Positions 1-64,000 of a stretch of DNA of 64,000 nucleotides are shown piece after piece (position 1 is the first letter of the stretch; each line of letters opens with the position of its first letter). The notes below the pieces were generated by a model. It had not been told where the DNA came from. It made no database searches and saw only the letters and a list, made by a program, of their open reading frames with translations. Position numbers and translations under genes: made by a program. The DNA comes from Proteobacteria bacterium UBA7415 (GTDB lineage Bacteria; Pseudomonadota; Gammaproteobacteria; Arenicellales; Arenicellaceae): the NCBI GenBank assembly GCA_002470515.1, contig DKML01000031.1, positions 124,001-188,000 on the forward strand, read 5' to 3'.

Positions 1-45
1 AAAATTACGGATGATCGATAGAGAAAATACTAAAAACGGTTTTCG

Positions 46-1428
46 CTAAGTGGCGTCTTGTCGACGCGCAGCAAGTTGCGTTTCAACTTTCGCTAGAGTG
101 GTGCGGTTGATTCGATACTTCATAATCAACAAACCTGCTGCTAGAAAAAACACGGCTGGCACCACATTAAACATCAAGCGAATACCGGTGACGGCCGAGT
201 CGGTTTGTATTTCATTCGCGATAAAACCGAAGCCCGCCAACATAAACGCCGGTAATGCGCCGCCAACGGCCGAACCAAATTTGAGTGAGAACATAGACGC
301 TGACACGATCAAACCTGCCGTTTGCTTGCCAGTAGACCATTCACCAAATTCAGCGCAATCGGTGTACATAGAAAACAAAAGAGTAATGATCACACCAAAT
401 GTAAATATACCGAGACTGTGTACTAAAACGATCAGCCCAAAATTTTGAGGTGGAATAATGAAACACAAGCCTAATAAAACAACATGAGCAATATTCATCA
501 CCGCCACCAAATGATGTTTCTCAAAGCGCTTAACCAGTGCTGGTGTGATTAACGCTCCAATTAACTGCCCTATTAGGCCGCAAGAAGTAAGTAGCGCGGT
601 AGCATCAAAAATCAGAAAAATGGTAGAACCATTGTCATTCAAATAATATTTGCTGTAATAGATTAGCGAAGCAAATCGAGTAATCAGACCAACCACCACG
701 AGCATTCCAGTAAATACCAGCACAACCCAAGATGGGTTGCTAAGCAGCGCAGAAAAATCTTCTCGAACACTGGAATTGTGAACCTTTGGCTTAACTCTTT
801 CCTTGGTGGTGGCGAAGGTGATCAAGTAAAGCAAAATCGAGAGCATTGCGAATAATAAGATTGTTAGGCGAAAGCCGAGTAGTTCGTTATCGCCACCCAA
901 CCAAGTTACCAACGGTGTGGCAAAAGCACCTACCACAAGTGTGCCGAGCGAAGCGAAGACGAATCGGTATTGGGTGGCCTTAGTGCGTTCTTCCGCGCTG
1001 GGAGAAATCACCGCAAGTAGCGCGGAGTAAGGTACGTTAATGGCGGTGTAGGCCAACATCACTAGAGAATAGGTAATGTAGGCAAATATCAACTTACCCG
1101 TATTCGAAAGGTCTGGGCCTAAAAATAGCAAATAGCCTAAAAGCGCATACGGAATCACCATCCAGAGTAAATAGGGTCGATACTTGCCCCAGCGAGTATT
1201 AGTTCTATCAGCAATTAAGCCCATTGCCGGATCACTGATGGCATCAATGATCTTGGTCACAAGCAGCATTGTGCCTGCTGCAGCCGGTGAAATGCCGAAA
1301 ACGTCGGTGTAATAATAAAGCAGGAATAAGCCGAAAAAGCCCATGTAAAAATTGGATGCCATGTCACCAAGGCCATAACCAACCTTTTCGGTGATAGATA
1401 GCTTTTCAGTATTTTTGTTAGTATTCAT
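46..1428 (-). CDS. GPH-family sugar:cation symporter (MelB-like MFS transporter)
   Basis: Inner-membrane secondary transporter of the glycoside-pentoside-hexuronide:cation symporter family, 460 residues, about 12 hydrophobic segments. The N-terminal half holds the family signature DPAMGLIADRTNTRWGKYRP (about residues 65-85), the conserved acidic/basic loop between helices 2 and 3. Family members move sugars with Na+ or H+. It is the last gene of a leftward set behind the fructokinase and the GH68-like enzyme, so the likely substrate is sucrose, fructose or short fructosides entering from the periplasm after TonB-dependent uptake. The ATG at 1428 is preceded by a purine-rich AGAGAG. The substrate is inferred from context; the family assignment is firm. 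Confidence 0.88.
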   Translation of the reverse strand: MNTNKNTEKLSITEKVGYGLGDMASNFYMGFFGLFLLYYYTDVFGISPAAAGTMLLVTKIIDAISDPAMGLIADRTNTRWGKYRPYLLWMVIPYALLGYLLFLGPDLSNTGKLIFAYITYSLVMLAYTAINVPYSALLAVISPSAEERTKATQYRFVFASLGTLVVGAFATPLVTWLGGDNELLGFRLTILLFAMLSILLYLITFATTKERVKPKVHNSSVREDFSALLSNPSWVVLVFTGMLVVVGLITRFASLIYYSKYYLNDNGSTIFLIFDATALLTSCGLIGQLIGALITPALVKRFEKHHLVAVMNIAHVVLLGLCFIIPPQNFGLIVLVHSLGIFTFGVIITLLFSMYTDCAEFGEWSTGKQTAGLIVSASMFSLKFGSAVGGALPAFMLAGFGFIANEIQTDSAVTGIRLMFNVVPAVFFLAAGLLIMKYRINRTTLAKVETQLAARRQDAT

Positions 1429-1477
1429 ATCGCTCTCTGGTAATTATGCTTAATGGAATTTTCCGTCGCCTACTATG

Positions 1478-2353
1478 CTATTTTGTCGCCTGCTCTGCTA
1501 TTAGAAGAGCACCAGATAAACCCGCGCCATCAGGCAGACTTGCACCAACCACCACACTATCTAGGCCCCTGGTGCATTCGTCGATAGGCAAATAGTCATT
1601 CAATTTATCGTGCAATTGGTGTTTGATTTTGTCTAGCAGACCCTCTTTAGACATAACACCACCACCCAAAATAATTCGTTGTGTGGAAAGTATCATCAGC
1701 AGATTGGTACACATATCGCCGAGGTTACTTGCCACGGCATTCCACACAGGGTGCTCAATTGGAATGTCCTGCGCGGCTCGCCCTGCTCGAGCATGAATTG
1801 CCGGGCCAGATGCTAGGCCTTCTAAGCAGTCACCATGAAATGGGCAACAGCCTTTAACGCCGCCCGTTGGGATGCGTATGTGACCAACCTCCGGATGCAA
1901 AAATCCATTTACAAGCTGACCGTTTACCATTACTCCTGCGCCAACACCGGTGCCAACAGTCACGTAAACTGCATTGTTCACACCTCGAGCTGCGCCAAAG
2001 CGGTGTTCTGCCAGCAATGCAGCATTAACATCGGTAGTAATAGCCATTGGAATATCAAACTGTTCGCGCATTGCTTGCAACAATGGATAATTCGACCAGT
2101 TAGGTTTTGGTGTCTTTAATATTGACCCATACGTGGCCGAATCTTGGTTAAGATCAACTGGACCAAAGCTGGCTAGCCCTAGCCCTCTCAGAGCACCATG
2201 TTGCGATTCGGCTTGCCTAAGATATTCGATCACCTCGCTCAGCGTCGACTGAGGCTCGCGAGTTTCAATCTCCTGCGTATCAATAAACTCATTATTACCG
2301 TGACCAATACCACAGCAAATTTTTGTTCCGCCTAGTTCAATTGCTGCGTACAT
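1478..2353 (-). CDS. ROK-family fructokinase
   Basis: Cytoplasmic sugar kinase of the ROK family, 291 residues from the ATG at 2353; a TTG at 2368 would add five residues. The start MYAAIELGGTK matches the phosphate-binding beginning of the family. Further marks are VTVGTGVGAGV (ATP binding) and a zinc-type motif GCCPFHGDCLEGLASG after the substrate-binding HPEVGH. Fructokinases of this type make fructose 6-phosphate. The start overlaps the end of the GH68-like gene by 17 nt, so the two are translationally coupled, and the symporter follows after 49 nt. Fructose rather than glucose is inferred from the overall resemblance and the fructoside-enzyme neighbour. Confidence 0.85.
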   Translation of the reverse strand: MYAAIELGGTKICCGIGHGNNEFIDTQEIETREPQSTLSEVIEYLRQAESQHGALRGLGLASFGPVDLNQDSATYGSILKTPKPNWSNYPLLQAMREQFDIPMAITTDVNAALLAEHRFGAARGVNNAVYVTVGTGVGAGVMVNGQLVNGFLHPEVGHIRIPTGGVKGCCPFHGDCLEGLASGPAIHARAGRAAQDIPIEHPVWNAVASNLGDMCTNLLMILSTQRIILGGGVMSKEGLLDKIKHQLHDKLNDYLPIDECTRGLDSVVVGASLPDGAGLSGALLIAEQATK

Positions 2354-3506
2354 CGGCAACGCCACCAAATTTTGATTTATGATTTAGCTGACGCAAATCA
2401 AGGCTGTGGGTCTTCGACAAAGTGAGAAACTTATCTGGCCCTGCTTCTGCAGTGTAGGGTGCTACGTACTGTAATATTTGAGCGTCGAAGTCTGCATCCA
2501 CAATACTTACACCAAACATATTTTCCTCGGCCAAATCTAAAGTGCTACCGTGGTGTCCGAATTCATGCCAAGGGCCGTCAGGAGACTCAGACTGGTATAA
2601 ACGCATACGTTTGTCGGCTTCTTCATCGCTCTGACGTTCATGCAAACGATTGCAACTAGACACTAGAAGTAGGAATCGATCATTGACATCATCATGATAT
2701 ATCTTGGGCAATTCTAATTGCGTGTACTCACCACCATCAGGCATCGCCACGGGAGGGTACATTTTTTCGACTGTATAGCCAGACTCACTTTCGGTCAAAA
2801 GCGCGTGGCCAAGAGCCGGTGTACGAGCAGCCATTTTAGCGCTCCAATACATATGTATTTGACCTTCGTGATTCAATAAAAACGGGTCACGCCAGGCTAA
2901 AATTGGCCCATCTGCTTCACCATCTTTATGTCCTAATAAGCTCAACTCTCCAAGAAAGTACCCTAATTTTGTGATCGCCTCCCAATCCAAGAGAGGGTCG
3001 GAGACAACGTGTTGAGTATTAGGGGTTACACACTGCCAATCATCACTAAGACTTAGCGCTAACGATTGTTGAAAGAGTAGCGTGTCGCTCTGTTTTCGTA
3101 TTCCGGTATAAGCTGTTAGCTGCCGGCCATCGCGCAAAGGTAGTATTGAACCACTCCAAATTGAACGTGAATCGAAGCCCTCTGTTTTATCTCTTGGTTT
3201 TTGATAGCAACCCTTATCGCTCCATGACTGACCTGCATTCTTCGACAGAAAATGACGGATATGGAAACTTGTGTGGTTACGAAGTTCCGGTGGTATCACC
3301 TTACCTTGAACGTCTTTGCGACTGACCGCGAGGCAGTAGAGGTGCACCTCATTACTTTCTTGGCTAGACCATACATCCCAAAGATAGAGCTCTGAGTGAG
3401 AAATACCAGACTCGAACAACTCACCGCTGGGTTCGGGAATGATTTCCTTTATGGTGGTTTTTTCTGCTTCCTGAAAAGCCACGTTTTGCTGACTAAACTT
3501 TTTCAC
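2337..3506 (-). CDS. GH68-like (clan GH-J) fructoside enzyme, probably cytoplasmic
   Basis: Predicted five-bladed beta-propeller glycoside hydrolase of the GH32/GH68 clan, 389 residues, GTG start at 3506. Recognisable elements are LYLWDVW (candidate nucleophile Asp), WSGSILPL, AWRDPFLL (RDP transition-state motif) and YTQLELPKI (candidate acid/base Glu), in the order found in GH68 levansucrases and sucrose hydrolases. No signal peptide is visible: the N-terminus is polar (MKKFSQQNVAF), so it should act on imported sucrose or short fructans in the cytoplasm, releasing fructose for the adjacent kinase. It could be a hydrolase rather than a transfructosylase. GH43-like enzymes share the fold and are the main alternative. 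Confidence 0.7.
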   Translation of the reverse strand: MKKFSQQNVAFQEAEKTTIKEIIPEPSGELFESGISHSELYLWDVWSSQESNEVHLYCLAVSRKDVQGKVIPPELRNHTSFHIRHFLSKNAGQSWSDKGCYQKPRDKTEGFDSRSIWSGSILPLRDGRQLTAYTGIRKQSDTLLFQQSLALSLSDDWQCVTPNTQHVVSDPLLDWEAITKLGYFLGELSLLGHKDGEADGPILAWRDPFLLNHEGQIHMYWSAKMAARTPALGHALLTESESGYTVEKMYPPVAMPDGGEYTQLELPKIYHDDVNDRFLLLVSSCNRLHERQSDEEADKRMRLYQSESPDGPWHEFGHHGSTLDLAEENMFGVSIVDADFDAQILQYVAPYTAEAGPDKFLTLSKTHSLDLRQLNHKSKFGGVADVRSN

Positions 3507-3568
3507 TGTGCCGACGAATATTCAAGGGAAACTGGAAACCCCATATTAGTGACAAAAATTATCTCTCG

Positions 3569-3578
3569 TAAGCGCTTA
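3569..3578. promoter_or_regulatory. Palindrome TAAGCGCTTA, possible operator of the fructoside operon
   Basis: A perfect 10-bp palindrome with a central CG step, 63 bp upstream of the GTG start of the GH68-like gene. CG-centred palindromes are typical of LacI-family operators, but the half-site differs from the twin sites at 6252-6286. Role inferred from position only. Confidence 0.3.
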
Positions 3579-3641
3579 AGCCTCAGTTGAAGTAACTTTA
3601 ATCACGAAATGGAATCTGATAAAAACATGCTGTGCAAGCTG

Positions 3642-3672
3642 CCTATCATAAACAGCATTAGCTTATGATAGG
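3642..3672. other. Perfect 10-bp inverted repeat (hairpin) in the receptor-hydrolase spacer
   Basis: CCTATCATAA at 3642-3651 and TTATGATAGG at 3663-3672 are exact reverse complements around an 11-nt loop. The hairpin lies between the end of the TonB receptor gene and the promoter area of the GH68-like gene. The stem is A+T-rich and no T-tract directly follows on either strand, so an operator or mRNA-processing hairpin is as likely as a terminator. Confidence 0.4.
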
Positions 3673-3695
3673 GGCTCACATCAAAGATTAAATTT

Positions 3696-3761
3696 GTGAC
3701 TCAACCCAACTTTCAATTATTTCCATCAGGGAAATAATATGAGAAATCGGGTTGAGCTCAC
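3696..3761 (-). terminator. Inverted repeat just downstream of the TonB receptor gene
   Basis: GTGACTCAACCC at 3696-3707 pairs with GGGTTGAGCTCAC at 3749-3761 (one bulged base), giving a 12-bp stem with a loop of about 41 nt. It begins 17 nt after the receptor stop codon on the minus strand. It would reduce read-through into the GH68-like gene, but the long loop and lack of a clean T-run make it atypical. Confidence 0.35.
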
Positions 3762-3777
3762 AGATCAATTCAAGCTA

Positions 3778-6048
3778 CTAGAAATCGTAACGAACAGTAG
3801 CTGAAGTGGTACGACCATTAATTGGGCGAATTCGAACAAAGCTGCCTGGGGTCGCTGATCCTTCTTCACCTTCAGTGAATCCTTCTTCATCAAACAAGTT
3901 GTTAGAATTCAAGCTCAAACGCAATTTATCGTTGATCTGATAGTTAAAGAACAAGTTCGCTGTAATGTAAGCATCAAATTTCAAATCGTTATTATCTTGC
4001 ACAAAGACCTCATCAGTTCCGACAAAGTTTATTCCAGCATCCCACTTATCAGCCGTGTATGTTGGCGTAATATTGAAAATGTAATCTGCTTGGCGACGAG
4101 GTTGGTTACCCACATTTGCACCGCCGGCAGTTTTTACAATTTCCGCGTCGGTCAATGTTAAGCTACCTTTTATTGCAAAGTTTGAACCGAAGTCGTAATC
4201 GGCTTCAATTTCAAAACCGGATGACTCATAGGCATTCTCAAGGAATGTTTGAGTGGTAACTTCAAACTCACGAGCTTCAGAGATATCTGCACTAAAGTAG
4301 GTCACGAATAATGAAGAATTATCACCAAGAAATTTGACACCAATTTCAACCTGCTCAACTGAGCTATACGCCGTATCGTTTTGAATGCTTCCATCCGCTT
4401 GAATGTTTCCAGTAACACGATCTGGGGAAGATAAACTGCCGCCTTCGGAAATATTCGCGAAAAGAGCCAAATTATCGCTCAATGCATAGTTAACACCCAC
4501 TGACCAAGAATCATAATCAACGCTGTAGTCGGCGCGACGAGCTGCGCCCAAAGTCGGTACTGCTTGCTCATTACCATCAATAGACCCGTTACCATTTACA
4601 TCCAATGGTACCAAGACAGTGCTTTCTTGAAATGTGCCATCAATAGCAAAATCATCTTTTCGATAGCTCGCATCCCAGCTTAGGTTTTCACCAATTTCAC
4701 CAGAAAGCGAAATATATGGGGCCGTGCCGTCAATTTGAAAATCATAGCCGCGAGTACAGCAGTTACCAAACGCCGGGTTACCGTACAAAACACCACCAAT
4801 AGAATCACCTTGATCAAACACTGACAAGCTTCCGTCGAGGCGACGATAGTATTGATTGAAGTTCCATGTGGTGCTTATATCTTGCGAAACATACGCCAAA
4901 CCAGCTTTGGCTTGTACATTACCAAAATCAGCTTGTAAGCTTAAATCTGCAAAATCATTGCCGACGTCATTTACCTGAGTATCGAAGTAAACAATCTCTA
5001 CTGAAGGGCCGTTCGCGCCATCCACGAAAGTATTGGCAGGGAAAGGCGACGCAAAGTTACCGTCAATTGAAGCGGTTCGGTATTTGAATGCACCCGTTAG
5101 GATATCTGTAAACTGATAATCACCCGCAACTGCCAAAGAAGTCATCGATGCTTCAAAACCATCGCCATCAACAGCCGCAATGTCATTTCTGCGCGGCGCG
5201 AAATCAGTTGTGTTTAAAAACAACGTGCCATTACTAAGGTCAGTGCCTAGCGCTGAAAAGCTGCTACCACCATTAGCAATCGCAGGAATCGGCAAATAAG
5301 TTGGCACTTCATCGTCAAGGTGCTTCAAGTGAAAACGGATTGAACCCCTATCAAAATCCCGAGCAATAGTAGCCTTGATTTGACCGCCTTGTTCAATACT
5401 TTCTTCAGCGTCACGGGGACCTTCACCAGAACGGTAGAAACCACCAATATGATAAGTCCAGTCACCTGAAAGCACACCGCCGTATTCAAGATCAAGACGC
5501 ATCGCATCGTAATCTAAGCCAGCAGTAAAACCGATCGAACCACCTTCGACATCACCTGTTTTTGAGATGAAATTAATAATACCACCTGGTGAATTGCCCG
5601 CTTGTGTTGACGCGGAACCGCCTCTAATAGATTGTACGCTTGAAACAGTAGTGTCAAACCGTAGAAAGCTATCAGCGGTAGCAAAAGCTGTATCACCCAC
5701 CGCCATCATTGGGAAACCATCTTCTTGAAAGGAAAGATAACGTGCACCGCCAGAACTAATCGGCATACCGCGCACTTTAACATTTGCGTTAGCATCTCCT
5801 GAAGAAGACTCTGATTGAATCCCGGGGATATTGCGAAATATTTCAGCAGTCGAACGTGGCGCAAAATTAATCACGTCTGCAGCCGGTAACGCAGTTACCG
5901 ACATGGTTGATTCGAATTTAGTGGTTGGTTTGGCAACACCGGTAACAATGATTTCTTCCAAAACTAGGTCACTGTCTTGTCCATGCGCTACGACGGTTGT
6001 CAATGCCATCGTCGCCAGGGTCAAAATTTTAAGAACGGGTTTAAACAT
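3778..6048 (-). CDS. TonB-dependent outer-membrane receptor, carbohydrate type
   Basis: Outer-membrane active transporter, 756 residues. A signal peptide is visible (MFKPVLKILTLATMALTTVVAHG), followed by a TonB-box-like LEEIIVTG (about residues 30-37), a plug domain with the typical VKVRGMPISSGG and GNSPGGIINFISKTG segments, and a 22-strand barrel ending in the aromatic C-terminus VRYDF. The start is supported by GAGGAG (6057-6062) upstream of the ATG at 6048. Receptors of this kind feed oligosaccharides to the periplasm using TonB/ExbBD energy. It lies upstream of the fructoside operon and divergent from the LacI regulator, so sucrose or fructo-oligosaccharide is the inferred ligand. Confidence 0.9.
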   Translation of the reverse strand: MFKPVLKILTLATMALTTVVAHGQDSDLVLEEIIVTGVAKPTTKFESTMSVTALPAADVINFAPRSTAEIFRNIPGIQSESSSGDANANVKVRGMPISSGGARYLSFQEDGFPMMAVGDTAFATADSFLRFDTTVSSVQSIRGGSASTQAGNSPGGIINFISKTGDVEGGSIGFTAGLDYDAMRLDLEYGGVLSGDWTYHIGGFYRSGEGPRDAEESIEQGGQIKATIARDFDRGSIRFHLKHLDDEVPTYLPIPAIANGGSSFSALGTDLSNGTLFLNTTDFAPRRNDIAAVDGDGFEASMTSLAVAGDYQFTDILTGAFKYRTASIDGNFASPFPANTFVDGANGPSVEIVYFDTQVNDVGNDFADLSLQADFGNVQAKAGLAYVSQDISTTWNFNQYYRRLDGSLSVFDQGDSIGGVLYGNPAFGNCCTRGYDFQIDGTAPYISLSGEIGENLSWDASYRKDDFAIDGTFQESTVLVPLDVNGNGSIDGNEQAVPTLGAARRADYSVDYDSWSVGVNYALSDNLALFANISEGGSLSSPDRVTGNIQADGSIQNDTAYSSVEQVEIGVKFLGDNSSLFVTYFSADISEAREFEVTTQTFLENAYESSGFEIEADYDFGSNFAIKGSLTLTDAEIVKTAGGANVGNQPRRQADYIFNITPTYTADKWDAGINFVGTDEVFVQDNNDLKFDAYITANLFFNYQINDKLRLSLNSNNLFDEEGFTEGEEGSATPGSFVRIRPINGRTTSATVRYDF

Positions 6049-6251
6049 GAGTTTTGCTCCTCTAGATAGTTATTAATTTTATTTTTTACGGATAGCTACA
6101 CGCTAGCCTTTTTCGTGAACGCGGTGATCAAAACGCTCGATTTCGCGTTTATATCGGAGTCCTGCTGCTGTTTCATGCTCTTACTCAATAAAGCATAGAA
6201 AACCCTTAACCGACATCACTAAAAGCAGTTTTACTTGCTATTTAGCCATTT

Positions 6252-6267
6252 ATACAACCGATTGTAT
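6252..6267. promoter_or_regulatory. LacI-family operator 1
   Basis: ATACAACCGATTGTAT is a 16-bp palindrome with one mismatched pair and a central CG, as expected for a LacI-family operator. It lies in the divergent region between the TonB receptor (start 6048) and the LacI-type regulator (start 6445). Its centre is exactly 20 bp from that of the second site. Confidence 0.65.
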
Positions 6268-6272
6268 CTAAA

Positions 6273-6286
6273 TGCAACCGGTTGTA
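6273..6286. promoter_or_regulatory. LacI-family operator 2
   Basis: TGCAACCGGTTGTA is a 14-bp palindrome with one mismatched pair, sharing the CAACCGRTTG core of operator 1. The 20-bp centre-to-centre spacing (about two helical turns) puts both sites on one DNA face. They probably control the divergent receptor and regulator genes. Confidence 0.65.
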
Positions 6287-6444
6287 CATCATTTTGGTTG
6301 GTTAGTCGTAAACATTTCTACGCACCCTTCGCATTTAGACGATCAAAACTTTACACTTGCCTCTATCACAGGGCAATATATCGAAGTAGACTGATTAAGT
6401 TCTACTTGGCTCTTAACCATCACGACACCGACCAAATTCTAAAC

Positions 6445-7440
6445 ATGAAAATGTCAGATCTAGCAATAATCGCAGGTGTTTCGAAATCAACCGTTTCGCG
6501 TGCATTGGCTGACAGCCCACGAGTAACTCAAGAAACGCGAGAGCGCATTCAGAACCTTGCTAAAGAGCACAATTACCGGCTAGATATACGCGCACGTAAC
6601 TTTCGACAGAAGAAAACGTTAACCATAGGAGTTCTTTTACCGTCGAATGGTCGCGCTGATTGGTTGGCCACCGACCCTTTTGTATTAGAAATGCTGGGCT
6701 CCGTGGCCGATGCACTAGAAGCTCATGGTGGTCATGAGTTATTACTCGCAAAACACACTGACAATGACCCCTCGTGGATCGAGGAATTTGCGCGAACTCG
6801 AAGCGTCGATGGCATCATTGTGATCGGACAGAGTTTGTATCACACCCAGCTGAATAATGCCGCTGAGCAAAATCAAGCAATGGTGGTCTGGGGCGCTGAG
6901 CTTCCAGATCAGAAATACGTGACAGTCGGTTCCGATAATTATCGAGGCGGCCGACTTGCGGCTAAACATTTGTTAGCGCAGGGACGAAAGAACTTCGCAT
7001 TTTTAGGCGATATACGCTACCCAGAAACTAAACTTCGCTATCAAGGTTACCGTGATGCATTGAAGGAAGCTGGCCTTGCTTATCGCTCTGAACTTACTAC
7101 AGATTCCGAATACGCTAGCGATATCGCGCTCGCATCCATCGGCAAACTACTTAGATCTGAATCTAGGTTTGATGCTCTTATTACTTCAAGTGACATGCTT
7201 GCGATCAGCGCTATTAAAGCAATCAACGACTATGGCTTAAGTGTGCCCAAGGACATATCTGTCGTGGGCTACGATAATATTACACTTGCAAATTATAGTA
7301 CCCCTACCCTATCCTCAATCACCCAAGATCGGCTTAGCGCAGGCACTCTATTAGTTGAAAAACTATTTGAATTGATTAAAACTGGAAAGGCAAAAAACAT
7401 GATGATCAATACCGAGCTTGTGGTTCGCGGTTCATCTTGA
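6445..7440 (+). CDS. LacI-family transcriptional regulator of the fructoside locus
   Basis: DNA-binding repressor of the LacI/GalR family. I start it at the ATG at 6445 (331 residues) because the helix-turn-helix MSDLAIIAGVSKSTVSRAL must be N-terminal; the frame is open further upstream, but that stretch contains the operators. The HTH covers about residues 3-22, followed by the hinge and a periplasmic-binding-protein-like effector domain (GVLLPSNGRADW; SVVGYDNITLANYSTPTLSSI near the end). It is transcribed away from the TonB receptor, with two CG-centred palindromes between them. It is expected to repress uptake and catabolic genes and to be relieved by a sugar or sugar phosphate; the effector is unknown. 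Confidence 0.88.
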   Translation: MKMSDLAIIAGVSKSTVSRALADSPRVTQETRERIQNLAKEHNYRLDIRARNFRQKKTLTIGVLLPSNGRADWLATDPFVLEMLGSVADALEAHGGHELLLAKHTDNDPSWIEEFARTRSVDGIIVIGQSLYHTQLNNAAEQNQAMVVWGAELPDQKYVTVGSDNYRGGRLAAKHLLAQGRKNFAFLGDIRYPETKLRYQGYRDALKEAGLAYRSELTTDSEYASDIALASIGKLLRSESRFDALITSSDMLAISAIKAINDYGLSVPKDISVVGYDNITLANYSTPTLSSITQDRLSAGTLLVEKLFELIKTGKAKNMMINTELVVRGSS

Positions 7441-7726
7441 GAAGACCCCAGTGTTCGTAGGGTATCGACAGATTGAAGTTTTGTCATGACTATTGATAAG
7501 TCAATTTGATAGAACCACTTCGTGGGAACTAATTTGTCAATGCGTAAGAACGCTGGCCCTTTTTCGACGGCTTTGGCAAGTTAACTTCACGGTGCCAATC
7601 AACCGTGATCTTCCTCGCTTATGCAACCACTGAACTCCATTCGTTGAACCAATTATTTCCAATAATTTTAATAGTTCTAAGCTAACCGCTCACGAGTGCT
7701 CTAGAAGCCGTCCATAAATCAACAAC

Positions 7727-8599
7727 TCATTCCAAATTTTGAACCTGCTCACGCATTTGCTCTATAAGTACTTTCATATCCACACTAGCCTTAGTCACCC
7801 GAGCATCATTAGACTTAGAACCCAGCGTATTAGCTTCTCGATTCAACTCTTGCATCAAAAAATCCAGCTTTCGACCTGCTGGCGCTGACTTACTCAGCAC
7901 ACTCGCGACTTCGCCTAGGTGTACGTTGAGACGGTCTAGCTCTTCGGCTACGTCGGCCTTGTTAAGCAAAATGATCATTTCTTGTTCGACTCTATGCGGG
8001 TCGAGCTGTTCGGAATACTCCGCCAACTTGTCTTGCAAGCGCTGTTTGTGGATCTGTGCAATCTCTGGAAGCGCTTGTTCAACGTTAGCAATAATCTCTT
8101 TAATGCCTTCTAAGCGTTGGTGAATTAGCTCGGCCATCTTTTCACCTTCGCGAGATCTTGCCGTCAGTAGCGCGTCCAATGCGTCGTTTACCACACTTAA
8201 TAGGTTCTTTTTTAGCTCTGCAGGGTCTGCACTTTTTGATTGCAGAACGCCCGGCCAGCGTAGAGCATCGATTGCTCTGAGTGGCTGAACCGTGGGCATG
8301 GCCGCTTGAGTCTTCATCATGAGCAGGTTCAACTCATTCAGCAGATCTTCATTCAACGCTAACGATGCCATTTCTTGGGTATCTAAGCGGATGAAGCAAT
8401 CAACCCGCCCTCTTGACAACTTAGCGCCTATGGCTTCGCGCAAATCTCCCTCGAACGGACGAAGTTCGTCTGGCATGCGGGGTGCGACTTCCAGAAAACG
8501 GTGATTTACGGTGCGAAGCTCGCAACTTAGTTCACCAAGCTCGGTTTGAGTGGCGGCTTGGGCGTAAGCTGTCATGCTGTAAGTCGTACGTAAGGTCAT
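7727..8599 (-). CDS. yicC: YicC/YloC-family endoribonuclease
   Basis: Conserved cytoplasmic protein of the YicC family, 290 residues, close to the family length of about 290. It has the N-terminal signature YSMTAYAQA and RTVNHRFLE, and the C-terminal DUF1732 hallmark KLDFLMQELNREANTLGSKS followed by a VLIEQMREQVQN tail. The E. coli homologue acts as an endoribonuclease in RNA turnover. The ATG at 8599 places MTAY at residue 9; a start at that inner Met is also possible. It is divergent from the kinase/phosphatase pair and near rph, a neighbourhood dominated by RNA and nucleotide metabolism. Confidence 0.92.
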   Translation of the reverse strand: MTLRTTYSMTAYAQAATQTELGELSCELRTVNHRFLEVAPRMPDELRPFEGDLREAIGAKLSRGRVDCFIRLDTQEMASLALNEDLLNELNLLMMKTQAAMPTVQPLRAIDALRWPGVLQSKSADPAELKKNLLSVVNDALDALLTARSREGEKMAELIHQRLEGIKEIIANVEQALPEIAQIHKQRLQDKLAEYSEQLDPHRVEQEMIILLNKADVAEELDRLNVHLGEVASVLSKSAPAGRKLDFLMQELNREANTLGSKSNDARVTKASVDMKVLIEQMREQVQNLE

Positions 8600-8696
8600 A
8601 GTTACCTCGAAATAGGGTTCGCGATCATAGATTTAATTTCACTTGATTGACGTGCTTGAATTGAAGCAATTTCAACCAAGGGTCTATAATACCTGA

Positions 8697-9587
8697 ATGA
8701 GCATCCTTAAACCCAAACCGAAGATTATTCCGGCGCTGCCGCTGCGGCCCGATACAATGGTCGAGCATTACAAAATCGGCAAAGTTATTGGAGTCGGCGG
8801 ATTCAGCCTCGTCTATAAAGCCTTAGACACCAAGACTGGTAAGGTGGTGGCAATAAAAGAATTTTATGCTACCAACTGCATGCGGCGTACTCGCGATGGT
8901 TCTTTGCACGTTTACCCCAAAGACCAAGAGCGCAAATATAATATTGGTCTAAAGCGCTTTTTTGACGAAGGTCTTACGCTCTCACAGATACACCACCCAA
9001 ACATTGTTAACGTTTCGAACTTCCTTAGGTCGAACAATACGGCGTATTTGGTTATGCGTTTTGAGCAAGGCAAGGACTTGCGCTGGTTTATTAATAACAC
9101 GGATTACGTGCCTGACGAAGAATTTATTTTGTCGGTATTCAGCATGGTATTGGCTGGCTTGAAAGAGGTGCATAAGAACAGCTTCTTACACTTGGACATG
9201 AAGCCAAGTAATATTTTATTGCGCGCGTCTGGAGTGCCACTAATATTGGATTTGGGCGCGGCGTTTAAAATACCAAAGAGCGACGCTCAAAAAGTTCATA
9301 CGCTCACGCACGGTTATTCTTCGCCAGAGCAACACAAAAAAGAAGGGCTAAGTTATGCGTCTGACCTCTATGCGGTAGCAATGACTATGAGGGCGTGCAT
9401 AATGCACCGCTCGCCACCCTCAGCCATTAAACGCATGAAGAAAGATACCGTGCGCATGATCAGCGAAACGCACTCAAAACACTTTAGTAAGGGGATGTTG
9501 GAAGCCATTGATATGACCAGTCATTTAGACCATCGTGAGCGGCCACAAACCGTTGATGAATTTATTGAAATCATGACATCTCGCTAA
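8697..9587 (+). CDS. Eukaryotic-type Ser/Thr protein kinase (non-RD)
   Basis: Soluble single-domain Hanks-type kinase, 296 residues. The glycine loop is IGVGGFSLVYKA (residues 31-42), the ATP lysine is Lys54 in VAIKE, the catalytic loop is HLDMKPSNIL, and the metal-binding DFG is replaced by DLG in LILDLGAAF. The HLD sequence lacks the Arg of canonical HRD, so this is a non-RD kinase, often independent of activation-loop phosphorylation. There is no transmembrane or extracellular sensor domain. The PP2C phosphatase gene follows after 12 nt, making a classic antagonistic pair. Targets cannot be read from the sequence. The catalytic Lys, Asp and Asn appear intact, so activity is plausible. Confidence 0.88.
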   Translation: MSILKPKPKIIPALPLRPDTMVEHYKIGKVIGVGGFSLVYKALDTKTGKVVAIKEFYATNCMRRTRDGSLHVYPKDQERKYNIGLKRFFDEGLTLSQIHHPNIVNVSNFLRSNNTAYLVMRFEQGKDLRWFINNTDYVPDEEFILSVFSMVLAGLKEVHKNSFLHLDMKPSNILLRASGVPLILDLGAAFKIPKSDAQKVHTLTHGYSSPEQHKKEGLSYASDLYAVAMTMRACIMHRSPPSAIKRMKKDTVRMISETHSKHFSKGMLEAIDMTSHLDHRERPQTVDEFIEIMTSR

Positions 9588-9599
9588 TTATTAAGGCAT

Positions 9600-10481
9600 A
9601 TGCTCTATTCAATTGCACAACAAAGCCATCAAGGTGGCCGCGACTACAACGAAGATCGCACCGCTATATTTGAGCGCGAAGGAGCCGTCTTACTGGTGGT
9701 TGCCGACGGACTCGGCGGGCATGCGGGCGGAGATCTTGCGTCGCAAGCATTTGTTGATGCCATGGGCGATTCATTTACTCGCGCCACCGGCCGTCAGTTA
9801 TTAGATGCAGCCAACTTCTTAAAACTGTCGATTAACTACGCACACCACAAGATTCATAGGCGTGCAGCGAATCATGGCTACGACCCTAAAACACCCAAAA
9901 CTACTTGTGTGGTTTGCTTGATCTGTGGTGACGAAGCAACTTGGGCGCATTCTGGAGATAGCCGCTTATATCTTATTAACAAGCGCAAGATTCAAGCCCA
10001 AACCACTGACCACGTCAGCATTAAACACGGCACGACTGGCAACCACCCGATCAACCGCTGTGTTGGTGGCGCTGAGCCACCAATGCCAGAGATTAGTGAG
10101 CCGTTCATTATGAGTGATGGTGACATTTTGATTCTAGCCTCTGATGGCGCATGGCAGTCGTTCAAGCCCAGGGACCTAGAAGAATACATAGACGCCGAAC
10201 ACCCAACGCTCGGTTTAGATAACTTGTTGCAAACGCTAGAGAACCGTAACAAAGCGCCTAGCGATAATTTGTCGATAACAATGTTGTATTGGGGTGTAAG
10301 TCAACTCGACAATCCTTCAGCAACCGCATATGAAGAATCTGACAGTATTCAGCTTCTAAGTCACGAAGACTACGCTGATCCGAAATCCTTGGATGGTAAA
10401 ACGCCTTTTGATATCGAGGATCTTGATAACAAGATTAATGAGATCGAAGAGTTCATTTTAGATATCGACAAACAAATATAG
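9600..10481 (+). CDS. PP2C-type protein phosphatase
   Basis: Metal-dependent Ser/Thr phosphatase of the PPM family, 293 residues. The signature acidic residues are present in GRDYNEDRTAIF, VVADGLGGHAGGDLASQ, WAHSGDSRLYL and LILASDGAW. The catalytic domain covers about residues 1-235; the remaining acidic tail (rich in Asp/Glu, ending FILDIDKQI) has no recognisable domain. It lies 12 nt behind the kinase gene and is presumably co-transcribed, so it most likely reverses that kinase's phosphorylation. Confidence 0.88.
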   Translation: MLYSIAQQSHQGGRDYNEDRTAIFEREGAVLLVVADGLGGHAGGDLASQAFVDAMGDSFTRATGRQLLDAANFLKLSINYAHHKIHRRAANHGYDPKTPKTTCVVCLICGDEATWAHSGDSRLYLINKRKIQAQTTDHVSIKHGTTGNHPINRCVGGAEPPMPEISEPFIMSDGDILILASDGAWQSFKPRDLEEYIDAEHPTLGLDNLLQTLENRNKAPSDNLSITMLYWGVSQLDNPSATAYEESDSIQLLSHEDYADPKSLDGKTPFDIEDLDNKINEIEEFILDIDKQI

Positions 10482-10548
10482 AAATCCTGTATTCAAAATT
10501 TTTTTCTTATTTTCAGATCGACTGAACAAGCCTTACCAAACATTCTTT

Positions 10549-10578
10549 GGTGTACTTTGCTTAGATTTTTTGTACACC
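10549..10578. other. 7-bp inverted repeat in the PP2C-rph spacer
   Basis: GGTGTAC (10549-10555) and GTACACC (10572-10578) are exact reverse complements with a 16-nt loop. The repeat is about 55 bp upstream of the rph start. No T-tract follows, so it is not a convincing terminator; it may be an operator or a leader hairpin. Confidence 0.25.
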
Positions 10579-10633
10579 TATCTTCGCGCATCTATATAGG
10601 TTCGCGCACCCTTCACTTTTACCCAAAACACTT

Positions 10634-11383
10634 ATGACTCAAACTTCCACAAGAAACAGTGCCATCGAGCGTCCTAGCGGCAGAGCACCTGACGAACTAC
10701 GCAGCATCAGCATAGAACGTAATTACACCAAACACGCCGAAGGTTCTGTTCTAATCTCCTGCGGCAATACCAAGGTGTTGTGTACGGCCTCGGCAGATAC
10801 CAACGTACCGCGATTTCTTAAAGGTAAAGGTCAAGGATGGGTTACCGCTGAATACGGCATGTTGCCTCGCTCCACTGGGTCACGCATGGCGCGAGAAGCC
10901 GCACGCGGCAAGCAATCGGGTCGTACACAAGAAATTCAACGTCTTATCGGCCGCTCTTTACGCGCGTCATTAGACCTCTCTAAGCTAGGTGAAAACACCA
11001 TCACGCTAGATTGTGATGTTATTCAAGCCGACGGCGGAACTCGTACAGCGGCTATTACCGGGGCGTATGTTGCTATGGTAGACGCAGTCAACTATCTGAT
11101 TGCCAAAGGTGCTATTAAAGAGTCGCCCGTCGCGCGGCAAATTGCGTCGGTGTCTGTCGGCGTATACAAAGGGTTGCCAGTACTCGATTTGGACTACCCA
11201 GAAGACAGTAAAGCCGAAACTGATATGAACGTGGTAATGGATGATCAAGGCCACTTTATTGAGTTACAAGGCACTGCTGAAGGAGCGCCTTTCTCGCCGG
11301 ACGAATTAGCTGCAATGACAGCATTGGCCAGTACAGGCATTGAGCAATTAATGGCGTTTCAAAACGAAGCGCTTGCTGGATAA
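10634..11383 (+). CDS. rph: Ribonuclease PH
   Basis: Phosphorolytic 3'-5' exoribonuclease that trims tRNA 3' ends, 249 residues (family about 238; a short N-terminal extension precedes [12 protein letters not shown]). Recognisable segments are [17 protein letters not shown], the phosphate-site region [17 protein letters not shown] and the conserved [18 protein letters not shown]. RNase PH forms a hexameric ring in the cytoplasm. rdgB follows 10 nt downstream, the usual rph-rdgB coupling seen in many proteobacteria. Confidence 0.96.
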
Positions 11384-11393
11384 GACATTAACA

Positions 11394-12023
11394 ATGAAAG
11401 TAGTTCTTGCTACAGGCAATGCCGGAAAAGTGGCCGAGCTTCAACAACACCTTGCGGAATTAGGGTTTGACGTTCGCGCGCAAAGCGAATTTGATATTCC
11501 AGAGGCTGTAGAAGACGGTCTTACTTTTATTGAGAACGCGTTAAAGAAAGCGCGGCATGCCGCTGCGCTAACAGGTCTGCCAGCCATAGCCGATGATTCA
11601 GGCCTTGAAGTAGATGCTCTGCATGGCGCGCCAGGAATTTATTCAGCGCGCTACGCACAACGCAACAACTCTGGCGAGGGCGACCAAGCCAACATCAACT
11701 ACCTTTTATCCCAACTAAACGCTCAGAACGCTTCCGCGCTCGAGAAGCGCTCTGCGCGATTTCGTTGTGCACTGGTGTATATGCGCCATGCTGACGACCC
11801 AGCACCGTTGATTGCCGAAGGCGTTTGGAATGGGCAAATCGCCCTAAACGCTAAAGGCGAAAATGGCTTTGGGTATGACCCTATTTTTTACGTGCTCGAA
11901 AAAAGGTGTACGGCAGCAGAACTCAGTGCCCAATCAAAAAAGGAACTCTCGCACAGAGGTCATGCCTTGCGTCTATTGGGTAAGCTATTAAAGCAACCCG
12001 GCCATTCCAGCTTTTTGCCATGA
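11394..12023 (+). CDS. rdgB: XTP/dITP diphosphatase (Ham1/RdgB)
   Basis: House-cleaning nucleotide pyrophosphatase that hydrolyses ITP, dITP and XTP to monophosphates, 209 residues. The ATG at 11394 gives the family start MKVVLATGNAGKVAEL; a TTG at 11373 would overlap rph. Motifs are FIENALKKARHAA, AIADDSGLEVDAL, APGIYSARYA and GENGFGYDPIF near the C-terminus, followed by the usual KKELSHRGHAL. It lies directly behind rph, consistent with one transcript. Confidence 0.95.
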   Translation: MKVVLATGNAGKVAELQQHLAELGFDVRAQSEFDIPEAVEDGLTFIENALKKARHAAALTGLPAIADDSGLEVDALHGAPGIYSARYAQRNNSGEGDQANINYLLSQLNAQNASALEKRSARFRCALVYMRHADDPAPLIAEGVWNGQIALNAKGENGFGYDPIFYVLEKRCTAAELSAQSKKELSHRGHALRLLGKLLKQPGHSSFLP

Positions 12024-12084
12024 CGCTGTTTAATGATAAATTTCGCATCCAATAATTCACTTTTAGCCATAAACGTTTAACACT

Positions 12085-13716
12085 ATGTCAGTCACTCCAC
12101 TCAAACCACTAAGCTCTCTTTCTGCTCCTACTGGCCCCGTTGTGATTGTCGTCGCCGACGGCTATGGCATTGGCGATGATGTTCCGAGCAACGCTATTGC
12201 CCAAGCAAACACACCCAATATCGACACACTCCAAGCGTCCGAACTCTACACCGAACTCGCCGCTCATGGTGTAGCGGTTGGCTTACCGAGTGACGATGAC
12301 ATGGGCAATAGTGAAGTAGGCCACAATGCCATCGGCGCAGGTCGGATTTTTGCGCAAGGTGCGAAGCTGGTTAACCATGCATTTGAGTCTAAATCGGCAT
12401 TCCAGACCTCGGTCTGGAAAAAGGTGGTTAAGCACGGTCGCGAACACACGCTGCACCTAATGGGTTTACATTCAGACGGCAATGTTCACTCACACAATCA
12501 ACACTTGTATGAATTACTAGAACAAGCGGCCATTGAGGGTGTAGGTAATGTTTGCTTACATCTAGTGACTGATGGGCGCGATGTTTCTGGTCGTTCTGCA
12601 CTAGGTTACATAGAAACGACGGAGGCCAAGTTGCTCGATCTGAACACACGATACAACGTGGACTACAGAATCGCCAGCGGTGGCGGTCGCATGGAAATAA
12701 CCATGGACCGTTATGACGCTGACTGGGGAATGGTTGAACGCGGCTACAATTGCCATGCACACGGCATTGGCAAACCGTTTAATTCTGCGCATGAAGCCAT
12801 TACCTCGCTCTACGAATCAAGCGGTAAGGACGATCAATACTTACCTGCGTTTGTGATCCACCGCGACGGCAAGCCTGCGGGGCTCATCGAAGACAATGAT
12901 GCCGTTCTATTCTTTAATTTTAGAGGAGACCGCGCTATTGAAATTTCAAAGTGCTTTGAGCAAGAGAGCATTGAGCATTTTGACAGAAGCCAACACCGTG
13001 CGCACCCTAACGTATTTTATGCCGGCATGCTGCAGTATGACGGCGACGAACTCATTCCTGAAAATTATTTAGTAAACCCACCAGAAATTGACAACACCAT
13101 GGGCGAATATATATGCGCCACTGGATTGAAATCATTTGCGGTAAGCGAAACGCAAAAATTTGGCCACGTTACTTTCTTTTGGAACGGTAATCGCTCGGGC
13201 TATTTGGACGAATCGTTAGAGACTTACATTGAGATACCCAGTGACAACATTGAGTTTGATCAAGCGCCCGCAATGAAAGCCAGGGAAATCACAGACGCGA
13301 CCATCAAGCTGATCGAAACCGGTGATTATGCTTTTGGCAGAATCAATATTGCCAATGGCGACATGGTGGGACACACCGGCAATTTAGAGGCCGCCATTCA
13401 AGCCGTTGAAGTAGTCGACGAATGTGTAGGCCGCTTGCTTGCCGCCATTAAGAGTAACAACGGCATCTTAATTTTCACTGCCGACCACGGTAATGCCGAC
13501 ATCATGTATACCGAGAAAGAGGGGGTGCGTACGCCCAAAACGAGCCATACGCTCAACCCTGTCCCTTTTGCTATTTTTGATAGTCGCGCAGATACCCAGT
13601 ACTGCATGAACGCCCCTTCTGGCGCGGGTTTAAGCAATATTGCCGCAACAACGCTCAACTTAATGGGATACGTTGCTCCATCCGCTTATGAACCAAGCCT
13701 AGTGTCATCTAAATGA
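12085..13716 (+). CDS. gpmI: 2,3-bisphosphoglycerate-independent phosphoglycerate mutase, plant/trypanosomatid-like type
   Basis: Glycolytic/gluconeogenic enzyme interconverting 3- and 2-phosphoglycerate, a Mn2+-dependent alkaline-phosphatase-fold protein. At 543 residues it is longer than the usual bacterial form (about 510). Metal-binding VADGYGIGDD is near the N-terminus, and the nucleophile serine lies in DDDMGNSEVGHNAIGAGR. The stretch AHGVAVGLPSDDDMGNSEVG plus GRIFAQGAKLV follows the wording I recall for plant and trypanosomatid enzymes more than for E. coli GpmI. C-terminal metal site: IFTADHGNADIM. The stop overlaps the NUDIX start by 4 nt (ATGA), so the two are translationally coupled. 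Confidence 0.93.
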   Translation: MSVTPLKPLSSLSAPTGPVVIVVADGYGIGDDVPSNAIAQANTPNIDTLQASELYTELAAHGVAVGLPSDDDMGNSEVGHNAIGAGRIFAQGAKLVNHAFESKSAFQTSVWKKVVKHGREHTLHLMGLHSDGNVHSHNQHLYELLEQAAIEGVGNVCLHLVTDGRDVSGRSALGYIETTEAKLLDLNTRYNVDYRIASGGGRMEITMDRYDADWGMVERGYNCHAHGIGKPFNSAHEAITSLYESSGKDDQYLPAFVIHRDGKPAGLIEDNDAVLFFNFRGDRAIEISKCFEQESIEHFDRSQHRAHPNVFYAGMLQYDGDELIPENYLVNPPEIDNTMGEYICATGLKSFAVSETQKFGHVTFFWNGNRSGYLDESLETYIEIPSDNIEFDQAPAMKAREITDATIKLIETGDYAFGRINIANGDMVGHTGNLEAAIQAVEVVDECVGRLLAAIKSNNGILIFTADHGNADIMYTEKEGVRTPKTSHTLNPVPFAIFDSRADTQYCMNAPSGAGLSNIAATTLNLMGYVAPSAYEPSLVSSK

Positions 13717-14234
13717 GTAACCAAGACACGCTTATTCATAAAGGCAATCTAATCACCCTAAATCGCGAGAAAGTAGAGTTGCGCGAAGGCGGTTACACGC
13801 ACTTTGACATCGTCAAGCATCCTGGTGGCGCGGTAATTGCAGCCTTAAACGACAACAATGAGATTTGCTTGTTAAAGCAGTGGCGCCACGCTGTTAATAA
13901 AGAGATTTGGGAAGCGCCAGCCGGTTGCCTTGAGCCAGGAGAACCTCCTTTAGAGACAGCCAAAAGAGAGCTAGAAGAAGAGGCAGGCGTATGCGCGAGC
14001 GAATGGCAAGATCTAGGCCCCATCGTGACAACACCTGGTTTTTGCAACGAAGTGTTGCATTTATTTAAAGCGTCCCAGATAAGTGAAGGCACCACCAACT
14101 TAGATGGCGCGGAACGACTTACGGCTCATTGGATACCCCTTGAACAAGCGTATGCACTGGTAGCGTCAGGGGAAATAAAAGATGCTAAAACGTTAGCCAT
14201 TCTACTAAAGTTAAAACTTAGACTTGGTATTTAA
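13713..14234 (+). CDS. NUDIX hydrolase, ADP-sugar pyrophosphatase-like
   Basis: NUDIX pyrophosphohydrolase, 173 residues. The NUDIX box GX5EX7REUXEEXGU is complete: GCLEPGEPPLETAKRELEEE followed by AGV (residues 69-91). The preceding KQWRHAVNKEIWEAPAG and the overall layout fit the ADP-ribose/ADP-sugar pyrophosphatase group rather than MutT. It overlaps gpmI by 4 nt and converges on waaA. The exact substrate cannot be read from the sequence. Confidence 0.85.
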   Translation: MSNQDTLIHKGNLITLNREKVELREGGYTHFDIVKHPGGAVIAALNDNNEICLLKQWRHAVNKEIWEAPAGCLEPGEPPLETAKRELEEEAGVCASEWQDLGPIVTTPGFCNEVLHLFKASQISEGTTNLDGAERLTAHWIPLEQAYALVASGEIKDAKTLAILLKLKLRLGI

Positions 14235-14249
14235 AAAAACTCGCGGCTA

Positions 14250-15581
14250 TTATGATTGCTCCATCTGCTTAAGAATAGGTTTGAGCATATCTATGTTTTT
14301 ATCCAAAGCACCACGATGAGCATCAATAAAGTCTAATCCACGTCGGCCCATTCGGTCACGTCGCGAGGCATTACCCAGCAAATCTCGTAGCTCATCCATT
14401 AACTCTTTGCTGTTGTGCACCATCAAGCCTGCGCCTTCGCGAATGGTCCATTTACTAATATCTGGAAAATTGAACATATGCGGGCCAAATAACACAGGGA
14501 CTCCTAAGGCACACGGCTCCAAAATGTTTTGCCCACCAAAAGGTTCCAAACTACCTCCCACAAATGCCACATCAGAACTTGCATACAACAATGATAGTTC
14601 GCCCATGGTATCGCCCAGGTAAACGTCTACATCACTTTCAAGTTCTGGCACACCTTCGGTACGACGGACAACTTTAAGGCCACGTCGAGCAGTCTTACGA
14701 GCCACGTAATCAAATCGTTCAGGGTGACGCGGCACAATCACTAGCAACAAATGAGGAAATTCTGCCTTGAGCACTTTATACGACTCAAGAATACGCCCCT
14801 CTTCGCCATCGCGAGTGCTTCCTGCAATCCAGATCAGCCGATCGCTACCGAGTTGACGACGAGTCACTTCGGCCATTTCGAGCATGCTAGCGGGTATCTG
14901 AACGTCAAACTTAATACTGCCAGTAATCGCGATCTTGCTTGGGTCTACACCCAGCAGCTCTAGATGCTGAGCATCAGCTTTACCTTGGGCTGCAAAAAAG
15001 TCTACGGGTGAAAGTGTGTACGAAATCAGTTCTTTGAACCGAGCGTAGTTGTTATATGAGCGATCAGATAAGCGCACATTGGTATACATTAAATGCGTAC
15101 CAACGGCCTTAATTTGACTGATCATCTCTGGCCAAATTTCGGTCTCCATAACCAATCCAAGCCTAGGCTTAGTTGCCGCGGCGAAACGACGCATCGACCC
15201 ACGTAGATCGTACGGAAAATAACAATGCGCTACGCTGCTACCCAACATTTGTGTGACCATTGCTGAGCCGGTTGGTGTAGTCGTAGTGATGAGTATTTTT
15301 AGGTGCGGGTAGTCTTCACGCAACCGCCTCACCAAAGGCGCTGCTGCACGTGCTTCGCCTACTGAGACTGCGTGTAGCCACAGATCAAATGGTCCTTGCT
15401 TTGCAACACTAGAAGGTACAAAGCCAAAGCGTTCTGACCAACGATGCCAGTATGCTGAATTGCGAAAACCACGAAAGCATAAACCAACAATAGCCAGCGG
15501 CGCTAACGTGGTCATAAGAAAACGATAAACCCACAACATTTTAGGCATTGGCTGTGCGTTAGAATTGTTATCCGAGGCCAT
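14250..15581 (-). CDS. waaA: 3-deoxy-D-manno-octulosonic acid (Kdo) transferase
   Basis: Inner-membrane-associated GT30 glycosyltransferase that adds Kdo to lipid IVA, the essential first step of LPS core assembly. 443 residues. A hydrophobic N-terminal anchor (VYRFLMTTLAPLAIVGLCF) precedes the catalytic HAVSVGEARAAAPLVRRL, whose Glu is the family's general base, and ITTTTPTGSAMV. The nucleotide-sugar half has VPRHPERF and GGSLEPFGGQNILEP near the C-terminus. The gene starts 1 nt after the hemF stop, so the two are transcribed together. The remaining core transferases are at 36.8-41.8 kb. Confidence 0.95.
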   Translation of the reverse strand: MASDNNSNAQPMPKMLWVYRFLMTTLAPLAIVGLCFRGFRNSAYWHRWSERFGFVPSSVAKQGPFDLWLHAVSVGEARAAAPLVRRLREDYPHLKILITTTTPTGSAMVTQMLGSSVAHCYFPYDLRGSMRRFAAATKPRLGLVMETEIWPEMISQIKAVGTHLMYTNVRLSDRSYNNYARFKELISYTLSPVDFFAAQGKADAQHLELLGVDPSKIAITGSIKFDVQIPASMLEMAEVTRRQLGSDRLIWIAGSTRDGEEGRILESYKVLKAEFPHLLLVIVPRHPERFDYVARKTARRGLKVVRRTEGVPELESDVDVYLGDTMGELSLLYASSDVAFVGGSLEPFGGQNILEPCALGVPVLFGPHMFNFPDISKWTIREGAGLMVHNSKELMDELRDLLGNASRRDRMGRRGLDFIDAHRGALDKNIDMLKPILKQMEQS

Positions 15582-15582
15582 G

Positions 15583-16509
15583 CTAAGCGCCCTCGCCCAA
15601 CCAGTCTCTAGGATACAAGTAGCGTTTTAGTAAGCGCTCCTCATTAGAACCCTCTATAGGTACATTTTGATACTCCCAAGCAACCTGCGGCGGTAAAGAC
15701 ATTAAAATAGACTCAGTTCGCCCACCTGACTGCAGGCCAAATAGAGTGCCGCGATCATACACCAAGTTAAATTCAACGTAGCGGCCACGGCGTAATAGCT
15801 GCCATGCACGCTGCTGCTCGGTAAACTCTGTTTGTGCACGGCGCTCAAGAATAGGCAAGTAGGCGGCTAGATAATGGTCCCCAACGCTACGCATAAACGC
15901 AAATGCCGTGGTGAAATCGGGCTGGTTTACATCGTCAAAAAATAGACCACCCACACCTCGGGTTTCGTCGCGATGCGGCAAATAAAAGTATTCATCGCAC
16001 CATTTTTTATACTGCGCGTATACGTCTTGATCAAACGCCGTATCAAATGGCTCGCATGCGGCTTTTGCTGTTTTATGCCAATGAACCGCGTCTTCATCAA
16101 AGCCATACGAAGGTGTTAAATCAAAGCCACCCCCAAACCACCAAACAGGGTTGTCGCCTTGCGCATCCGCAATAAAGAATCGCACATTCATATGCGAAGT
16201 GGGTGCAAAAGGGTTGTGAGGATGTATTACCAGTGAAACCCCCATTGCCTCAAAGCTCTTACCCGCTAGTTCAGGGCGTTTGGCTGTTGCTGCAGGTGGT
16301 AGCGCATCACCTTTGACATAAGAGAAGTTAACTCCGCCTTTTTCAATCACATTGCCGTTGGCCAGAACGCGTGAGCGACCACCGCCACCACTAGGGTATT
16401 GCCAAGTATCTTCTTCAAAGTTGTGGCCATCAAGACCAGATAGACCGTCGCAGATAGAGTCTTGTAAAGACTTGAGATAGCGTTCAACTTCAGACTTGTC
16501 GATATTCAT
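15583..16509 (-). CDS. hemF: Oxygen-dependent coproporphyrinogen III oxidase
   Basis: Cytoplasmic heme-pathway enzyme that uses O2 to decarboxylate coproporphyrinogen III to protoporphyrinogen IX. 308 residues from the ATG at 16509 (a TTG at 16524 would add five). Family marks: [49 protein letters not shown] and [20 protein letters not shown]. Its presence implies aerobic growth. Followed immediately by waaA and preceded by tsaC, all leftward. Confidence 0.97.
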
Positions 16510-16581
16510 ACGTAAAAAACTCAAAGGCAGAAAAAGTGAGCGTGGGCGAACTAAAACGCCAACGGAAATCTAACCGTTAGT

Positions 16582-17154
16582 TTACCGCAATTGTTGGTTG
16601 TTGAGCGCGTCGCGTATCGTGGAAGGTTTGGCTGCGCCGCCTACAGAGAATTCGAGAACGTAGTCGACGTCTTTGCCCAGCAAAGAAACTACGTCTGTAG
16701 ATTCTAGAATTGACGGTTGCCCATGCCTGTTCGCACTCGTTGATACTAACGCCTTACCAAAAGCCGTTAACAGGTCTCGGCATATTTCATTAGCTGTTGC
16801 GCGCACAGCGATACTCTCGTGACTTCCGCGCAGCAAAGTAGATGTATGCTCATACGCAGGAATCAACCATGTATTTGGCCCCGGCCAACTGGTAACAACA
16901 CGTTCGAGCTGTTCAGTGTTTAAAGCCGCAAAATCGGCATAGGGATCAAACTGCTGCTGATCCAAACCTATTAAAATAAGTCCTTGGTCAGCGCTGCGTT
17001 GTTTAATATCTAATATGCGCTGAACTGCCTGAGGATTATCTGGATCACAGCCCAAACCAAAACATTGCTCAGTAGGATAAGCAATTACGCCACCTGCCGT
17101 TAATACATCAACGGCCTTTTCTATAGCCTGTTTCGATCTCATCCGCGCCGCCAT
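16582..17154 (-). CDS. tsaC: Threonylcarbamoyl-AMP synthase (YrdC/TsaC)
   Basis: Makes threonylcarbamoyl-adenylate from Thr, bicarbonate and ATP for the tRNA t6A37 modification. 190 residues, the short TsaC form without the Sua5 extension. Motifs: GGVIAYPTEQCFGLGCDPDN, the ILDIKQR basic motif, and STSANRHGQPS near the C-terminus. The ATG at 17154 overlaps the upstream flavoprotein gene by 16 nt; an inner ATG at 17142 gives a classic ATGA overlap and may be the real start. Either way it is translationally coupled. Confidence 0.94.
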   Translation of the reverse strand: MAARMRSKQAIEKAVDVLTAGGVIAYPTEQCFGLGCDPDNPQAVQRILDIKQRSADQGLILIGLDQQQFDPYADFAALNTEQLERVVTSWPGPNTWLIPAYEHTSTLLRGSHESIAVRATANEICRDLLTAFGKALVSTSANRHGQPSILESTDVVSLLGKDVDYVLEFSVGGAAKPSTIRDALNNQQLR

Positions 17155-18575
17155 GTGTGAAATCGTTCAACCCATTTCAGAAGTCCATGTGGTTGGTTAT
17201 TGCGTTTCCAGTTACCAGCAACAAATTTGTTTGCTTCAGCCAAACTAGGATAAAGGTGTATCGTACCTAAAATCTTATTCAAACCGAGGTTGTGCTTCAT
17301 AGCTAAGACATATTCAGATATAAGATCACCCGCATGGTGCCCCACAATGGTCACACCCAATACCTTGTCTTTACCTTTTGGCGTTATCACCTTAACAAAC
17401 CCGTGCGCTTCGCCGTCGGCGATTGCTCGGTCTAAATCATCTATCCCATAGCGAGTCACTTCATAAGACAACTTCTGTTCTTGTGCTTCACGTTCGTTAA
17501 TACCCACCCTAGCAACTTCGGGCATTGTGAACGTGGCCCAAGGGATAACTCGATAGTCCACCTTAAATTTTTTGGCGAATCCAAACAAAGCATTTACCGT
17601 AGCAAACCATGCTTGGTGAGACGCGGTATGCGTAAACTGATAAGGTCCTGTGATATCGCCACAGGCAAAAATATTCGGTACCGCAGTACGCAAGTAATCA
17701 TCTGTTTCGATGGTGCCATTGCGCCGTAATTTAATACCTAACTTATCTAGGCCCATACCGTCAGTATTGGCTTTACGACCAACGGCTATCAGTACCTCAT
17801 CAAAAACCACTTCGACCTGGCCCGATTCAGCTTCACAGATGAGCGTCTTCTCGCGACTATTCTTAAACTCAACGGCCTTGTGCCCTGTGAGTACTGTAAT
17901 ACCGTCAGACTCAAAGCGTGATCGTATATGCTCGGCAACGTCGCTGTCTTCTCGTCCCATCAACTGATCCATCATTTCAACGATAGTTACTTGGGTGCCT
18001 AACTTAGCAAACGCTTGACTCAACTCACAGCCTATAGGGCCGCCGCCAAGAACCAGCAAACGTTTAGGCTGTTCTTTTACTTCCCATACAGTGTCAGACG
18101 TAAGATAACCAACTTCATCCAACCCTGTTATCGGAGGCACAAAGGGTCTAGCACCCGCTGCAATAATAATGTTCTTGGTGCTGATAGTACGATCCCCCAC
18201 TTGCACGGTGTAACGATCGATTATATGAGCCTCGCCCATAACGCACTCGACGCCTAAGCCAGTAAAACGCTCGACAGAATCATGTGGCTCAATGGTTGCA
18301 ATAACATCCTGCACTCGTTGCATAACAGCCTTGAAATCCGCTTTCACCTCAACTTTAGCTAAACCAAATTCGGTAGCCCGTTGCATATAGTTGGCGATTT
18401 TTGCTGATCGCAACAATGCTTTACTTGGTACACAGCCTGTATTTAGGCAATCACCTCCCATCTTGTCGCGTTCAATTAAGATTACCTTGGACTTAACGGC
18501 TGCAGCAATCAGAGCTGAAACCAAACCGCCTGACCCCGCCCCAATGACCACTATATTGGCTTCGTATTTACTCAT
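17139..18575 (-). CDS. FAD-dependent pyridine nucleotide-disulfide oxidoreductase (MerA/Lpd-like)
   Basis: Class I flavoprotein disulfide reductase, 478 residues. It shows the N-terminal FAD Rossmann motif VVIGAGSGGL, the redox-active pair in GGDCLNTGCVPSK, an NAD(P) fold (LLVLGGGPIGCEL), the second FAD motif PNIFACGDITG and a dimerisation domain with HLYPSLAEAN. The normal Lpd active site is HxxHxHPT-E; here the equivalent is TIHLYPSLAE, as in MerA-like and uncharacterised relatives. There is no N-terminal heavy-metal domain and no mer genes, so mercury reduction is not supported. A VTT membrane protein gene lies 56 nt upstream; in some bacteria I recall the two domains as a single fused protein. 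Confidence 0.85.
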   Translation of the reverse strand: MSKYEANIVVIGAGSGGLVSALIAAAVKSKVILIERDKMGGDCLNTGCVPSKALLRSAKIANYMQRATEFGLAKVEVKADFKAVMQRVQDVIATIEPHDSVERFTGLGVECVMGEAHIIDRYTVQVGDRTISTKNIIIAAGARPFVPPITGLDEVGYLTSDTVWEVKEQPKRLLVLGGGPIGCELSQAFAKLGTQVTIVEMMDQLMGREDSDVAEHIRSRFESDGITVLTGHKAVEFKNSREKTLICEAESGQVEVVFDEVLIAVGRKANTDGMGLDKLGIKLRRNGTIETDDYLRTAVPNIFACGDITGPYQFTHTASHQAWFATVNALFGFAKKFKVDYRVIPWATFTMPEVARVGINEREAQEQKLSYEVTRYGIDDLDRAIADGEAHGFVKVITPKGKDKVLGVTIVGHHAGDLISEYVLAMKHNLGLNKILGTIHLYPSLAEANKFVAGNWKRNNQPHGLLKWVERFHTWRRG

Positions 18576-18631
18576 TATTTACACCCCATAAAACGTTTCT
18601 TACATAGCCATTTAGCTACATCTAATCTTAT

Positions 18632-19324
18632 TTACTTAATGTCTATTGCAACTGAACGAGCCCGCAACCAGTTCATTATGTGCTTTGCAATAATTGGGAA
18701 AGTCCCCAATAGCACGAACGCAATCAACAATTGAGGAGACACGATATCGCCAAGCGACTCAATCTGTGCCAATTGCGTACCGGCATAAACGTACACTGCT
18801 GTTCCAGCCAACATGCCGATCTGACTCGCCCAATAGAACGTCGTCGTTTTAAGGCGTGTTAATGCCAACAGCGAATTCACCATGAAAAACGGAAACAGGG
18901 GTACCAAGCGCAAACCAAATACATACAACGCACCTTCGCGCTCAATACCTTGGTTAATTGCGCCTAAGCGATCACCAAACTTAGTTTGGATTGTGTCGTG
19001 AAACAAGAAACGCGTTAGTAAAAATGCAATCGTTGCGCCTATTGTACTGGCGAATGAAGCTAAGATGAGTCCAGTTGTAAAACCGAAAATTGCTCCGCCC
19101 GCGAGAGTCAGAATGGCAGCCGCTGGCAAAGCGAATGCTGCAACAATCAAGTAGATGCTAAAATAGGCTATAGCCACCAACGTTGGGTTAGCTTGATAGA
19201 ATTGGTCTAACTGTTGTTTTTGCGCTTTTAAACTTTCAAGATTTAAATAGCTTTGTCCATCAAAGTAAAAGAATGCGCTAAGGAGTGAGACGAATATCAG
19301 AACGATAAATATTTTTGTTTTCAT
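18632..19324 (-). CDS. TVP38/TMEM64 (VTT-domain) membrane protein
   Basis: Polytopic inner-membrane protein of the DedA/VTT superfamily, 230 residues. An N-terminal anchor is followed by the VTT core: LAGGAIFGFTTGLILASFAS, then GLRLVPLFPFFMVNSLLALT and GMLAGTAVYVYAGTQLA, with the re-entrant-loop glycines and prolines in place. VTT proteins are linked to lipid scrambling or proton-dependent membrane homeostasis. It lies just upstream of the MerA/Lpd-like flavoprotein and is probably co-transcribed, suggesting a joint membrane redox function that is not yet defined. Confidence 0.87.
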   Translation of the reverse strand: MKTKIFIVLIFVSLLSAFFYFDGQSYLNLESLKAQKQQLDQFYQANPTLVAIAYFSIYLIVAAFALPAAAILTLAGGAIFGFTTGLILASFASTIGATIAFLLTRFLFHDTIQTKFGDRLGAINQGIEREGALYVFGLRLVPLFPFFMVNSLLALTRLKTTTFYWASQIGMLAGTAVYVYAGTQLAQIESLGDIVSPQLLIAFVLLGTFPIIAKHIMNWLRARSVAIDIK

Positions 19325-19480
19325 TTATTTAGTCTAAAGGTAATGTAGCCTAGATGTTAGTCGCTGGATCGCATGCAGTCCGTTTGTACCTGTATAGGCG
19401 TGATGTGATTTAATTTAAGAGAAACTCTCGTATATTATGACCGACAATAGCCTACATCGCTTTCCCTCAGTTGTGCATTT

Positions 19481-19529
19481 GTTCTCAGAACCTAGGCAAC
19501 GCACGTCTGCATTCATATTATCTGAGAAC
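19481..19529. promoter_or_regulatory. 9-bp inverted repeat upstream of the phosphopantetheinyl transferase
   Basis: GTTCTCAGA (19481-19489) and TCTGAGAAC (19521-19529) are exact reverse complements 31 nt apart, the second arm ending 14 nt before the ATG at 19544. It could be a split operator allowing DNA looping or a long-range mRNA hairpin hiding the ribosome binding site. Function unknown. Confidence 0.35.
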
Positions 19530-19543
19530 TAAGTCGCGCTCAT

Positions 19544-20419
19544 ATGCCTACTAACTCTATCATTCAACTCAACTGGAGCCACACCTCGGTGGCACAATTA
19601 CCAGCGCTAGAGTCCGGTGTAGTGTATGTCGTATACGTTCCTTTGTGTGTGAATGGCAAAAGTGTCCTTAGCGACAGTCAGCGCCTGATCGCGATTGAAC
19701 TGCTTAGCGATATTCAATGGGACCGCTTTGAACGCCGTCCTATCGGGCCAAGCAAAGAGAGTTATTTAACGGGTCGATATTACTTATTACAATTGCTGGC
19801 TCAGTTCTCGAAAATCCAGCCAGAGTCGATAACCCTAAGTTACAACCGACTAAACAAGCCGTTTTTAGAACCTAATCCACAAGGGCTAGAGTTTAACTTT
19901 ACAGACACTTCTATAGCTCGTGATATGCGGCATGGCGGTGGTATTGAGAGTGTTGGTCTTTTTGCGTTCACACTGAAATCGCACGTAGGGGTAGACATCG
20001 AGGCCGCACATAGAACAGCCGCTAGCGATAAAATAGCAGAGCGACGATTCACCGCCCATGAGCATGCTTTTTATACTAACGGCAGCGTCGGCGCTAATCT
20101 TAAAAATGAGAGCGCAAAAAAGCACGAAGAGCGTACGACTAAAGACGAGAGATTCCTCCATCTTTGGACGCGTAAAGAAGCGTTTGGAAAAGCCTGCGGT
20201 TTGGGAATCAACTTTAAGATGAATCAACTAAACCTAATGGCTAGCCCAGGTGCTGGCGACGCGCGCCTTGACCAACATGCATTCGAATACCAACAGCAGG
20301 CTTGGCGCTTGCAACAGTTCTACGGGCCACAAAATGAAATAGCGTGCATTAGTTACGCTGGTTCTCAGACGCTCGAGATTCAAGCCTTTCAAATAGACCC
20401 AGAGCTTGACTCAGCTTAA
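19544..20419 (+). CDS. 4'-phosphopantetheinyl transferase (Sfp-type)
   Basis: Transfers the phosphopantetheine arm of CoA to carrier-protein serines. 291 residues. The two hallmark motifs are present: VGVDIEAAHR (Mg2+-binding Asp-x-Glu) and FLHLWTRKEAFGKACGLGI (W-x-x-KEA). An N-terminal segment RYYLLQLLAQ resembles the Sfp group. A polar insert between the motifs (around NLKNESAKKHEERTTKDE) is unusual. No polyketide or peptide synthetase gene is nearby, so it may serve fatty-acid ACP or a distant cluster. Confidence 0.82.
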   Translation: MPTNSIIQLNWSHTSVAQLPALESGVVYVVYVPLCVNGKSVLSDSQRLIAIELLSDIQWDRFERRPIGPSKESYLTGRYYLLQLLAQFSKIQPESITLSYNRLNKPFLEPNPQGLEFNFTDTSIARDMRHGGGIESVGLFAFTLKSHVGVDIEAAHRTAASDKIAERRFTAHEHAFYTNGSVGANLKNESAKKHEERTTKDERFLHLWTRKEAFGKACGLGINFKMNQLNLMASPGAGDARLDQHAFEYQQQAWRLQQFYGPQNEIACISYAGSQTLEIQAFQIDPELDSA

Positions 20420-20466
20420 TTACGCTTAAATTAACCCTGCATAGTTAATAGTTAAGCAAATGCCGC

Positions 20467-21282
20467 CTAAAGATATTCTTTGATGAACGCTTTAAGCTGA
20501 ACAAACCACAAACCATACAATTCATGGACAGCGACGCCAGCCAAACCAAGGGCTCCTGTGTTCGGCATCCAGTACTTAAAGCTTGGATCACCCGTGGCGA
20601 TAATCAGCACATCGGCCGATGCGGGCGTTATGTTCACCCGTTCATTCAGTCGACTTCGCATTAAATACTTACTCCTAGGCATATGTATTGCTGATGTAAC
20701 CAATATTACGTCTAACGACTCTTTACTAAATTTGGGGTTATCTTTTAATAACAGCTCAAACTCAGCAATATTCTGTTCCGTTGTTCGACTTTTGGTTTCG
20801 ACCACTATTGCTTCTACTGGAACTCCCCAATCAATCAATAAGTCCCGAGCGTATTCCGACTCCGCAGCAATACCAGGTTGCTCAAATACATTGCCGCCCA
20901 GCAATACAACAAATGGCGCTTTGCCCGCCGCGTATAACTTGCTAGCGACCCAATAGCGATCACTCGCGCTGGTCAGTTGTACTCTATTGGCAGGCGGACT
21001 CGGCAGTCTAAGACCTCCACCCATCACGACAATGGCGTCGTGTGCGCCGTACGAATTCACGGGCTGTGGAGGGTTTTTCGCCTCAAGCCACGCTGTAAGC
21101 CCAACGGAAAAAATGGGAGTTGAAAACACCCAAAGAAGGATAAATCCGACAATCCAAAAACGCTTTGCCGCAATTGGCTTGCGCCGGATAAAGTAAAGAA
21201 AACCCAAACCGGCACAGACAAACACCAGCCCCAATGGGTACAAAAGCAGTGAGACAAATTTGATGATTGCAACAATATCCAT
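20467..21282 (-). CDS. YdcF/ElyC-family (DUF218) membrane protein
   Basis: Inner-membrane protein with a periplasmic DUF218 domain, 271 residues. Two N-terminal membrane helices (FVSLLLYPLGLVFVCAGL and FWIVGFILLWVFSTPIF) precede DAIVVMGGGLRL, the nucleotide-like fold motif, then SRTTEQNIAEFELLL and ILVTSAIHMPRS. ElyC/SanA/YdcF relatives affect envelope and peptidoglycan homeostasis. It converges with the phosphopantetheinyl transferase gene. The biochemical activity is unknown. Confidence 0.82.
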   Translation of the reverse strand: MDIVAIIKFVSLLLYPLGLVFVCAGLGFLYFIRRKPIAAKRFWIVGFILLWVFSTPIFSVGLTAWLEAKNPPQPVNSYGAHDAIVVMGGGLRLPSPPANRVQLTSASDRYWVASKLYAAGKAPFVVLLGGNVFEQPGIAAESEYARDLLIDWGVPVEAIVVETKSRTTEQNIAEFELLLKDNPKFSKESLDVILVTSAIHMPRSKYLMRSRLNERVNITPASADVLIIATGDPSFKYWMPNTGALGLAGVAVHELYGLWFVQLKAFIKEYL

Positions 21283-21300
21283 ACGACTACAGTAACAAGT

Positions 21301-21399
21301 TCAGGAACACTGCACGCCGACACTCATCTTTGACAACAGATAAGCAATAATCCCGAGCGTAAAGAGTAGGCTAAGTAATAGCCGAATGATACGATACAA
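21301..21399 (-). CDS. Possible small membrane protein (32 aa)
   Basis: A short reading frame reading MYRIIRLLLSLLFTLGIIAY and then LLSKMSVGVQCS, from a TTG at 21399 to a TGA at 21301. It has one clear hydrophobic helix with basic residues at the N-terminus. GGGGAG lies about 10 nt upstream of the TTG on the minus strand. It sits 18 nt upstream of the YdcF-like gene on the same strand, so it could be a leader gene of that unit. With no homology seen it may be chance. Confidence 0.25.
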   Translation of the reverse strand: MYRIIRLLLSLLFTLGIIAYLLSKMSVGVQCS

Positions 21400-21441
21400 A
21401 CCCCTTAAAGCTCCCCAAAATGCGATCGAATTAAGATTCTC

Positions 21442-22695
21442 ATGGACTTATTTAATTTTAAAGATGGCCGCGAAGGCTATTACGGCGAATATGGCGGCAC
21501 GTTTCTGCCCGAAATTCTTCACTCTACAATCGAAGAACTCAAACTCGAGTTTCGTAAAGCTAAGGACGACCCTGAGTTCTGGCAAGAGTTTATTCTACTC
21601 ATGCAGAACTATTCTGGCCGCCCGACCCCGGTAACCCATCTTGCTAATTTGTCAAAGCAGTTAGGCGGCGCTCAAATATATTTAAAGCGCGAAGACCTAA
21701 ACCATACGGGCTCCCACAAAATCAATAATGTGATGGGGCAAGGTCTGTTGGTTAAACGTATGGGTAAAACCCGCGTTATTGCCGAAACGGGGGCTGGTCA
21801 GCATGGCTATGCCACCGCCACCATGGCGGCTCGTTTTGGTTTTGATAGCCGCATTTATATGGGAGCTGTAGACGTTGCTCGCCAGCGCCCAAATGTGTTT
21901 TGGATGGAGAACATGGGGTCAGAGGTTATCGCTGTTACTGATGGCCAACAGACGCTCAAGGACGCGATTAACGAATGTCTTAGAGATTGGGTGACCAACA
22001 TGGACAACACCCATTACGTGCTTGGCACCGCGTGCGGCCCGCATCCATTTCCAGAAATGGTGAGCTGGTTCCAATCAGTCATCGGCAAAGAAGCTAGACA
22101 ACAGATGCTTGATTCTGCGGGTAAATTACCAGACCGCATCTTCGCCTGTGTTGGAGGCGGGTCTAATGCGATTGGTCTATTCCAAGGCTTTATGGACGAT
22201 AAAGACGTAGAACTGATCGGTTGTGAAGCAGGTGGTTTTGGTCCTGGCAAAGGAAACCACGCCGCACGCTTAGCGTACAAAGACGCCTCAGTAGGTGTAG
22301 CGCAAGGTATGAAAACCTACTTTCTGCAAAACGACGATGGCAATATGCTCGAAACTCATTCGGTAGCAGCGGGCCTTGATTATATTGGTGTAAATCCAGT
22401 GTTAGTCCATTTGTGGGAACAAGAACGAGTCCGCTTCGAAGCAGTAACCGATACGCAGGTCACCGAAGCATTGAAAATCAGCATGCGTACAGAAGGCATT
22501 ATTCCGGCATTAGAAAGCGCACATGGTTTTGCTCAAGCAATAATCGAAGCCGAAACGATGTCTAAAGATGATGTCATTTTAATCAATATGTCAGGCCGCG
22601 GTGATAAAGATATTTTCACAATCGCAGACGCCCTTGATGACAAACACTGGAAACAATTCATCCGACAGAAGGCAGAACAATATGGCCCTGAATGA
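21442..22695 (+). CDS. trpB: Tryptophan synthase beta chain
   Basis: PLP enzyme joining indole and serine to form tryptophan, 417 residues (family about 400). The PLP-lysine motif is KREDLNHTGSHKINN. Further marks are AETGAGQHGYATA, GGGSNAIGLFQGF and GCEAGGFGPGKGNHAA. The C-terminus has the GRGDKD phosphate-site motif. Its 3' end overlaps trpA by 14 nt, coupling 1:1 production of the alpha2-beta2 complex. No other trp gene is in the window. Confidence 0.97.
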   Translation: MDLFNFKDGREGYYGEYGGTFLPEILHSTIEELKLEFRKAKDDPEFWQEFILLMQNYSGRPTPVTHLANLSKQLGGAQIYLKREDLNHTGSHKINNVMGQGLLVKRMGKTRVIAETGAGQHGYATATMAARFGFDSRIYMGAVDVARQRPNVFWMENMGSEVIAVTDGQQTLKDAINECLRDWVTNMDNTHYVLGTACGPHPFPEMVSWFQSVIGKEARQQMLDSAGKLPDRIFACVGGGSNAIGLFQGFMDDKDVELIGCEAGGFGPGKGNHAARLAYKDASVGVAQGMKTYFLQNDDGNMLETHSVAAGLDYIGVNPVLVHLWEQERVRFEAVTDTQVTEALKISMRTEGIIPALESAHGFAQAIIEAETMSKDDVILINMSGRGDKDIFTIADALDDKHWKQFIRQKAEQYGPE

Positions 22696-23464
22696 ATATT
22701 TGAATGAACGCTTGGAATTAAAAAAGAGCGGAAAGAAACCAGCGCTGGTAATGACCCATGTTGTGTGCGGCTACCCTTCATTTGAAGAAAACTGGCAAGA
22801 GCTCGAAGTCATGCAAGAATTTGGCGTTGACTTGGTAGAGCTGCAATTTCCTTTTTCTGAGCCATCGGCTGATGGGCCGCTATTTGTTAAAGCCAATCAA
22901 CAGGCTATCGAAAATGGCGTGCATGTCGATGACTGCTTTGAGTTCATGCAGCGCGTAACCCAACACTTTGATTTTAAGGTCATTATGATGGGCTACTACA
23001 ACACGGTCTTTAAAACCGGGCATCGGGCCTTTTTACAACGTTTGAAAGACGCAGGCGGGTACGGGTTTATTCTCCCAGACCTTCCCATTGATGAAGCAGG
23101 CGAATTGCACAGCATAGCCACCGAATTAGATCTTGCGCCTATTGTTCTGATGACGCCAACTAACAGCGATGAACGCCTTGCGCATCTAGCTAAAAATGCC
23201 GATGGCTTTATTTATGCAGTAGCTCGTAAGGGCGTCACTGGGTCGAACACGACGATGGATCAAGAAGTCGCAGGATTTATTGCGCGTTGTAAGCAAGCAA
23301 CGGATTTACCAATAGCCGTAGGTTTTGGTGTAAGCACTTCCGCAGACATACATTTTATTGGTGAACATGCCGAAATTGCCGTTATCGGAACAGCTGCTCT
23401 AAAAGCCTGGGAAAGCGGCAAAGCGCCGGAGTTGCGAGCCTTTTTCGCACAACTTGAAGCCTAA
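22682..23464 (+). CDS. trpA: Tryptophan synthase alpha chain
   Basis: Cleaves indole-3-glycerol phosphate to indole and glyceraldehyde 3-phosphate, channelling indole to TrpB. 260 residues from the ATG at 22682; the open frame extends further upstream inside trpB, but MALNEYLNERLEL matches the usual length. Catalytic residues are visible: Glu in DLVELQFPFSEP and Asp in PSADGPLFVKAN. The phosphate-binding region reads AVARKGVTGSNT and ... AVGFGVSTSADI. Overlap with trpB is 14 nt. Confidence 0.95.
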   Translation: MALNEYLNERLELKKSGKKPALVMTHVVCGYPSFEENWQELEVMQEFGVDLVELQFPFSEPSADGPLFVKANQQAIENGVHVDDCFEFMQRVTQHFDFKVIMMGYYNTVFKTGHRAFLQRLKDAGGYGFILPDLPIDEAGELHSIATELDLAPIVLMTPTNSDERLAHLAKNADGFIYAVARKGVTGSNTTMDQEVAGFIARCKQATDLPIAVGFGVSTSADIHFIGEHAEIAVIGTAALKAWESGKAPELRAFFAQLEA

Positions 23465-23535
23465 TGTGGCATCGGAGCTAGAATTGAGCTACAACGTAGT
23501 TAGACCCCCTACAAAGCAATACTAAAAATTAGATC

Positions 23536-24768
23536 ATGCCTAGCGAAAAAACCACCCACTGTCCCAATTGCGGCGTCGAGATTGATGTTAACGAGTTGCT
23601 GTACCAAGAACTTGAGACTAAAGCTAAGGCGGAAATGTCAGCGCAGATTAATACCGAACGTAAAAAACTCGCCGAAAAAACAACTGCCATCGAGACACAA
23701 GCACAACAACTGGAAACAACCATAAGTGAGCGATTAAACCACGCTTTAGCCACTGAGAAGGCAAGCCTCGAAGCTAAGCTCAAGAGTCAGCTAGAAGACC
23801 AACAAGGCGGTCTAATAAAGGGTTTGCAAACGCAACTGCAAGAACAAGCTACAAAACTGACAGGGTTCAATCAGGCGCAACTCGAGATCGAAAAATTAAA
23901 ACACGAGAAGACCACTCTAAAGTCTGAAATAGAGTTAGACCTGCAACGCAAAATGGCAGCACAATTGCAAACCGAGCAAGCTGCGTTCAAAGCGAAAACT
24001 CAAGAAGAAATGTCTTTACGTGTTTCTGAGAAAGAGCAGGTAATCAATCAGTTGCGTGATCAATTAAACATCGCGCAACGAAAAGCCGAACAGGGTTCCA
24101 CACAGCTACAGGGCGAAGTTCAAGAACTCGTTATCGAAGACTGGTTACGCCAAGAGTTTCCGCAAGACCTGATTGAAGAGATCAAGAAGGGTCAGACGGG
24201 CGCCGACACGCTGCAACTTGTAAAAGGTGCAATTCAAGATGCGAGCGGCTCAATCTATTACGAAAGCAAAAGAACCAAAGCATTCTCGCCCGCTTGGATC
24301 CCCAAGTTTAAAGCAGACATCCAACAAAAAAACGCCGACATAGGCGTCCTTATTACTCAAACTATGCCCGACGGCATGGAGGGCTTAGGGCAAATCGACG
24401 GGGTCTGGGTGTGTTCCTTTTCTCAATTTAAGCACTTATCACGCGTATTGCGCGACTCTTTGATACAAGTGAGCAATGCACTCATGGTCTCTGACAACAA
24501 AGGCGACAAGATGGGTATGCTCTACGACTTTTTGACGGGCAATGAGTTTCGACTGCAAATTGAGTCGATTGTAGAGGGCTTTACCGAACTGAAATCAGAT
24601 TTAGAGCGCGAAAAACGCGCTATGCAAGGTGCCTGGAAAAGGCGCGAGAAACAGCTCGATCGAGTTTTACTCAACACCAACTATATGTACAACAGCATCA
24701 AAGGCATTGCTGGCAGTGCTGTTCAAGATATAGCCGCATTAGAACTACAGGATGAAGAAGACAATTAA
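23536..24768 (+). CDS. DUF2130-domain coiled-coil protein
   Basis: Cytoplasmic protein of 410 residues. A short zinc-ribbon-like N-terminus (HCPNCGVEID) is followed by a long coiled coil (about residues 25-190, rich in Glu, Lys, Gln, Ala), then the DUF2130 region beginning QELVIEDWLRQEFPQD. The segment SIYYESKRTKAFSPAWIPKF carries an E-x-K pair in the position expected for a PD-(D/E)xK nuclease-like fold, consistent with the family's assignment to that superfamily. The C-terminus is again helical. Function is unknown; a DNA-related role is inference. It stands alone, 71 nt after trpA. Confidence 0.75.
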   Translation: MPSEKTTHCPNCGVEIDVNELLYQELETKAKAEMSAQINTERKKLAEKTTAIETQAQQLETTISERLNHALATEKASLEAKLKSQLEDQQGGLIKGLQTQLQEQATKLTGFNQAQLEIEKLKHEKTTLKSEIELDLQRKMAAQLQTEQAAFKAKTQEEMSLRVSEKEQVINQLRDQLNIAQRKAEQGSTQLQGEVQELVIEDWLRQEFPQDLIEEIKKGQTGADTLQLVKGAIQDASGSIYYESKRTKAFSPAWIPKFKADIQQKNADIGVLITQTMPDGMEGLGQIDGVWVCSFSQFKHLSRVLRDSLIQVSNALMVSDNKGDKMGMLYDFLTGNEFRLQIESIVEGFTELKSDLEREKRAMQGAWKRREKQLDRVLLNTNYMYNSIKGIAGSAVQDIAALELQDEEDN

Positions 24769-24969
24769 ACGCCTAACCTAGTCAACATTAGCTCAGTGAA
24801 TTGAATCGATGCGTCAAAACCAAACATTTCAATACTGGCTTCGAATACTTGCTGGACTATTTGGTAGACTATAAAGATTGCTCAAACAACACTGGATTTA
24901 TCAGTTTTAGCGATAGAGGCATTTGGCTAAGGTATTATAGACTCGATGCAGTGCTAAACTACTATCTAC

Positions 24970-25116
24970 ATGAAGTCTAATAATTTAATTAGTAAAGGGA
25001 CCTTTCCAGTGTTTTCCGCGCTGTTGAGCTCGCTGTTAGTTTTAGCATTGCTTTTCGTATTAGTCCTGTAATTTAAATGGCGCTCGATAGAGCAAGATAT
25101 AGCAGATTCGTCTTTA
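24970..25116 (+). pseudogene. Detached 5' end of the OmpA/BON gene: membrane anchor cut off by an in-frame TAA
   Basis: From the ATG at 24970 the frame encodes MKSNNLISKGTFPVFSALLS and continues SLLVLALLFVLVL, an N-in transmembrane anchor, then hits TAA at 25069-25071. The same frame continues without other stops (FKWRSIEQDIADSSLLALNT...) into the OmpA/BON protein. The anchor plus juxtamembrane FKWR is what such a protein needs at its N-terminus, so the stop looks like a nonsense mutation or a sequencing error. No clear ribosome binding site precedes the ATG. Confidence 0.6.
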
Positions 25117-26238
25117 TTGGCCCTCAATACTGCAGGTTTCACTTGGGCGGGTATTCGCACTCATAACCGAGGTCGCGACGTGCTGCTGCTAGGTACTGCG
25201 CCGAATGATATTGCAGTGCAGCAGGCGTTAGACGTACTTGCAGTCAATCCAGCAATTCGAGTCGCCGAGTTCGCAGGAGCAGTTTCTAAATCTCTTCCAG
25301 TAACAACGCCTGATGCGTTTATCAGCATTGATCAAGATGGGGTGCTTGCCACGGATAATATTGAACGCAAAAGCAAGCAAGGCAGCAATTCAAACGATTC
25401 CTCAAAACCAGACTTTTCGAAGTCGCGCCTTCGAGTCGAAGTTAAAAGCGATACCCTAACGTTGGCAGGTACTTTAGCGGACTCCTCTGCCAACGCAGAT
25501 TACATTAGTCAATTAATAGCCAGTGCAAAATCTGTTTTCGGACAAGATAACGTTCTTAACCAAATTAGTGTTAGCACAAACATCGTAGATTCTCTTCCTC
25601 AGATTGACCAAGACATCTTCAAGACACTTAAAGCAACCCCATTTGTTAATGCAGAGTTCGCACAGAAACCCTCAGGCTTTACCCTTGAAGATAACACCGT
25701 AGTATTAACTGGCATTGTCGAAAATCATACTCAAAGACAATCTTATAAAGAGCGGGTTTCCGCGTTGTTTGCAGGCGAAGTTACAAGCCTCGTCGCCGCA
25801 ATTGATCCAAAGGGTAGGCCAGATCTCCGAGTATTCCCGTTGCAAGATGACAAAACATGTGCAGCCAAGATATCGAGCCTTTTGGCCAGCTCCAAAATCA
25901 CCTTCGAAGAAGGCAACACATTAATCAAGCCAGAAAGCTACGGCTTACTAGAACACCTGTCGACCCTTATTAAGCGATGCCCAGATGCTAAGTTTGATTT
26001 AATTGGACACACCGACAATACCGGTGACTCAGATTCGAATCTTCTGCTTAGCGTGAATCGGGCCGAATCAGTTAAGGACTTTTTGCTTTACTTAGGCGTC
26101 GCTGCACATCATTTGATGGTGAAGGGAGTGGGGGCAACTCAGCCTCTAGCTAGCGAATCATCAGAGGCCGGGCGAGCTATGAATAGACGAGTAGAATTTC
26201 ACTTGATTGATCGCGCAAGCAACGCAACTAACCCTTAG
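25117..26238 (+). CDS. BON-repeat/OmpA-family peptidoglycan-binding protein (5' end disrupted)
   Basis: The continuous frame after the TAA (at 25069) can start at the TTG at 25117 and encodes 373 residues. About residues 1-240 hold three BON-like modules (segments ending in GTAPNDIAVQQALDVL, TLTLAGTLADSSANADYISQ and VVLTGIVENHTQRQSYKER), and residues 270-370 hold an OmpA_C domain with IGHTDNTGDS, LSVNRAESVKDFLLYLGV and GRAMNRRVEF. The layout resembles OmpATb/ArfA-type proteins: anchor, BON, OmpA. The OmpA domain should bind peptidoglycan in the periplasm, but only if the upstream anchor is joined. The next gene, a small membrane protein, begins 11 nt downstream. Confidence 0.75.
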   Translation: MALNTAGFTWAGIRTHNRGRDVLLLGTAPNDIAVQQALDVLAVNPAIRVAEFAGAVSKSLPVTTPDAFISIDQDGVLATDNIERKSKQGSNSNDSSKPDFSKSRLRVEVKSDTLTLAGTLADSSANADYISQLIASAKSVFGQDNVLNQISVSTNIVDSLPQIDQDIFKTLKATPFVNAEFAQKPSGFTLEDNTVVLTGIVENHTQRQSYKERVSALFAGEVTSLVAAIDPKGRPDLRVFPLQDDKTCAAKISSLLASSKITFEEGNTLIKPESYGLLEHLSTLIKRCPDAKFDLIGHTDNTGDSDSNLLLSVNRAESVKDFLLYLGVAAHHLMVKGVGATQPLASESSEAGRAMNRRVEFHLIDRASNATNP

Positions 26239-26249
26239 GGAATATCCGT

Positions 26250-26660
26250 ATGTGGTACTTATTTTTACAGATTTGGGGCTGGCTTGTTGCCGCTTTTGTA
26301 CTTGGCTGGTTGTCTCATTGGTTTTGGACTACTCGCGATTCTGGCAACAACGCAGATCCTATGACGTCGAACCAGCCTATATCCCTAATGGCTAAGGCTG
26401 AATCATCGTCTTTGAAGTCACAGCACCAGCCCGACGACTTGCAGCAGATTCGTGGTATTGGCAGTATATTGTCAGACACACTAAATCGCGAGCTTGGGGT
26501 ATACACATTTGCGCAGATAGCTGCTTGGACCGACGAGGACATCGCTAAAATTGAAACGTACTTGAAGTTTTCTGGAAGGGTTCAGCGCGAAAACTGGATC
26601 GAGCAAGCTAAGGTCTTAACATCTGGCGACAGCACTGAAGTTTCGGATAAAGTCTCGTAG
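26250..26660 (+). CDS. Small membrane protein with helix-hairpin-helix-like domain
   Basis: 136 residues. One N-terminal transmembrane helix (LFLQIWGWLVAAFVLGWLSH) is followed by a polar linker and a C-terminal domain DDLQQIRGIGSILSDTLNRE then LGVYTFAQIAAWTDEDIAKIE. The RGIG...L...GV pattern is the non-specific helix-hairpin-helix fold seen at the C-terminus of NuoE-like and ribosomal-L21-like proteins. It is coupled to the OmpA/BON gene. The pair may form an envelope complex, but no function is known. Confidence 0.65.
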   Translation: MWYLFLQIWGWLVAAFVLGWLSHWFWTTRDSGNNADPMTSNQPISLMAKAESSSLKSQHQPDDLQQIRGIGSILSDTLNRELGVYTFAQIAAWTDEDIAKIETYLKFSGRVQRENWIEQAKVLTSGDSTEVSDKVS

Positions 26661-26959
26661 GGAAACGTAGACTATTAATAATTTCTAGAAATTGCGAGCT
26701 ATAGGTACTCTTTGCGATGCGCGGTTCTAAATCATAGCTAAACACAATCTAATTCTCTTATCTAGGGTGTTGAAGTATTACTCAAGAGATAGTCTATTCG
26801 TTAAAATACGACGATCTTAGAGGTTGCGTACCCTACTCCCCATACCCAATCATGGTTTCTGTGCAGCTTCTTCGCTCTTTTCTCTCATCTTCTTACAGCC
26901 CCTTTCCTGCTCCAACTATTTTTTCCTAATCCGCTTTTATTTAGCTCTTTTTATACTAC

Positions 26960-28036
26960 CTATTCGCTATAACCCTTAGGGTTTTGTTTTTGCCAACGCC
27001 AGTGGTCTGCCATCATAGTTTGTAGGTCAAACTTAGCCTGCCAATTGAGCGCTTTTTTCGAATACGCCACGTCGGCGTAACAGGTTGCAATGTCGCCGGT
27101 TCGGCGTGGTTTTATTTCAAAAGGTATGGTCTGTCCACTCGCCAGCTCGAACGCCTTTATCACCTCTAAAACGCTATAGCCTCGCCCAGTGCCAATATTG
27201 TACGCCTTGCATCCATGCTCTGGGACTAGAACCTCTAGAGCACTTAAATGAGCTTGGGCCAGATCAAGCACATGAATATAGTCTCTTACTCCAGTACCGT
27301 CGGCGGTATTGTAATCGTCTCCGAACACGCTCAATTGCTTCAGCTTGCCAACCGCTACCTGCGCTATATAAGGCACCAAGTTGTTTGGCTCTCCATTCGG
27401 ATCTTCCCCAAGCGAACCACTTGCGTGAGCGCCTACCGGATTAAAATAGCGCAAAATAGCGATCTCCCATTGCGGGTCACTTGCGGACAGATCTCGCAAT
27501 ATCTCTTCGATCATCAGCTTAGTGCGCCCATAGGGGTTGGTTGCTCTAAGGCTTGCTTGCTCAGTAATAGGAACTGATTCTGGGTCTCCATAAACTGTGG
27601 CCGATGAGCTAAATACAATCTTAGAACAGGCGCCGCCACGCATTGCACTGAGTAAATTTAAAGTGCCCACAACATTATTGTCGTAGTATTCAAGGGGCAT
27701 ATGTTGTGATTCGCCAACGGCTTTGAGCCCAGCAAAATGGATGACCGAGTCTATTTCATTGTTTGTAAACACTTCGTTCAACCCTGCCGCATCACGAAGG
27801 TCTAATTTGTAGTGCATCGGGCGCATACCACTGAGGGTTTCAAGTCGGTCTAATACGACCGGATTAGAATTACTCCAATTGTCGACCAAAATTGGCTGGT
27901 AGCCGGCTGCATACAGGCTAAGCACCGTATGACTACCAATGTATCCACCGCCACCAGTTACCAACACCTTTCGAGCCTGTTCTGTTCCTTGTGCGGCATC
28001 CCTCGCAACCTTACCTGTCGGGTTCTCATTACTCAT
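26960..28036 (-). CDS. galE: UDP-glucose 4-epimerase
   Basis: Interconverts UDP-glucose and UDP-galactose, supplying LPS/exopolysaccharide sugars. 358 residues from the ATG at 28036, which has AGGAG 9 nt upstream on the minus strand. The extended-SDR features are VLVTGGGGYIGSHT (NAD+ site, preceded by an extra polar N-terminal extension of about 22 residues), SSSATVYGDP and NPYGRTKLMIEE (catalytic Tyr/Lys). The C-terminus is the usual RRTGDIATCYAD. It stands alone and divergent from a GT-C-like membrane protein. Confidence 0.94.
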   Translation of the reverse strand: MSNENPTGKVARDAAQGTEQARKVLVTGGGGYIGSHTVLSLYAAGYQPILVDNWSNSNPVVLDRLETLSGMRPMHYKLDLRDAAGLNEVFTNNEIDSVIHFAGLKAVGESQHMPLEYYDNNVVGTLNLLSAMRGGACSKIVFSSSATVYGDPESVPITEQASLRATNPYGRTKLMIEEILRDLSASDPQWEIAILRYFNPVGAHASGSLGEDPNGEPNNLVPYIAQVAVGKLKQLSVFGDDYNTADGTGVRDYIHVLDLAQAHLSALEVLVPEHGCKAYNIGTGRGYSVLEVIKAFELASGQTIPFEIKPRRTGDIATCYADVAYSKKALNWQAKFDLQTMMADHWRWQKQNPKGYSE

Positions 28037-28242
28037 GCGCAAAAGCTCCTGATTGATTGGTGATTAACCGTCCTGAATTGCAGACAACTTCTAACTCTAT
28101 GATACTATTGTCTTCATTGAGGCGGGCATAAATGTAAGCCTAATTATTACTCAAACTTGCTTTGAGAAGACAAGATATCTCAACAGGATCCGCTATAGTC
28201 TGCGGGAAATAGCCATACGGAATTACAAGACTCAATAATAAG

Positions 28243-28294
28243 CCATGCGTTGCATTCAGCAACTAAAACCATGCGCTGTAATCAGCGACTAAAG
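28243..28294. repeat. 26-bp imperfect direct repeat, two copies
   Basis: CCATGCGTTGCATTCAGCAA at 28243 (unit continues CTAAAA) is followed at once by CCATGCGCTGTAATCAGCGA (continues CTAAAG) at 28269-28294. It lies in the 308-bp galE / GT-C divergent spacer (28037-28344), in which nothing else is recognisable. Confidence 0.55.
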
Positions 28295-28344
28295 AACAAT
28301 AATAATTAACATCAAATGGATGTCGGAAATGCTGTAAGCGCACC

Positions 28345-29868
28345 ATGGTAGATCTGGTCAAAAGCAATCCTAGAGCGGTCTTCGCGCTCATTTTAATTAA
28401 TATCCTTCTGTCCCTATGGGCATATTATGCTGACCCCGTAATTAATAACGATGGCATCGTATATCTATCCGTCGCACAACTTCTGCTTGATGGCAACTGG
28501 AGCGGCGCTATCGAAGGATACAGCTGGCCGTTTTATCCTGGCCTAATTGCTTTAACTTCAAAACTGTTTTGGGTCGACCTTGAGCTAGCCGCTTACCTGT
28601 TAAATGGTTTTCTAATTATTCTACTAACCTTAGCCTTCACTAGCGTGGTTGGCGAATTGTCTGGCCATGACCGCCGGATCATGTTGATAGCGTTAATAGT
28701 GGTTGTATTATTTCCGAGCATCACTAAGTATCGAGCCCTAATCATTAGAGATTTTGGCTATTTAGCGCTCTACCTTTGGTCGCTCTACTTTTTGTTGCTT
28801 TTTTGCAAGCAGCCCAAAAAACAATATCTTATCGGATGGATAATTTTGGCGGCAACAAGTTGCTTATTCCGGTTCGAAGGGATCGCTTTTCTAATCGTAG
28901 CACCCTACTTTTTAGTCCTTTTCATTGGACAAGACTTACAGCATCGGCGTGCCATATTATTAGGCAGCGCCGTCGGGTTATTCGCTGCGGCCGTTGGCTT
29001 GCTCAGCTGGTATGTACAGTCTAAGTATTCCGCATCCATTATCGAAGCGGGCCGAGCAGGCCTTGAAGTCAGCTCGCTTAAAGATTTGTTTTATTACAAT
29101 TTGAGTCATCGCTACGGCGATGAAGTCTTAACACCCTTCGGCTTATTCACGGCGTTAGCTGGAACCACTGGCGATGTATTCTATGAAACAGTACGACGAC
29201 TTGCGGTCGTTTATGTGCTCTTCGCAGCCTATGCCCTTTATGTTGGTCTAGTGCTGGAAAAACCGATCATGAAGAAAATTTGGATCGTCTACGTTGTCAC
29301 TAATCTCGTTTTACTCGTTGGTTTTAGCCTCTTTAATTCATTTTTGGTAAGTCGCTACACACTCGCAACAGCTCTCACGGTCTTGTTATTGGCGCCCTTT
29401 GCAATTAATCGACTATTGTTGCGTTGGCCGCACGTCAATTGGGTCAAAAAGGCATTGATTGGATTTGCTTTGTTTATCGTAACTGTCGTGTCCTTAGAAG
29501 GTTTGGATGTTTCAACTAACAAGCGCTTTGTACGTGAAGGCGGTGAGTGGATGGCAAACAACTTGCCTAAAGATTCAAGCATTTACAGCAACAGTAGAAT
29601 TGCCATCTTCTACTCAGGGGCCTCGGTCAAGGAAAACTTGGGGGAAGAATATAGCAACCCAAGATTTGCACACTACTTGCAAACTAAGCATTTGAACAAT
29701 TTTGACTTTATCGCTTTAGAAGTAGATCTAAATTCTCAGCTAGAAAACCGCTTTCGTCAGACACTGGGGTTCAAGTATGGCCTGCCTGTGAATGTCTTCG
29801 AAGGCGAAAAAAATCGCGTTTTATTTATTCACTCCACAAAAATGTGTCCTGCAGCTACAGTATACTAA
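28345..29868 (+). CDS. GT-C-like integral membrane protein (glycosyltransferase family 39 type)
   Basis: 507 residues with about 10-11 hydrophobic segments and a soluble C-terminal part of about 100 residues. The first loop carries PVINNDGIVYLSVAQLLLDG, an Asp-containing motif placed like the catalytic Asp of PMT/ArnT-type GT-C transferases that use polyprenyl-phosphate sugars. TKYRALIIRDFGYLALYLW and CLFRFEGIAFL are also reminiscent of that group. The donor and acceptor are unknown. The neighbour metallophosphoesterase lies 60 nt downstream on the same strand. Confidence 0.6.
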   Translation: MVDLVKSNPRAVFALILINILLSLWAYYADPVINNDGIVYLSVAQLLLDGNWSGAIEGYSWPFYPGLIALTSKLFWVDLELAAYLLNGFLIILLTLAFTSVVGELSGHDRRIMLIALIVVVLFPSITKYRALIIRDFGYLALYLWSLYFLLLFCKQPKKQYLIGWIILAATSCLFRFEGIAFLIVAPYFLVLFIGQDLQHRRAILLGSAVGLFAAAVGLLSWYVQSKYSASIIEAGRAGLEVSSLKDLFYYNLSHRYGDEVLTPFGLFTALAGTTGDVFYETVRRLAVVYVLFAAYALYVGLVLEKPIMKKIWIVYVVTNLVLLVGFSLFNSFLVSRYTLATALTVLLLAPFAINRLLLRWPHVNWVKKALIGFALFIVTVVSLEGLDVSTNKRFVREGGEWMANNLPKDSSIYSNSRIAIFYSGASVKENLGEEYSNPRFAHYLQTKHLNNFDFIALEVDLNSQLENRFRQTLGFKYGLPVNVFEGEKNRVLFIHSTKMCPAATVY

Positions 29869-29928
29869 ACTTAATGTTTACGCGATTAAGGCTATAATAC
29901 TAGAGCCTTAGGCCCTCTGACCATTCAT

Positions 29929-31128
29929 ATGAATTTCAATGTTCGACGTAGATCTATGCTTGCAGGGGGACTTGCCGCCGTGACAGGCGCATTTCTCTAT
30001 CATAGAGGCGTTCGCTATCCGACCCTGAGTCTAGAGGCATCCGATTTGCCGACGGCTGTTTCCAGCAATGGTGTGGCGGTATCGCTAAGCGACTGCTTTC
30101 AATTTTATGCGAGTCAGACAAGCTTTAGAGCCTTTGCGCCAGAGCCGAAAATGGTCTTTAGCGCGACGAAGAACCAACGCATAGAATTTGAACTCAACAA
30201 TGTGTCAAAACGAGCGATATTGGGTACTAGCGCACCAAATTTGAATGAAGATAAAGACGGTATTACCAGACGCATCAGCTTTGATATTCAAGCGGACAAA
30301 GACGTTGAGTTACACTGGCAAGTTCCCTTTAAAGACGAATTCACTTTCGCTTCAATTGGTGACTCCGGCGGCAATCACGAGCTTAGTTGGTGTTTAAAAC
30401 GCTCAGCTGAACTAGGTGCGGAATTTCTTTTGCACCTCGGAGACTTTAATTATCAAGACGGTGACTATGAGCGCGCAATAGACCTATTTCACAACGCGCC
30501 TATTCCTTGCTACATCACCATTGGCAACCACGACTTTCACGACTCAGGTCTACTGCATCACCAATTCACTGATTATTTGGGCCCTTTCAATAGTGTATTC
30601 AGTCTTGGTAATGTACGATTTCTGAATCTAGATACCGCCGCAAGCGTTTGGCCAAGATCTGGCGGAAAACGTGGCCGTTTAGTTCAAAGACTCATAGATG
30701 AAGGTCAAGAGCAACCACAAACTGTCGCCTATTCACACTGCCCTTTGCATGACCCATCAGGAATAACTACCCATGATATCGGTAGCGTTCGAGAACGTGA
30801 CTGGGTCATCGACTCCTTGCATAAACTCAATGCAAAAACGCTCTTGAGTGGGCATATTCATATCTTTGATCGTACCGAGTTTATGGGTATCGACAATATA
30901 ATCGTGGGCCAAGGTATGGGGCACCAAGACCTCTTGACCGCCAATATGGCAACTTCAAAAATGGCTTTGGGCAAAGTCCGCAAAGACTCTGATATAGAGT
31001 TTGAGTTTGCGCCGCTGAACATGCCACTAGAACTACATTGCCACCCGCGCATGGAGCCTGTAAAAGCGTCACTGCGAGACGGTGAGCACGCCGACTTAAT
31101 CAAACAAGTCGACGCTGCCTGTAGTTAG
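29929..31128 (+). CDS. Exported metallophosphoesterase (Tat-type signal)
   Basis: Calcineurin-type metallophosphatase, 399 residues. The N-terminus RRRSMLAGGLAAVTGAFLYH has a twin-Arg motif and hydrophobic core, suggesting Tat export. The metal motifs are in order: SIGDSGGN, LHLGDFNYQDGD, TIGNHDFH, AYSHCPLHDPS and LLSGHIHIFDR. An N-terminal beta domain (residues 40-140) precedes the catalytic domain, as in purple-acid-phosphatase-like enzymes. The substrate is unknown. It converges with rho. Confidence 0.82.
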   Translation: MNFNVRRRSMLAGGLAAVTGAFLYHRGVRYPTLSLEASDLPTAVSSNGVAVSLSDCFQFYASQTSFRAFAPEPKMVFSATKNQRIEFELNNVSKRAILGTSAPNLNEDKDGITRRISFDIQADKDVELHWQVPFKDEFTFASIGDSGGNHELSWCLKRSAELGAEFLLHLGDFNYQDGDYERAIDLFHNAPIPCYITIGNHDFHDSGLLHHQFTDYLGPFNSVFSLGNVRFLNLDTAASVWPRSGGKRGRLVQRLIDEGQEQPQTVAYSHCPLHDPSGITTHDIGSVRERDWVIDSLHKLNAKTLLSGHIHIFDRTEFMGIDNIIVGQGMGHQDLLTANMATSKMALGKVRKDSDIEFEFAPLNMPLELHCHPRMEPVKASLRDGEHADLIKQVDAACS

Positions 31129-31249
31129 AAAAAGGGAATACGAGGCTGGGCTAAAACGCTAGAGTTAAAGCCCCTGACTTAAAGACTTAGAATTAAAGGC
31201 TTAGAGCTGAACATTCAGAGTCAGTTCTTTAGGAGGTCTGTTGATCGAT

Positions 31250-32512
31250 CTAACGCTTCATCGAACCGAAGAACTCAGCGTTTTCTTTAGTTGCCTTAAG
31301 CTTGTCAAGTAAGAATTCGATGGCTTCAATTTCGTTCATGGGATGTAGCAATTTGCGTAATACCCAAATCTTTTGAAGCTCTTCTGGGTCGATCAATAAT
31401 TCCTCGCGGCGCGTACTAGATTTGTTAACAATAACCGCTGGATAGACTCGCTTCTCAGCAATCTTACGATCCAAGTGAATCTCCATATTACCCGTACCTT
31501 TAAATTCCTCGTAGATTACTTCGTCCATCTTCGAGCCGGTCTCGATTAGAGCAGTGGCCAAAATCGTAAGACTTCCACCTTCCTCAATATTTCTCGCCGC
31601 ACCAAAGAAACGCTTAGGTCTTTGCAATGCATTGGCATCAACACCACCGGTTAGCACTTTGCCTGACGCTGGCGCAACGGTATTGTATGCACGGGCCAAA
31701 CGAGTGATCGAGTCAAGCAAAATCACCACGTCCTTCTTGTGCTCGACTAATCGTTTAGCTTTCTCAATCACCATCTCAGCCACTTGTACGTGTCGAGCAG
31801 CTGGCTCATCAAATGTTGACGAAATAACTTCACCGCGAACCGAACGTTGCATTTCAGTTACTTCTTCAGGTCGCTCATCAATGAGCAGAACCATCAACTC
31901 AACATCTGGATTATTGGCGGTAATTGCTTGAGCAATTTGCTGCAGCATAACGGTCTTACCGCTCTTGGGCGACGATACAATCAATCCCCGTTGTCCTTTA
32001 CCGATAGGGGCCATTAGGTCTACCAGGCGACCGGTTAAGTCCTCAGAGGTACCATTAGCCTGTTCAAGGCGTAATCGTTTATTTGGGTGGAGTGCCGTTA
32101 AGTTTTCAAACAGAATCTTATTACGTGCTTCTTCTGGTGAAGAGCCGTTAATTGTCTCGACTTTCAGAAGAGCAAAATATCGCTCTGATTCCTTGGGTGG
32201 ACGCACCAGCCCTGCGACCGTATCGCCCGTGCGCAAACTAAACCGTCTAATCTGGCTCGGAGAAACATAGATATCGTCAGGCCCGGCAAGGTATGAGCTG
32301 TCTGCGGAACGCAAAAAGCCAAAACCATCTTGCAATATTTCGACTACGCCCTCCCCTTGAATATCATCTCCGCGCTTAGCGAGAGACTTTAATATGGTGA
32401 AAATCTGGTCTTGCTTTCGCATACGACCAAGACCATCAAGGTCCATTGATTTACCCATTTCGGTGAGTTCGGTGGCGCTTTTTTTCTTAAGATCGGAGAG
32501 AGATACTGACAT
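31250..32512 (-). CDS. rho: Transcription termination factor Rho
   Basis: Hexameric RNA-dependent ATPase/helicase that terminates transcripts, 420 residues, typical length. The N-terminal RNA-binding domain contains [15 protein letters not shown]; the P-loop is VSSPKSGKT; Walker B is [16 protein letters not shown]. The C-terminus (EFFGSMKR) is standard. The gene is downstream of trxA, as in E. coli, but separated by an unusually long spacer (630 bp). Confidence 0.98.
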
Positions 32513-32526
32513 ATTTATTCGGGGTG

Positions 32527-32542
32527 CCCAATCAAGATTGGG
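32527..32542 (-). promoter_or_regulatory. Hairpin directly upstream of the rho start
   Basis: CCCAATC (32527-32533) and GATTGGG (32536-32542) are exact reverse complements around AA. On the minus strand the stem ends about 14 nt before the rho ATG (32512), where no clear Shine-Dalgarno is seen. It may modulate translation of rho, which is autoregulated in other bacteria; inference only. Confidence 0.35.
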
Positions 32543-32571
32543 TTTAGTTAGGATAGGTTAGATTAATTCGC

Positions 32572-32630
32572 GTGTTTTAACTAAAGTGTGTTTTAACTAA
32601 AGTATTGTTTGATAAAGTGCGTTTTAACTT
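32572..32630. repeat. Short tandem repeats in the rho leader
   Basis: GTGTTTTAACTAAA occurs at 32572-32585 and again at 32588-32601, and a degenerate copy TAAAGTGCGTTTTAACT follows at 32613-32629. The rest of the 630-bp rho-trxA spacer shows only the hairpins listed separately and a 76-codon frame (32776-33006) I do not believe is a gene. Confidence 0.5.
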
Positions 32631-33041
32631 GGATGTTCTAATTTGACTGTTTAGTGTGTTGTTCGCGCGTTTATTTGCATGCGATAAATAACAAAAAACG
32701 ATGCGTTAATAGAAAAGGACTTATTCCCTATTTATTTCTTAGTGTGCTCTGATTTACTAATTAACAATTCAGAGAGTGCCAAAGCACCAAAGATTACTAA
32801 AGGGAGTCGGTCGTAGTCTTCCGAAGCGTTTGAATTATCTGCTTCAGCGAAACACGATCTATTTGGGGGCTTGTTCTTTATTCTGGGAGGATAGTTTGAA
32901 CGACAAGCTCGGGGGTAACTTTAACCGCTCTTCGACAACTTGTCTAGCCTATTTGACTACAGCTTTATCTTGTTCGGCCAGCGCCACTGACCGAGTTACT
33001 TGTTAAGCCAATTCTCCCGTTATTCAAAACTGAGAAGTCTG

Positions 33042-33072
33042 CCTAGCCAGCGCATTTAATCCTCTGGCTAGG
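33042..33072 (-). terminator. 9-bp hairpin downstream of trxA
   Basis: CCTAGCCAG (33042-33050) and CTGGCTAGG (33064-33072) pair perfectly around a 13-nt loop. The hairpin is 71 nt past the trxA stop on the minus strand. No strong T-run follows (next bases AGACTTCTCAG then TTTTG), so it is a weak terminator or an RNA-stabilising hairpin between trxA and rho. Confidence 0.4.
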
Positions 33073-33142
33073 GAATAAGACCCACTATAACGATAGCCCG
33101 CAACGGGATGTTCTAGCGGGATGTTTTAATAAATCGCTTGTA

Positions 33143-33469
33143 CTAAATAGTTTCGTCAATGAACGCCGTTAACTGCGATTTAGACATAGCGCCGACTTTA
33201 GTACCAACTACGTCCCCGCCTTTAAAGATCATCAATGTTGGGATGCCGCGAATTCCAAACTTAGGCGGTGTGTTTGGATTGCTATCAATATCAAGTTTAG
33301 CAACGGTAAGCTTATCGCCGTACTCAATCGCAACTTCATCTAATATTGGCGCCAGCATTTTGCAGGGTCCACACCACTCAGCCCAGTAATCAACGAGTAC
33401 CGGCTTATCGGCTTGGAGGACATCAGTTTCAAAACTGGAATCGGTAATTTGAACGGTAGTTTGTGACAT
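33143..33469 (-). CDS. trxA: Thioredoxin 1
   Basis: Small cytoplasmic protein-disulfide reductant, 108 residues. The active site WCGPC spans residues 32-36, with the cis-proline loop [11 protein letters not shown]. Sequence and length match the E. coli TrxA type. It is divergent from rhlB and lies upstream of rho, the same synteny as in E. coli. Confidence 0.97.
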
Positions 33470-33658
33470 ATCTTATTGCCTAATGGTTTTGGATTTAGGG
33501 TATAGTGTGCGGATTATTTTGGATAATGCAAGTACCTTGAAGTCTGGAAAATAAGACTTTCTAACAAGACCTGCAGAATCCAAAACGCAATCTCATTTGC
33601 ATAGCCCACTCAGCGGCCTTCTTACAGCCATTTTGATGGCTTTTGCTTATGGATTATT

Positions 33659-33780
33659 AGCCTCAGCGAAATATAGGACAGCCTCAGCGAAATATAGGAC
33701 AGCCTCAACGACTATAGACTAGCTTCAGCAATTATAGATTAGCTTCTGCGATTATAGATTTGCTTCAGCGATCTTTAGAT
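33659..33780. repeat. Six degenerate 20-21-bp tandem repeats before rhlB
   Basis: Two identical 21-bp units (AGCCTCAGCGAAATATAGGA plus C) at 33659-33700 are followed by four diverged 20-21-bp units of the form AGCTTCAGCAATTATAGATT, ending just before the rhlB start (33814). They fill about a third of the 344-bp trxA-rhlB divergent spacer (33470-33813), where both promoters must lie. Confidence 0.7.
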
Positions 33781-33813
33781 CAGAGCGTCAGACCAACCAG
33801 AAAACACACAGTA

Positions 33814-35328
33814 ATGAGCGAAACACATCTAAGCGACACCAAATTTACCGACCTTGCGATCCATCCAGATGTTTTGTCTGGGATTGCGTCAATGGGTTTT
33901 GAGTACTGCACACCGATTCAGGCCATGGCTCTGCCCAAAGCACTTGAGGGTCATGATGTGAGTGGGCAAGCGCAAACGGGAACAGGCAAAACTGCTGCAT
34001 TTCTTATCGCTTGTTTAGACCGTCTACTCAGACAAGAGCCCAAAAAATCTAAACTTAAAAACCCTATCCGCGCATTGATAGTAGCGCCTACTCGTGAACT
34101 GGCGATCCAGATCATGGAAGATGGGAAACCCTTAGTTGCAAACACTAATATACGCCTCGCACTAGCGTATGGCGGCACGGACTATGAAAAGCAACGAGCA
34201 GAAATAGAAGCTGGCATAGACGTATTGATTGGGACACCCGGTCGCATAATCGACTATTTAAAACAGGGTGTTTATTCGATCGACGCGCTTGAAGTGATCA
34301 TATTAGACGAGGCCGACCGGATGTTTGACTTAGGCTTCATTACCGACATTCGCTTTCTGTTTAGAAAAATGCCGCCGCCTGAAGACCGTTTAAACATGTT
34401 GTTTTCTGCGACACTCTCGCATCGAGTTTCTGAGCTAGCATACGAACATATGAGCGAGCCGCAAATTGTTAAAATTGAAGCTGAGATTACAGCTGATCGC
34501 ATTACGCAAATTGCATACATGCCCTCTAACGAGGAAAAGATCCCTCTTTTACTTGGCTTAGTTAAGCGAGCGGAAGAACAAAAATGTGTTGTGTTTGTAA
34601 ATACCAAACATATGGCCGAGAAAGTCGAAGCGTGGTTACTCGCCAACGATTTCAAAGCAGCACTATTGTCAGGCGATGTACCTCAGAAAAAGCGCGAAAA
34701 GATTTTGGGCAAGTTTAAGGACGCTGAAATTACAATTTTGGTGGCCACTGATGTAGCCGCTCGAGGCCTTCATATTCCGGATGTTAATTTTGTTGTAAAT
34801 TTTGATCTACCAGGTGACGCTGAAGACTACGTTCACCGAGTCGGCAGAACGGCCCGTGCTGGTGCAAGCGGCACAGCCATCAGTTTGATTTGCGAAACCT
34901 ACGCTATGAATATCGTCGCCATTGAGGAATTTATTGAACACACTATTCCCGTTGAGCGTGAAATCGGCGACATCATAATGACCGACCCTGTTAAGCCTGA
35001 CTTAAGTTCGTTACGTAGCAATCGCGGTAAAGATAAGCACAAAGGAAAAGGCAAGGGCAGCCCTGCTCGCAAAGTCGGTATGCCAAGCGGTCCTAAAGAA
35101 GCTCGTGCCGATAGATCTGCTGACGCACCAGCGCGCCCACGACGCGAAAAAGGCAACCCAAATCGTCCGCCAAAAGAAGAACGCACGGTTCAAGAACCAA
35201 CCGTAAGCCCTGAAGAAAGAGAAGCGGCGAAGCTAGCTGCTTTAGAAAAGCTAAAGGAGCAGAAACCAAAACCACGTCGTATTCCTCTACGCGGTCGTCT
35301 TGGAGTGGAAGTTCCAGCGATTGGTTAG
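33814..35328 (+). CDS. rhlB: DEAD-box RNA helicase RhlB
   Basis: ATP-dependent RNA helicase, degradosome-associated in enterobacteria. 504 residues from the ATG at 33814, whose product starts MSETHLSDTKFTDLAIHP, matching RhlB; a TTG at 33760 lies inside the repeat array and is rejected. Motifs: CTPIQAMALP (Q motif), AQTGTGKTAAF, APTRELAIQ, LDEADRMFDLGF, FSATLSHRV, VATDVAARGLH and HRVGRTARAG. The C-terminal tail of about 110 residues is Lys/Arg/Pro-rich and low-complexity, longer than in E. coli RhlB (421 residues). It is divergent from trxA-rho. Confidence 0.95.
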   Translation: MSETHLSDTKFTDLAIHPDVLSGIASMGFEYCTPIQAMALPKALEGHDVSGQAQTGTGKTAAFLIACLDRLLRQEPKKSKLKNPIRALIVAPTRELAIQIMEDGKPLVANTNIRLALAYGGTDYEKQRAEIEAGIDVLIGTPGRIIDYLKQGVYSIDALEVIILDEADRMFDLGFITDIRFLFRKMPPPEDRLNMLFSATLSHRVSELAYEHMSEPQIVKIEAEITADRITQIAYMPSNEEKIPLLLGLVKRAEEQKCVVFVNTKHMAEKVEAWLLANDFKAALLSGDVPQKKREKILGKFKDAEITILVATDVAARGLHIPDVNFVVNFDLPGDAEDYVHRVGRTARAGASGTAISLICETYAMNIVAIEEFIEHTIPVEREIGDIIMTDPVKPDLSSLRSNRGKDKHKGKGKGSPARKVGMPSGPKEARADRSADAPARPRREKGNPNRPPKEERTVQEPTVSPEEREAAKLAALEKLKEQKPKPRRIPLRGRLGVEVPAIG

Positions 35329-35497
35329 TTTGTAACGTATCTTTACGCGTTTATGGCGTTAAGAGTATTTGGAGGGCGCGCGACATTCGGAAGGCCTTAG
35401 GTATATTGAAGGGGCAGAGTGATCAATAGAGCACAACCGAGTTTTCCATAGCGTTAGTTTAAACAGTGCCAGTATTATTGTGTGCGAGTATAAAAGG

Positions 35498-36652
35498 ATG
35501 AGCCAAACAAAAGCTGAATATCGTCCAAAGTCAGCGTTACTCTTAGGTGGGGGTGGCGCAAGAGCGGCCTATCAAGTTGGCGTTCTCAAGGCTGTTTCAG
35601 AGCTTTGTGACACCGAAAAAGGTAACCCCTTCCCGATTATTTGCGGTACTTCGGCTGGATCAATCAACGCCCTAGCGCTGGCATCTTTTGCACACGATTT
35701 CCAACTCGGCGTGAATCAAATATTGGGTGTCTGGTCAAACTTTAAAGTTGGCATGGTATTCAAGGCTTCCGCCGGAAGTCTGACATCGAGGATATTCAAC
35801 TGGGCGTGGTCCAATCTCGCTTTTGGCAACCCCAATAAGGGCCCCAGCTCATTACTTGATAACAGTCCTTTAAAGGGTCTATTGCAGCGCACGATTAGCT
35901 TTAAAGGGATCGAAAGTTCTTTAGAAAATGGTCATCTGCACGCCTATTGCGTAACCGCCTGCAGCTACACTACAGGGGAGTCTACAACGTTTTACGATGG
36001 CCACGAGGACATTAAAGACTGGCATCGCACTCATCGTGATGGTAGGCGAAGAACGTTGAACATCGACCATCTAATGGCGTCCTCAGCGATTCCTGTAATA
36101 TTCCCATCAGTACCGATTGGCAATGAACACTTTGGCGATGGTTCCATGCGCCAAGGCTCACCTATTAGTCCTGCCTTGCATCTTGGCGCCGATAAAATAT
36201 TGATAATTGGCTTGCGCATCGCAAGCGATGATCCAGTACCACCCCTTAGCCCTCCGCGGCCATCGCTCGGGCAAATATCGGGTTATGTAATGGATACGCT
36301 TTTTCTAAACAGCTTACGAGCTGATTTAGAACGCCTTGAACGAATTAATCGAACGCTAGAAAACGGCATTACAGAAGGTCGACTCACAGATGAAACGGGC
36401 GAGTTAAAGATCATTGAGCACATGTTAATCAGTCCATCCGAAGACATTGCGAACATCGCACAAAAACACTACAACGATTTACCCCGAAGCTTCAGGATCG
36501 CCTTGAGGTTTTTGGGCATGAAAAGAGGCAACAGCCGACGCTTGATCAGCTACCTTATGTTCACCAAACATTTCTGCAAAGAACTGATTGAACTAGGCTA
36601 CAACGATGCAATGAGTCAACAAGAAGAACTAAAAGCGTTCTTAGACGACTAG
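35498..36652 (+). CDS. Patatin-like phospholipase
   Basis: PNPLA-family lipid acyl hydrolase, 384 residues from the ATG at 35498 (a GTG at 35480 would add six; neither has an ideal ribosome site). Oxyanion motif: LLLGGGGARAAYQVGVL; nucleophile serine in the GTSAGS elbow; catalytic Asp in FGDGSMRQ. The C-terminal 150 residues are helical and belong to the bacterial patatin subgroup. No signal peptide, so it acts inside or at the inner face. Substrate unknown. It converges with the LPS core cluster. Confidence 0.85.
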   Translation: MSQTKAEYRPKSALLLGGGGARAAYQVGVLKAVSELCDTEKGNPFPIICGTSAGSINALALASFAHDFQLGVNQILGVWSNFKVGMVFKASAGSLTSRIFNWAWSNLAFGNPNKGPSSLLDNSPLKGLLQRTISFKGIESSLENGHLHAYCVTACSYTTGESTTFYDGHEDIKDWHRTHRDGRRRTLNIDHLMASSAIPVIFPSVPIGNEHFGDGSMRQGSPISPALHLGADKILIIGLRIASDDPVPPLSPPRPSLGQISGYVMDTLFLNSLRADLERLERINRTLENGITEGRLTDETGELKIIEHMLISPSEDIANIAQKHYNDLPRSFRIALRFLGMKRGNSRRLISYLMFTKHFCKELIELGYNDAMSQQEELKAFLDD

Positions 36653-36694
36653 AAAGACTAAACGCACATCGGGAAAACGAGCCTTACGCGAGCT

Positions 36695-36772
36695 TCAACG
36701 GGTGTATAAAAAGCAGATCCCTCACGGGTGTAAATAAAACGCAGAGCCTTCTGGGGCGTATATAGAAAGATC
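36695..36772. repeat. Imperfect ~29-bp tandem repeat, three copies
   Basis: Three diverged units beginning ACGGGTGTATAAAAAGCAGA, ACGGGTGTAAATAAAACGCA and GGGGCGTATATAGAAAGATC follow head to tail between the lipase stop (36652) and the end of the kinase gene (36771). No terminator hairpin is apparent between these two convergent genes. Confidence 0.45.
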
Positions 36773-37475
36773 AGCGCAAAAACTCAAACAGTTCCAGCAC
36801 CTGCGGTTGGTCTTGCCAATTTTTCAAGAATCGCCTACGGTCTTTTCGGTTCGCCTTCTTCCAGCTCTTTTTAGCCGTATGCTGATGCGCAGCATCAAGA
36901 TCAATAAGAGCAATATTTTTACCATCCCATAACAAGTTCGTTGCCTTCATATCTCCGTGACTAAGCGAGAACGCTTCAAACCGTTCAAACATATCACGAA
37001 TAGCCACCACAACTTGATCTTGCTCGGCACGCTCTAACTTGGGCAAGGCCGCTAGTAATTCCTGTCCAGCAAGCTTTTGCGTCGCAAAGAACGCGTCTAA
37101 GTTAAACATAGCAAACCGTTGTTCATGCATCATATAAGGCTGCGCAACAGTAAGACCCGCTTGGCCAAACGTAAAGCTCATATGCCAACAGCGGTTTGCT
37201 CTGGTCTTACGAACCGCACGCGATACCCGATGCCATTGCCCCTTAGCGTTATACCGTTTGAGAACAATGTTTTGATCTGGCTTGTCGTCCAGCGCCACTA
37301 CGCTAACCGTTGTAGTTCGATCGTTTTTCAATACTACCTTCGCCACCTTACCTTTCATAAGCAATTCGGCAATGTCATCAACACCGCGAGGCATCAGTAC
37401 CGCACTCCAGCAACTGCTTGTTCGCAACGACTGATTACTTAAATAACGGGCACTCAACCACTCAGGAACGGACAT
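36771..37475 (-). CDS. Kdo/InaA-type lipopolysaccharide kinase family protein
   Basis: Protein-kinase-like fold phosphotransferase, 234 residues from the ATG at 37475 (a TTG at 37490 would add five). The catalytic loop LSHGDMKATNLLWDG and metal site ALIDLDAAHQH are clear; the ATP lysine may be in NIVLKRYNAKG. It is a shorter relative of the WaaP/KdkA/InaA family, so it probably phosphorylates Kdo or another inner-core sugar. It is the last gene of the waaF-waaC-waaGP set, 63-79 nt after the fusion gene depending on the start. Confidence 0.72.
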   Translation of the reverse strand: MSVPEWLSARYLSNQSLRTSSCWSAVLMPRGVDDIAELLMKGKVAKVVLKNDRTTTVSVVALDDKPDQNIVLKRYNAKGQWHRVSRAVRKTRANRCWHMSFTFGQAGLTVAQPYMMHEQRFAMFNLDAFFATQKLAGQELLAALPKLERAEQDQVVVAIRDMFERFEAFSLSHGDMKATNLLWDGKNIALIDLDAAHQHTAKKSWKKANRKDRRRFLKNWQDQPQVLELFEFLR

Positions 37476-37553
37476 ACATACGTCCCGCAACTAAATAACA
37501 GCTAAAAATAGAAGGTTGTTTACGGCAGCTTTTTGCGAAATAAAGTGAAACGA

Positions 37554-39692
37554 TCACTTACCCACCACACGATCAATCGTGATCGCGTCTTTATTCTCTG
37601 ACGATTGATACGTAGATTGGCTAACATCGGGCGTTTGCTCTCCACGCACCTCATTACGATGCGCATCTAAGTCAGCGGGTGCAATTCTAGCCACCTCAGC
37701 TGTCGCTTTCTCGTGGGCTTTTCGTTTCTCTGATTCGTAGAGACGGTTTCCGCGAGACTCCACTTTGCGCCAAAAACCTCTTTCGGTTTCCAATATTTCG
37801 CGCAAGGGCTTACCGCGATACAGACGCATAAATCTCAGTAAATCGCGCTTGGTCAAACCAATGTCTTTACTGGAATAATACAAGCCCGCAATGTCCTTTA
37901 CTGCCCAACGCTCAGGAGTTTTTCGGCGCAACTGTATTCGATGTAAATCAATTAAGTACAATTTACTTTCCGAGGCTATTTGTTCGTCGTCACTGAAATG
38001 CACGTCCAGCAAAAAGTGACACAAATAAAAATCGCGATGGTTGGCTCCATTCTCGTGAATAACTCTAGCCGTCTCGACAACTTTGTTCATTATCCAGCGT
38101 TTTAAACGAAACTCTTTTAACGTACGAGGTGGCTCAGTTTTCCACTTTTCGCAATAGTCTTCTAAACTTGTCTCTGTGGGCAGTGCCTCTGTGACAATAA
38201 ACGAATTCTTAGTTGCAGGATTACGACCACGAATACCGTATGCGGCAACGGTCATCGTATCAATCTCGAGATCTTTAAGTCGATGCACGCCATGCCATTC
38301 GTTAAGAGCTCCAACGACGGGGGCACGCAAATAAGTGATGTTTTTAAGGATCTCGCCCCAACCCACGCCGGTATGCGCTTTAAGAAAATAGTCTTTATCA
38401 CCACGAGTAAATCGTAAAGTACGTCGCCCTAACGCTTCGCGGTAGACTTTACCTTCTATATTCATGATGTCCCAAAAACTATCGTGCCCCTTTAAGCCTT
38501 GACGCAATTCGTTATGGATATATAGAGATTCGTCGTGCTCTATACGCTGCTCTGTACTTAGATAAAGAGTCTTCTGCGCACAAGTCTGTTCGATATAATC
38601 TACAGCGCGTTTTGGCATCACGTAAAGACTAGAGTCTTGACCGTATTTCAAGCCGTTTTCACGCCACTGCTCTTTCTCTTCAGACAACAACATTTCTAAA
38701 AGCTTCTCGTTAAGCTCGTCTTGTGTGAACCGTTTGCGCAGCACAACACCTGCTTCAGCTGTTTTAATGTGAGGCGCGTATCCGCAAACTGGCGTAGCAA
38801 GAACAGGCAGACCAGATACGATTGCTTCTAAAAGAACACCACCTGTTGTTTCCGCGTAAGCAGGATGCAACAACATATCGCCTGCTTTCATTAGGGCTGG
38901 AACGTCTGTGCGTCCACCCAAAAAATGTATCCGGTCGGCTACGTCTGCACGCTTGGCGATTCGTATAAACTGCTCTCCTTTGTCTTGCCCAACAACAAAC
39001 AACTTAGTCTTTTGTTGTATCTCTTCGGGCAGAGCTGCTATTGCCAAAATTGCTCTATCCAGTCCCTTAGTTTGAAAACCCGAACCAATGAGTAGCACCA
39101 AATTTTCGTCGTCCTCAACGTCTAAAGACTTTCGAATCTGCCTTCGATCAGGCAGCTCATCCAAGTTAGCCCAACGTGCTTTTTCTAACGTAGGAGGCAA
39201 ACATAAAAAGCGGGAGTCCTGAGTTAAGTAATACTGCTGGTAAATAGCTTTCTCACGGTCTGACAACGACAAAATATTGGTCTTAGACGCGGCCTCAAAC
39301 ACACCGCGCTCAAAGCTGGAGAAGTATAAAAAGCGAGGGGTAAATCGATAAAATATTGAGTGGCGCAAGAAAGATCGACCGACATAACAGTAGTCGCCAC
39401 AATAATAGATATCCATGCCTGGAATCTTATTAAAACCTACCACGACGTCAAAATCTTTGGGGTCTAAGTGGTGGCGTAATTTTCGATGAAACGAATGCGC
39501 GCGGGTATGATTGGTAAACCCAAAATGCTTAACAATAACAACCTTTATACCTTCTGGAACATCGCCCTCCCAACTGCCAGTAAAGACCGTTGCTTGATGG
39601 CCACGCTGCGTGCACTCGTGAGCTATCCGCAACATGTCTAAAGACAAGCCGCTGTACGGAAAATGTTTATAAAGACAAAAAGCAAAATGCAT
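37554..39692 (-). CDS. Fused LPS glucosyltransferase I (WaaG) and heptose kinase (WaaP)
   Basis: A 712-residue protein carrying two LPS-core enzymes. Residues 1 to about 375 are a GT4 transferase closely following WaaG: start MHFAFCLYKHFPYSGLSLDM, then VVGFNKIPGMDIYYCGDYCY, FVVGQDKGEQF and DMLLHPAYAETTGGVLLEAI. From about residue 405 it follows WaaP: RRTLRFTRGDKDYFLKAH, TSLEDYC, NHRDFYLCHFLLD with the catalytic Asp, and LYLIDLHRIQLRRKTP. A charged tail of about 50 residues ends the protein. In E. coli waaG and waaP are separate adjacent genes. Domains look complete, so both glucosylation of heptose II and heptose phosphorylation are plausible. waaC lies 25 nt upstream. Confidence 0.9.
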   Translation of the reverse strand: MHFAFCLYKHFPYSGLSLDMLRIAHECTQRGHQATVFTGSWEGDVPEGIKVVIVKHFGFTNHTRAHSFHRKLRHHLDPKDFDVVVGFNKIPGMDIYYCGDYCYVGRSFLRHSIFYRFTPRFLYFSSFERGVFEAASKTNILSLSDREKAIYQQYYLTQDSRFLCLPPTLEKARWANLDELPDRRQIRKSLDVEDDENLVLLIGSGFQTKGLDRAILAIAALPEEIQQKTKLFVVGQDKGEQFIRIAKRADVADRIHFLGGRTDVPALMKAGDMLLHPAYAETTGGVLLEAIVSGLPVLATPVCGYAPHIKTAEAGVVLRKRFTQDELNEKLLEMLLSEEKEQWRENGLKYGQDSSLYVMPKRAVDYIEQTCAQKTLYLSTEQRIEHDESLYIHNELRQGLKGHDSFWDIMNIEGKVYREALGRRTLRFTRGDKDYFLKAHTGVGWGEILKNITYLRAPVVGALNEWHGVHRLKDLEIDTMTVAAYGIRGRNPATKNSFIVTEALPTETSLEDYCEKWKTEPPRTLKEFRLKRWIMNKVVETARVIHENGANHRDFYLCHFLLDVHFSDDEQIASESKLYLIDLHRIQLRRKTPERWAVKDIAGLYYSSKDIGLTKRDLLRFMRLYRGKPLREILETERGFWRKVESRGNRLYESEKRKAHEKATAEVARIAPADLDAHRNEVRGEQTPDVSQSTYQSSENKDAITIDRVVGK

Positions 39693-39717
39693 AGTGATAC
39701 CTAGATTTAGGTCTTAA

Positions 39718-40785
39718 TTATACGCCTATTGCCCGCTCGCGGGCGCTAATTTGATGAACCAGCGATTGCCAGATGGATTCGACCGCAAAGGTTGCGTAAC
39801 AAGGCGGCTCAGTAACACCATCGCCTAACTCACTACACGTTTTGGATAAACAAGGGGCACACACTATTTCGGCCTGAAGTTGCATTTGAAACCGCCCGTA
39901 CGTTCCCGTCAGTGCTGGGTCTGTTGCCCCGTAAATCGATACACACGGAACATCCAGAGCCGCGGCTAAATGTCCTAACCCCGTATCAACCGCTATTGCA
40001 CCAGACGCATCGCAAAGAATAGCCGCTAGCTGAGTCAGCGAGGACTTAGGCAATACTACCGCACCTTCAACATGCTCGGCGATTCGTTGAGCACGTTGAT
40101 GCTCAATATCGTTGCCCCAGGTTAAAACCGGCGTATAGCCATTATTGAGCACTCGCTCTGCAATTCGATACCAAAGAGTTTCAGGTAGGTGCTTGGTTGC
40201 CCAAGTTGTTCCGTGAAATAGAAAGACAGACTTCTTAGCAATAAGTCTATTCTGCGCGCCTTCTTTTGTATCGAAGCTTGTTTTGATTGAGTAACTTCGT
40301 CGTATTTCAGGTGTCTGAGCATCAAATGCGCCACAGATTAATAGTCGCAACCGCTCAACAGCATGTTCGTCGCGTGACACAGCTACTTTATTTGAATACA
40401 ACCAGGCAGCGGGTGACTCTTTTATCGAGTCACCCGAATATCCGATTCTTTGACCACCTGGTACGAGGCGCGCGAGGCGCGCAAACGCGGCACTCTTCAT
40501 AAGACCCTGAGCGTCGATGATGTAGTCATACGGCACCTTTCGCAGTGATTTAAGAAACGCTCTAAAATCCCCATAATTGGCACGCGACCAGCGCCTCCAG
40601 CGTCGAGTAGCCACTGGAATAACTCGGTCAACAAGAGGATGCCACGATGGAATATCAGAGAAACTTTCTTCAACCATCCAATCAACCGACAACTCTGGAA
40701 CATGCTCTGCAAGATCTTCAAGCGCTGGTAGAGCGTGCAATACGTCGCCCATCGACGTCATTTTTACGATCAATACCTTAGTCAT
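39718..40785 (-). CDS. waaC: LPS heptosyltransferase I
   Basis: GT9 transferase adding the first L-glycero-D-manno-heptose to Kdo2-lipid A, 355 residues. The N-terminus VLIVKMTSMGDVLHALPAL and VDWMVEESFSDIPSWHPLVD follow WaaC closely. The donor-binding half contains AIAVDTGLGHLAAAL and SIYGATDP. A C-terminal Cys cluster (CAPCLSKTCSELGDGV, CYATF) is notable but of unknown meaning. It overlaps waaF by 4 nt (ATGA) and precedes the WaaG-WaaP fusion. Confidence 0.94.
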   Translation of the reverse strand: MTKVLIVKMTSMGDVLHALPALEDLAEHVPELSVDWMVEESFSDIPSWHPLVDRVIPVATRRWRRWSRANYGDFRAFLKSLRKVPYDYIIDAQGLMKSAAFARLARLVPGGQRIGYSGDSIKESPAAWLYSNKVAVSRDEHAVERLRLLICGAFDAQTPEIRRSYSIKTSFDTKEGAQNRLIAKKSVFLFHGTTWATKHLPETLWYRIAERVLNNGYTPVLTWGNDIEHQRAQRIAEHVEGAVVLPKSSLTQLAAILCDASGAIAVDTGLGHLAAALDVPCVSIYGATDPALTGTYGRFQMQLQAEIVCAPCLSKTCSELGDGVTEPPCYATFAVESIWQSLVHQISARERAIGV

Positions 40786-41831
40786 GGCCTTTTTCCCACA
40801 TGCGGCGCAATAACCTGTTGTGACTCTTTAATAACGCTATCCGCACTTAATTGCCTTAAACAATTCAAATGTTCTAAAGGGCATTCGCGCTTAAAGCAAG
40901 GGCTGCACTCAAGATTGAGCCACGCGATTTTATGGTTGTGACTCAAAGGCGGAGTATGTCTAGGGTTGGTTGAGCCATAAACGGCTACAAGCGGTACTGA
41001 TAAGGCCGCCGCTATATGCATAAGCCCGCTGTCGTTACTGACGACTAAATCAGCACAAGAGAGTAAGTCGACCGCTTCGGGCAAGCTCGTCTTACCCGCC
41101 AACTCATGGCCCTGCTGATCGATGACGTTATTTATGTAGGCACATGTTTCCTGATCCTTAGCGCTACCTAACAACCAAACTTGCCAATCCAAATTTAGAT
41201 AATGCTCAGCCACTTTCGCGTAGTGCTCTGCCGGCCACTGTTTTGATGCCCCAAACTCCGCGCCTGGACACAATGCAAGAATCTTAGCTGAGTCTTTTAA
41301 ACCCAGCTGTAGGCGCAGGTCACTCACCATCGATGCAGATGTTTTTAAGGCCGGCGGCGGCACTTGTTCTCGGGCTCTTGGCAAGGCGTCTGGCGATTCG
41401 CCCAGCGCAATAAAGCGCTGCACAGTCATAGGCCAACGTTGATTATCTAGTGAACGAACATCATTAAGTAAACCGTAGCGTTGTTCGCCGAGCCAGCCAG
41501 TACGCATCGCAATACCCGCAAACCACGGAACCAATGCGGCCTTAATAGAATTAGGTAGCACAATCGCTTGAGTGAAACCTTGCTTAGCAAGCTGCCTTGC
41601 CACTTTCCAGCGCTTTGATAAGCCCAGCTCACCGTGCACAAAATCCACAGCAATCAGAGAGCTAACCTCAGGCATGCGGTCTATCAAAGCCGCAGTCCAT
41701 GCAGGCGCCAAGATATGAATCTCAACAGAGGGTTCGCGGTGCTTAAGGTCAATGCAAAGGCTTTGCGCCATCACCATATCACCCACCCACGAAGGCCCTA
41801 CAATTAGAACCTTGTTTGCGGCCTTGCTCAT
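40782..41831 (-). CDS. waaF: LPS heptosyltransferase II
   Basis: GT9 transferase adding the second heptose to the inner core, 349 residues, typical length. Family marks: VLIVGPSWVGDMVMAQSLC at the start, LCPGAEFGASKQWPAEHYA, and VSNDSGLMHIAAAL with AVYGSTNPRHTPPLS. The C-terminal CSPCFKRECPLEHLNCL Cys motif is common in WaaF. First gene of the core set; it overlaps waaC by 4 nt. ilvE lies 68 nt upstream on the same strand. Confidence 0.94.
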   Translation of the reverse strand: MSKAANKVLIVGPSWVGDMVMAQSLCIDLKHREPSVEIHILAPAWTAALIDRMPEVSSLIAVDFVHGELGLSKRWKVARQLAKQGFTQAIVLPNSIKAALVPWFAGIAMRTGWLGEQRYGLLNDVRSLDNQRWPMTVQRFIALGESPDALPRAREQVPPPALKTSASMVSDLRLQLGLKDSAKILALCPGAEFGASKQWPAEHYAKVAEHYLNLDWQVWLLGSAKDQETCAYINNVIDQQGHELAGKTSLPEAVDLLSCADLVVSNDSGLMHIAAALSVPLVAVYGSTNPRHTPPLSHNHKIAWLNLECSPCFKRECPLEHLNCLRQLSADSVIKESQQVIAPHVGKRP

Positions 41832-41899
41832 TACGTTTGGTCTTACTTTTGCGATTAGGTCTCTAAGAAATCAAGCGTATCAGAGAATAGATAGCGCTG

Positions 41900-42823
41900 C
41901 TAAACGTATGTTAACCAATCGCTGCGTTTCGGATCACGTCCGTGCACGATATCAAAGTAGCGCCGCTGGATATCCAGAGTGATGTCACCCGCAGTGCCGT
42001 TTCCTATTTCGCGATCATCGAGCGAGCGGATCGGCGTGATTTCGGCAGCGGTACCCGTAAAGAATGCTTCGTCAGCCGTATAAACTTCGTCTCGCGTAAT
42101 TTGTTTCTCGATAATCTCTAGACCTAGGTCTTCTTTAACCATTTGGCATATAGAGTCGCGCGTTATACCTTCAAGCGCGGAGGTGAGCTCAGGCGTGTAA
42201 ATCTTGCCACGGCGAATGATAAATATGTTTTCACCCGCACCTTCGGCCACATAACCGTTGGTATCCAGCAACAAGGCTTCGTCATAACCACAACTTTCAG
42301 CTTCTTGAGTCGCGAGAATCGAATTCGTGTAATTGCCGTTGGTTTTTGCCTTTGCCATTGTCGAATTTACGTGATGACGGCTAAACGAAGACGTTTTAAC
42401 ACGAATTCCCTTACTGAGTGCTTCTTCACCCAGGTATGTACCCCATTCCCACGCGGCCACCATTAAGTGGGTCTTCAAACCCTTGGCGTGCAAGCCCATC
42501 GCTTGGGACCCGTACCAAGCCATCGGTCGTATATACGCCGATTTCAGGTTATTGTCCTTAACACTGTCGAGCTGGGCCTGGCTAATCTGTTCTGCACTGA
42601 ACGGTATTTTCATGCCCATGATTTTGGCAGACTGAAGCAACCTTTCTGAATGTCGCTCTAATCTGAAAATTGCAGGGCCCTTATCGGTCTCGTACGCGCG
42701 AACACCTTCGAAAACACCCAAGCCATAATGCAAAGTGTGAGTTAGGACGTGAACCTTAGCACCACGCCAGTCCACCATTTCCCCATCCATCCAAATTAAT
42801 CCATCTCGGTCATCAAAAGACAT
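41900..42823 (-). CDS. ilvE: Branched-chain amino acid aminotransferase
   Basis: PLP class IV aminotransferase for the last step of Leu, Ile and Val synthesis, 307 residues. The ATG at 42823 has GGAG 7 nt upstream on the minus strand and is preferred over a TTG at 42835. Marks: IWMDGEMVDW, LTHTLHYGLGVFEGVRAY, the PLP-lysine region MAKAKTNGNYTNSILA, GAGENIFIIRRGKIYTP and the C-terminal FFTGTAAEITPIRS. It probably shares a transcript with waaF. Confidence 0.95.
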   Translation of the reverse strand: MSFDDRDGLIWMDGEMVDWRGAKVHVLTHTLHYGLGVFEGVRAYETDKGPAIFRLERHSERLLQSAKIMGMKIPFSAEQISQAQLDSVKDNNLKSAYIRPMAWYGSQAMGLHAKGLKTHLMVAAWEWGTYLGEEALSKGIRVKTSSFSRHHVNSTMAKAKTNGNYTNSILATQEAESCGYDEALLLDTNGYVAEGAGENIFIIRRGKIYTPELTSALEGITRDSICQMVKEDLGLEIIEKQITRDEVYTADEAFFTGTAAEITPIRSLDDREIGNGTAGDITLDIQRRYFDIVHGRDPKRSDWLTYV

Positions 42824-42915
42824 TACTAGCTCCAAGTGTTACGCCACCCCCAGCATCGGGGTGCGGCAGAATTCTAAATCGACCTAGGATTATAAATCCT
42901 TTGAATTAAAAAAAT

Positions 42916-43008
42916 TGGCCTTTTAATGCGCTCAACCTGGCTTTTTAATGCATTGACTCTGACTATTTACCGCATTTACTCTCTCATTCTTACTGCATTT
43001 ACCAATGA
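42916..43008. repeat. Degenerate ~22-bp tandem repeats between ilvE and the hydrolase gene
   Basis: Four loosely related units, CTTTTTAATGCATTGACTCT-like, run head to tail from about 42919 to 43006 and reach into the 3' end of the hydrolase gene (ends at 42999). The pattern TTTAATGCR / TTTACYGCATTTAC recurs. This spacer (42836-42998) shows nothing else. Confidence 0.35.
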
Positions 43009-43802
43009 TTTCGTAATTCACGCAATTTCAAAAACACCTCTTCAGCAGAAGCAATAGACGTTAGGTCTTCAAACTGCTCACAAAGAACGCTCCTTATCTC
43101 TTCGCTGTCCAAACGAAAAAAGCTATTAACCGACCGTTCCATCGCCAGATTAGAGATGAAGTGCCTATCGGATGTCCATTGCTGCATCGCGGCTAATAGG
43201 CTTTTAGCGGCCTCGTTTGAGGGTTCTCGATCCAGGGTAAACAGTAGGTTATTTATAATGTAGTCGTGCCCGGGGTAAATGCGCGTTGTGTCGCTAAGCG
43301 CAAAGATCTGCTCGGCAAACGTGGCGTACATAACTTTCGGGTCGCCACCGTTGTGACAATTGCCGACGCCTGCGTTGAACAAAGTGTCGCCACAAAAAAG
43401 TGCGGGGGTCTCTTCGTGCTGATTCCCTTTAAATAACAAGCACGTATGGCAAAACGTGTGACCGGGTGTATCAAGCGCACGTAATTGCACTGACGTACCT
43501 ACTTGAACAACATCATCTGCGCGCAAGGCAACATCGACGTTATCAATAACATCAACGGCTTTGTAATGAGCGTACAAGGTAGCACCCGTGGCATGAATAA
43601 CCGGCTCGTTGCCGCCTATGTGATCGTGGTGTTCGTGAGTGTTAATCACCCCGCGAATAGACCAACCTAACTCTGCGGCACGCGCTAGAGTACTAGCATG
43701 ATCGAGCGGGTCAATGGCGACCGCTTCTAGAGTATCTGGGCACGCAATAAGATACATATAGTTGCGGAGAGAGTTATTGACTGCAATTTGTTCGACAAGC
43801 AC
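42999..43802 (-). CDS. gloB: Metallo-beta-lactamase-fold hydrolase, glyoxalase II type
   Basis: Binuclear metal hydrolase, 267 residues, GTG start at 43802 with AAAGGA upstream. The metal motif is INTHEHHDHIGG (THxHxDH), followed by TPGHTFCHTCL, LFCGDTLFNAG and YPGHDYIINNL. The C-terminal helical region (SNLAMERSVNSFFRLDSEE) resembles the glutathione-binding part of hydroxyacylglutathione hydrolase, supporting S-lactoylglutathione hydrolysis in methylglyoxal detoxification. Confidence 0.82.
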   Translation of the reverse strand: MLVEQIAVNNSLRNYMYLIACPDTLEAVAIDPLDHASTLARAAELGWSIRGVINTHEHHDHIGGNEPVIHATGATLYAHYKAVDVIDNVDVALRADDVVQVGTSVQLRALDTPGHTFCHTCLLFKGNQHEETPALFCGDTLFNAGVGNCHNGGDPKVMYATFAEQIFALSDTTRIYPGHDYIINNLLFTLDREPSNEAAKSLLAAMQQWTSDRHFISNLAMERSVNSFFRLDSEEIRSVLCEQFEDLTSIASAEEVFLKLRELRNHW

Positions 43803-43989
43803 GATATTTTCCTTTAGTTCGGGTTAAAGCATTAATGCTCGATGTTGATTCTGTATTTAGATGCTGAGTGGTAAACTCCGCCGCTCGATTATTGCGACAC
43901 TCGTATTTGAGAGAAAAATCGCATAACTATTTACGAAATGTACTTTGCGTACAGATCGTACAACTTTATCTATTACAGGCGTACTCGGT

Positions 43990-45834
43990 TTGGCTCTTAT
44001 TACTTTAAGCAACGCAGGTCTAAGTTTTGGCGGCGACCCCATTTTAGACCAAGCTGACTTCATTATCGAACCTGGCGACCGAATCGGCTTGATTGGCCGC
44101 AATGGCGCGGGCAAATCGACTTTGCTTAAAGTCATCGAAGGCAGCGTCGTTATAGACGGCGGCGAGATGCAAGTTCAGCAAGGAACCGTCGTTAGCCGAC
44201 TAATTCAGGAAGTACCCACCGACAAAAAGTTCAACGTTGCTGCAATGGTTGCCTTAGGCGACCCCCGAGTAGGCCCTACTTTGGCTGAGTTCTATAACGA
44301 CCCTATCGCCAACGAATCACTTCAGCACACAGTAACTGAACTCGATGGCTGGCCTTTAGATCAACGGGTAAAGATGCTGTGCTCCAAGTTTGAACTTGAT
44401 CCTGAGCAACGCTTTGATGATTTATCCGGCGGACGCAAACGTCGCGTTTTAATGGCACAAGCGCTAGTACCTGATCCAAATATTTTGTTATTAGACGAGC
44501 CAACCAACCATTTAGATATCGACACTATTCTTTGGCTCGAGAATCTCTTGAAGAATATGCACTGCGCTATGGTAATCGTGTCGCATGACAGGAGCTTTAT
44601 CGACTCTCTGTGCACACGCATCGTCGAATTAGACCGAGGCTTGATTAGTAACTATCCCGGCAACTATCAGGCATACCTTGAGCTAAAGAAAAAAGCGCTT
44701 GAAGAAGAAGACCGCCACAACCGCAAATTTGATAAGCGCTTAGCGGAAGAAGAAGTCTGGATCAGAAAAGGTATACAAGCTCGTCGTACACGCAACGAAG
44801 GCCGTGTTCGCGCACTCAAGCAAATGCGCGATGAACGACGCCAACGTCGCGAACGACAAGGCACCGCCAGTCTTTCGCTTAACCAAGGCGCTCAATCTGG
44901 CAAGGTGGTGATCGAGAGCGAAGGTCTGAAAGTTCAGTTTGGTGAGAACACCGTTATTGATTCACTCGATTTACGCGTTATCCGAGGCGATCGAATTGGC
45001 TTGATCGGCCCCAATGGCTGCGGAAAATCCACTCTAATTAAAGTGCTTACAGGCGAAATACAGCCCACGGCAGGCAATTTAAAGATAGGGACCAACATTC
45101 AGGTTGCCTACCTAGACCAGTACCGTGACGCCATTCGTGACGATTTGAGTGTACAAGACAACGTATCTGGCGAATCCGAAATCACCATAAACGGGCAACG
45201 CAAACACATCTTGGGTTATCTGCAAGACTTCTTGTTCACACCTGATCGAGCGAGAGCCCCTGCCGCCAAACTGTCTGGCGGTGAACGCAACCGAGTAATG
45301 TTAGCAAAACTGTTTACTCAACCGTTTAACGTGCTCGTACTCGATGAGCCGACCAACGACCTAGACTACGAAACGCTAGAGCTGTTAGAACAAATCTTAA
45401 TGGACTTTGACGGCACGTTATTATTGGCCAGTCACGACCGAGCATTTTTAGACAACATCGTGACCAGCACTCTTGCTTTTGAGGGCAATGGTGTTGTGAA
45501 CGAATATGTTGGTGGCTATAGCGATTGGCTAGAACAGCGACGAGATACGCAACGCGCCCAGAAGTCCAAGAAAAATGCGTCTACAAACAGTGGCTCTGTT
45601 GCCGCTGCACCAAAACCAAAGAAGTTAAGCTATAAGTTAAAGCGAGAATTAGAAGAACTGCCTGCGAAGATCGAGCAACTCGAAAAATTGCTCGAATCTA
45701 TGGCGGCTGAAATGAATGCGGCGGACTTTTACTCTCAAGACCAAAAAGTGATTGCAACACATGCCGACACACTAACCGCGGCACAAGAAGATTTAACCAA
45801 GGCGTATGCACGTTGGGAAGAACTAGAGGGTTAG
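43990..45834 (+). CDS. uup: ABC-F ATPase Uup
   Basis: Soluble tandem ATP-binding ABC-F protein acting on the ribosome or replication intermediates; it has no membrane domain. 614 residues from a TTG at 43990, which gives the family start xALITLSNAGLSFGGDP; an upstream TTG at 43945 would add 15 unrelated residues, and no in-frame ATG fits. Two Walker A boxes (GRNGAGKST, GPNGCGKST), two signatures (DLSGGRKRR, LSGGERNRV) and LLLDEPTNHLDI / VLDEPTNDLDY. The C-terminal 80 residues (YKLKRELEELPAKIEQLEKL) form the coiled coil typical of Uup. Divergent from gloB. Confidence 0.94.
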   Translation: MALITLSNAGLSFGGDPILDQADFIIEPGDRIGLIGRNGAGKSTLLKVIEGSVVIDGGEMQVQQGTVVSRLIQEVPTDKKFNVAAMVALGDPRVGPTLAEFYNDPIANESLQHTVTELDGWPLDQRVKMLCSKFELDPEQRFDDLSGGRKRRVLMAQALVPDPNILLLDEPTNHLDIDTILWLENLLKNMHCAMVIVSHDRSFIDSLCTRIVELDRGLISNYPGNYQAYLELKKKALEEEDRHNRKFDKRLAEEEVWIRKGIQARRTRNEGRVRALKQMRDERRQRRERQGTASLSLNQGAQSGKVVIESEGLKVQFGENTVIDSLDLRVIRGDRIGLIGPNGCGKSTLIKVLTGEIQPTAGNLKIGTNIQVAYLDQYRDAIRDDLSVQDNVSGESEITINGQRKHILGYLQDFLFTPDRARAPAAKLSGGERNRVMLAKLFTQPFNVLVLDEPTNDLDYETLELLEQILMDFDGTLLLASHDRAFLDNIVTSTLAFEGNGVVNEYVGGYSDWLEQRRDTQRAQKSKKNASTNSGSVAAAPKPKKLSYKLKRELEELPAKIEQLEKLLESMAAEMNAADFYSQDQKVIATHADTLTAAQEDLTKAYARWEELEG

Positions 45835-45890
45835 ACTCTGCCGCTCATCATATGAGTTAACCAACACAGACAACCAAGAAAGATGTTGAT

Positions 45891-47075
45891 TTAACGAGCG
45901 GCATTAAGTCGTTTAAAGCCCTCGCTTAGGTCTTCTATAAGGTCATCAATCGACTCCAAACCGATATGCAGCCGTATCAAAGTTTGATCCTCTCGAAGTC
46001 GGTTAAACTTACGATTCGAAAGCCCTGCAGCAGGCAACGCTAGGCTTTCGTACCCTCCCCATGAAAATCCAAGCTTAAAATGATGGTAACCGTCAACCAT
46101 AGCGGCAACCGCCGCTGACGATCGACCATTTAAAACGAATGAGAACAAACCATTTCCCCCGCTAAAATCTCGCTCATAAAATTCATGACCGGGGCAGGCG
46201 GCAAATGCAGGGTGCAGTACGTGGTCTACTTCATCACAGCCCGATAACCACTGTGCAATATGCAAAGCACTTTCATCGTGCTGGCGCAAACGGACGCCCA
46301 TGGTTCGCAGGCCGCGAAGTGCCGTATAAATGTCATCCACCGATGCACACAAGCCCAATTCAAGGCTGATCTGTTGCAGCCGAGGCCAAGCCTTTTCACT
46401 ACAACAGGCGACCCCCAGCATTATGTCGGAGTGCCCACATAAATATTTGCTGCCCGATTGCACGCTCACGTCAACGCCCATGGGAATGGGGGCAAAGTTA
46501 TACGCCGTGGCGAAAGTGTTATCGATGACTGTCACTAAATCATGATCTGCGGCTATTTGAACAATTTTAGGGACGTCTTGTACTTCCATTGTCAAACTGC
46601 CCGGCGACTCCATAAATATAACTCTAGTGTTGGACTGAATAAGTTTCACCAAGCTATTAGTATCTAGCGGATCGTAGTAACTTACCTCTACGCCTTTTTC
46701 GCTCAATGTGCCAACACAGAAATCCCGCGTAGGCTCATACGCGGAGTCCACCATAAGCAAATGATCGCCTTGGTTAAGGAACGCCAGTAACGCCGTGGTT
46801 AATGCGCTGGTTCCACTCGGGTAAACAAAACAGCCCGCGGCCTCTTCTAGTTGACACATGGCTTGTTGGAACGCAAAAGTAGTGCTCGTTCCCCTTCGCC
46901 CGTAGTACTCGACTGGGCCCAATCGTCTACGGCCAGATTCGTGCATGTCTGCGACGGAATCAAAAACGATTGTCGAGGCACGTACAATTTTTGGATTTAC
47001 CGCCCTTCCCGTATATTCCTTACTGCGCCCAGCATTGATCAACAATGTGTCTTTTCTTGGGTCTCTATTCTTCAA
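45891..47075 (-). CDS. metC: Cystathionine beta-lyase
   Basis: PLP enzyme cleaving cystathionine to homocysteine, pyruvate and ammonia in methionine synthesis, 394 residues. The N-terminal NPKIVRASTIVFDSVADM and YYGRRGTSTTFAF match MetC closely. PLP lysine is in SVQSGSKYLCGHSD. Marks of the Cys/Met family (GTSALTTALLAFL; ESIDDLIEDL near the C-terminus) are complete. It converges with uup and is overlapped by the EamA permease gene at its 5' end (11 nt). Confidence 0.93.
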   Translation of the reverse strand: MKNRDPRKDTLLINAGRSKEYTGRAVNPKIVRASTIVFDSVADMHESGRRRLGPVEYYGRRGTSTTFAFQQAMCQLEEAAGCFVYPSGTSALTTALLAFLNQGDHLLMVDSAYEPTRDFCVGTLSEKGVEVSYYDPLDTNSLVKLIQSNTRVIFMESPGSLTMEVQDVPKIVQIAADHDLVTVIDNTFATAYNFAPIPMGVDVSVQSGSKYLCGHSDIMLGVACCSEKAWPRLQQISLELGLCASVDDIYTALRGLRTMGVRLRQHDESALHIAQWLSGCDEVDHVLHPAFAACPGHEFYERDFSGGNGLFSFVLNGRSSAAVAAMVDGYHHFKLGFSWGGYESLALPAAGLSNRKFNRLREDQTLIRLHIGLESIDDLIEDLSEGFKRLNAAR

Positions 47076-47964
47076 TTTTGACGCCCCATTTTTGCTGTAT
47101 ACCTAAACCAATAATGATTAGGCCTAGCCCCATTAAAGTGCTTGAATATATTGTTTCGTTAAGAAATGTAGCAATAAAGAACAACGACAAGAAAGGTGAT
47201 AGAAATATCAAATTAGCCACCCTAGCAGTATTAGTAGCGAGCTTCATTGCGTATAGCCAGAACACAAAGGCAAGACCAATCTCAACTAAGCCAACGTACA
47301 GCCCACCTAGCCAACCTTGTAGAGCAACCCCTGTGGTCAGCCCAGATAAATCTCCAGTCACCCACAAAATTAACGTAAGAATCGGAACAGCAAATAAGAA
47401 GTTTAGCGCCAAACCTAAAACAGGCTCTCTTTGATCTTGACGATTAAGTATCCAGTAGCTTGACCAAATCAACGTGCTAAGCAGAGCCATCGACACTCCA
47501 AACACGTTACTGAAATTAAGCCCCAAAACATCGCCTCGAGTTGCAATGACTAACACTCCTAGGTAACAGACTAGAGCAGCCAGCACGTCGAAGCGGCCTA
47601 ACTTATGGCCAAGAAAAGGTACCGCCATTAGCGTTAAAACAATCGCCCAACTGTAGTTGAGAGACTGAGCTTCTTGCGCTGGTAGTTGCGAGTAGGCGTA
47701 AAACAAAACAATGTAATAGAGCACTGGATTGAGTAATGCAAATCCGAAAGAGCGCCAGTACGTGGGAACATCCTGCTGCAACAATTCAGCCAATCGCCTT
47801 TGCCAAGCGAGCAATACTAGAAAAAACACAAGAGCACTAACGCTCGCCACAAAAATCAATTGCAGTGGCGACAAATGCACCAAGCTTAACTTAAACGCAG
47901 TCGCTACCGTAGACCAGCATAAGACAGCCAGTAGAGCAAAAAATGTAGCGCGCGATTGGGACAC
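47065..47964 (-). CDS. EamA/DMT-family permease
   Basis: Inner-membrane transporter of the drug/metabolite superfamily, 299 residues, ten hydrophobic helices in two EamA repeats. Typical segments: TFFALLAVLCWSTVATAFKL at the start, YSWAIVLTLMAVPFLGHKLG in repeat 1 and FVFWLYAMKLATNTARVANL in repeat 2. Such proteins export amino acids or metabolites. Its stop overlaps the metC start by 11 nt, so it is co-transcribed with metC, hinting at a sulfur-amino-acid-related substrate; this is inference. Confidence 0.85.
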   Translation of the reverse strand: MSQSRATFFALLAVLCWSTVATAFKLSLVHLSPLQLIFVASVSALVFFLVLLAWQRRLAELLQQDVPTYWRSFGFALLNPVLYYIVLFYAYSQLPAQEAQSLNYSWAIVLTLMAVPFLGHKLGRFDVLAALVCYLGVLVIATRGDVLGLNFSNVFGVSMALLSTLIWSSYWILNRQDQREPVLGLALNFLFAVPILTLILWVTGDLSGLTTGVALQGWLGGLYVGLVEIGLAFVFWLYAMKLATNTARVANLIFLSPFLSLFFIATFLNETIYSSTLMGLGLIIIGLGIQQKWGVKIEE

Positions 47965-48322
47965 AGCAAAGCCTCGAAATAAGTGTGTGGCAAAGGATAT
48001 TACATACTCGTAAGCATAGAAATCGTTTTCGGTGAATCCAAACCCTTGCTTTGTTCGTCTAAGTAAATAGAAATGACATTAAGGCTCAATTAAATAGATT
48101 GGTCAGACAGGTTCGTTTAGAGGCTGGATTCAAAGGCTTGCTTCAAAACCCCAGCTTTGTGTCATCAGAACAAATTAGCAACCGTGATTACCCTCAATGG
48201 TCGTGGCGCTTGATAAGTACTTTTTAGGTTACTCATTAAGCTGTAATAGCGGATTTGTTTGAGTGCCTACTTACTCATTGTTTTAAGGAGCAGTATGAGC
48301 GTATAGCTCGCAGGGATGCACT
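47965..48322. other. Spacer between the EamA permease and the sixA terminator
   Basis: A 420-bp divergent spacer (47965-48384) with no convincing protein gene. It holds two copies of TTACTCATT (near 48229 and 48270), a three-codon ORF with a strong ribosome site, and the terminator at 48323-48361. Promoters for both flanking genes must be here, but I cannot place them with confidence. A short non-coding RNA ending at the terminator is possible. Confidence 0.3.
48295..48306 (+). other. Three-codon ORF (Met-Ser-Val-stop) with strong Shine-Dalgarno
   Basis: AAGGAG at 48285-48290 is followed after 4 nt by ATG AGC GTA TAG. The stop is 17 nt before a perfect terminator hairpin. The arrangement looks like a ribosome-positioning leader, but chance cannot be excluded. 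Confidence 0.25.
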
Positions 48323-48361
48323 AAAAAGCCTCGGACTTTGATCATCAGTCCGAGGCTTTTT
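48323..48361 (+). terminator. Perfect intrinsic terminator upstream of the SixA-like gene
   Basis: AAAAAGCCTCGGACT (48323-48337) and AGTCCGAGGCTTTTT (48347-48361) pair perfectly over 15 bp around a 9-nt loop, followed by CTTTTTCTC. It has A and T tracts on both sides, so it could work in both directions. No gene ends here on either strand, so it terminates an unseen RNA or acts as an attenuator. Confidence 0.8.
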
Positions 48362-48384
48362 CTTTTTCTCACACGATCGGCCGT

Positions 48385-48957
48385 ATGATTGGAAATAAAA
48401 GTGAGAACAATCCTTTGAAATATCTAATTCTGATACGCCACGCCAAATCAAGTTGGAACGATCCATCCGCTGATGATCATGACCGAACGCTTAACGATCG
48501 TGGGTTACGCGATGCGCCTATTATGGCCGAACGCCTCGCAGACAGCTTAAACCGACTCGGCATTGATCTACAACAAATATTCAGTAGCTCTGCTGTAAGA
48601 TCACAAACCTACGCGCAAGCATTAAGCACGGCGTGCGGGTGCCCACTGGAGACTGACCGAGCGTTGTATACTTTTTCTTCAGCACAGCTAGTTAGCGCAA
48701 TACAGGAATTTCCTGACAATTTAAACGCAATTGCTGTGGTCGGTCACAATCCAGCGATGACCATGTTGGCCAACCAGCTATCAAGCGCTAATTTAGACAA
48801 CATGCCCACAAGTGCGTTTTTAGTACTTAAATGCGATATAACCCGTTGGCAAGAACTGGCGGTACGGACTAATCGTGAGTTTTCGAGCACAAAAAATCTA
48901 GATGCTATTGAGCACACAATACTTGAGTACAACTTCCCTAAGAAGGACAATAGCTAG
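48385..48957 (+). CDS. SixA-like histidine phosphatase
   Basis: Histidine-phosphatase-superfamily protein of the SixA group, 190 residues. The catalytic motif LIRHAKSSWNDP is at residues 16-27, with DRTLNDRGLRDAP next and the second catalytic His in AVVGHNPAMTMLA. E. coli SixA removes phosphate from a phosphohistidine carrier; the target here is unknown. The ATG follows the perfect terminator at 48323-48361 by only 24 nt, so expression may be attenuated. An SDR gene lies 41 nt downstream. Confidence 0.83.
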   Translation: MIGNKSENNPLKYLILIRHAKSSWNDPSADDHDRTLNDRGLRDAPIMAERLADSLNRLGIDLQQIFSSSAVRSQTYAQALSTACGCPLETDRALYTFSSAQLVSAIQEFPDNLNAIAVVGHNPAMTMLANQLSSANLDNMPTSAFLVLKCDITRWQELAVRTNREFSSTKNLDAIEHTILEYNFPKKDNS

Positions 48958-48998
48958 AACAGTTGCATCTAGACAATCTTAAATAAGGAAAGCCAATA

Positions 48999-49841
48999 AT
49001 GAATAGACGAAAGAGCTTTGAGAATCAGGTGGTGTGGATTACAGGCGCATCGAGCGGTATAGGCGAAGCCTTAGCATTAGCTTTTGCCAAGCGCGGAGCA
49101 AAATTGATACTCAGCGCTCGAAGCACTGAAAAGCTCGAAGCCCTTGCTCAAAAGTGTAAAGAGATGGCCGCTGACACCAGCGATGCGATTGCACTAACAT
49201 TGGATGTGACCGATGAGGCTAGTCTTGCGGGTAAGACGAAGGCTGCCTGGTTTACTTTTGGGCAAGTCGATTTACTCATTAACAACGCGGGGATTTCTCA
49301 GCGCTCAAGCTTTTTGACGACGTCGATGGAAACTTACAGAACACTGTTCGAAGTTGACGTGTTCGGCCAAATAGCGCTGACCAAGGCAGTGGTGCCTTTG
49401 ATGATTGAACAAGGCTTCGGGCATGTAGCAGTCACTGCATCTGTGGCGGGTAAAGTCGGCGCTCCGTTTCGTACCGGCTACTGCGCGGCTAAGCACGCCG
49501 TAATGGGTTTCTTTGATGCATTGCGGACAGAAGTTACCGATAAAAACATTGAGGTGACCACCATCACGCCTGGCTACATCCGCACCAGCATTTCCGAAAA
49601 CGCCCTAACGGGCGACGGTAAAGCGTTTGGCAAGGTCGATTCGAATATTGGTAAAGGTATGTCGGCCGATGACTGCGCAGAAGTAATCATTAGCAAGATG
49701 GAGAAAGGCGTTGCAGAGATTCCCGTGGGTAAAGGCATGGAAATGGTGGCGTTAAAAATAAAGCGTTGGTTCCCCACTTTACTGCTCAAAATGGCCAACG
49801 GTATGTACAAAAAAGCGGCTAAAGAAAATGACTTTGAATAA
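48999..49841 (+). CDS. Short-chain dehydrogenase/reductase, DHRS7-like
   Basis: Classical SDR, 280 residues, with AAGGA upstream of the ATG. NAD(P) site ITGASSGIGEALALAFAKRG; LLINNAGIS; catalytic Ser in TASVAGKVG and Tyr-Lys in GYCAAKHAV; then TITPGYIRTSIS. The C-terminus is hydrophobic and basic (ALKIKRWFPTLLLKMANGMY), suggesting membrane association as in DHRS7-type proteins. The substrate is unknown. It lies 6 nt before the DUF547 gene, so they are probably co-transcribed. Confidence 0.85.
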   Translation: MNRRKSFENQVVWITGASSGIGEALALAFAKRGAKLILSARSTEKLEALAQKCKEMAADTSDAIALTLDVTDEASLAGKTKAAWFTFGQVDLLINNAGISQRSSFLTTSMETYRTLFEVDVFGQIALTKAVVPLMIEQGFGHVAVTASVAGKVGAPFRTGYCAAKHAVMGFFDALRTEVTDKNIEVTTITPGYIRTSISENALTGDGKAFGKVDSNIGKGMSADDCAEVIISKMEKGVAEIPVGKGMEMVALKIKRWFPTLLLKMANGMYKKAAKENDFE

Positions 49842-49847
49842 CCGGCA

Positions 49848-50735
49848 ATGAAAATTCCGCTCATACCAAAGCATCGTCGTGCCTTTTACGTTAGCTCTAT
49901 CGCCATTGTTGCAGCCTTTTTGTTCAATTCTTGTACACATGCCGGACCTAAATCAGACCTTTGGGATTTTTGGGAGAATTCAAACTCGGCAGAATCAAGG
50001 GAGTCTAGCCAAACCAGCATTGATCATTCGACATGGCAAAGCTTTCTAAACGAATATCTAGTAACCAACGATCCTAGCGGCATTAATTTAGTTCGATACG
50101 AAGCCATTGCTACCCAAGGTTCACAGGGACTCAACCTACTCAATCAGTATATTGCATCACTCGAGGCGGTTGACCCACGCTCTCTAAGTAAAAATGAACA
50201 GTTCGCGTACTGGGTTAATTTATACAATGCTACAACTGTTCGAGTTATTGCTAACGCCTATCCCGTTAAGTCTATTCGCAAAACAGGTAAAGGCTTGTTC
50301 TCGTTTGGACCATGGGATGATGTGGTGACTCAAATCGCTGGCAAAGGAGTGACGCTTAATGATATTGAGCACCGCATACTCAGACCCTTCTGGAAAGATT
50401 CAAGAATCCATTTTGTGGTTAACTGCGCCAGCATTGGATGCCCCAACTTGCACCAAACAGCACTCACCGCAGACAATCATCAAGTGATTTTGGACCAGGC
50501 AAGAAGGTCGTTTATAAACCATCCTCGCGCTGTTAGCGTAGCCAATGGCGAGCTGCACTTGTCATCAATTTTTGATTGGTACGCTGATGATTTTGGCAAC
50601 AGCCAATCCGAGGTTCTTGAGTACTTGGCAACTTACTTAAACCGTGAAAGGTCGGATTCAATATTGAGCGTTATTCAACAGCCCAAAGCAGATGTAAAGT
50701 ACAGCTATGACTGGAGTTTAAATTTAGCTAAATAG
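49848..50735 (+). CDS. Exported DUF547 protein
   Basis: 295 residues. An N-terminal hydrophobic segment (YVSSIAIVAAFLFNSC) could be a signal peptide; the Cys has an atypical lipobox (FNSC). The DUF547 core is clear: NEQFAYWVNLYNATTVRVIA, GVTLNDIEHRILRPFWKD, IHFVVNCASIGCPNL and LSSIFDWYADDFG. A conserved Cys lies in NCASIGC, which has led others to suspect a transglutaminase/peptidase-like activity; this is not established. It starts 6 nt after the SDR gene. Confidence 0.8.
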   Translation: MKIPLIPKHRRAFYVSSIAIVAAFLFNSCTHAGPKSDLWDFWENSNSAESRESSQTSIDHSTWQSFLNEYLVTNDPSGINLVRYEAIATQGSQGLNLLNQYIASLEAVDPRSLSKNEQFAYWVNLYNATTVRVIANAYPVKSIRKTGKGLFSFGPWDDVVTQIAGKGVTLNDIEHRILRPFWKDSRIHFVVNCASIGCPNLHQTALTADNHQVILDQARRSFINHPRAVSVANGELHLSSIFDWYADDFGNSQSEVLEYLATYLNRERSDSILSVIQQPKADVKYSYDWSLNLAK

Positions 50736-50741
50736 TCCAAG

Positions 50742-51377
50742 TCACTCACATTTGAACACCAAGCACTGGTTATTGGCTGGCATTGCAATGTCTTCAATCA
50801 AAGTCAAACCAACATCTACAGCCAATCCTACTATCCACTCTATTTCTCTGATTGCGCTGCCAACGCCCCGACTACGCAAAGAAAGATCGAACCCAGCATT
50901 ACTCTCACTAGTAAATTCTCCCGCATAACGAAAAGGTCCGTAGACGAACAAGACGGAGTGCTGCTTGATGCGATGCGATAACCCTTTGAAAAAATTCTCA
51001 ACCGCTCCTGAGTCCATAATGTGGAATGTGTTGGCCGTAAACACGGCGTCGTATAGAACCGTATCAGATGCCGCTTTATTCAACCAGTCATCGCCATTTA
51101 CATCCAACTCAAAAGGAGCCTGCAAATTGGCTCGCTCTGCGCGTTTAACTCGCTCTCTCAAATGCATCAAATAGTCGTGCTGGTCGGCTGTTTGCCAATG
51201 CACTTTCGGCAGTTGTTGAGCAAAATATTCCGCGTGCTGACCCGTTCCTGAACCAACTTCCAATACTCTGGTTTCGCCCTGCGCTAAGTGCTTTTTCAAC
51301 ACTTCGAGAATCGGTGCTTTATTGCGCTCACACGCCTCTGAGTGAAGCAGATTAATTAGTTCGATACCTTTGTTCAT
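50742..51377 (-). CDS. DUF938 family methyltransferase
   Basis: Putative SAM-dependent methyltransferase, 211 residues. The N-terminus SEACERNKAPILEVL and the SAM motif VLEVGSGTGQHAEYFAQ define the DUF938 family. FTANTFHIMDSGAVENFF and YGPFRYAGEFTSESNAGFD are conserved family positions. The substrate is unknown. It converges with the DUF547 gene and precedes ggt on the other side, same strand as ggt. Confidence 0.85.
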   Translation of the reverse strand: MNKGIELINLLHSEACERNKAPILEVLKKHLAQGETRVLEVGSGTGQHAEYFAQQLPKVHWQTADQHDYLMHLRERVKRAERANLQAPFELDVNGDDWLNKAASDTVLYDAVFTANTFHIMDSGAVENFFKGLSHRIKQHSVLFVYGPFRYAGEFTSESNAGFDLSLRSRGVGSAIREIEWIVGLAVDVGLTLIEDIAMPANNQCLVFKCE

Positions 51378-51425
51378 TGATTTCTCACGCGTTTTATTCT
51401 GTTGGCATCGACCAGTTCGTCATTG

Positions 51426-53171
51426 CTAATAGCCTGCCGCACTGCCGTCTTTTCGCGACTCGGTTGCTCCCCAATACACACCGTTAGGTGCACGCATAAT
51501 TGCTTGGTAGCCGCCATAGGGCCCGTTGGCAAATTGTACTTTATGCCCGCGACGCATTAGCTCTCGAATGGTTGAATAAGGAAACTGCGATTCCAGATTG
51601 AGAATACCGCCATTGGTCATTACTTCACCCGTTGGCTGGGATGAACCCGTGTGGTGGATTCTTGGGGCATCGCCCGCCTCCTGAATATTTAGACCGAAAT
51701 CGATCATGTTAAGCAGGATTTGCACATGACCTTGGGGCTGCATAGCACCGCCCATTAAGCCAAAGCTCATCCATGGCTTATTATTTTTGGTAACGAAGGC
51801 TGGAATAATGGTATGGAAAGGACGCTTACCCGGCTCATAGCTATTGAAGTGACCTTCTTCTAACGAAAAGAGCTCACCGCGATCCTGCAGAATAAAACCC
51901 AAGCCCGGAGGCGTCATGCCTGAGCCCATACCACGATAGTTGCTCTGAATTAGCGAGACCATATTGCCTTCGCTGTCCGCCGTGGTTAAGTAAATGGTAT
52001 CACCACGTTCTAACTTAGGATCTCCGGCATCAAAGCTAGTACCTGCTTTTTCGAAATCAATAAGCTTAGCTCTCTTCTTTGCGTACGACTTGGAGATAAG
52101 CTCCTTTACGGGAATTTCATTAAACTCGGAATCAGCGTAGTACTTAGCTCGATCTTCAAAAACGATTTTCTTAACTTCGGTAAACAAGTGCACAAACTCA
52201 GGCGACTCACGGTCCATACTTTTTATATCGTACATCTCCAACATATTAAGCATCTGCAACGCCGCTATACCTTGACCATTAGGTGGTAGCTCCCACACAT
52301 CGTAACCACGGTAATTAGTACTTACCGGATCTATCCATTTGCTTGTATGAGTCGCCAGGTCTTCATAATCAAGAAAACCATCATTCTCTTGCATGTAATC
52401 TGCAATAGTCCGGGCAATCTCGCCTTTGTAAAAAGCGTCGCGACCTCCTTCAGCAATTTTACTTAGAGTATTCGCTAGATTGGGGTTTTTCCAAACATCG
52501 CCTTCTTTTGGAGCACGTCCATCAAGTGTCATCTGTTCGATAAAGCCAGGCCACTTACCCAAGATAGGCACATAGATGTCCCAGAGGTAAGCAATGTATT
52601 GGGTAATCGGTACGCCTTCGTTTGCGTAGGTAATTGCTGGTTTTAGTAGGTCTGCCATCGGCAATTTACCAAACCGAGAATGCATCTCGAACCAACCATC
52701 GACGGTTCCTGGTACCGAAACTGGTAGAGGCCCACGTGGTGGAATAGAGGTATGACCATTCTCGATAAACCATTCGCGCGTTAGCGACTTTGGCGATTTA
52801 CCCGACGCATTGAGTCCATACAGCTTTTGCGTACTGTTATCCCAAATAATTGCGTAGAGGTCTCCACCTATGCCGTTACCTGTTGGCTCTACTAAACCCA
52901 ATACAGCGTTGGCCGCTATTGCAGCATCTACAGCGTTACCGCCTTGTTGCAGTACATCAAGGGCAACCTGTGTGGCTATAGGTTGCGACGTTGCCGCCAT
53001 TCCGTTTTGTGCCAATACCGCAGAGCGCTTAGCAAACTGCTCGCCGGTGACTCGATCCACAGCAAATGAGTTTGTAACAAGGACTAAACACGCGACTATT
53101 AATGCTGTGGCTGAACGCGCTAAAAGCGATGAATTAGAACTGATTCGTAAACGTAAGAAATTCATGGGCAT
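51426..53171 (-). CDS. ggt: Gamma-glutamyltranspeptidase
   Basis: Periplasmic Ntn-hydrolase that cleaves glutathione and other gamma-glutamyl compounds, 581 residues, usual length. Signal peptide ARSATALIVACLVLVTNSFA. The large subunit begins NGMAATSQPIATQVALDVLQ; the self-cleavage site precedes the catalytic Thr in GDTIYLTTADSEGNMVSLIQ. Further marks: LGFILQDRGELFSLEEGH and GGAMQPQGHVQILLNMIDFG. A second ATG at 53165 with AGG spaced 7 nt may be the true start. It would be processed into two subunits. Confidence 0.93.
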   Translation of the reverse strand: MPMNFLRLRISSNSSLLARSATALIVACLVLVTNSFAVDRVTGEQFAKRSAVLAQNGMAATSQPIATQVALDVLQQGGNAVDAAIAANAVLGLVEPTGNGIGGDLYAIIWDNSTQKLYGLNASGKSPKSLTREWFIENGHTSIPPRGPLPVSVPGTVDGWFEMHSRFGKLPMADLLKPAITYANEGVPITQYIAYLWDIYVPILGKWPGFIEQMTLDGRAPKEGDVWKNPNLANTLSKIAEGGRDAFYKGEIARTIADYMQENDGFLDYEDLATHTSKWIDPVSTNYRGYDVWELPPNGQGIAALQMLNMLEMYDIKSMDRESPEFVHLFTEVKKIVFEDRAKYYADSEFNEIPVKELISKSYAKKRAKLIDFEKAGTSFDAGDPKLERGDTIYLTTADSEGNMVSLIQSNYRGMGSGMTPPGLGFILQDRGELFSLEEGHFNSYEPGKRPFHTIIPAFVTKNNKPWMSFGLMGGAMQPQGHVQILLNMIDFGLNIQEAGDAPRIHHTGSSQPTGEVMTNGGILNLESQFPYSTIRELMRRGHKVQFANGPYGGYQAIMRAPNGVYWGATESRKDGSAAGY

Positions 53172-53278
53172 ACCTACTGCGTAAAGTTTTGTCGTGCAGA
53201 ATCTTATCCTGCCTCTGTCGTGTCGAAATGAACATCTTTTCGTTAAAAAATCAAAACGGTAACGATAGACGCGATTGG

Positions 53279-53355
53279 CTGAGGCTCTTTACTAGCTGAG
53301 GCTCTTTACCAGCTGAGGCTCTTTACCAGCTGAGGCTCTTTACTAGCTGAGGCTC
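53279..53355. repeat. 17-bp tandem repeat, four and a half copies
   Basis: CTGAGGCTCTTTACTAG and CTGAGGCTCTTTACCAG alternate as four head-to-tail 17-bp units (53279-53346) plus a partial fifth (to 53355). They lie about 108 bp upstream of the ggt start, in the 619-bp spacer 53172-53790. They may alter ggt promoter spacing. Confidence 0.75.
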
Positions 53356-53413
53356 CTGCATTAACCATAACCGTCTCGATTAGTATTTTATAGCGGCCAC
53401 TATAATATGGGTT

Positions 53414-53683
53414 ATGAAATAGACAAACAGACTAGCTTTCTCTGCTGTACTACTCACCAGCCCTTTGTTGGCGCACGCTCGCGATCACACGGCCTTAGAT
53501 GAACATCTCAAACATGACTTTGGTGGTTACACGATAGTTCTAACGCACATAATTTAGGCAGTTGTTGAGCTGCGTAAAGATCCAACCCATTCAAACCACG
53601 CTACTATAAAGTCTAAAACGCCAGAAACGTTACATAAGGTGGCAATCGTAAACTCGATTCGTAGCGCCTTTTGTCGTCGCTAA
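53414..53683 (+). pseudogene. Degraded small exported-protein gene with two in-frame TAG codons
   Basis: From an ATG at 53414 the frame reads MK, TAG (53420-53422), then TNRLAFSAVLLTSPLLAHA, an obvious signal-peptide-like stretch, RDHTALDEHLKHDFGGYTIV, TAG (53555-53557), then AVVELRKDPTHSNHATIKSK and on to TAA at 53681. One frame runs through with two amber stops, suggesting a decayed gene of about 89 codons. I recognise no homologue. It converges with dcp. Confidence 0.35.
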
Positions 53684-53699
53684 GGCTTTTCTTTGAAAC

Positions 53700-53736
53700 A
53701 AAAAAAGACCTTGGCTAAGATGTCTCAACCAAGGTC
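53700..53736 (-). terminator. Intrinsic terminator of dcp
   Basis: GACCTTGG (53707-53714) and CCAAGGTC (53729-53736) form an 8-bp stem with a 14-nt loop; on the minus strand it is followed by seven T (53706-53700). It lies 55 nt after the dcp stop, in the right orientation. Confidence 0.85.
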
Positions 53737-53790
53737 CTGTCTGAACACTAATAGTAAGAGCAGTTACCTACTCTTACTTTTTACTGAGTC

Positions 53791-55986
53791 TTACTGAGCG
53801 TTTAAACCTCTACGCTCTAGCAAAGGCGCAATATTTGGCTCAGCACCACGGAATGTTCTGAACAACGTCATTGCGTCGATCGAACCACCCTTAGACAGAA
53901 GTGTTTCTCTGAAATGGTCGCCATTAGCGCGTAACATGCCGCCGTTTTCTTTAAACCATTCCACTGAATCAGCATCTAGCACTTCACTCCAGATATACGA
54001 ATAGTAACCCGCTGAGTAGCCGCCCATACTGTGCGAGAAGTACGCTGTACGATAGCGCGAAGGAACTTCGTCCATCTTGATACCAGCCTTAGTCAAGGCC
54101 GCTTCTTCGAACGCTAGGAGTTCGTCAGCACTGGGAACCTCTTCTGGGGTCAATTGATGTAACGCCTGATCCAGAATAGAAGCCGCGAGATATTCAGTTG
54201 TTTTATACCCCTCGTTAAACTTAGAGCTCGCAAGCACTTTATCCAACAACTCTCTAGGCATCGCTTCGCCTGTTTCGTAATGCGTCGCATAGTTGGCCAA
54301 AATCTCAGGCCAATCTGCCCACATCTCGTTTACTTGAGATGGGTATTCAACGAAATCACGTGGAACACTAGTACCTGCAAAACTTGGGTACGTGACGTCT
54401 GAAAATAGCCCATGCAAGGCATGACCAAACTCATGGAACATAGTAGTGACTTCGTCCCAAGTGAGTAACGTGGGCTCGCCTTCTGGCGGCTTTGGTACGT
54501 TCAAGTGGTTTGCTACTACTGGCTTATTACCAAACAAGTTGTTTTGTGACACATACGCATTCATCCATGCACCACCACGCTTAGATTCACGCGCGTAGAA
54601 ATCTTCGATAAACAGACCAAGCGTAGATCCGTCAGCCTCAAACACTTCCCAAACATGAACGTCTGGGTGGTACGTTGGAAGGTCATCACGTTTCTTAAAG
54701 GTTAAACCAAATACCTGTTCAGCTGCGTAGAAAACGCCGTTTACTAGAACGTTGTTCATTTCTAGATAAGGCTTGAGTTGTGATTCATCAAAATTGAATT
54801 TTTCGGCTTTTAGCTTTTCTGCGTAGAAATTCCAGTCGGCTGCGCCCAGTTTAAAGTCACCACCGTCGGCTTCCACCATCGCCTGTAACTCACCCGCTTC
54901 GCGCTTTGCGTTAGCCACCGAAGGAGGCGCTAATGTACCCAGACGCTCATTAACCGCTTCAGTCGTTTGAGCCGTTTGGTTAGTCAGTGAATAAGCTGCG
55001 TGATTGTCATAGCCCAATAACTGTGCCCGTTCAGCGCGTATTCTGATGATGTTACTGACAATCTCTAGAGTGTCGTTTTCGCCACCTGAGCTACCACGTG
55101 TTAGCGACGTATCTAAAATTCTTTGGCGTAGTTCACGGTTCTCAAGAGAAGCCAAAGAAGGTTGTTGGCTCGTATTAAGCAGAGGCAGTACATACTTGCC
55201 TTCTAGCTCGCGAGCTTTACCCGCTTCGAGAGCAGAGGCAATTGCCACTTCACTCATTCCTACTAACTCGTCAGCCGAATCAACAACGATGGCGTTATCG
55301 TTTACTTCATCAAGCACTTTCTTACTAAACTCAGTGCCCAAGCTAGCAAGCTCAGAGTTCATTGCTTTGAGTTTTTCTTTGTCTTCATCAGATAACTGAG
55401 CACCGGCACCAATAAAATCTTTATAGGTCTCAGAAACCAAACGTTTTGATTCTGCGTCAAGTTCTAAGTCATCAAGTTGATCGTTGACGGCTTTAACGCG
55501 AGCGAACAATTTGCTGTTCAGTAAAATTTCATCGCCATGAGCCGACAACATCGGCGCAAGTTCTGTACGAATTTCGTCAACCTCGTCATTGGTGTGCGCT
55601 GACACTCGTGCATAAAACACTCGTGCTACGCGGTCTAAGATGGCACCACTGCGCTCCATTGCTACAAACGTGTTCTCAAACGTTGGCGCTTCTTCAGAAT
55701 TGGCGATCACGTCAATTTCGGCTACTTGTTCAGCCAAACCTGCTTTAAACGCAGGCATGTAATGAGCGTTTTCAATTTTGTCGAATGCTGGGTATTGAAG
55801 GTAAAGATCAGACGCTTGCATGAATGGATTGTCACCAGACTGCATCGTAGTCGCTTCGACTTGGTCAGCGGTATCCGCGTCAGCTGTGATGCTATCATCA
55901 CTGGGTGCGCAGGCGATTACAGTCATCGCACAAACACAGCTCAGCGCTATCTTACTAAGGCCTTTGGCAGTTGTTTTTAGTCTCAT
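53791..55986 (-). CDS. dcp: M3-family peptidyl-dipeptidase Dcp, lipoprotein form
   Basis: Zinc metallopeptidase removing C-terminal dipeptides, 731 residues. The N-terminus LSKIALSCVCAMTVIAC has a lipobox (VIAC), so unlike cytoplasmic E. coli Dcp it should be a lipoprotein in the envelope; the mature start is CAPSDDS. The catalytic motif TMFHEFGHALHGLFSD (HEFGH) and a C-terminal YSAGYYSYIWSEVLDADS segment are typical. An acidic linker follows the Cys. A good intrinsic terminator ends the gene. Confidence 0.9.
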   Translation of the reverse strand: MRLKTTAKGLSKIALSCVCAMTVIACAPSDDSITADADTADQVEATTMQSGDNPFMQASDLYLQYPAFDKIENAHYMPAFKAGLAEQVAEIDVIANSEEAPTFENTFVAMERSGAILDRVARVFYARVSAHTNDEVDEIRTELAPMLSAHGDEILLNSKLFARVKAVNDQLDDLELDAESKRLVSETYKDFIGAGAQLSDEDKEKLKAMNSELASLGTEFSKKVLDEVNDNAIVVDSADELVGMSEVAIASALEAGKARELEGKYVLPLLNTSQQPSLASLENRELRQRILDTSLTRGSSGGENDTLEIVSNIIRIRAERAQLLGYDNHAAYSLTNQTAQTTEAVNERLGTLAPPSVANAKREAGELQAMVEADGGDFKLGAADWNFYAEKLKAEKFNFDESQLKPYLEMNNVLVNGVFYAAEQVFGLTFKKRDDLPTYHPDVHVWEVFEADGSTLGLFIEDFYARESKRGGAWMNAYVSQNNLFGNKPVVANHLNVPKPPEGEPTLLTWDEVTTMFHEFGHALHGLFSDVTYPSFAGTSVPRDFVEYPSQVNEMWADWPEILANYATHYETGEAMPRELLDKVLASSKFNEGYKTTEYLAASILDQALHQLTPEEVPSADELLAFEEAALTKAGIKMDEVPSRYRTAYFSHSMGGYSAGYYSYIWSEVLDADSVEWFKENGGMLRANGDHFRETLLSKGGSIDAMTLFRTFRGAEPNIAPLLERRGLNAQ

Positions 55987-56173
55987 TTGAATTTTTGTTT
56001 TTGTTAGTTAATGGGTTAAAGCCGGCTTCATAGCTCCCTCTTTGGAGGGGGGTGGGAAAACGGCGCTGCCGTATTATGAAACTTTTTTAAGCTTTTGTGG
56101 TTAATGTTATGCAATGTTAACGGTTAGGATATTGAAATATAGTGAGTGAGCTCCAAGACCAAACGTAAATATA

Positions 56174-56482
56174 ATGACTGAGTTCGATGATAACGTTATC
56201 CAAGTTTTAAAGTTAATTCCCTCTGGGAATGTCGCCACCTATGGCCAAATCGCTGAGCTAGCGGGCTTTAAGAACTACGCTAGGCATGTTGGCAAGGTGC
56301 TGGCTAAGGCAGACGACGAGCTGCAATTACCCTGGCATAGAGTGGTTAACGCACAAGGCACTATTAGCCATCGCGGCACACCTGGCAGCATAGAATTACA
56401 ACGCCTTCTGCTAGAAGAAGAAGGGGTTGAGATAGGTTTATATGGAAAGATAAATTTAAAGCAGTACCGTTGGCAGCCTTAG
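56174..56482 (+). CDS. Alkyltransferase-like (ATL) DNA-damage protein
   Basis: Small DNA-binding protein of the MGMT C-terminal domain family, 102 residues. It has the helix-turn-helix-like GNVATYGQIAELAGFKNYAR and the site LPWHRVVNAQG. MGMT enzymes have PCHR; here Trp replaces the reactive Cys, as in ATL proteins such as E. coli YbaZ, which bind O6-alkylguanine and flag it for nucleotide excision repair without removing the group. Confidence 0.88.
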   Translation: MTEFDDNVIQVLKLIPSGNVATYGQIAELAGFKNYARHVGKVLAKADDELQLPWHRVVNAQGTISHRGTPGSIELQRLLLEEEGVEIGLYGKINLKQYRWQP

Positions 56483-56626
56483 CGACAAGATTGGTTATTC
56501 AAACACCCACAGGAGTAATGGCTTAGATATTCAATATCAGCCCCACCCTTATAACTAAAATGTATTTACTTATAGTTTTTTGGTATTAAACTGGTCATCT
56601 TCTGAATAATCAATGTTTGCCGTCTT

Positions 56627-59521
56627 ATGCCCCAGTCTCCTGCTGATATCGCCGCCAAGCTGCCCAGGTTCGAAAATCACGCAGAGCAAGAAACCCACTT
56701 CACCACCTGTTACATGTGTGCGTGCCGTTGTGGAATTAAGGTAACCACCGAGAACGAACAGATACGCTTCATTCAAGGCAACCGTAACCACCCCGTTAAT
56801 AAAGGCGTGCTGTGCGGAAAAGGCAACGCGGGGATAATGAAGCAAAACTCCCCCGCCAAACTCAAACACCCTATGCGGCGTAAGTCCGGCAGTGAGCGTG
56901 GTAGCGGGGAATTCGAAGCAATTTCTTGGGACGAAGCGCTCGACATTCTGACTAAACGCCTTAAGAACATACGCGACACAGACCCAAAAAAATTAGCCTT
57001 CTTCACTGGCCGCGACCAAATGCAGGCCTTAACGGGCCTTTGGGCGAGCCAATTCGGCACTATCAATTGGGCGGCTCATGGTGGCTTTTGCTCAGTCAAC
57101 ATGGCATCCGCTGGCCTGTATACAACAGGGCATTCTTTCTGGGAATTCGGCGACCCCGATTGGGATAATACTCGCTACTTTATGCTGTGGGGCGTTGCTG
57201 AAGATCATGCATCAAACCCCATTAAGATTGGCTTAGAGAAGCTTAAAAAGCGTGGCGCTAAGTTTGTTGCCATCAACCCTGTTCGTACTGGATATCAAGC
57301 CATCGCTGATGAGTGGATCGCGATTAAGCCAGGCACCGACGGGATATTTGCTTTATCAATGGTCCACGTGCTGTTACGGGAGCGTCTTATAGACGAAGAG
57401 TTTTTGGTAAGGTATACCAACGCCCCGCAACTGATCATCCAAAACCCTGGCGGTAACAACGACGGTTTGGTGCATCGCGACCAAGACGGTAACCCTACGT
57501 TGTGGTGCCAATCGTCTGAACAAGTAACTTCAGCATTAAATACCGATGCGAATCCTGCTTTAGTCGGCGAATACACAACAGACGACGGCGTACTAGTTAA
57601 GACCGCCATGAGTCTCATTCTAGAAAGCTATCTAGACGAGCAATATGCTCCCGAACAAGCCGCCAAAGTGTGCGGGATTGATGCGGCTGACATCGAACGC
57701 CTAGCCCTAGAAATGGCGCATGTGGCATTCAAAGAAACCATCGAGATCAAAACACCATGGGTTGATTGGGCGGGGCGCGAGCACGAATCGTTCATTGGCA
57801 GACCCGTTTCCATGCACGCCATGCGCGGTGTGTCTGCGCATTCAAACGGCTTTCAAACCTGCCGCGGCATACACCTGCTGCAAGCATTGCTTGGGACTGT
57901 TGATTGCCCAGGCGGTCATTTAGCCAAGCCTCCTTACCCAAAACATATTGCACCACCGATTAAACCAGCTAAGGCGATGGCGCCCAATACCCCGCTCAAC
58001 TCACCGCCGTTAGGGTTTCCAACCTCACCAGACGACTTAGTGATTGACGACGATGGTAATCCATTGCGAATAGACAAAGCTTATTCGTGGGACGCGCCGT
58101 TGGCTAACCATGGATTAATGCACATGGTCATTAAAAATGCTGTGAATGCTGACCCCTACCCCATAGATACGCTCATATTGTTTATGGCCAATATGGCGTG
58201 GAACTCCAGCATGAATACGGCTCAGACAATGGAGATGCTGAAAGCCAAGAACGATGACGGCGAATATAAAATTCCGTTTATTGTCTGCTCGGACGCGTTT
58301 CATTCCGAGACGGTAGACTTTGCAGACTTGATTCTTCCCGATACGACGTATCTCGAACGATATGACACTATTTCGATTTTAGACCGCCCTATTTCTGAAG
58401 CGCATATGGCGTGCGATGCCATACGTCAGCCCATAATCAATCCCGACCGCGATGTTCGACCTTGGCAAGAAGTGCTGATCGATTTAGCAGGGCGCTTAAA
58501 GTTTCCCCAGTTTACCAACGATGAAGGCAAGCCTAGATACGAAGGTTACGAAGACTTTATTGTTAACTACGAGAAATCGCCGGGCATTGGCTTTTTGGCC
58601 GGCTGGCGCGGGGACAACCAGAATGATCACTTACTGGGCGAACCCAATCCAGAACAATGGGAGCGCTATAAAGAAAATGAGTGCTTCTTTGAATTCGAGT
58701 TTCCAGACAACTTTAAATATTTTCGCCATGCGAATAAAGAATATTTAGAGTTTGCTCAATCACTGGGCTGGGTAAACTGTACCGATCAGATTGTTATTGA
58801 GCTTTACTCAGAGAAACTGCAAAGCTTTCGCCTTGCCGCCCTAGGACAAAGCGATGGCCCGCAGCCGCAAACTCAGGCCCAACGAGACCGAATACTGCGT
58901 TATTTCGAGCCGCTGCCTATTTACTACCAGCCACTAGAACAGCAAGAGATCACAAAAGATGAATACCCATTTTTTGCGATCACACAGCGCCCGATGCATA
59001 TGTATCACTCGTGGGATTCACAGAATTCGTGGTTGCGACAAATCACCTCGCATAACTACTTATACATGAGTGAGTCCAAAGCCCTAGAGCTTGGCATTGC
59101 CGATTTGGGCTGGGTATGGGTTGAATCGCACAATGCCAAAATCCGCGCCCAAGTAAAACACATGCAGGGCGTGCAAGCCGACACCGTGTGGACTTGGAAC
59201 GCCATAGGTAAGCGCAAGGGTAATTGGGGTTTGAGCAAAGACGCACCCGAATCTAACAAAGGTTTTTTGCTTAACCACTTAATTAGCGAGTCATTACCAA
59301 AACAAGATGGCATTACAAATTCGGACCCCATCACAGGGCAAGCTGCTTGGTACGACCTTAAAGTTAAGATTACACCTTGCTATGAAAAAGACGATAAAAG
59401 TTGGCCGCAATTTGAGGGCACTAAAAACCCAATGACGGCTTCAACTCAAGACCAAAGTTATCAATGCGGCGAATCAGTCAATCTGAAACGCTCGCTTAAA
59501 GACAGCCTGTTTAAAAAGTAG
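56627..59521 (+). CDS. soeA: Molybdopterin oxidoreductase catalytic subunit, SoeA-like (cytoplasmic sulfite dehydrogenase)
   Basis: Large Mo-bis-MGD subunit of the CISM/DMSO-reductase family, 964 residues. The N-terminal 4Fe-4S site is CYMCACRCGIKV with GVLCGKGNAG. There is no Tat signal, so it works in the cytoplasm. GGFCSVNMASAGLYTTGHS holds a Cys that may be the Mo ligand. Later segments (MHAMRGVSAHSNGFQTCRGI, PFFAITQRPMHMYHSWDSQN) match the cofactor fold. Order catalytic-FeS-anchor, size and missing Tat signal match SoeABC of sulfur-oxidising bacteria and roseobacters, which oxidise sulfite. Thiosulfate or polysulfide reductases are the alternatives. Confidence 0.7.
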   Translation: MPQSPADIAAKLPRFENHAEQETHFTTCYMCACRCGIKVTTENEQIRFIQGNRNHPVNKGVLCGKGNAGIMKQNSPAKLKHPMRRKSGSERGSGEFEAISWDEALDILTKRLKNIRDTDPKKLAFFTGRDQMQALTGLWASQFGTINWAAHGGFCSVNMASAGLYTTGHSFWEFGDPDWDNTRYFMLWGVAEDHASNPIKIGLEKLKKRGAKFVAINPVRTGYQAIADEWIAIKPGTDGIFALSMVHVLLRERLIDEEFLVRYTNAPQLIIQNPGGNNDGLVHRDQDGNPTLWCQSSEQVTSALNTDANPALVGEYTTDDGVLVKTAMSLILESYLDEQYAPEQAAKVCGIDAADIERLALEMAHVAFKETIEIKTPWVDWAGREHESFIGRPVSMHAMRGVSAHSNGFQTCRGIHLLQALLGTVDCPGGHLAKPPYPKHIAPPIKPAKAMAPNTPLNSPPLGFPTSPDDLVIDDDGNPLRIDKAYSWDAPLANHGLMHMVIKNAVNADPYPIDTLILFMANMAWNSSMNTAQTMEMLKAKNDDGEYKIPFIVCSDAFHSETVDFADLILPDTTYLERYDTISILDRPISEAHMACDAIRQPIINPDRDVRPWQEVLIDLAGRLKFPQFTNDEGKPRYEGYEDFIVNYEKSPGIGFLAGWRGDNQNDHLLGEPNPEQWERYKENECFFEFEFPDNFKYFRHANKEYLEFAQSLGWVNCTDQIVIELYSEKLQSFRLAALGQSDGPQPQTQAQRDRILRYFEPLPIYYQPLEQQEITKDEYPFFAITQRPMHMYHSWDSQNSWLRQITSHNYLYMSESKALELGIADLGWVWVESHNAKIRAQVKHMQGVQADTVWTWNAIGKRKGNWGLSKDAPESNKGFLLNHLISESLPKQDGITNSDPITGQAAWYDLKVKITPCYEKDDKSWPQFEGTKNPMTASTQDQSYQCGESVNLKRSLKDSLFKK

Positions 59522-59557
59522 AATCTAACGCCAGAGAACATTAGGTGCGACGCTAAT

Positions 59558-60256
59558 ATGAAGTTAGGACTAACAGTAGATTTAGATACATGTGTCGGCT
59601 GCCATGGGTGCGCGACGGCGTGCAAGCAATGGAACAGCTCAGGAACAATCGGCCCACTAACGGATTTAAACGCTTACGCCGATGAACCGGACGGTCCATG
59701 GCTCAATCGTATTCGCACGTACGAAGTTAAAGCCGAGAATGAAGTGAGTAAAACGGTGCATTTCCCAATGAGTTGTCTGCATTGCGAGAACGCGGAGTGC
59801 GTTACGGTGTGTCCCACGGGCGCATCTTACAAACGTGAAGAAGACGGCATCGTATTAGTCGATCAGGACAAATGCATGGGCTGTAACCTATGTGCTTGGG
59901 CGTGTCCGTATGGCGCGCGCGAATTAGACGAAGCGCAAGGCGTTATGAAAAAATGTACCTTGTGTGTTGATCGTATTTACGACCAGGAGCTAGAGCCAGA
60001 AGACCGCCAACCCGCCTGTGTTTTGACTTGCCCTACAGGCTCCAGAAAGTTTGGCGACTTTGACGACCCTACTTCCGAAGTCAGTCTATTAACCGCATCT
60101 CGCAAAGGTGTGGACCTTATGCCTGAACTTGGTTACGCACCCACCAACAAATACCTGCCACCCAGAGCGGCTCCACAAGTGCCCACCCACGCAACGAGCA
60201 CGAGCTCTTCTGATGCTGGTATTAAAGGGTGGATTAACAAAATGATCGCCCGTTAA
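59558..60256 (+). CDS. soeB: Four-cluster ferredoxin subunit, SoeB-like
   Basis: Electron-transfer subunit, 232 residues, with four Cys sets: CVGCHGCATACK, CLHCENAECVTVCPTGA, CMGCNLCAWACPYGA and CTLCVDRI followed by CVLTCPTG. This is the DmsB/NrfC pattern holding four 4Fe-4S clusters. There is no signal peptide. It starts 36 nt after the catalytic gene and 2 nt before the anchor gene; it should pass electrons between the Mo subunit and the membrane anchor. Confidence 0.82.
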   Translation: MKLGLTVDLDTCVGCHGCATACKQWNSSGTIGPLTDLNAYADEPDGPWLNRIRTYEVKAENEVSKTVHFPMSCLHCENAECVTVCPTGASYKREEDGIVLVDQDKCMGCNLCAWACPYGARELDEAQGVMKKCTLCVDRIYDQELEPEDRQPACVLTCPTGSRKFGDFDDPTSEVSLLTASRKGVDLMPELGYAPTNKYLPPRAAPQVPTHATSTSSSDAGIKGWINKMIAR

Positions 60257-60258
60257 TT

Positions 60259-61185
60259 ATGCATCCAGCACTCTCAGTTTTATTTTTTACGGTGACGTCA
60301 GGCATGGGCTTTGGCTTACTGTTCTGCCTACTGTTTGCTTATCATTATGGAGTTTTCCCTCTGCCGTTAAACGGCTTGAGCGATAACGTATGGTCTTCTC
60401 TAACACAGCCCTATTTGATTGATATAGCGATAGCCACGGGGTTATTTACCCTAGGCTTAATCTCGTCGAGTTTTCACTTAGCGAACCCCAAAAATGCGTG
60501 GCGTTCGTTTACCCGATTTCGTTCATCGTGGTTGTCGCGCGAAGCCGTGTTTGCCGTATTGATGTATCCAGTGCTTGCCATTTATATAGGTGCGTTGCTG
60601 TTCGAAATGACGTTAGCAGCCAACCTAATTGGCCTAGCCTTATTGGTTCTTTTGCTGGTGTTGGTTTATTGCACTGCCATGATTTATGCGAGTCTGAAAA
60701 CGATCCCGCAATGGCACAACCGGTACGTAAGCGCAGGCTTTTTAATCTTCTCTTTGATATCTGGTTTGATGGCCTATGCGGCGATCGTGCCAGAAGCGCA
60801 ACTGAATTCGCTTATCTACTTGCCCGTATTAGGGACTGGGCTCGTCATTAAGCTACTTTATTTTCATAGCCTTGGCGAGCCACAAATCAGCAACATAAAT
60901 ACCGCCACAGGCTTCGGCGCGAGCCAAGCCTCGATTACACTATTTGATACTGGCCACAGCAGTCGCAACTTCTCGCAACGAGAGTTCATCTATATCGTTG
61001 GACCAAAGACTACAAACCTAGCGCGTAAAGTGTGCTTAATTGCCGCATTTGTTTTGCCTGCCGCTCTGCTAACAATGAACTGGACGTGGGCTGCATTGGC
61101 CAGCCATTATCTAGGAATGCTCTTAGAGCGATGGTTGTTTTTTGTTGAGGCTAAGCATGTAATTCGTCACTACTATTCTACTTAA
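60259..61185 (+). CDS. soeC: DmsC-type membrane anchor subunit, SoeC-like
   Basis: Integral membrane quinone-reactive subunit, 308 residues, about eight helices. MHPALSVLFFTVTSGMGFGL at the N-terminus and SSSFHLANPKNAWRSFTRFR (loop with His and basic residues) are typical of the DmsC/SoeC anchor. Short spacing (2 nt) to the FeS gene shows a single operon. In the SoeABC model it delivers sulfite electrons to quinone. Third and last gene of the set. Confidence 0.78.
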   Translation: MHPALSVLFFTVTSGMGFGLLFCLLFAYHYGVFPLPLNGLSDNVWSSLTQPYLIDIAIATGLFTLGLISSSFHLANPKNAWRSFTRFRSSWLSREAVFAVLMYPVLAIYIGALLFEMTLAANLIGLALLVLLLVLVYCTAMIYASLKTIPQWHNRYVSAGFLIFSLISGLMAYAAIVPEAQLNSLIYLPVLGTGLVIKLLYFHSLGEPQISNINTATGFGASQASITLFDTGHSSRNFSQREFIYIVGPKTTNLARKVCLIAAFVLPAALLTMNWTWAALASHYLGMLLERWLFFVEAKHVIRHYYST

Positions 61186-61264
61186 GAGAAAGCAGATTGG
61201 CTTGACGCCATATTGTTTTAGGCCGCGACCAACTAAATAGAATACTATTAGATTTTAAAAACGA

Positions 61265-61279
61265 TACGGCCGTGCCGTA
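61265..61279. other. Small palindrome between soeC and the S41 peptidase
   Basis: TACGGC, CGT, GCCGTA form a 6-bp stem with a 3-nt loop, 80 nt after soeC. No T-tract follows. It may be a weak hairpin terminator or an operator of the downstream gene. Confidence 0.25.
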
Positions 61280-61414
61280 GCAGGGTTATGTGCAAGAACA
61301 TTCAGATTAATTAATTTTTGAAGAACTGGATTACGTCGAAACCAATTTAGGCGTGATCAGCCTAAGGCACAGAAGTATGCTGCTAAACAATGAACAACGT
61401 TATAAGGAATGACA

Positions 61415-62896
61415 ATGGTAGACGTTAAAACATATCCAATATTAGCGATATTTACCCTTGCGCTATTAATGCAGCAAGACATTACAGCAGCAACGAAAAA
61501 TGATGCAGATGTGCAATTAAATCAAGTTCAACAGGAAGTTATCATTGATAGTCTTATCGAGGTTATTAGAAACGAATATGTTGAACCAAAAAAAGCGAAA
61601 GAGTTTATTGCTGCATTAGAAGCATCCGTTAAAGACGGTGCTTATGATCAAGAACGTTTAGCTTCAAGTTTTATAATTGCAACTAATCAGTTATTGCACG
61701 CCGTCTATCCCGATAAGCATTTGGGAGTCCTAACGGCGGAGCGTTTTGCATTAATGCAGGAGATATTTAAATCAGAGCAACATCAACCGAATCAACATCA
61801 AGGTCAACCTGAGCAACATCAATCTAATCAGCATCAGAGAACTCAACATTCAAGCGCAGGTAATACTTCGAGCTCTGAACAAGGGGGTAGCAGTTTAGAT
61901 TCAATTGGCATTGCTAGTGTATCCGAGATTTCTAGGGATGGACTTAATCAAATTGGCTATCTGTCCTTTAGCCGTTTCGATAATAGTGAGGTTGCTAAGA
62001 GCTTTGTTGGTCGGGTGTTTTCAATATTCTCAGAAGCCGATGGCATTATTATTGATTTGCGTGAATGTGCAGGTGGTGATGCAAATATGGTTACATACCT
62101 ATCTAACTTTTTCTTTGATAAACGAACACACCTGCTAACTTCTGAATTTGCTAAAAATGCTAATGGCGTGCGTGTGCAGGCAGATCGGTGGACTGAGCCG
62201 AATGAGCTAAGTGTTATTTTTGCTAAAAAACCTTTAAAAATTCTGATATCAGAAAAGTCTTTTTCTGCGGCTGAGTCTTTTGCTTACGGTATGCAGGTAA
62301 CTAAACGAGCTCAAATTGTAGGGCAGGCCTCAGGTGGTGGCGGCTACATGAATGATTTTTTTACGTTGCCATCAAATCTAGGCGTGAGTGTCAGTGTTGG
62401 ACGCACTTTTGATCCAAGAACCGGTAAAGGTTGGCAAATTGTAGGTGTAGAGCCCGACCTAGTTACCGAGCAAGGTCATGGCTTGTATGCAGCACTAAAA
62501 AGCTATACGGAGGCATCTGGAAAACTTGTAGCGCTGAATGCTGAGCAACGCGCGATTTATGATCAAGTGCAAGCCTATGCCAATGCTTGGTACGGAGCAG
62601 ATGGTGACACGATGAAAGACTTAATAGCTGCTAATTATCAGCGCTTTGAACCTAAACTTAACATGCCATTAAGTGGTGTTGAGATGATAGAAAAGACACA
62701 GGCTGGTGAAGGCGTGCGTGAAAAAAAAATCTACTACAACCGACAAATTCGAGATATTGTCACCTCAGATAATGTAGCCACTGTGACTTTAATCCTAAGA
62801 GAGACAAGCCATAAATTAAAACTGGTTAAATCAAATCCCTTATCAAAAAACTGGCTAATAACCTTTGATGAATTGCAATACAAAATGAGAGGTTGA
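61415..62896 (+). CDS. Exported S41 (C-terminal processing/TSP) family peptidase
   Basis: 493 residues from the ATG at 61415, where AAGGA has good spacing (an ATG 6 nt upstream is too close). Signal peptide TYPILAIFTLALLMQQDITA. The N-terminal helical region (residues 30-105) is the tail-specific-protease prefix. About residues 125-160 are a Gln/His/Ser-rich low-complexity insert. The core has IGYLSFSRFDN, GIIIDLRECAGGDANMVTYL and catalytic Ser in EKSFSAAESFAYG. The final ~110 residues resemble a SnoaL/NTF2-like domain (YANAWYGADGDTMKDLI). There is no PDZ domain in the usual place. Base composition looks more A+T-rich than neighbours. Confidence 0.8.
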   Translation: MVDVKTYPILAIFTLALLMQQDITAATKNDADVQLNQVQQEVIIDSLIEVIRNEYVEPKKAKEFIAALEASVKDGAYDQERLASSFIIATNQLLHAVYPDKHLGVLTAERFALMQEIFKSEQHQPNQHQGQPEQHQSNQHQRTQHSSAGNTSSSEQGGSSLDSIGIASVSEISRDGLNQIGYLSFSRFDNSEVAKSFVGRVFSIFSEADGIIIDLRECAGGDANMVTYLSNFFFDKRTHLLTSEFAKNANGVRVQADRWTEPNELSVIFAKKPLKILISEKSFSAAESFAYGMQVTKRAQIVGQASGGGGYMNDFFTLPSNLGVSVSVGRTFDPRTGKGWQIVGVEPDLVTEQGHGLYAALKSYTEASGKLVALNAEQRAIYDQVQAYANAWYGADGDTMKDLIAANYQRFEPKLNMPLSGVEMIEKTQAGEGVREKKIYYNRQIRDIVTSDNVATVTLILRETSHKLKLVKSNPLSKNWLITFDELQYKMRG

Positions 62897-63083
62897 AATA
62901 TCTTATAGCGACAGTGTCCCAATTTAGGTCTAGTGCCAACGCACTACCGCTCACCAAAAGCAACATAACGACGCATGCGCTTAAAAATCTAGAGGCTACT
63001 CGAAATGCCAAACGTGTAATTGTTTTCAATGTGTGCTCTACTCAAGCTAGGTAATCAGACTTCCAGTATGTTCTAGATTAGTA

Positions 63084-63101
63084 AATAAATGTACATTTAT
63101 T
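63084..63101. promoter_or_regulatory. Perfect 18-bp palindrome AATAAATGTACATTTATT
   Basis: Nine bases on each side are exact reverse complements with a TGTACA core. It lies in the 326-bp convergent spacer 62897-63222, between the S41 gene and the end of the ketoacyl synthase gene, where a promoter is not expected on either strand. Being A+T-rich it is no terminator. A TetR-type operator or another DNA-binding site is possible. The only other structure here is a short CCCCT/AGGGG hairpin (63137-63160). Confidence 0.4.
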
Positions 63102-63222
63102 CACCAATCGTATTGATTAAAAAACTTTATCGATTTCCCCTCATCGCTTCCTGCTAGGGGGCTTTGACTTTACGCTTAGAACATTAAGCGGTCTCTTTCA
63201 ATTTCAGCATAACCTCTTCAAG

Positions 63223-64000
63223 TCACACCTTACGGATAACCAAGCTACCGATCGAATACCCAGCGCCAAAAGAGCAAATGACTCCTAAGTCACCCGTTTT
63301 TAGATCTTGGTGGTTTAGCGAGAAAGCAATGATCGAACCGGCTGATGCTGTGTTGGCGTATTCATCGAGCACGATTGGAGCTTCTTCTAATGTGGCATCA
63401 CGGCCTAACAATCTCTTGGAAATCAATAAGTTCATATTGATATTGGCTTGATGTAACCACCAACGTGTTAGGTCTTGTGCGGTTAGGTCTAACGACTCCA
63501 AGTGATCTGAGATGTGCTGGGCTGCCATCGGGCAGACTTCTTTAAACACTGCGCGACCACTTTGATGAAAAAGCTTATCAGGACCATACGGATCGGCATC
63601 TGTGGCATGCATTATGTAGCCGAAATTTGAGCGTATATTATTTGAATAAACCGTAACGGCTTTGGTGCTCAAAATGTCGTAACTGTGTTTTGAAGTGCAG
63701 TTGTTTTTGTCTTCGACAATTATTGCTGTCGCCACATCGCCAAAAATAAAATGTCCGTCGCGGTCGCGATAGTTCACTTGCGGTGACGTAAGTTCTGGAT
63801 TGATTACGAGTACGGTTTTAGCCGTGCCCGCCTTTACCATTTCGTATGCTCGTTGCAACGCAAAGGTTGCGGCTGAACAGGCAACCAACATATCAAAACC
63901 AAAGCCTTCAATGCCTAACTCTGCTTGAACCTCGATGGCAATGGCGGGATATGAGCGTTCTGTATAGGCGCAACTCACGATCACCACGTCTACGTCGCTA
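63223..64000 (-). CDS. 3-oxoacyl-ACP synthase III-like (FabH family), 5' end outside window
   Basis: C-terminal 259 residues of a thiolase-fold ketoacyl synthase; the frame is open to the window edge, so the start lies beyond 64000. The catalytic triad is complete: Cys in FDMLVACSAATFAL, His in LHQANINMNLL and Asn in EYANTASAGSI. FGDVATAIIVE is the typical FabH segment. The HQANINMN wording differs from housekeeping FabH and recalls the FabH-like enzymes that condense medium-chain acyl-CoA; this is a weak inference. Confidence 0.8.
   Translation of the reverse strand, partial: SDVDVVIVSCAYTERSYPAIAIEVQAELGIEGFGFDMLVACSAATFALQRAYEMVKAGTAKTVLVINPELTSPQVNYRDRDGHFIFGDVATAIIVEDKNNCTSKHSYDILSTKAVTVYSNNIRSNFGYIMHATDADPYGPDKLFHQSGRAVFKEVCPMAAQHISDHLESLDLTAQDLTRWWLHQANINMNLLISKRLLGRDATLEEAPIVLDEYANTASAGSIIAFSLNHQDLKTGDLGVICSFGAGYSIGSLVIRKV

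Follow-up and report, generated by a model that had tools for sequence, protein, structure and literature searches.

A WaaG glycosyltransferase and a WaaP heptose kinase joined in one reading frame in the Arenicellales and, it seems, several times elsewhere

The gene waaGP, a 712-codon open frame on the minus strand (positions 37554-39692, ATG start and TGA stop) of the 64,000-nucleotide stretch of DNA analysed here (the window), is predicted to encode a complete WaaG-type GT4 glycosyltransferase (residues 1-367) and a complete WaaP-type kinase (about residues 387-655), with about 16 non-conserved residues between them. It very probably specifies a single bifunctional enzyme of the lipopolysaccharide (LPS) inner core, in which a flexible tether provides proximity and stoichiometry. 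The fusion is the rule in the order to which the window belongs and is rare elsewhere, since it occurs in 53 of the 59 matched genomes of the order compared with 8 of 46 in a sample of the class and 1 of 31 in a sample of the phylum. The initial annotation described the frame without giving its strand; frame 1 of the plus strand contains many stops over the same interval. Features described below lie on the minus strand unless otherwise indicated.

Pfam, PDB and Foldseek comparisons match both halves and NCBIfam matches the kinase half, in agreement with the initial annotation of a WaaG and a WaaP fused in one frame of 712 residues. The WaaG half (38592-39692) includes a Pfam Glycos_transf_1 domain (residues 182-347, 102.6 bits with a cut-off of 26.4) and matches WaaG chains in the PDB (for example, 8b5s, 8b5q and 2iv7) over residues 3-367, with E values from 6.3e-99 (Pseudomonas aeruginosa) to 5.5e-98 (Escherichia coli). 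The WaaP half (residues 397-653, 37734-38504) matches the P. aeruginosa WaaP chain 6dfl over the same residues with an E value of 9.5e-68. The domain search that had been proposed as a check also places WaaP models on the C-terminal half: NCBIfam NF011703, 'core heptose(I) kinase RfaP', covers residues 390-660 (341.3 bits, cut-off 170) and the Pfam Kdo/WaaP kinase model covers residues 412-625 (144.7 bits, cut-off 21.3). The two halves cover the solved WaaG and WaaP almost end to end. An AlphaFold model of the waaGP protein, based on an alignment of 56 fused sequences, has a mean pLDDT of 86 and a pTM of 0.79. Its pLDDT is 68 in the linker blocks (residues 371-390) and below 50 in residues 683-712. 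Foldseek ranks six WaaG chains at the top and the WaaP chain seventh, with TM scores by target length of 0.91-0.94 and 0.87, respectively.

Compared with WaaG (RfaG) of P. aeruginosa and E. coli (8b5q/8b5s/8b62/8b63, 2iv7/2iw1), the fold, the length, the EX7E motif and residues K209, D19 and D100 are the same, and the difference lies in the attached kinase. Residues 103-132 of E. coli WaaG, which we take to be its membrane-contact region, align with the window protein without gaps. Similarly, WaaP (RfaP) of P. aeruginosa (6dfl) has the same fold, the same nine catalytic or substrate residues and the same basic ACP-contact patch as the kinase half, which differs from it in lying behind WaaG, in having no start of its own and in carrying an extra, unconserved tail.

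The earlier statement that both active-site sets are intact is borne out for the residues that were checked. Those compared for WaaP are the nine whose mutation is described in passages of PMC6147952 (K51, E78, H161, R162, D163, Y165, H168, D188 and R191). All nine are present in the window protein and none varies among 16 diverse fused proteins. They include the ATP-binding lysine K438 (38379-38381; K51 of P. aeruginosa WaaP in PMC6147952), the HRD catalytic motif H552-R553-D554 (38031-38039) and the Mg-binding aspartate D582 (37947-37949; D188 of P. aeruginosa WaaP). Conservation of R162 is weak evidence, since the R162A mutant of the P. aeruginosa enzyme is almost normal according to the same passages. 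The positions that contact ACP (K140, R141, R221, R222, R226, R229 and R237) are basic in seven cases out of seven (K531, R532, K615, R616, R620, R623 and R631 in the window protein), those of R221 and R229 being the most variable among relatives. In the WaaG half, all 16 fused proteins share G15, L16, D19, K209, E281 and E289 (the last two delimit the E281-x7-E289 motif at 38826-38852), and D100 is found in 15 of the 16.

The identity of the sugar donor is a separate matter. Five positions are described in passages of PMC10579960 as switching P. aeruginosa WaaG between UDP-GalNAc and UDP-glucose: Y97, T208, N282, T283 and T285 define the P. aeruginosa (UDP-GalNAc) type and F97, R208, A282, A283 and I285 the E. 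coli (UDP-glucose) type. The window protein has Y97, T208, T282, T283 and G285. It therefore agrees with the P. aeruginosa type at three of the five positions (Y97, T208 and T283) and with the E. coli type at none, and the term 'glucosyltransferase' used in the initial annotation must be considered unproven. All 56 proteins in alignment A2 have T208; R208, D205, A283 and I285 of E. coli WaaG are not kept. The donor pocket is nearer to that of P. aeruginosa WaaG, yet T282 and G285 differ from it. Judged by these residues, an N-acetylhexosamine donor would be at least as likely as glucose.

Judged by its neighbours, the fused gene evidently occupies the position that waaG and waaP have where they are separate, following waaF and waaC and preceding the gene for a second kinase. 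The same-strand order of the inner-core genes is waaF, waaC, waaGP and kin2. The heptosyltransferase II gene waaF (40782-41831; TIGR02195, 439 bits, cut-off 135) has a 4-base overlap with the heptosyltransferase I gene waaC (39718-40785; TIGR02193, 323 bits, cut-off 185), which lies 25 bases upstream of waaGP. Downstream of waaGP, kin2 (36771-37490, first in-frame ATG at 37475) encodes a second Kdo/WaaP-family kinase (PF06293, 53 bits, cut-off 21.3), which scores 50 bits with the KdkA model, under the cut-off of 142. waaGP is a single-copy gene in this genome (98.5% complete), where the sole other match is a weak glycosyltransferase. Long flanks are available for 31 fused loci of the order, some of which represent the same genome twice. 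A heptosyltransferase gene is present within 2.5 kb upstream in 26 of the 27 with enough upstream DNA, and kin2 within 1 kb downstream in 28 of the 30 with enough downstream DNA. Most of these relatives (L060, L079 and others) have roughly 1 kb of other DNA between the heptosyltransferase gene (waaC) and the fused gene, compared with the 25 bases in the window.

A patatin-like phospholipase gene (35480-36652, plus strand) also occurs near the locus in L060, L069, L079, L121 and L124. The window includes, in addition, genes whose assignments are weak or of unknown function at 28345-29868 (plus), 49848-50735 (plus) and 50742-51377 (minus), the similarities concerned being PMT_2-like (below cut-off), DUF547 and DUF938.

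Separate waaG and waaP neighbours (in Pseudomonas, Pectobacterium, Endozoicomonas and others) have the same gene order and strand as the window fusion and, in some pairs, share a frame with a single stop between them. They differ from it in specifying two polypeptides, waaP having its own start, in many cases with a ribosome-binding-like motif.

The distribution of the fusion within the order was surveyed in 92 genomes at least 80% complete, using a match threshold of E <= 1e-30; 59 matched and 33 did not. Both halves are in one frame in 53 of the 59 (51 near full length and two as partial matches), and the fusion is kept in these while identity to the window protein drops to 38%. The initial annotation had suggested looking for the same fusion in relatives, and here it is found. 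In the others, the fused frame is broken inside the WaaG half (G011), the gene is cut by contig ends (G453 and G459), WaaG is joined to another kinase (G024) or the genes are unfused; the unfused cases, G432 (WaaG only) and G434 (WaaG with a stop, and WaaP on a different contig), belong to one genus. The G011 gene (L069:1113-3241), in which two overlapping frames divide the WaaG half, may be a pseudogene or the product of an assembly error. An even sample of the class gave 46 matches in 370 genomes at E <= 1e-40, with eight fused in one frame, four in the genus of the window and four outside it; in G316 the halves are joined but the frame is broken in the kinase half. An even sample of the phylum gave 31 matches in 397 genomes at E <= 1e-50, only the window itself being fused; G582 has two matches with a 705-residue frame, yet proved unfused on checking.

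In a homologue search both domains are present in each of the best 120 of the 486 homologues listed (the window protein included), a result that is not a frequency since the search filters by length. Among these best 120, three are on contigs of 3.3-5.2 Mb, one is named as coming from an isolate, Arenicella sp. 4NH20-0111, and the named close homologues are Arenicella, with 81% identity. Where they are named at all, fused proteins are named after one half, either RfaP or WaaG glucosyltransferase (P0004, P0007, P0019, P0033, P0064 and others), and database names of this type hide the fusion.

The best 80 of at least 574 matching loci were also compared. The 29 fused and 51 other loci among them do not represent a frequency because the sample is biased to same-frame neighbours; the 51 include L141, which has WaaG alone at a contig end. 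An extra upstream domain was considered for L017, where the stop-to-stop frame is 989 codons long, and rejected: the first 309 codons match no Pfam family at E <= 0.01 and are therefore taken as a chance open stretch. One subclade (L063, L064, L065, L094 and L097, in which L063/L094 are one sequence twice, as are L065/L097) has an insert of 25 residues in the kinase half, following the DLHR motif, as well as an additional stretch close to where this half starts. In G158, the fused gene is immediately followed by another gene of the WaaP family (G158:C3:107593-108225), which outscores the fused kinase half for PF06293. Pseudomonadales-type MAG loci (L095:4911-7256, L131:4935-7259, L135, L140, L142 and L153) have two WaaG-like copies and a separate WaaP behind them. 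The two GT4 copies are in one open frame by Pfam in L095 and L131, and there are long frames in L135, L140, L142 and L153.

The same fusion seems to have arisen several more times outside the order. In a careful tree of the WaaG and WaaP domains (mixture model, 55 hand-chosen rows of 104), the 16 rows of the window's order form one all-fused clade (100/100), and nine other fused rows are scattered among 30 unfused rows. These nine comprise two of one family (one of them from a genome whose title reads Legionellales), a MAG labelled Cellvibrio together with its two relatives, and four others. The tree has six state changes (90% of bootstrap trees have 5-7), and well-supported branches force at least three of them. 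A single change is found in 0% of 200 bootstrap trees; a quick tree with all 104 rows needs seven. A single origin of all fused genes was rejected by an AU test (log-likelihood 129 lower, p-AU 3.2e-57), a result to be taken with caution in that four fused rows are long branches (L034, L035, L066 and L129) and the group was defined after the tree had been seen. The trees omit 14 redundant Pseudomonas loci, 14 WaaG-only loci, duplicates and rows with a short half, including G011; L045, which has a broken kinase half, counted as split in the quick tree and is absent from the careful tree. The method gives no direction of change; since the genes are more widely found unfused, gains of the fusion are the simpler interpretation. 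Such recurrent joining hints that WaaG and WaaP work best side by side.

Two regions of the protein are not conserved. The linker (residues 371-386, 38535-38582) has a mean pairwise identity of 0.11 among 56 fused proteins, compared with 0.59 and 0.64 for the two halves, and its length varies from 11 to 21 residues; across lineages, 0 to 37 residues separate the end of the WaaG match from residue 396. The lack of conservation and the variable length argue for a tether over a precise channel. The charged tail of about 50 residues noted initially is present (residues 656-712, 37557-37727; 22 of 57 residues charged, histidine counted) but is not conserved, its mean pairwise identity being 0.18 and its length 13-72 over the 56 fused proteins, and a functional role for it is unsupported.

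On the evidence of a scan for start codons, the kinase has lost its own start in the fused genes. An identical 38-codon stretch at the kinase start was scanned in 56 distinct fused and 60 unfused genes (two broken fused genes being excluded), and a stretch further inside the kinase served as a control. None of the 56 fused genes has an in-frame ATG with a Shine-Dalgarno-like motif ahead of the kinase, compared with 24 of the 60 unfused genes (control, 4/56 and 4/60); after thinning to 85% identity, the counts are 0 of 40 and 9 of 45 (control, 2/40 and 4/45). If any start (ATG, GTG or TTG) with the motif is accepted, the counts are 5/56 and 40/60 (control, 6/56 and 20/60), and the five fused genes correspond to about the control rate. 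The loss of internal starts of the ATG-plus-motif type supports one polypeptide and hence a 1:1 ratio. The fixed ratio claimed initially therefore follows on condition that a single polypeptide is made.

Two other explanations of the frame concern whether one chain really exists. That a sequencing or assembly error removed a stop between two genes is barely credible: the single frame is also present in the 53 genomes of the order and in other listed homologues. Since it recurs in dozens of relatives, a missed stop is ruled out for the lineage, and the resequencing initially proposed is not needed to exclude it there. It is also improbable, if less extremely so, that two products are made from the frame, with the kinase half appearing alone as well through internal initiation or cleavage of the linker. 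The variability of the linker and its lower model confidence would suit such an arrangement, as would the in-frame ATG of any kind that occurs in the 38-codon stretch of 17 of the 56 fused genes (43 of 60 unfused). However, no such ATG in the fused genes has the Shine-Dalgarno-like motif, compared with those in 24 of the 60 unfused genes, and a stretch scanned separately in the window gene offers only a TTG before residue 404, again without the motif.

A further explanation accepts the single chain and questions its benefit. Adjacent and often same-frame genes may simply have lost a stop, both jobs being done with no advantage from proximity, and the order may have inherited one event. We consider this neutral origin an appreciable possibility but do not favour it. 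It shares its anatomy with the bifunctional-enzyme reading and differs on the benefit only, and the confidence accorded to the two overlaps. In L103 and L113, both from Pseudomonas, an ATG comes directly after the stop of waaG and reads in the same frame into waaP; all rows of the window's order group in one clade, which may reflect one event; the linker is unconserved; and a fusion without kinetic benefit would look identical. On the other hand, neutrality must accommodate the three or more forced state changes, retention of the fusion in most matched genomes of the order despite the fall in identity, and a sister family that keeps WaaG joined to a different kinase.

For the bifunctional enzyme that we prefer, the two protein families suggest the following scheme. 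The protein would be a single membrane-associated enzyme at the inner face of the inner membrane. Its WaaG half would attach the first sugar of the outer core, a hexose or N-acetylhexosamine, to heptose II of the molecule built by the waaC and waaF enzymes. The kinase half, on its tether, would use ATP to phosphorylate heptose I of that same molecule. Fusion would guarantee equal amounts of both activities and would keep the kinase where its preferred substrate is made. Most likely it would have originated by loss of the stop between adjacent co-directional genes together with loss of the kinase start. Passages of PMC6286764 and PMC4483631 describe WaaG as acting on HepII and WaaP on HepI, two different heptoses, and the channelling of the core intermediate suggested initially is unsupported. 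Those of PMC6286764 indicate that both WaaP and WaaY of E. coli depend on the sugar added by WaaG, WaaP keeping some activity without it, whereas the introduction of PMC4483631 places WaaP, WaaQ and WaaY before WaaG. The initial proposal that the two enzymes act in succession stands to the extent that the steps are linked (PMC6286764), but these passages disagree on their order. Since the two steps share one acceptor, tethering is plausible without strict channelling, and we read the fusion as providing proximity and stoichiometry through a flexible tether rather than a rigid channel.

The sister family, represented by only two genomes (G024 and G034), carries WaaG in frame with a different Kdo/WaaP-family kinase. 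These kin2-type fusions are located at L067:2921-4837 and L068:3596-5515, both on the minus strand. The fused kinase has 33-35% identity with kin2 of the window over 187 residues (117 and 106 bits), compared with noise level (best E value 0.03) for the WaaP half. It falls below the KdkA cut-off, and that of G034 also falls below the RfaY cut-off. In G024 (96% complete) no match to the window WaaP half was found at E <= 1e-3, and a different contig (C19) carries one more kinase of the Kdo family; in G034, at 75% completeness, an absence means little. The genes of G024 run in the order waaF, waaC, about 1 kb, waaG::kin2. The same arrangement would result if a WaaG-WaaP fusion had existed earlier and a deletion had run through it into kin2. 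The dependence of both WaaP and WaaY of E. coli on WaaG, as described in passages of PMC6286764, fits a shared need of the kinases to adjoin WaaG.

No WaaG-WaaP (glycosyltransferase-heptose kinase) fusion was seen among the papers listed by searches of an open-access library. The gene is a conserved and recurrent (convergent) bifunctional form of two well-known enzymes. HldE and the two-domain LgtF of Campylobacter are multi-activity LPS enzymes. Like these and WaaA, waaGP would use one polypeptide for successive steps of LPS assembly, with different activities. WaaA, the Kdo transferase, is presented as a multi-activity LPS enzyme in passages of PMC6286764. P. aeruginosa WaaP is reported, in passages of PMC6147952, to need acyl-ACP for solubility. 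For structural studies of this kinase, which by itself is difficult to keep in solution, the fusion offers a construct made of one chain.

The several joinings of WaaG to WaaP, together with the one joining of WaaG to a kin2-type kinase, would point to a general physical complex. We would suggest, tentatively, that the C-terminus of WaaG may be a repeated docking site for LPS core kinases and that a general WaaG-kinase complex may exist at the inner membrane, also where the genes are separate. Fusions that recur in nature are a classic sign that two proteins are physical partners, so that a WaaG:WaaP complex is directly testable in laboratory E. coli. The fusion would be more interesting as a sign of such a general complex. 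If this is true, core extension and core phosphorylation would be coupled in space, also in species with separate genes.
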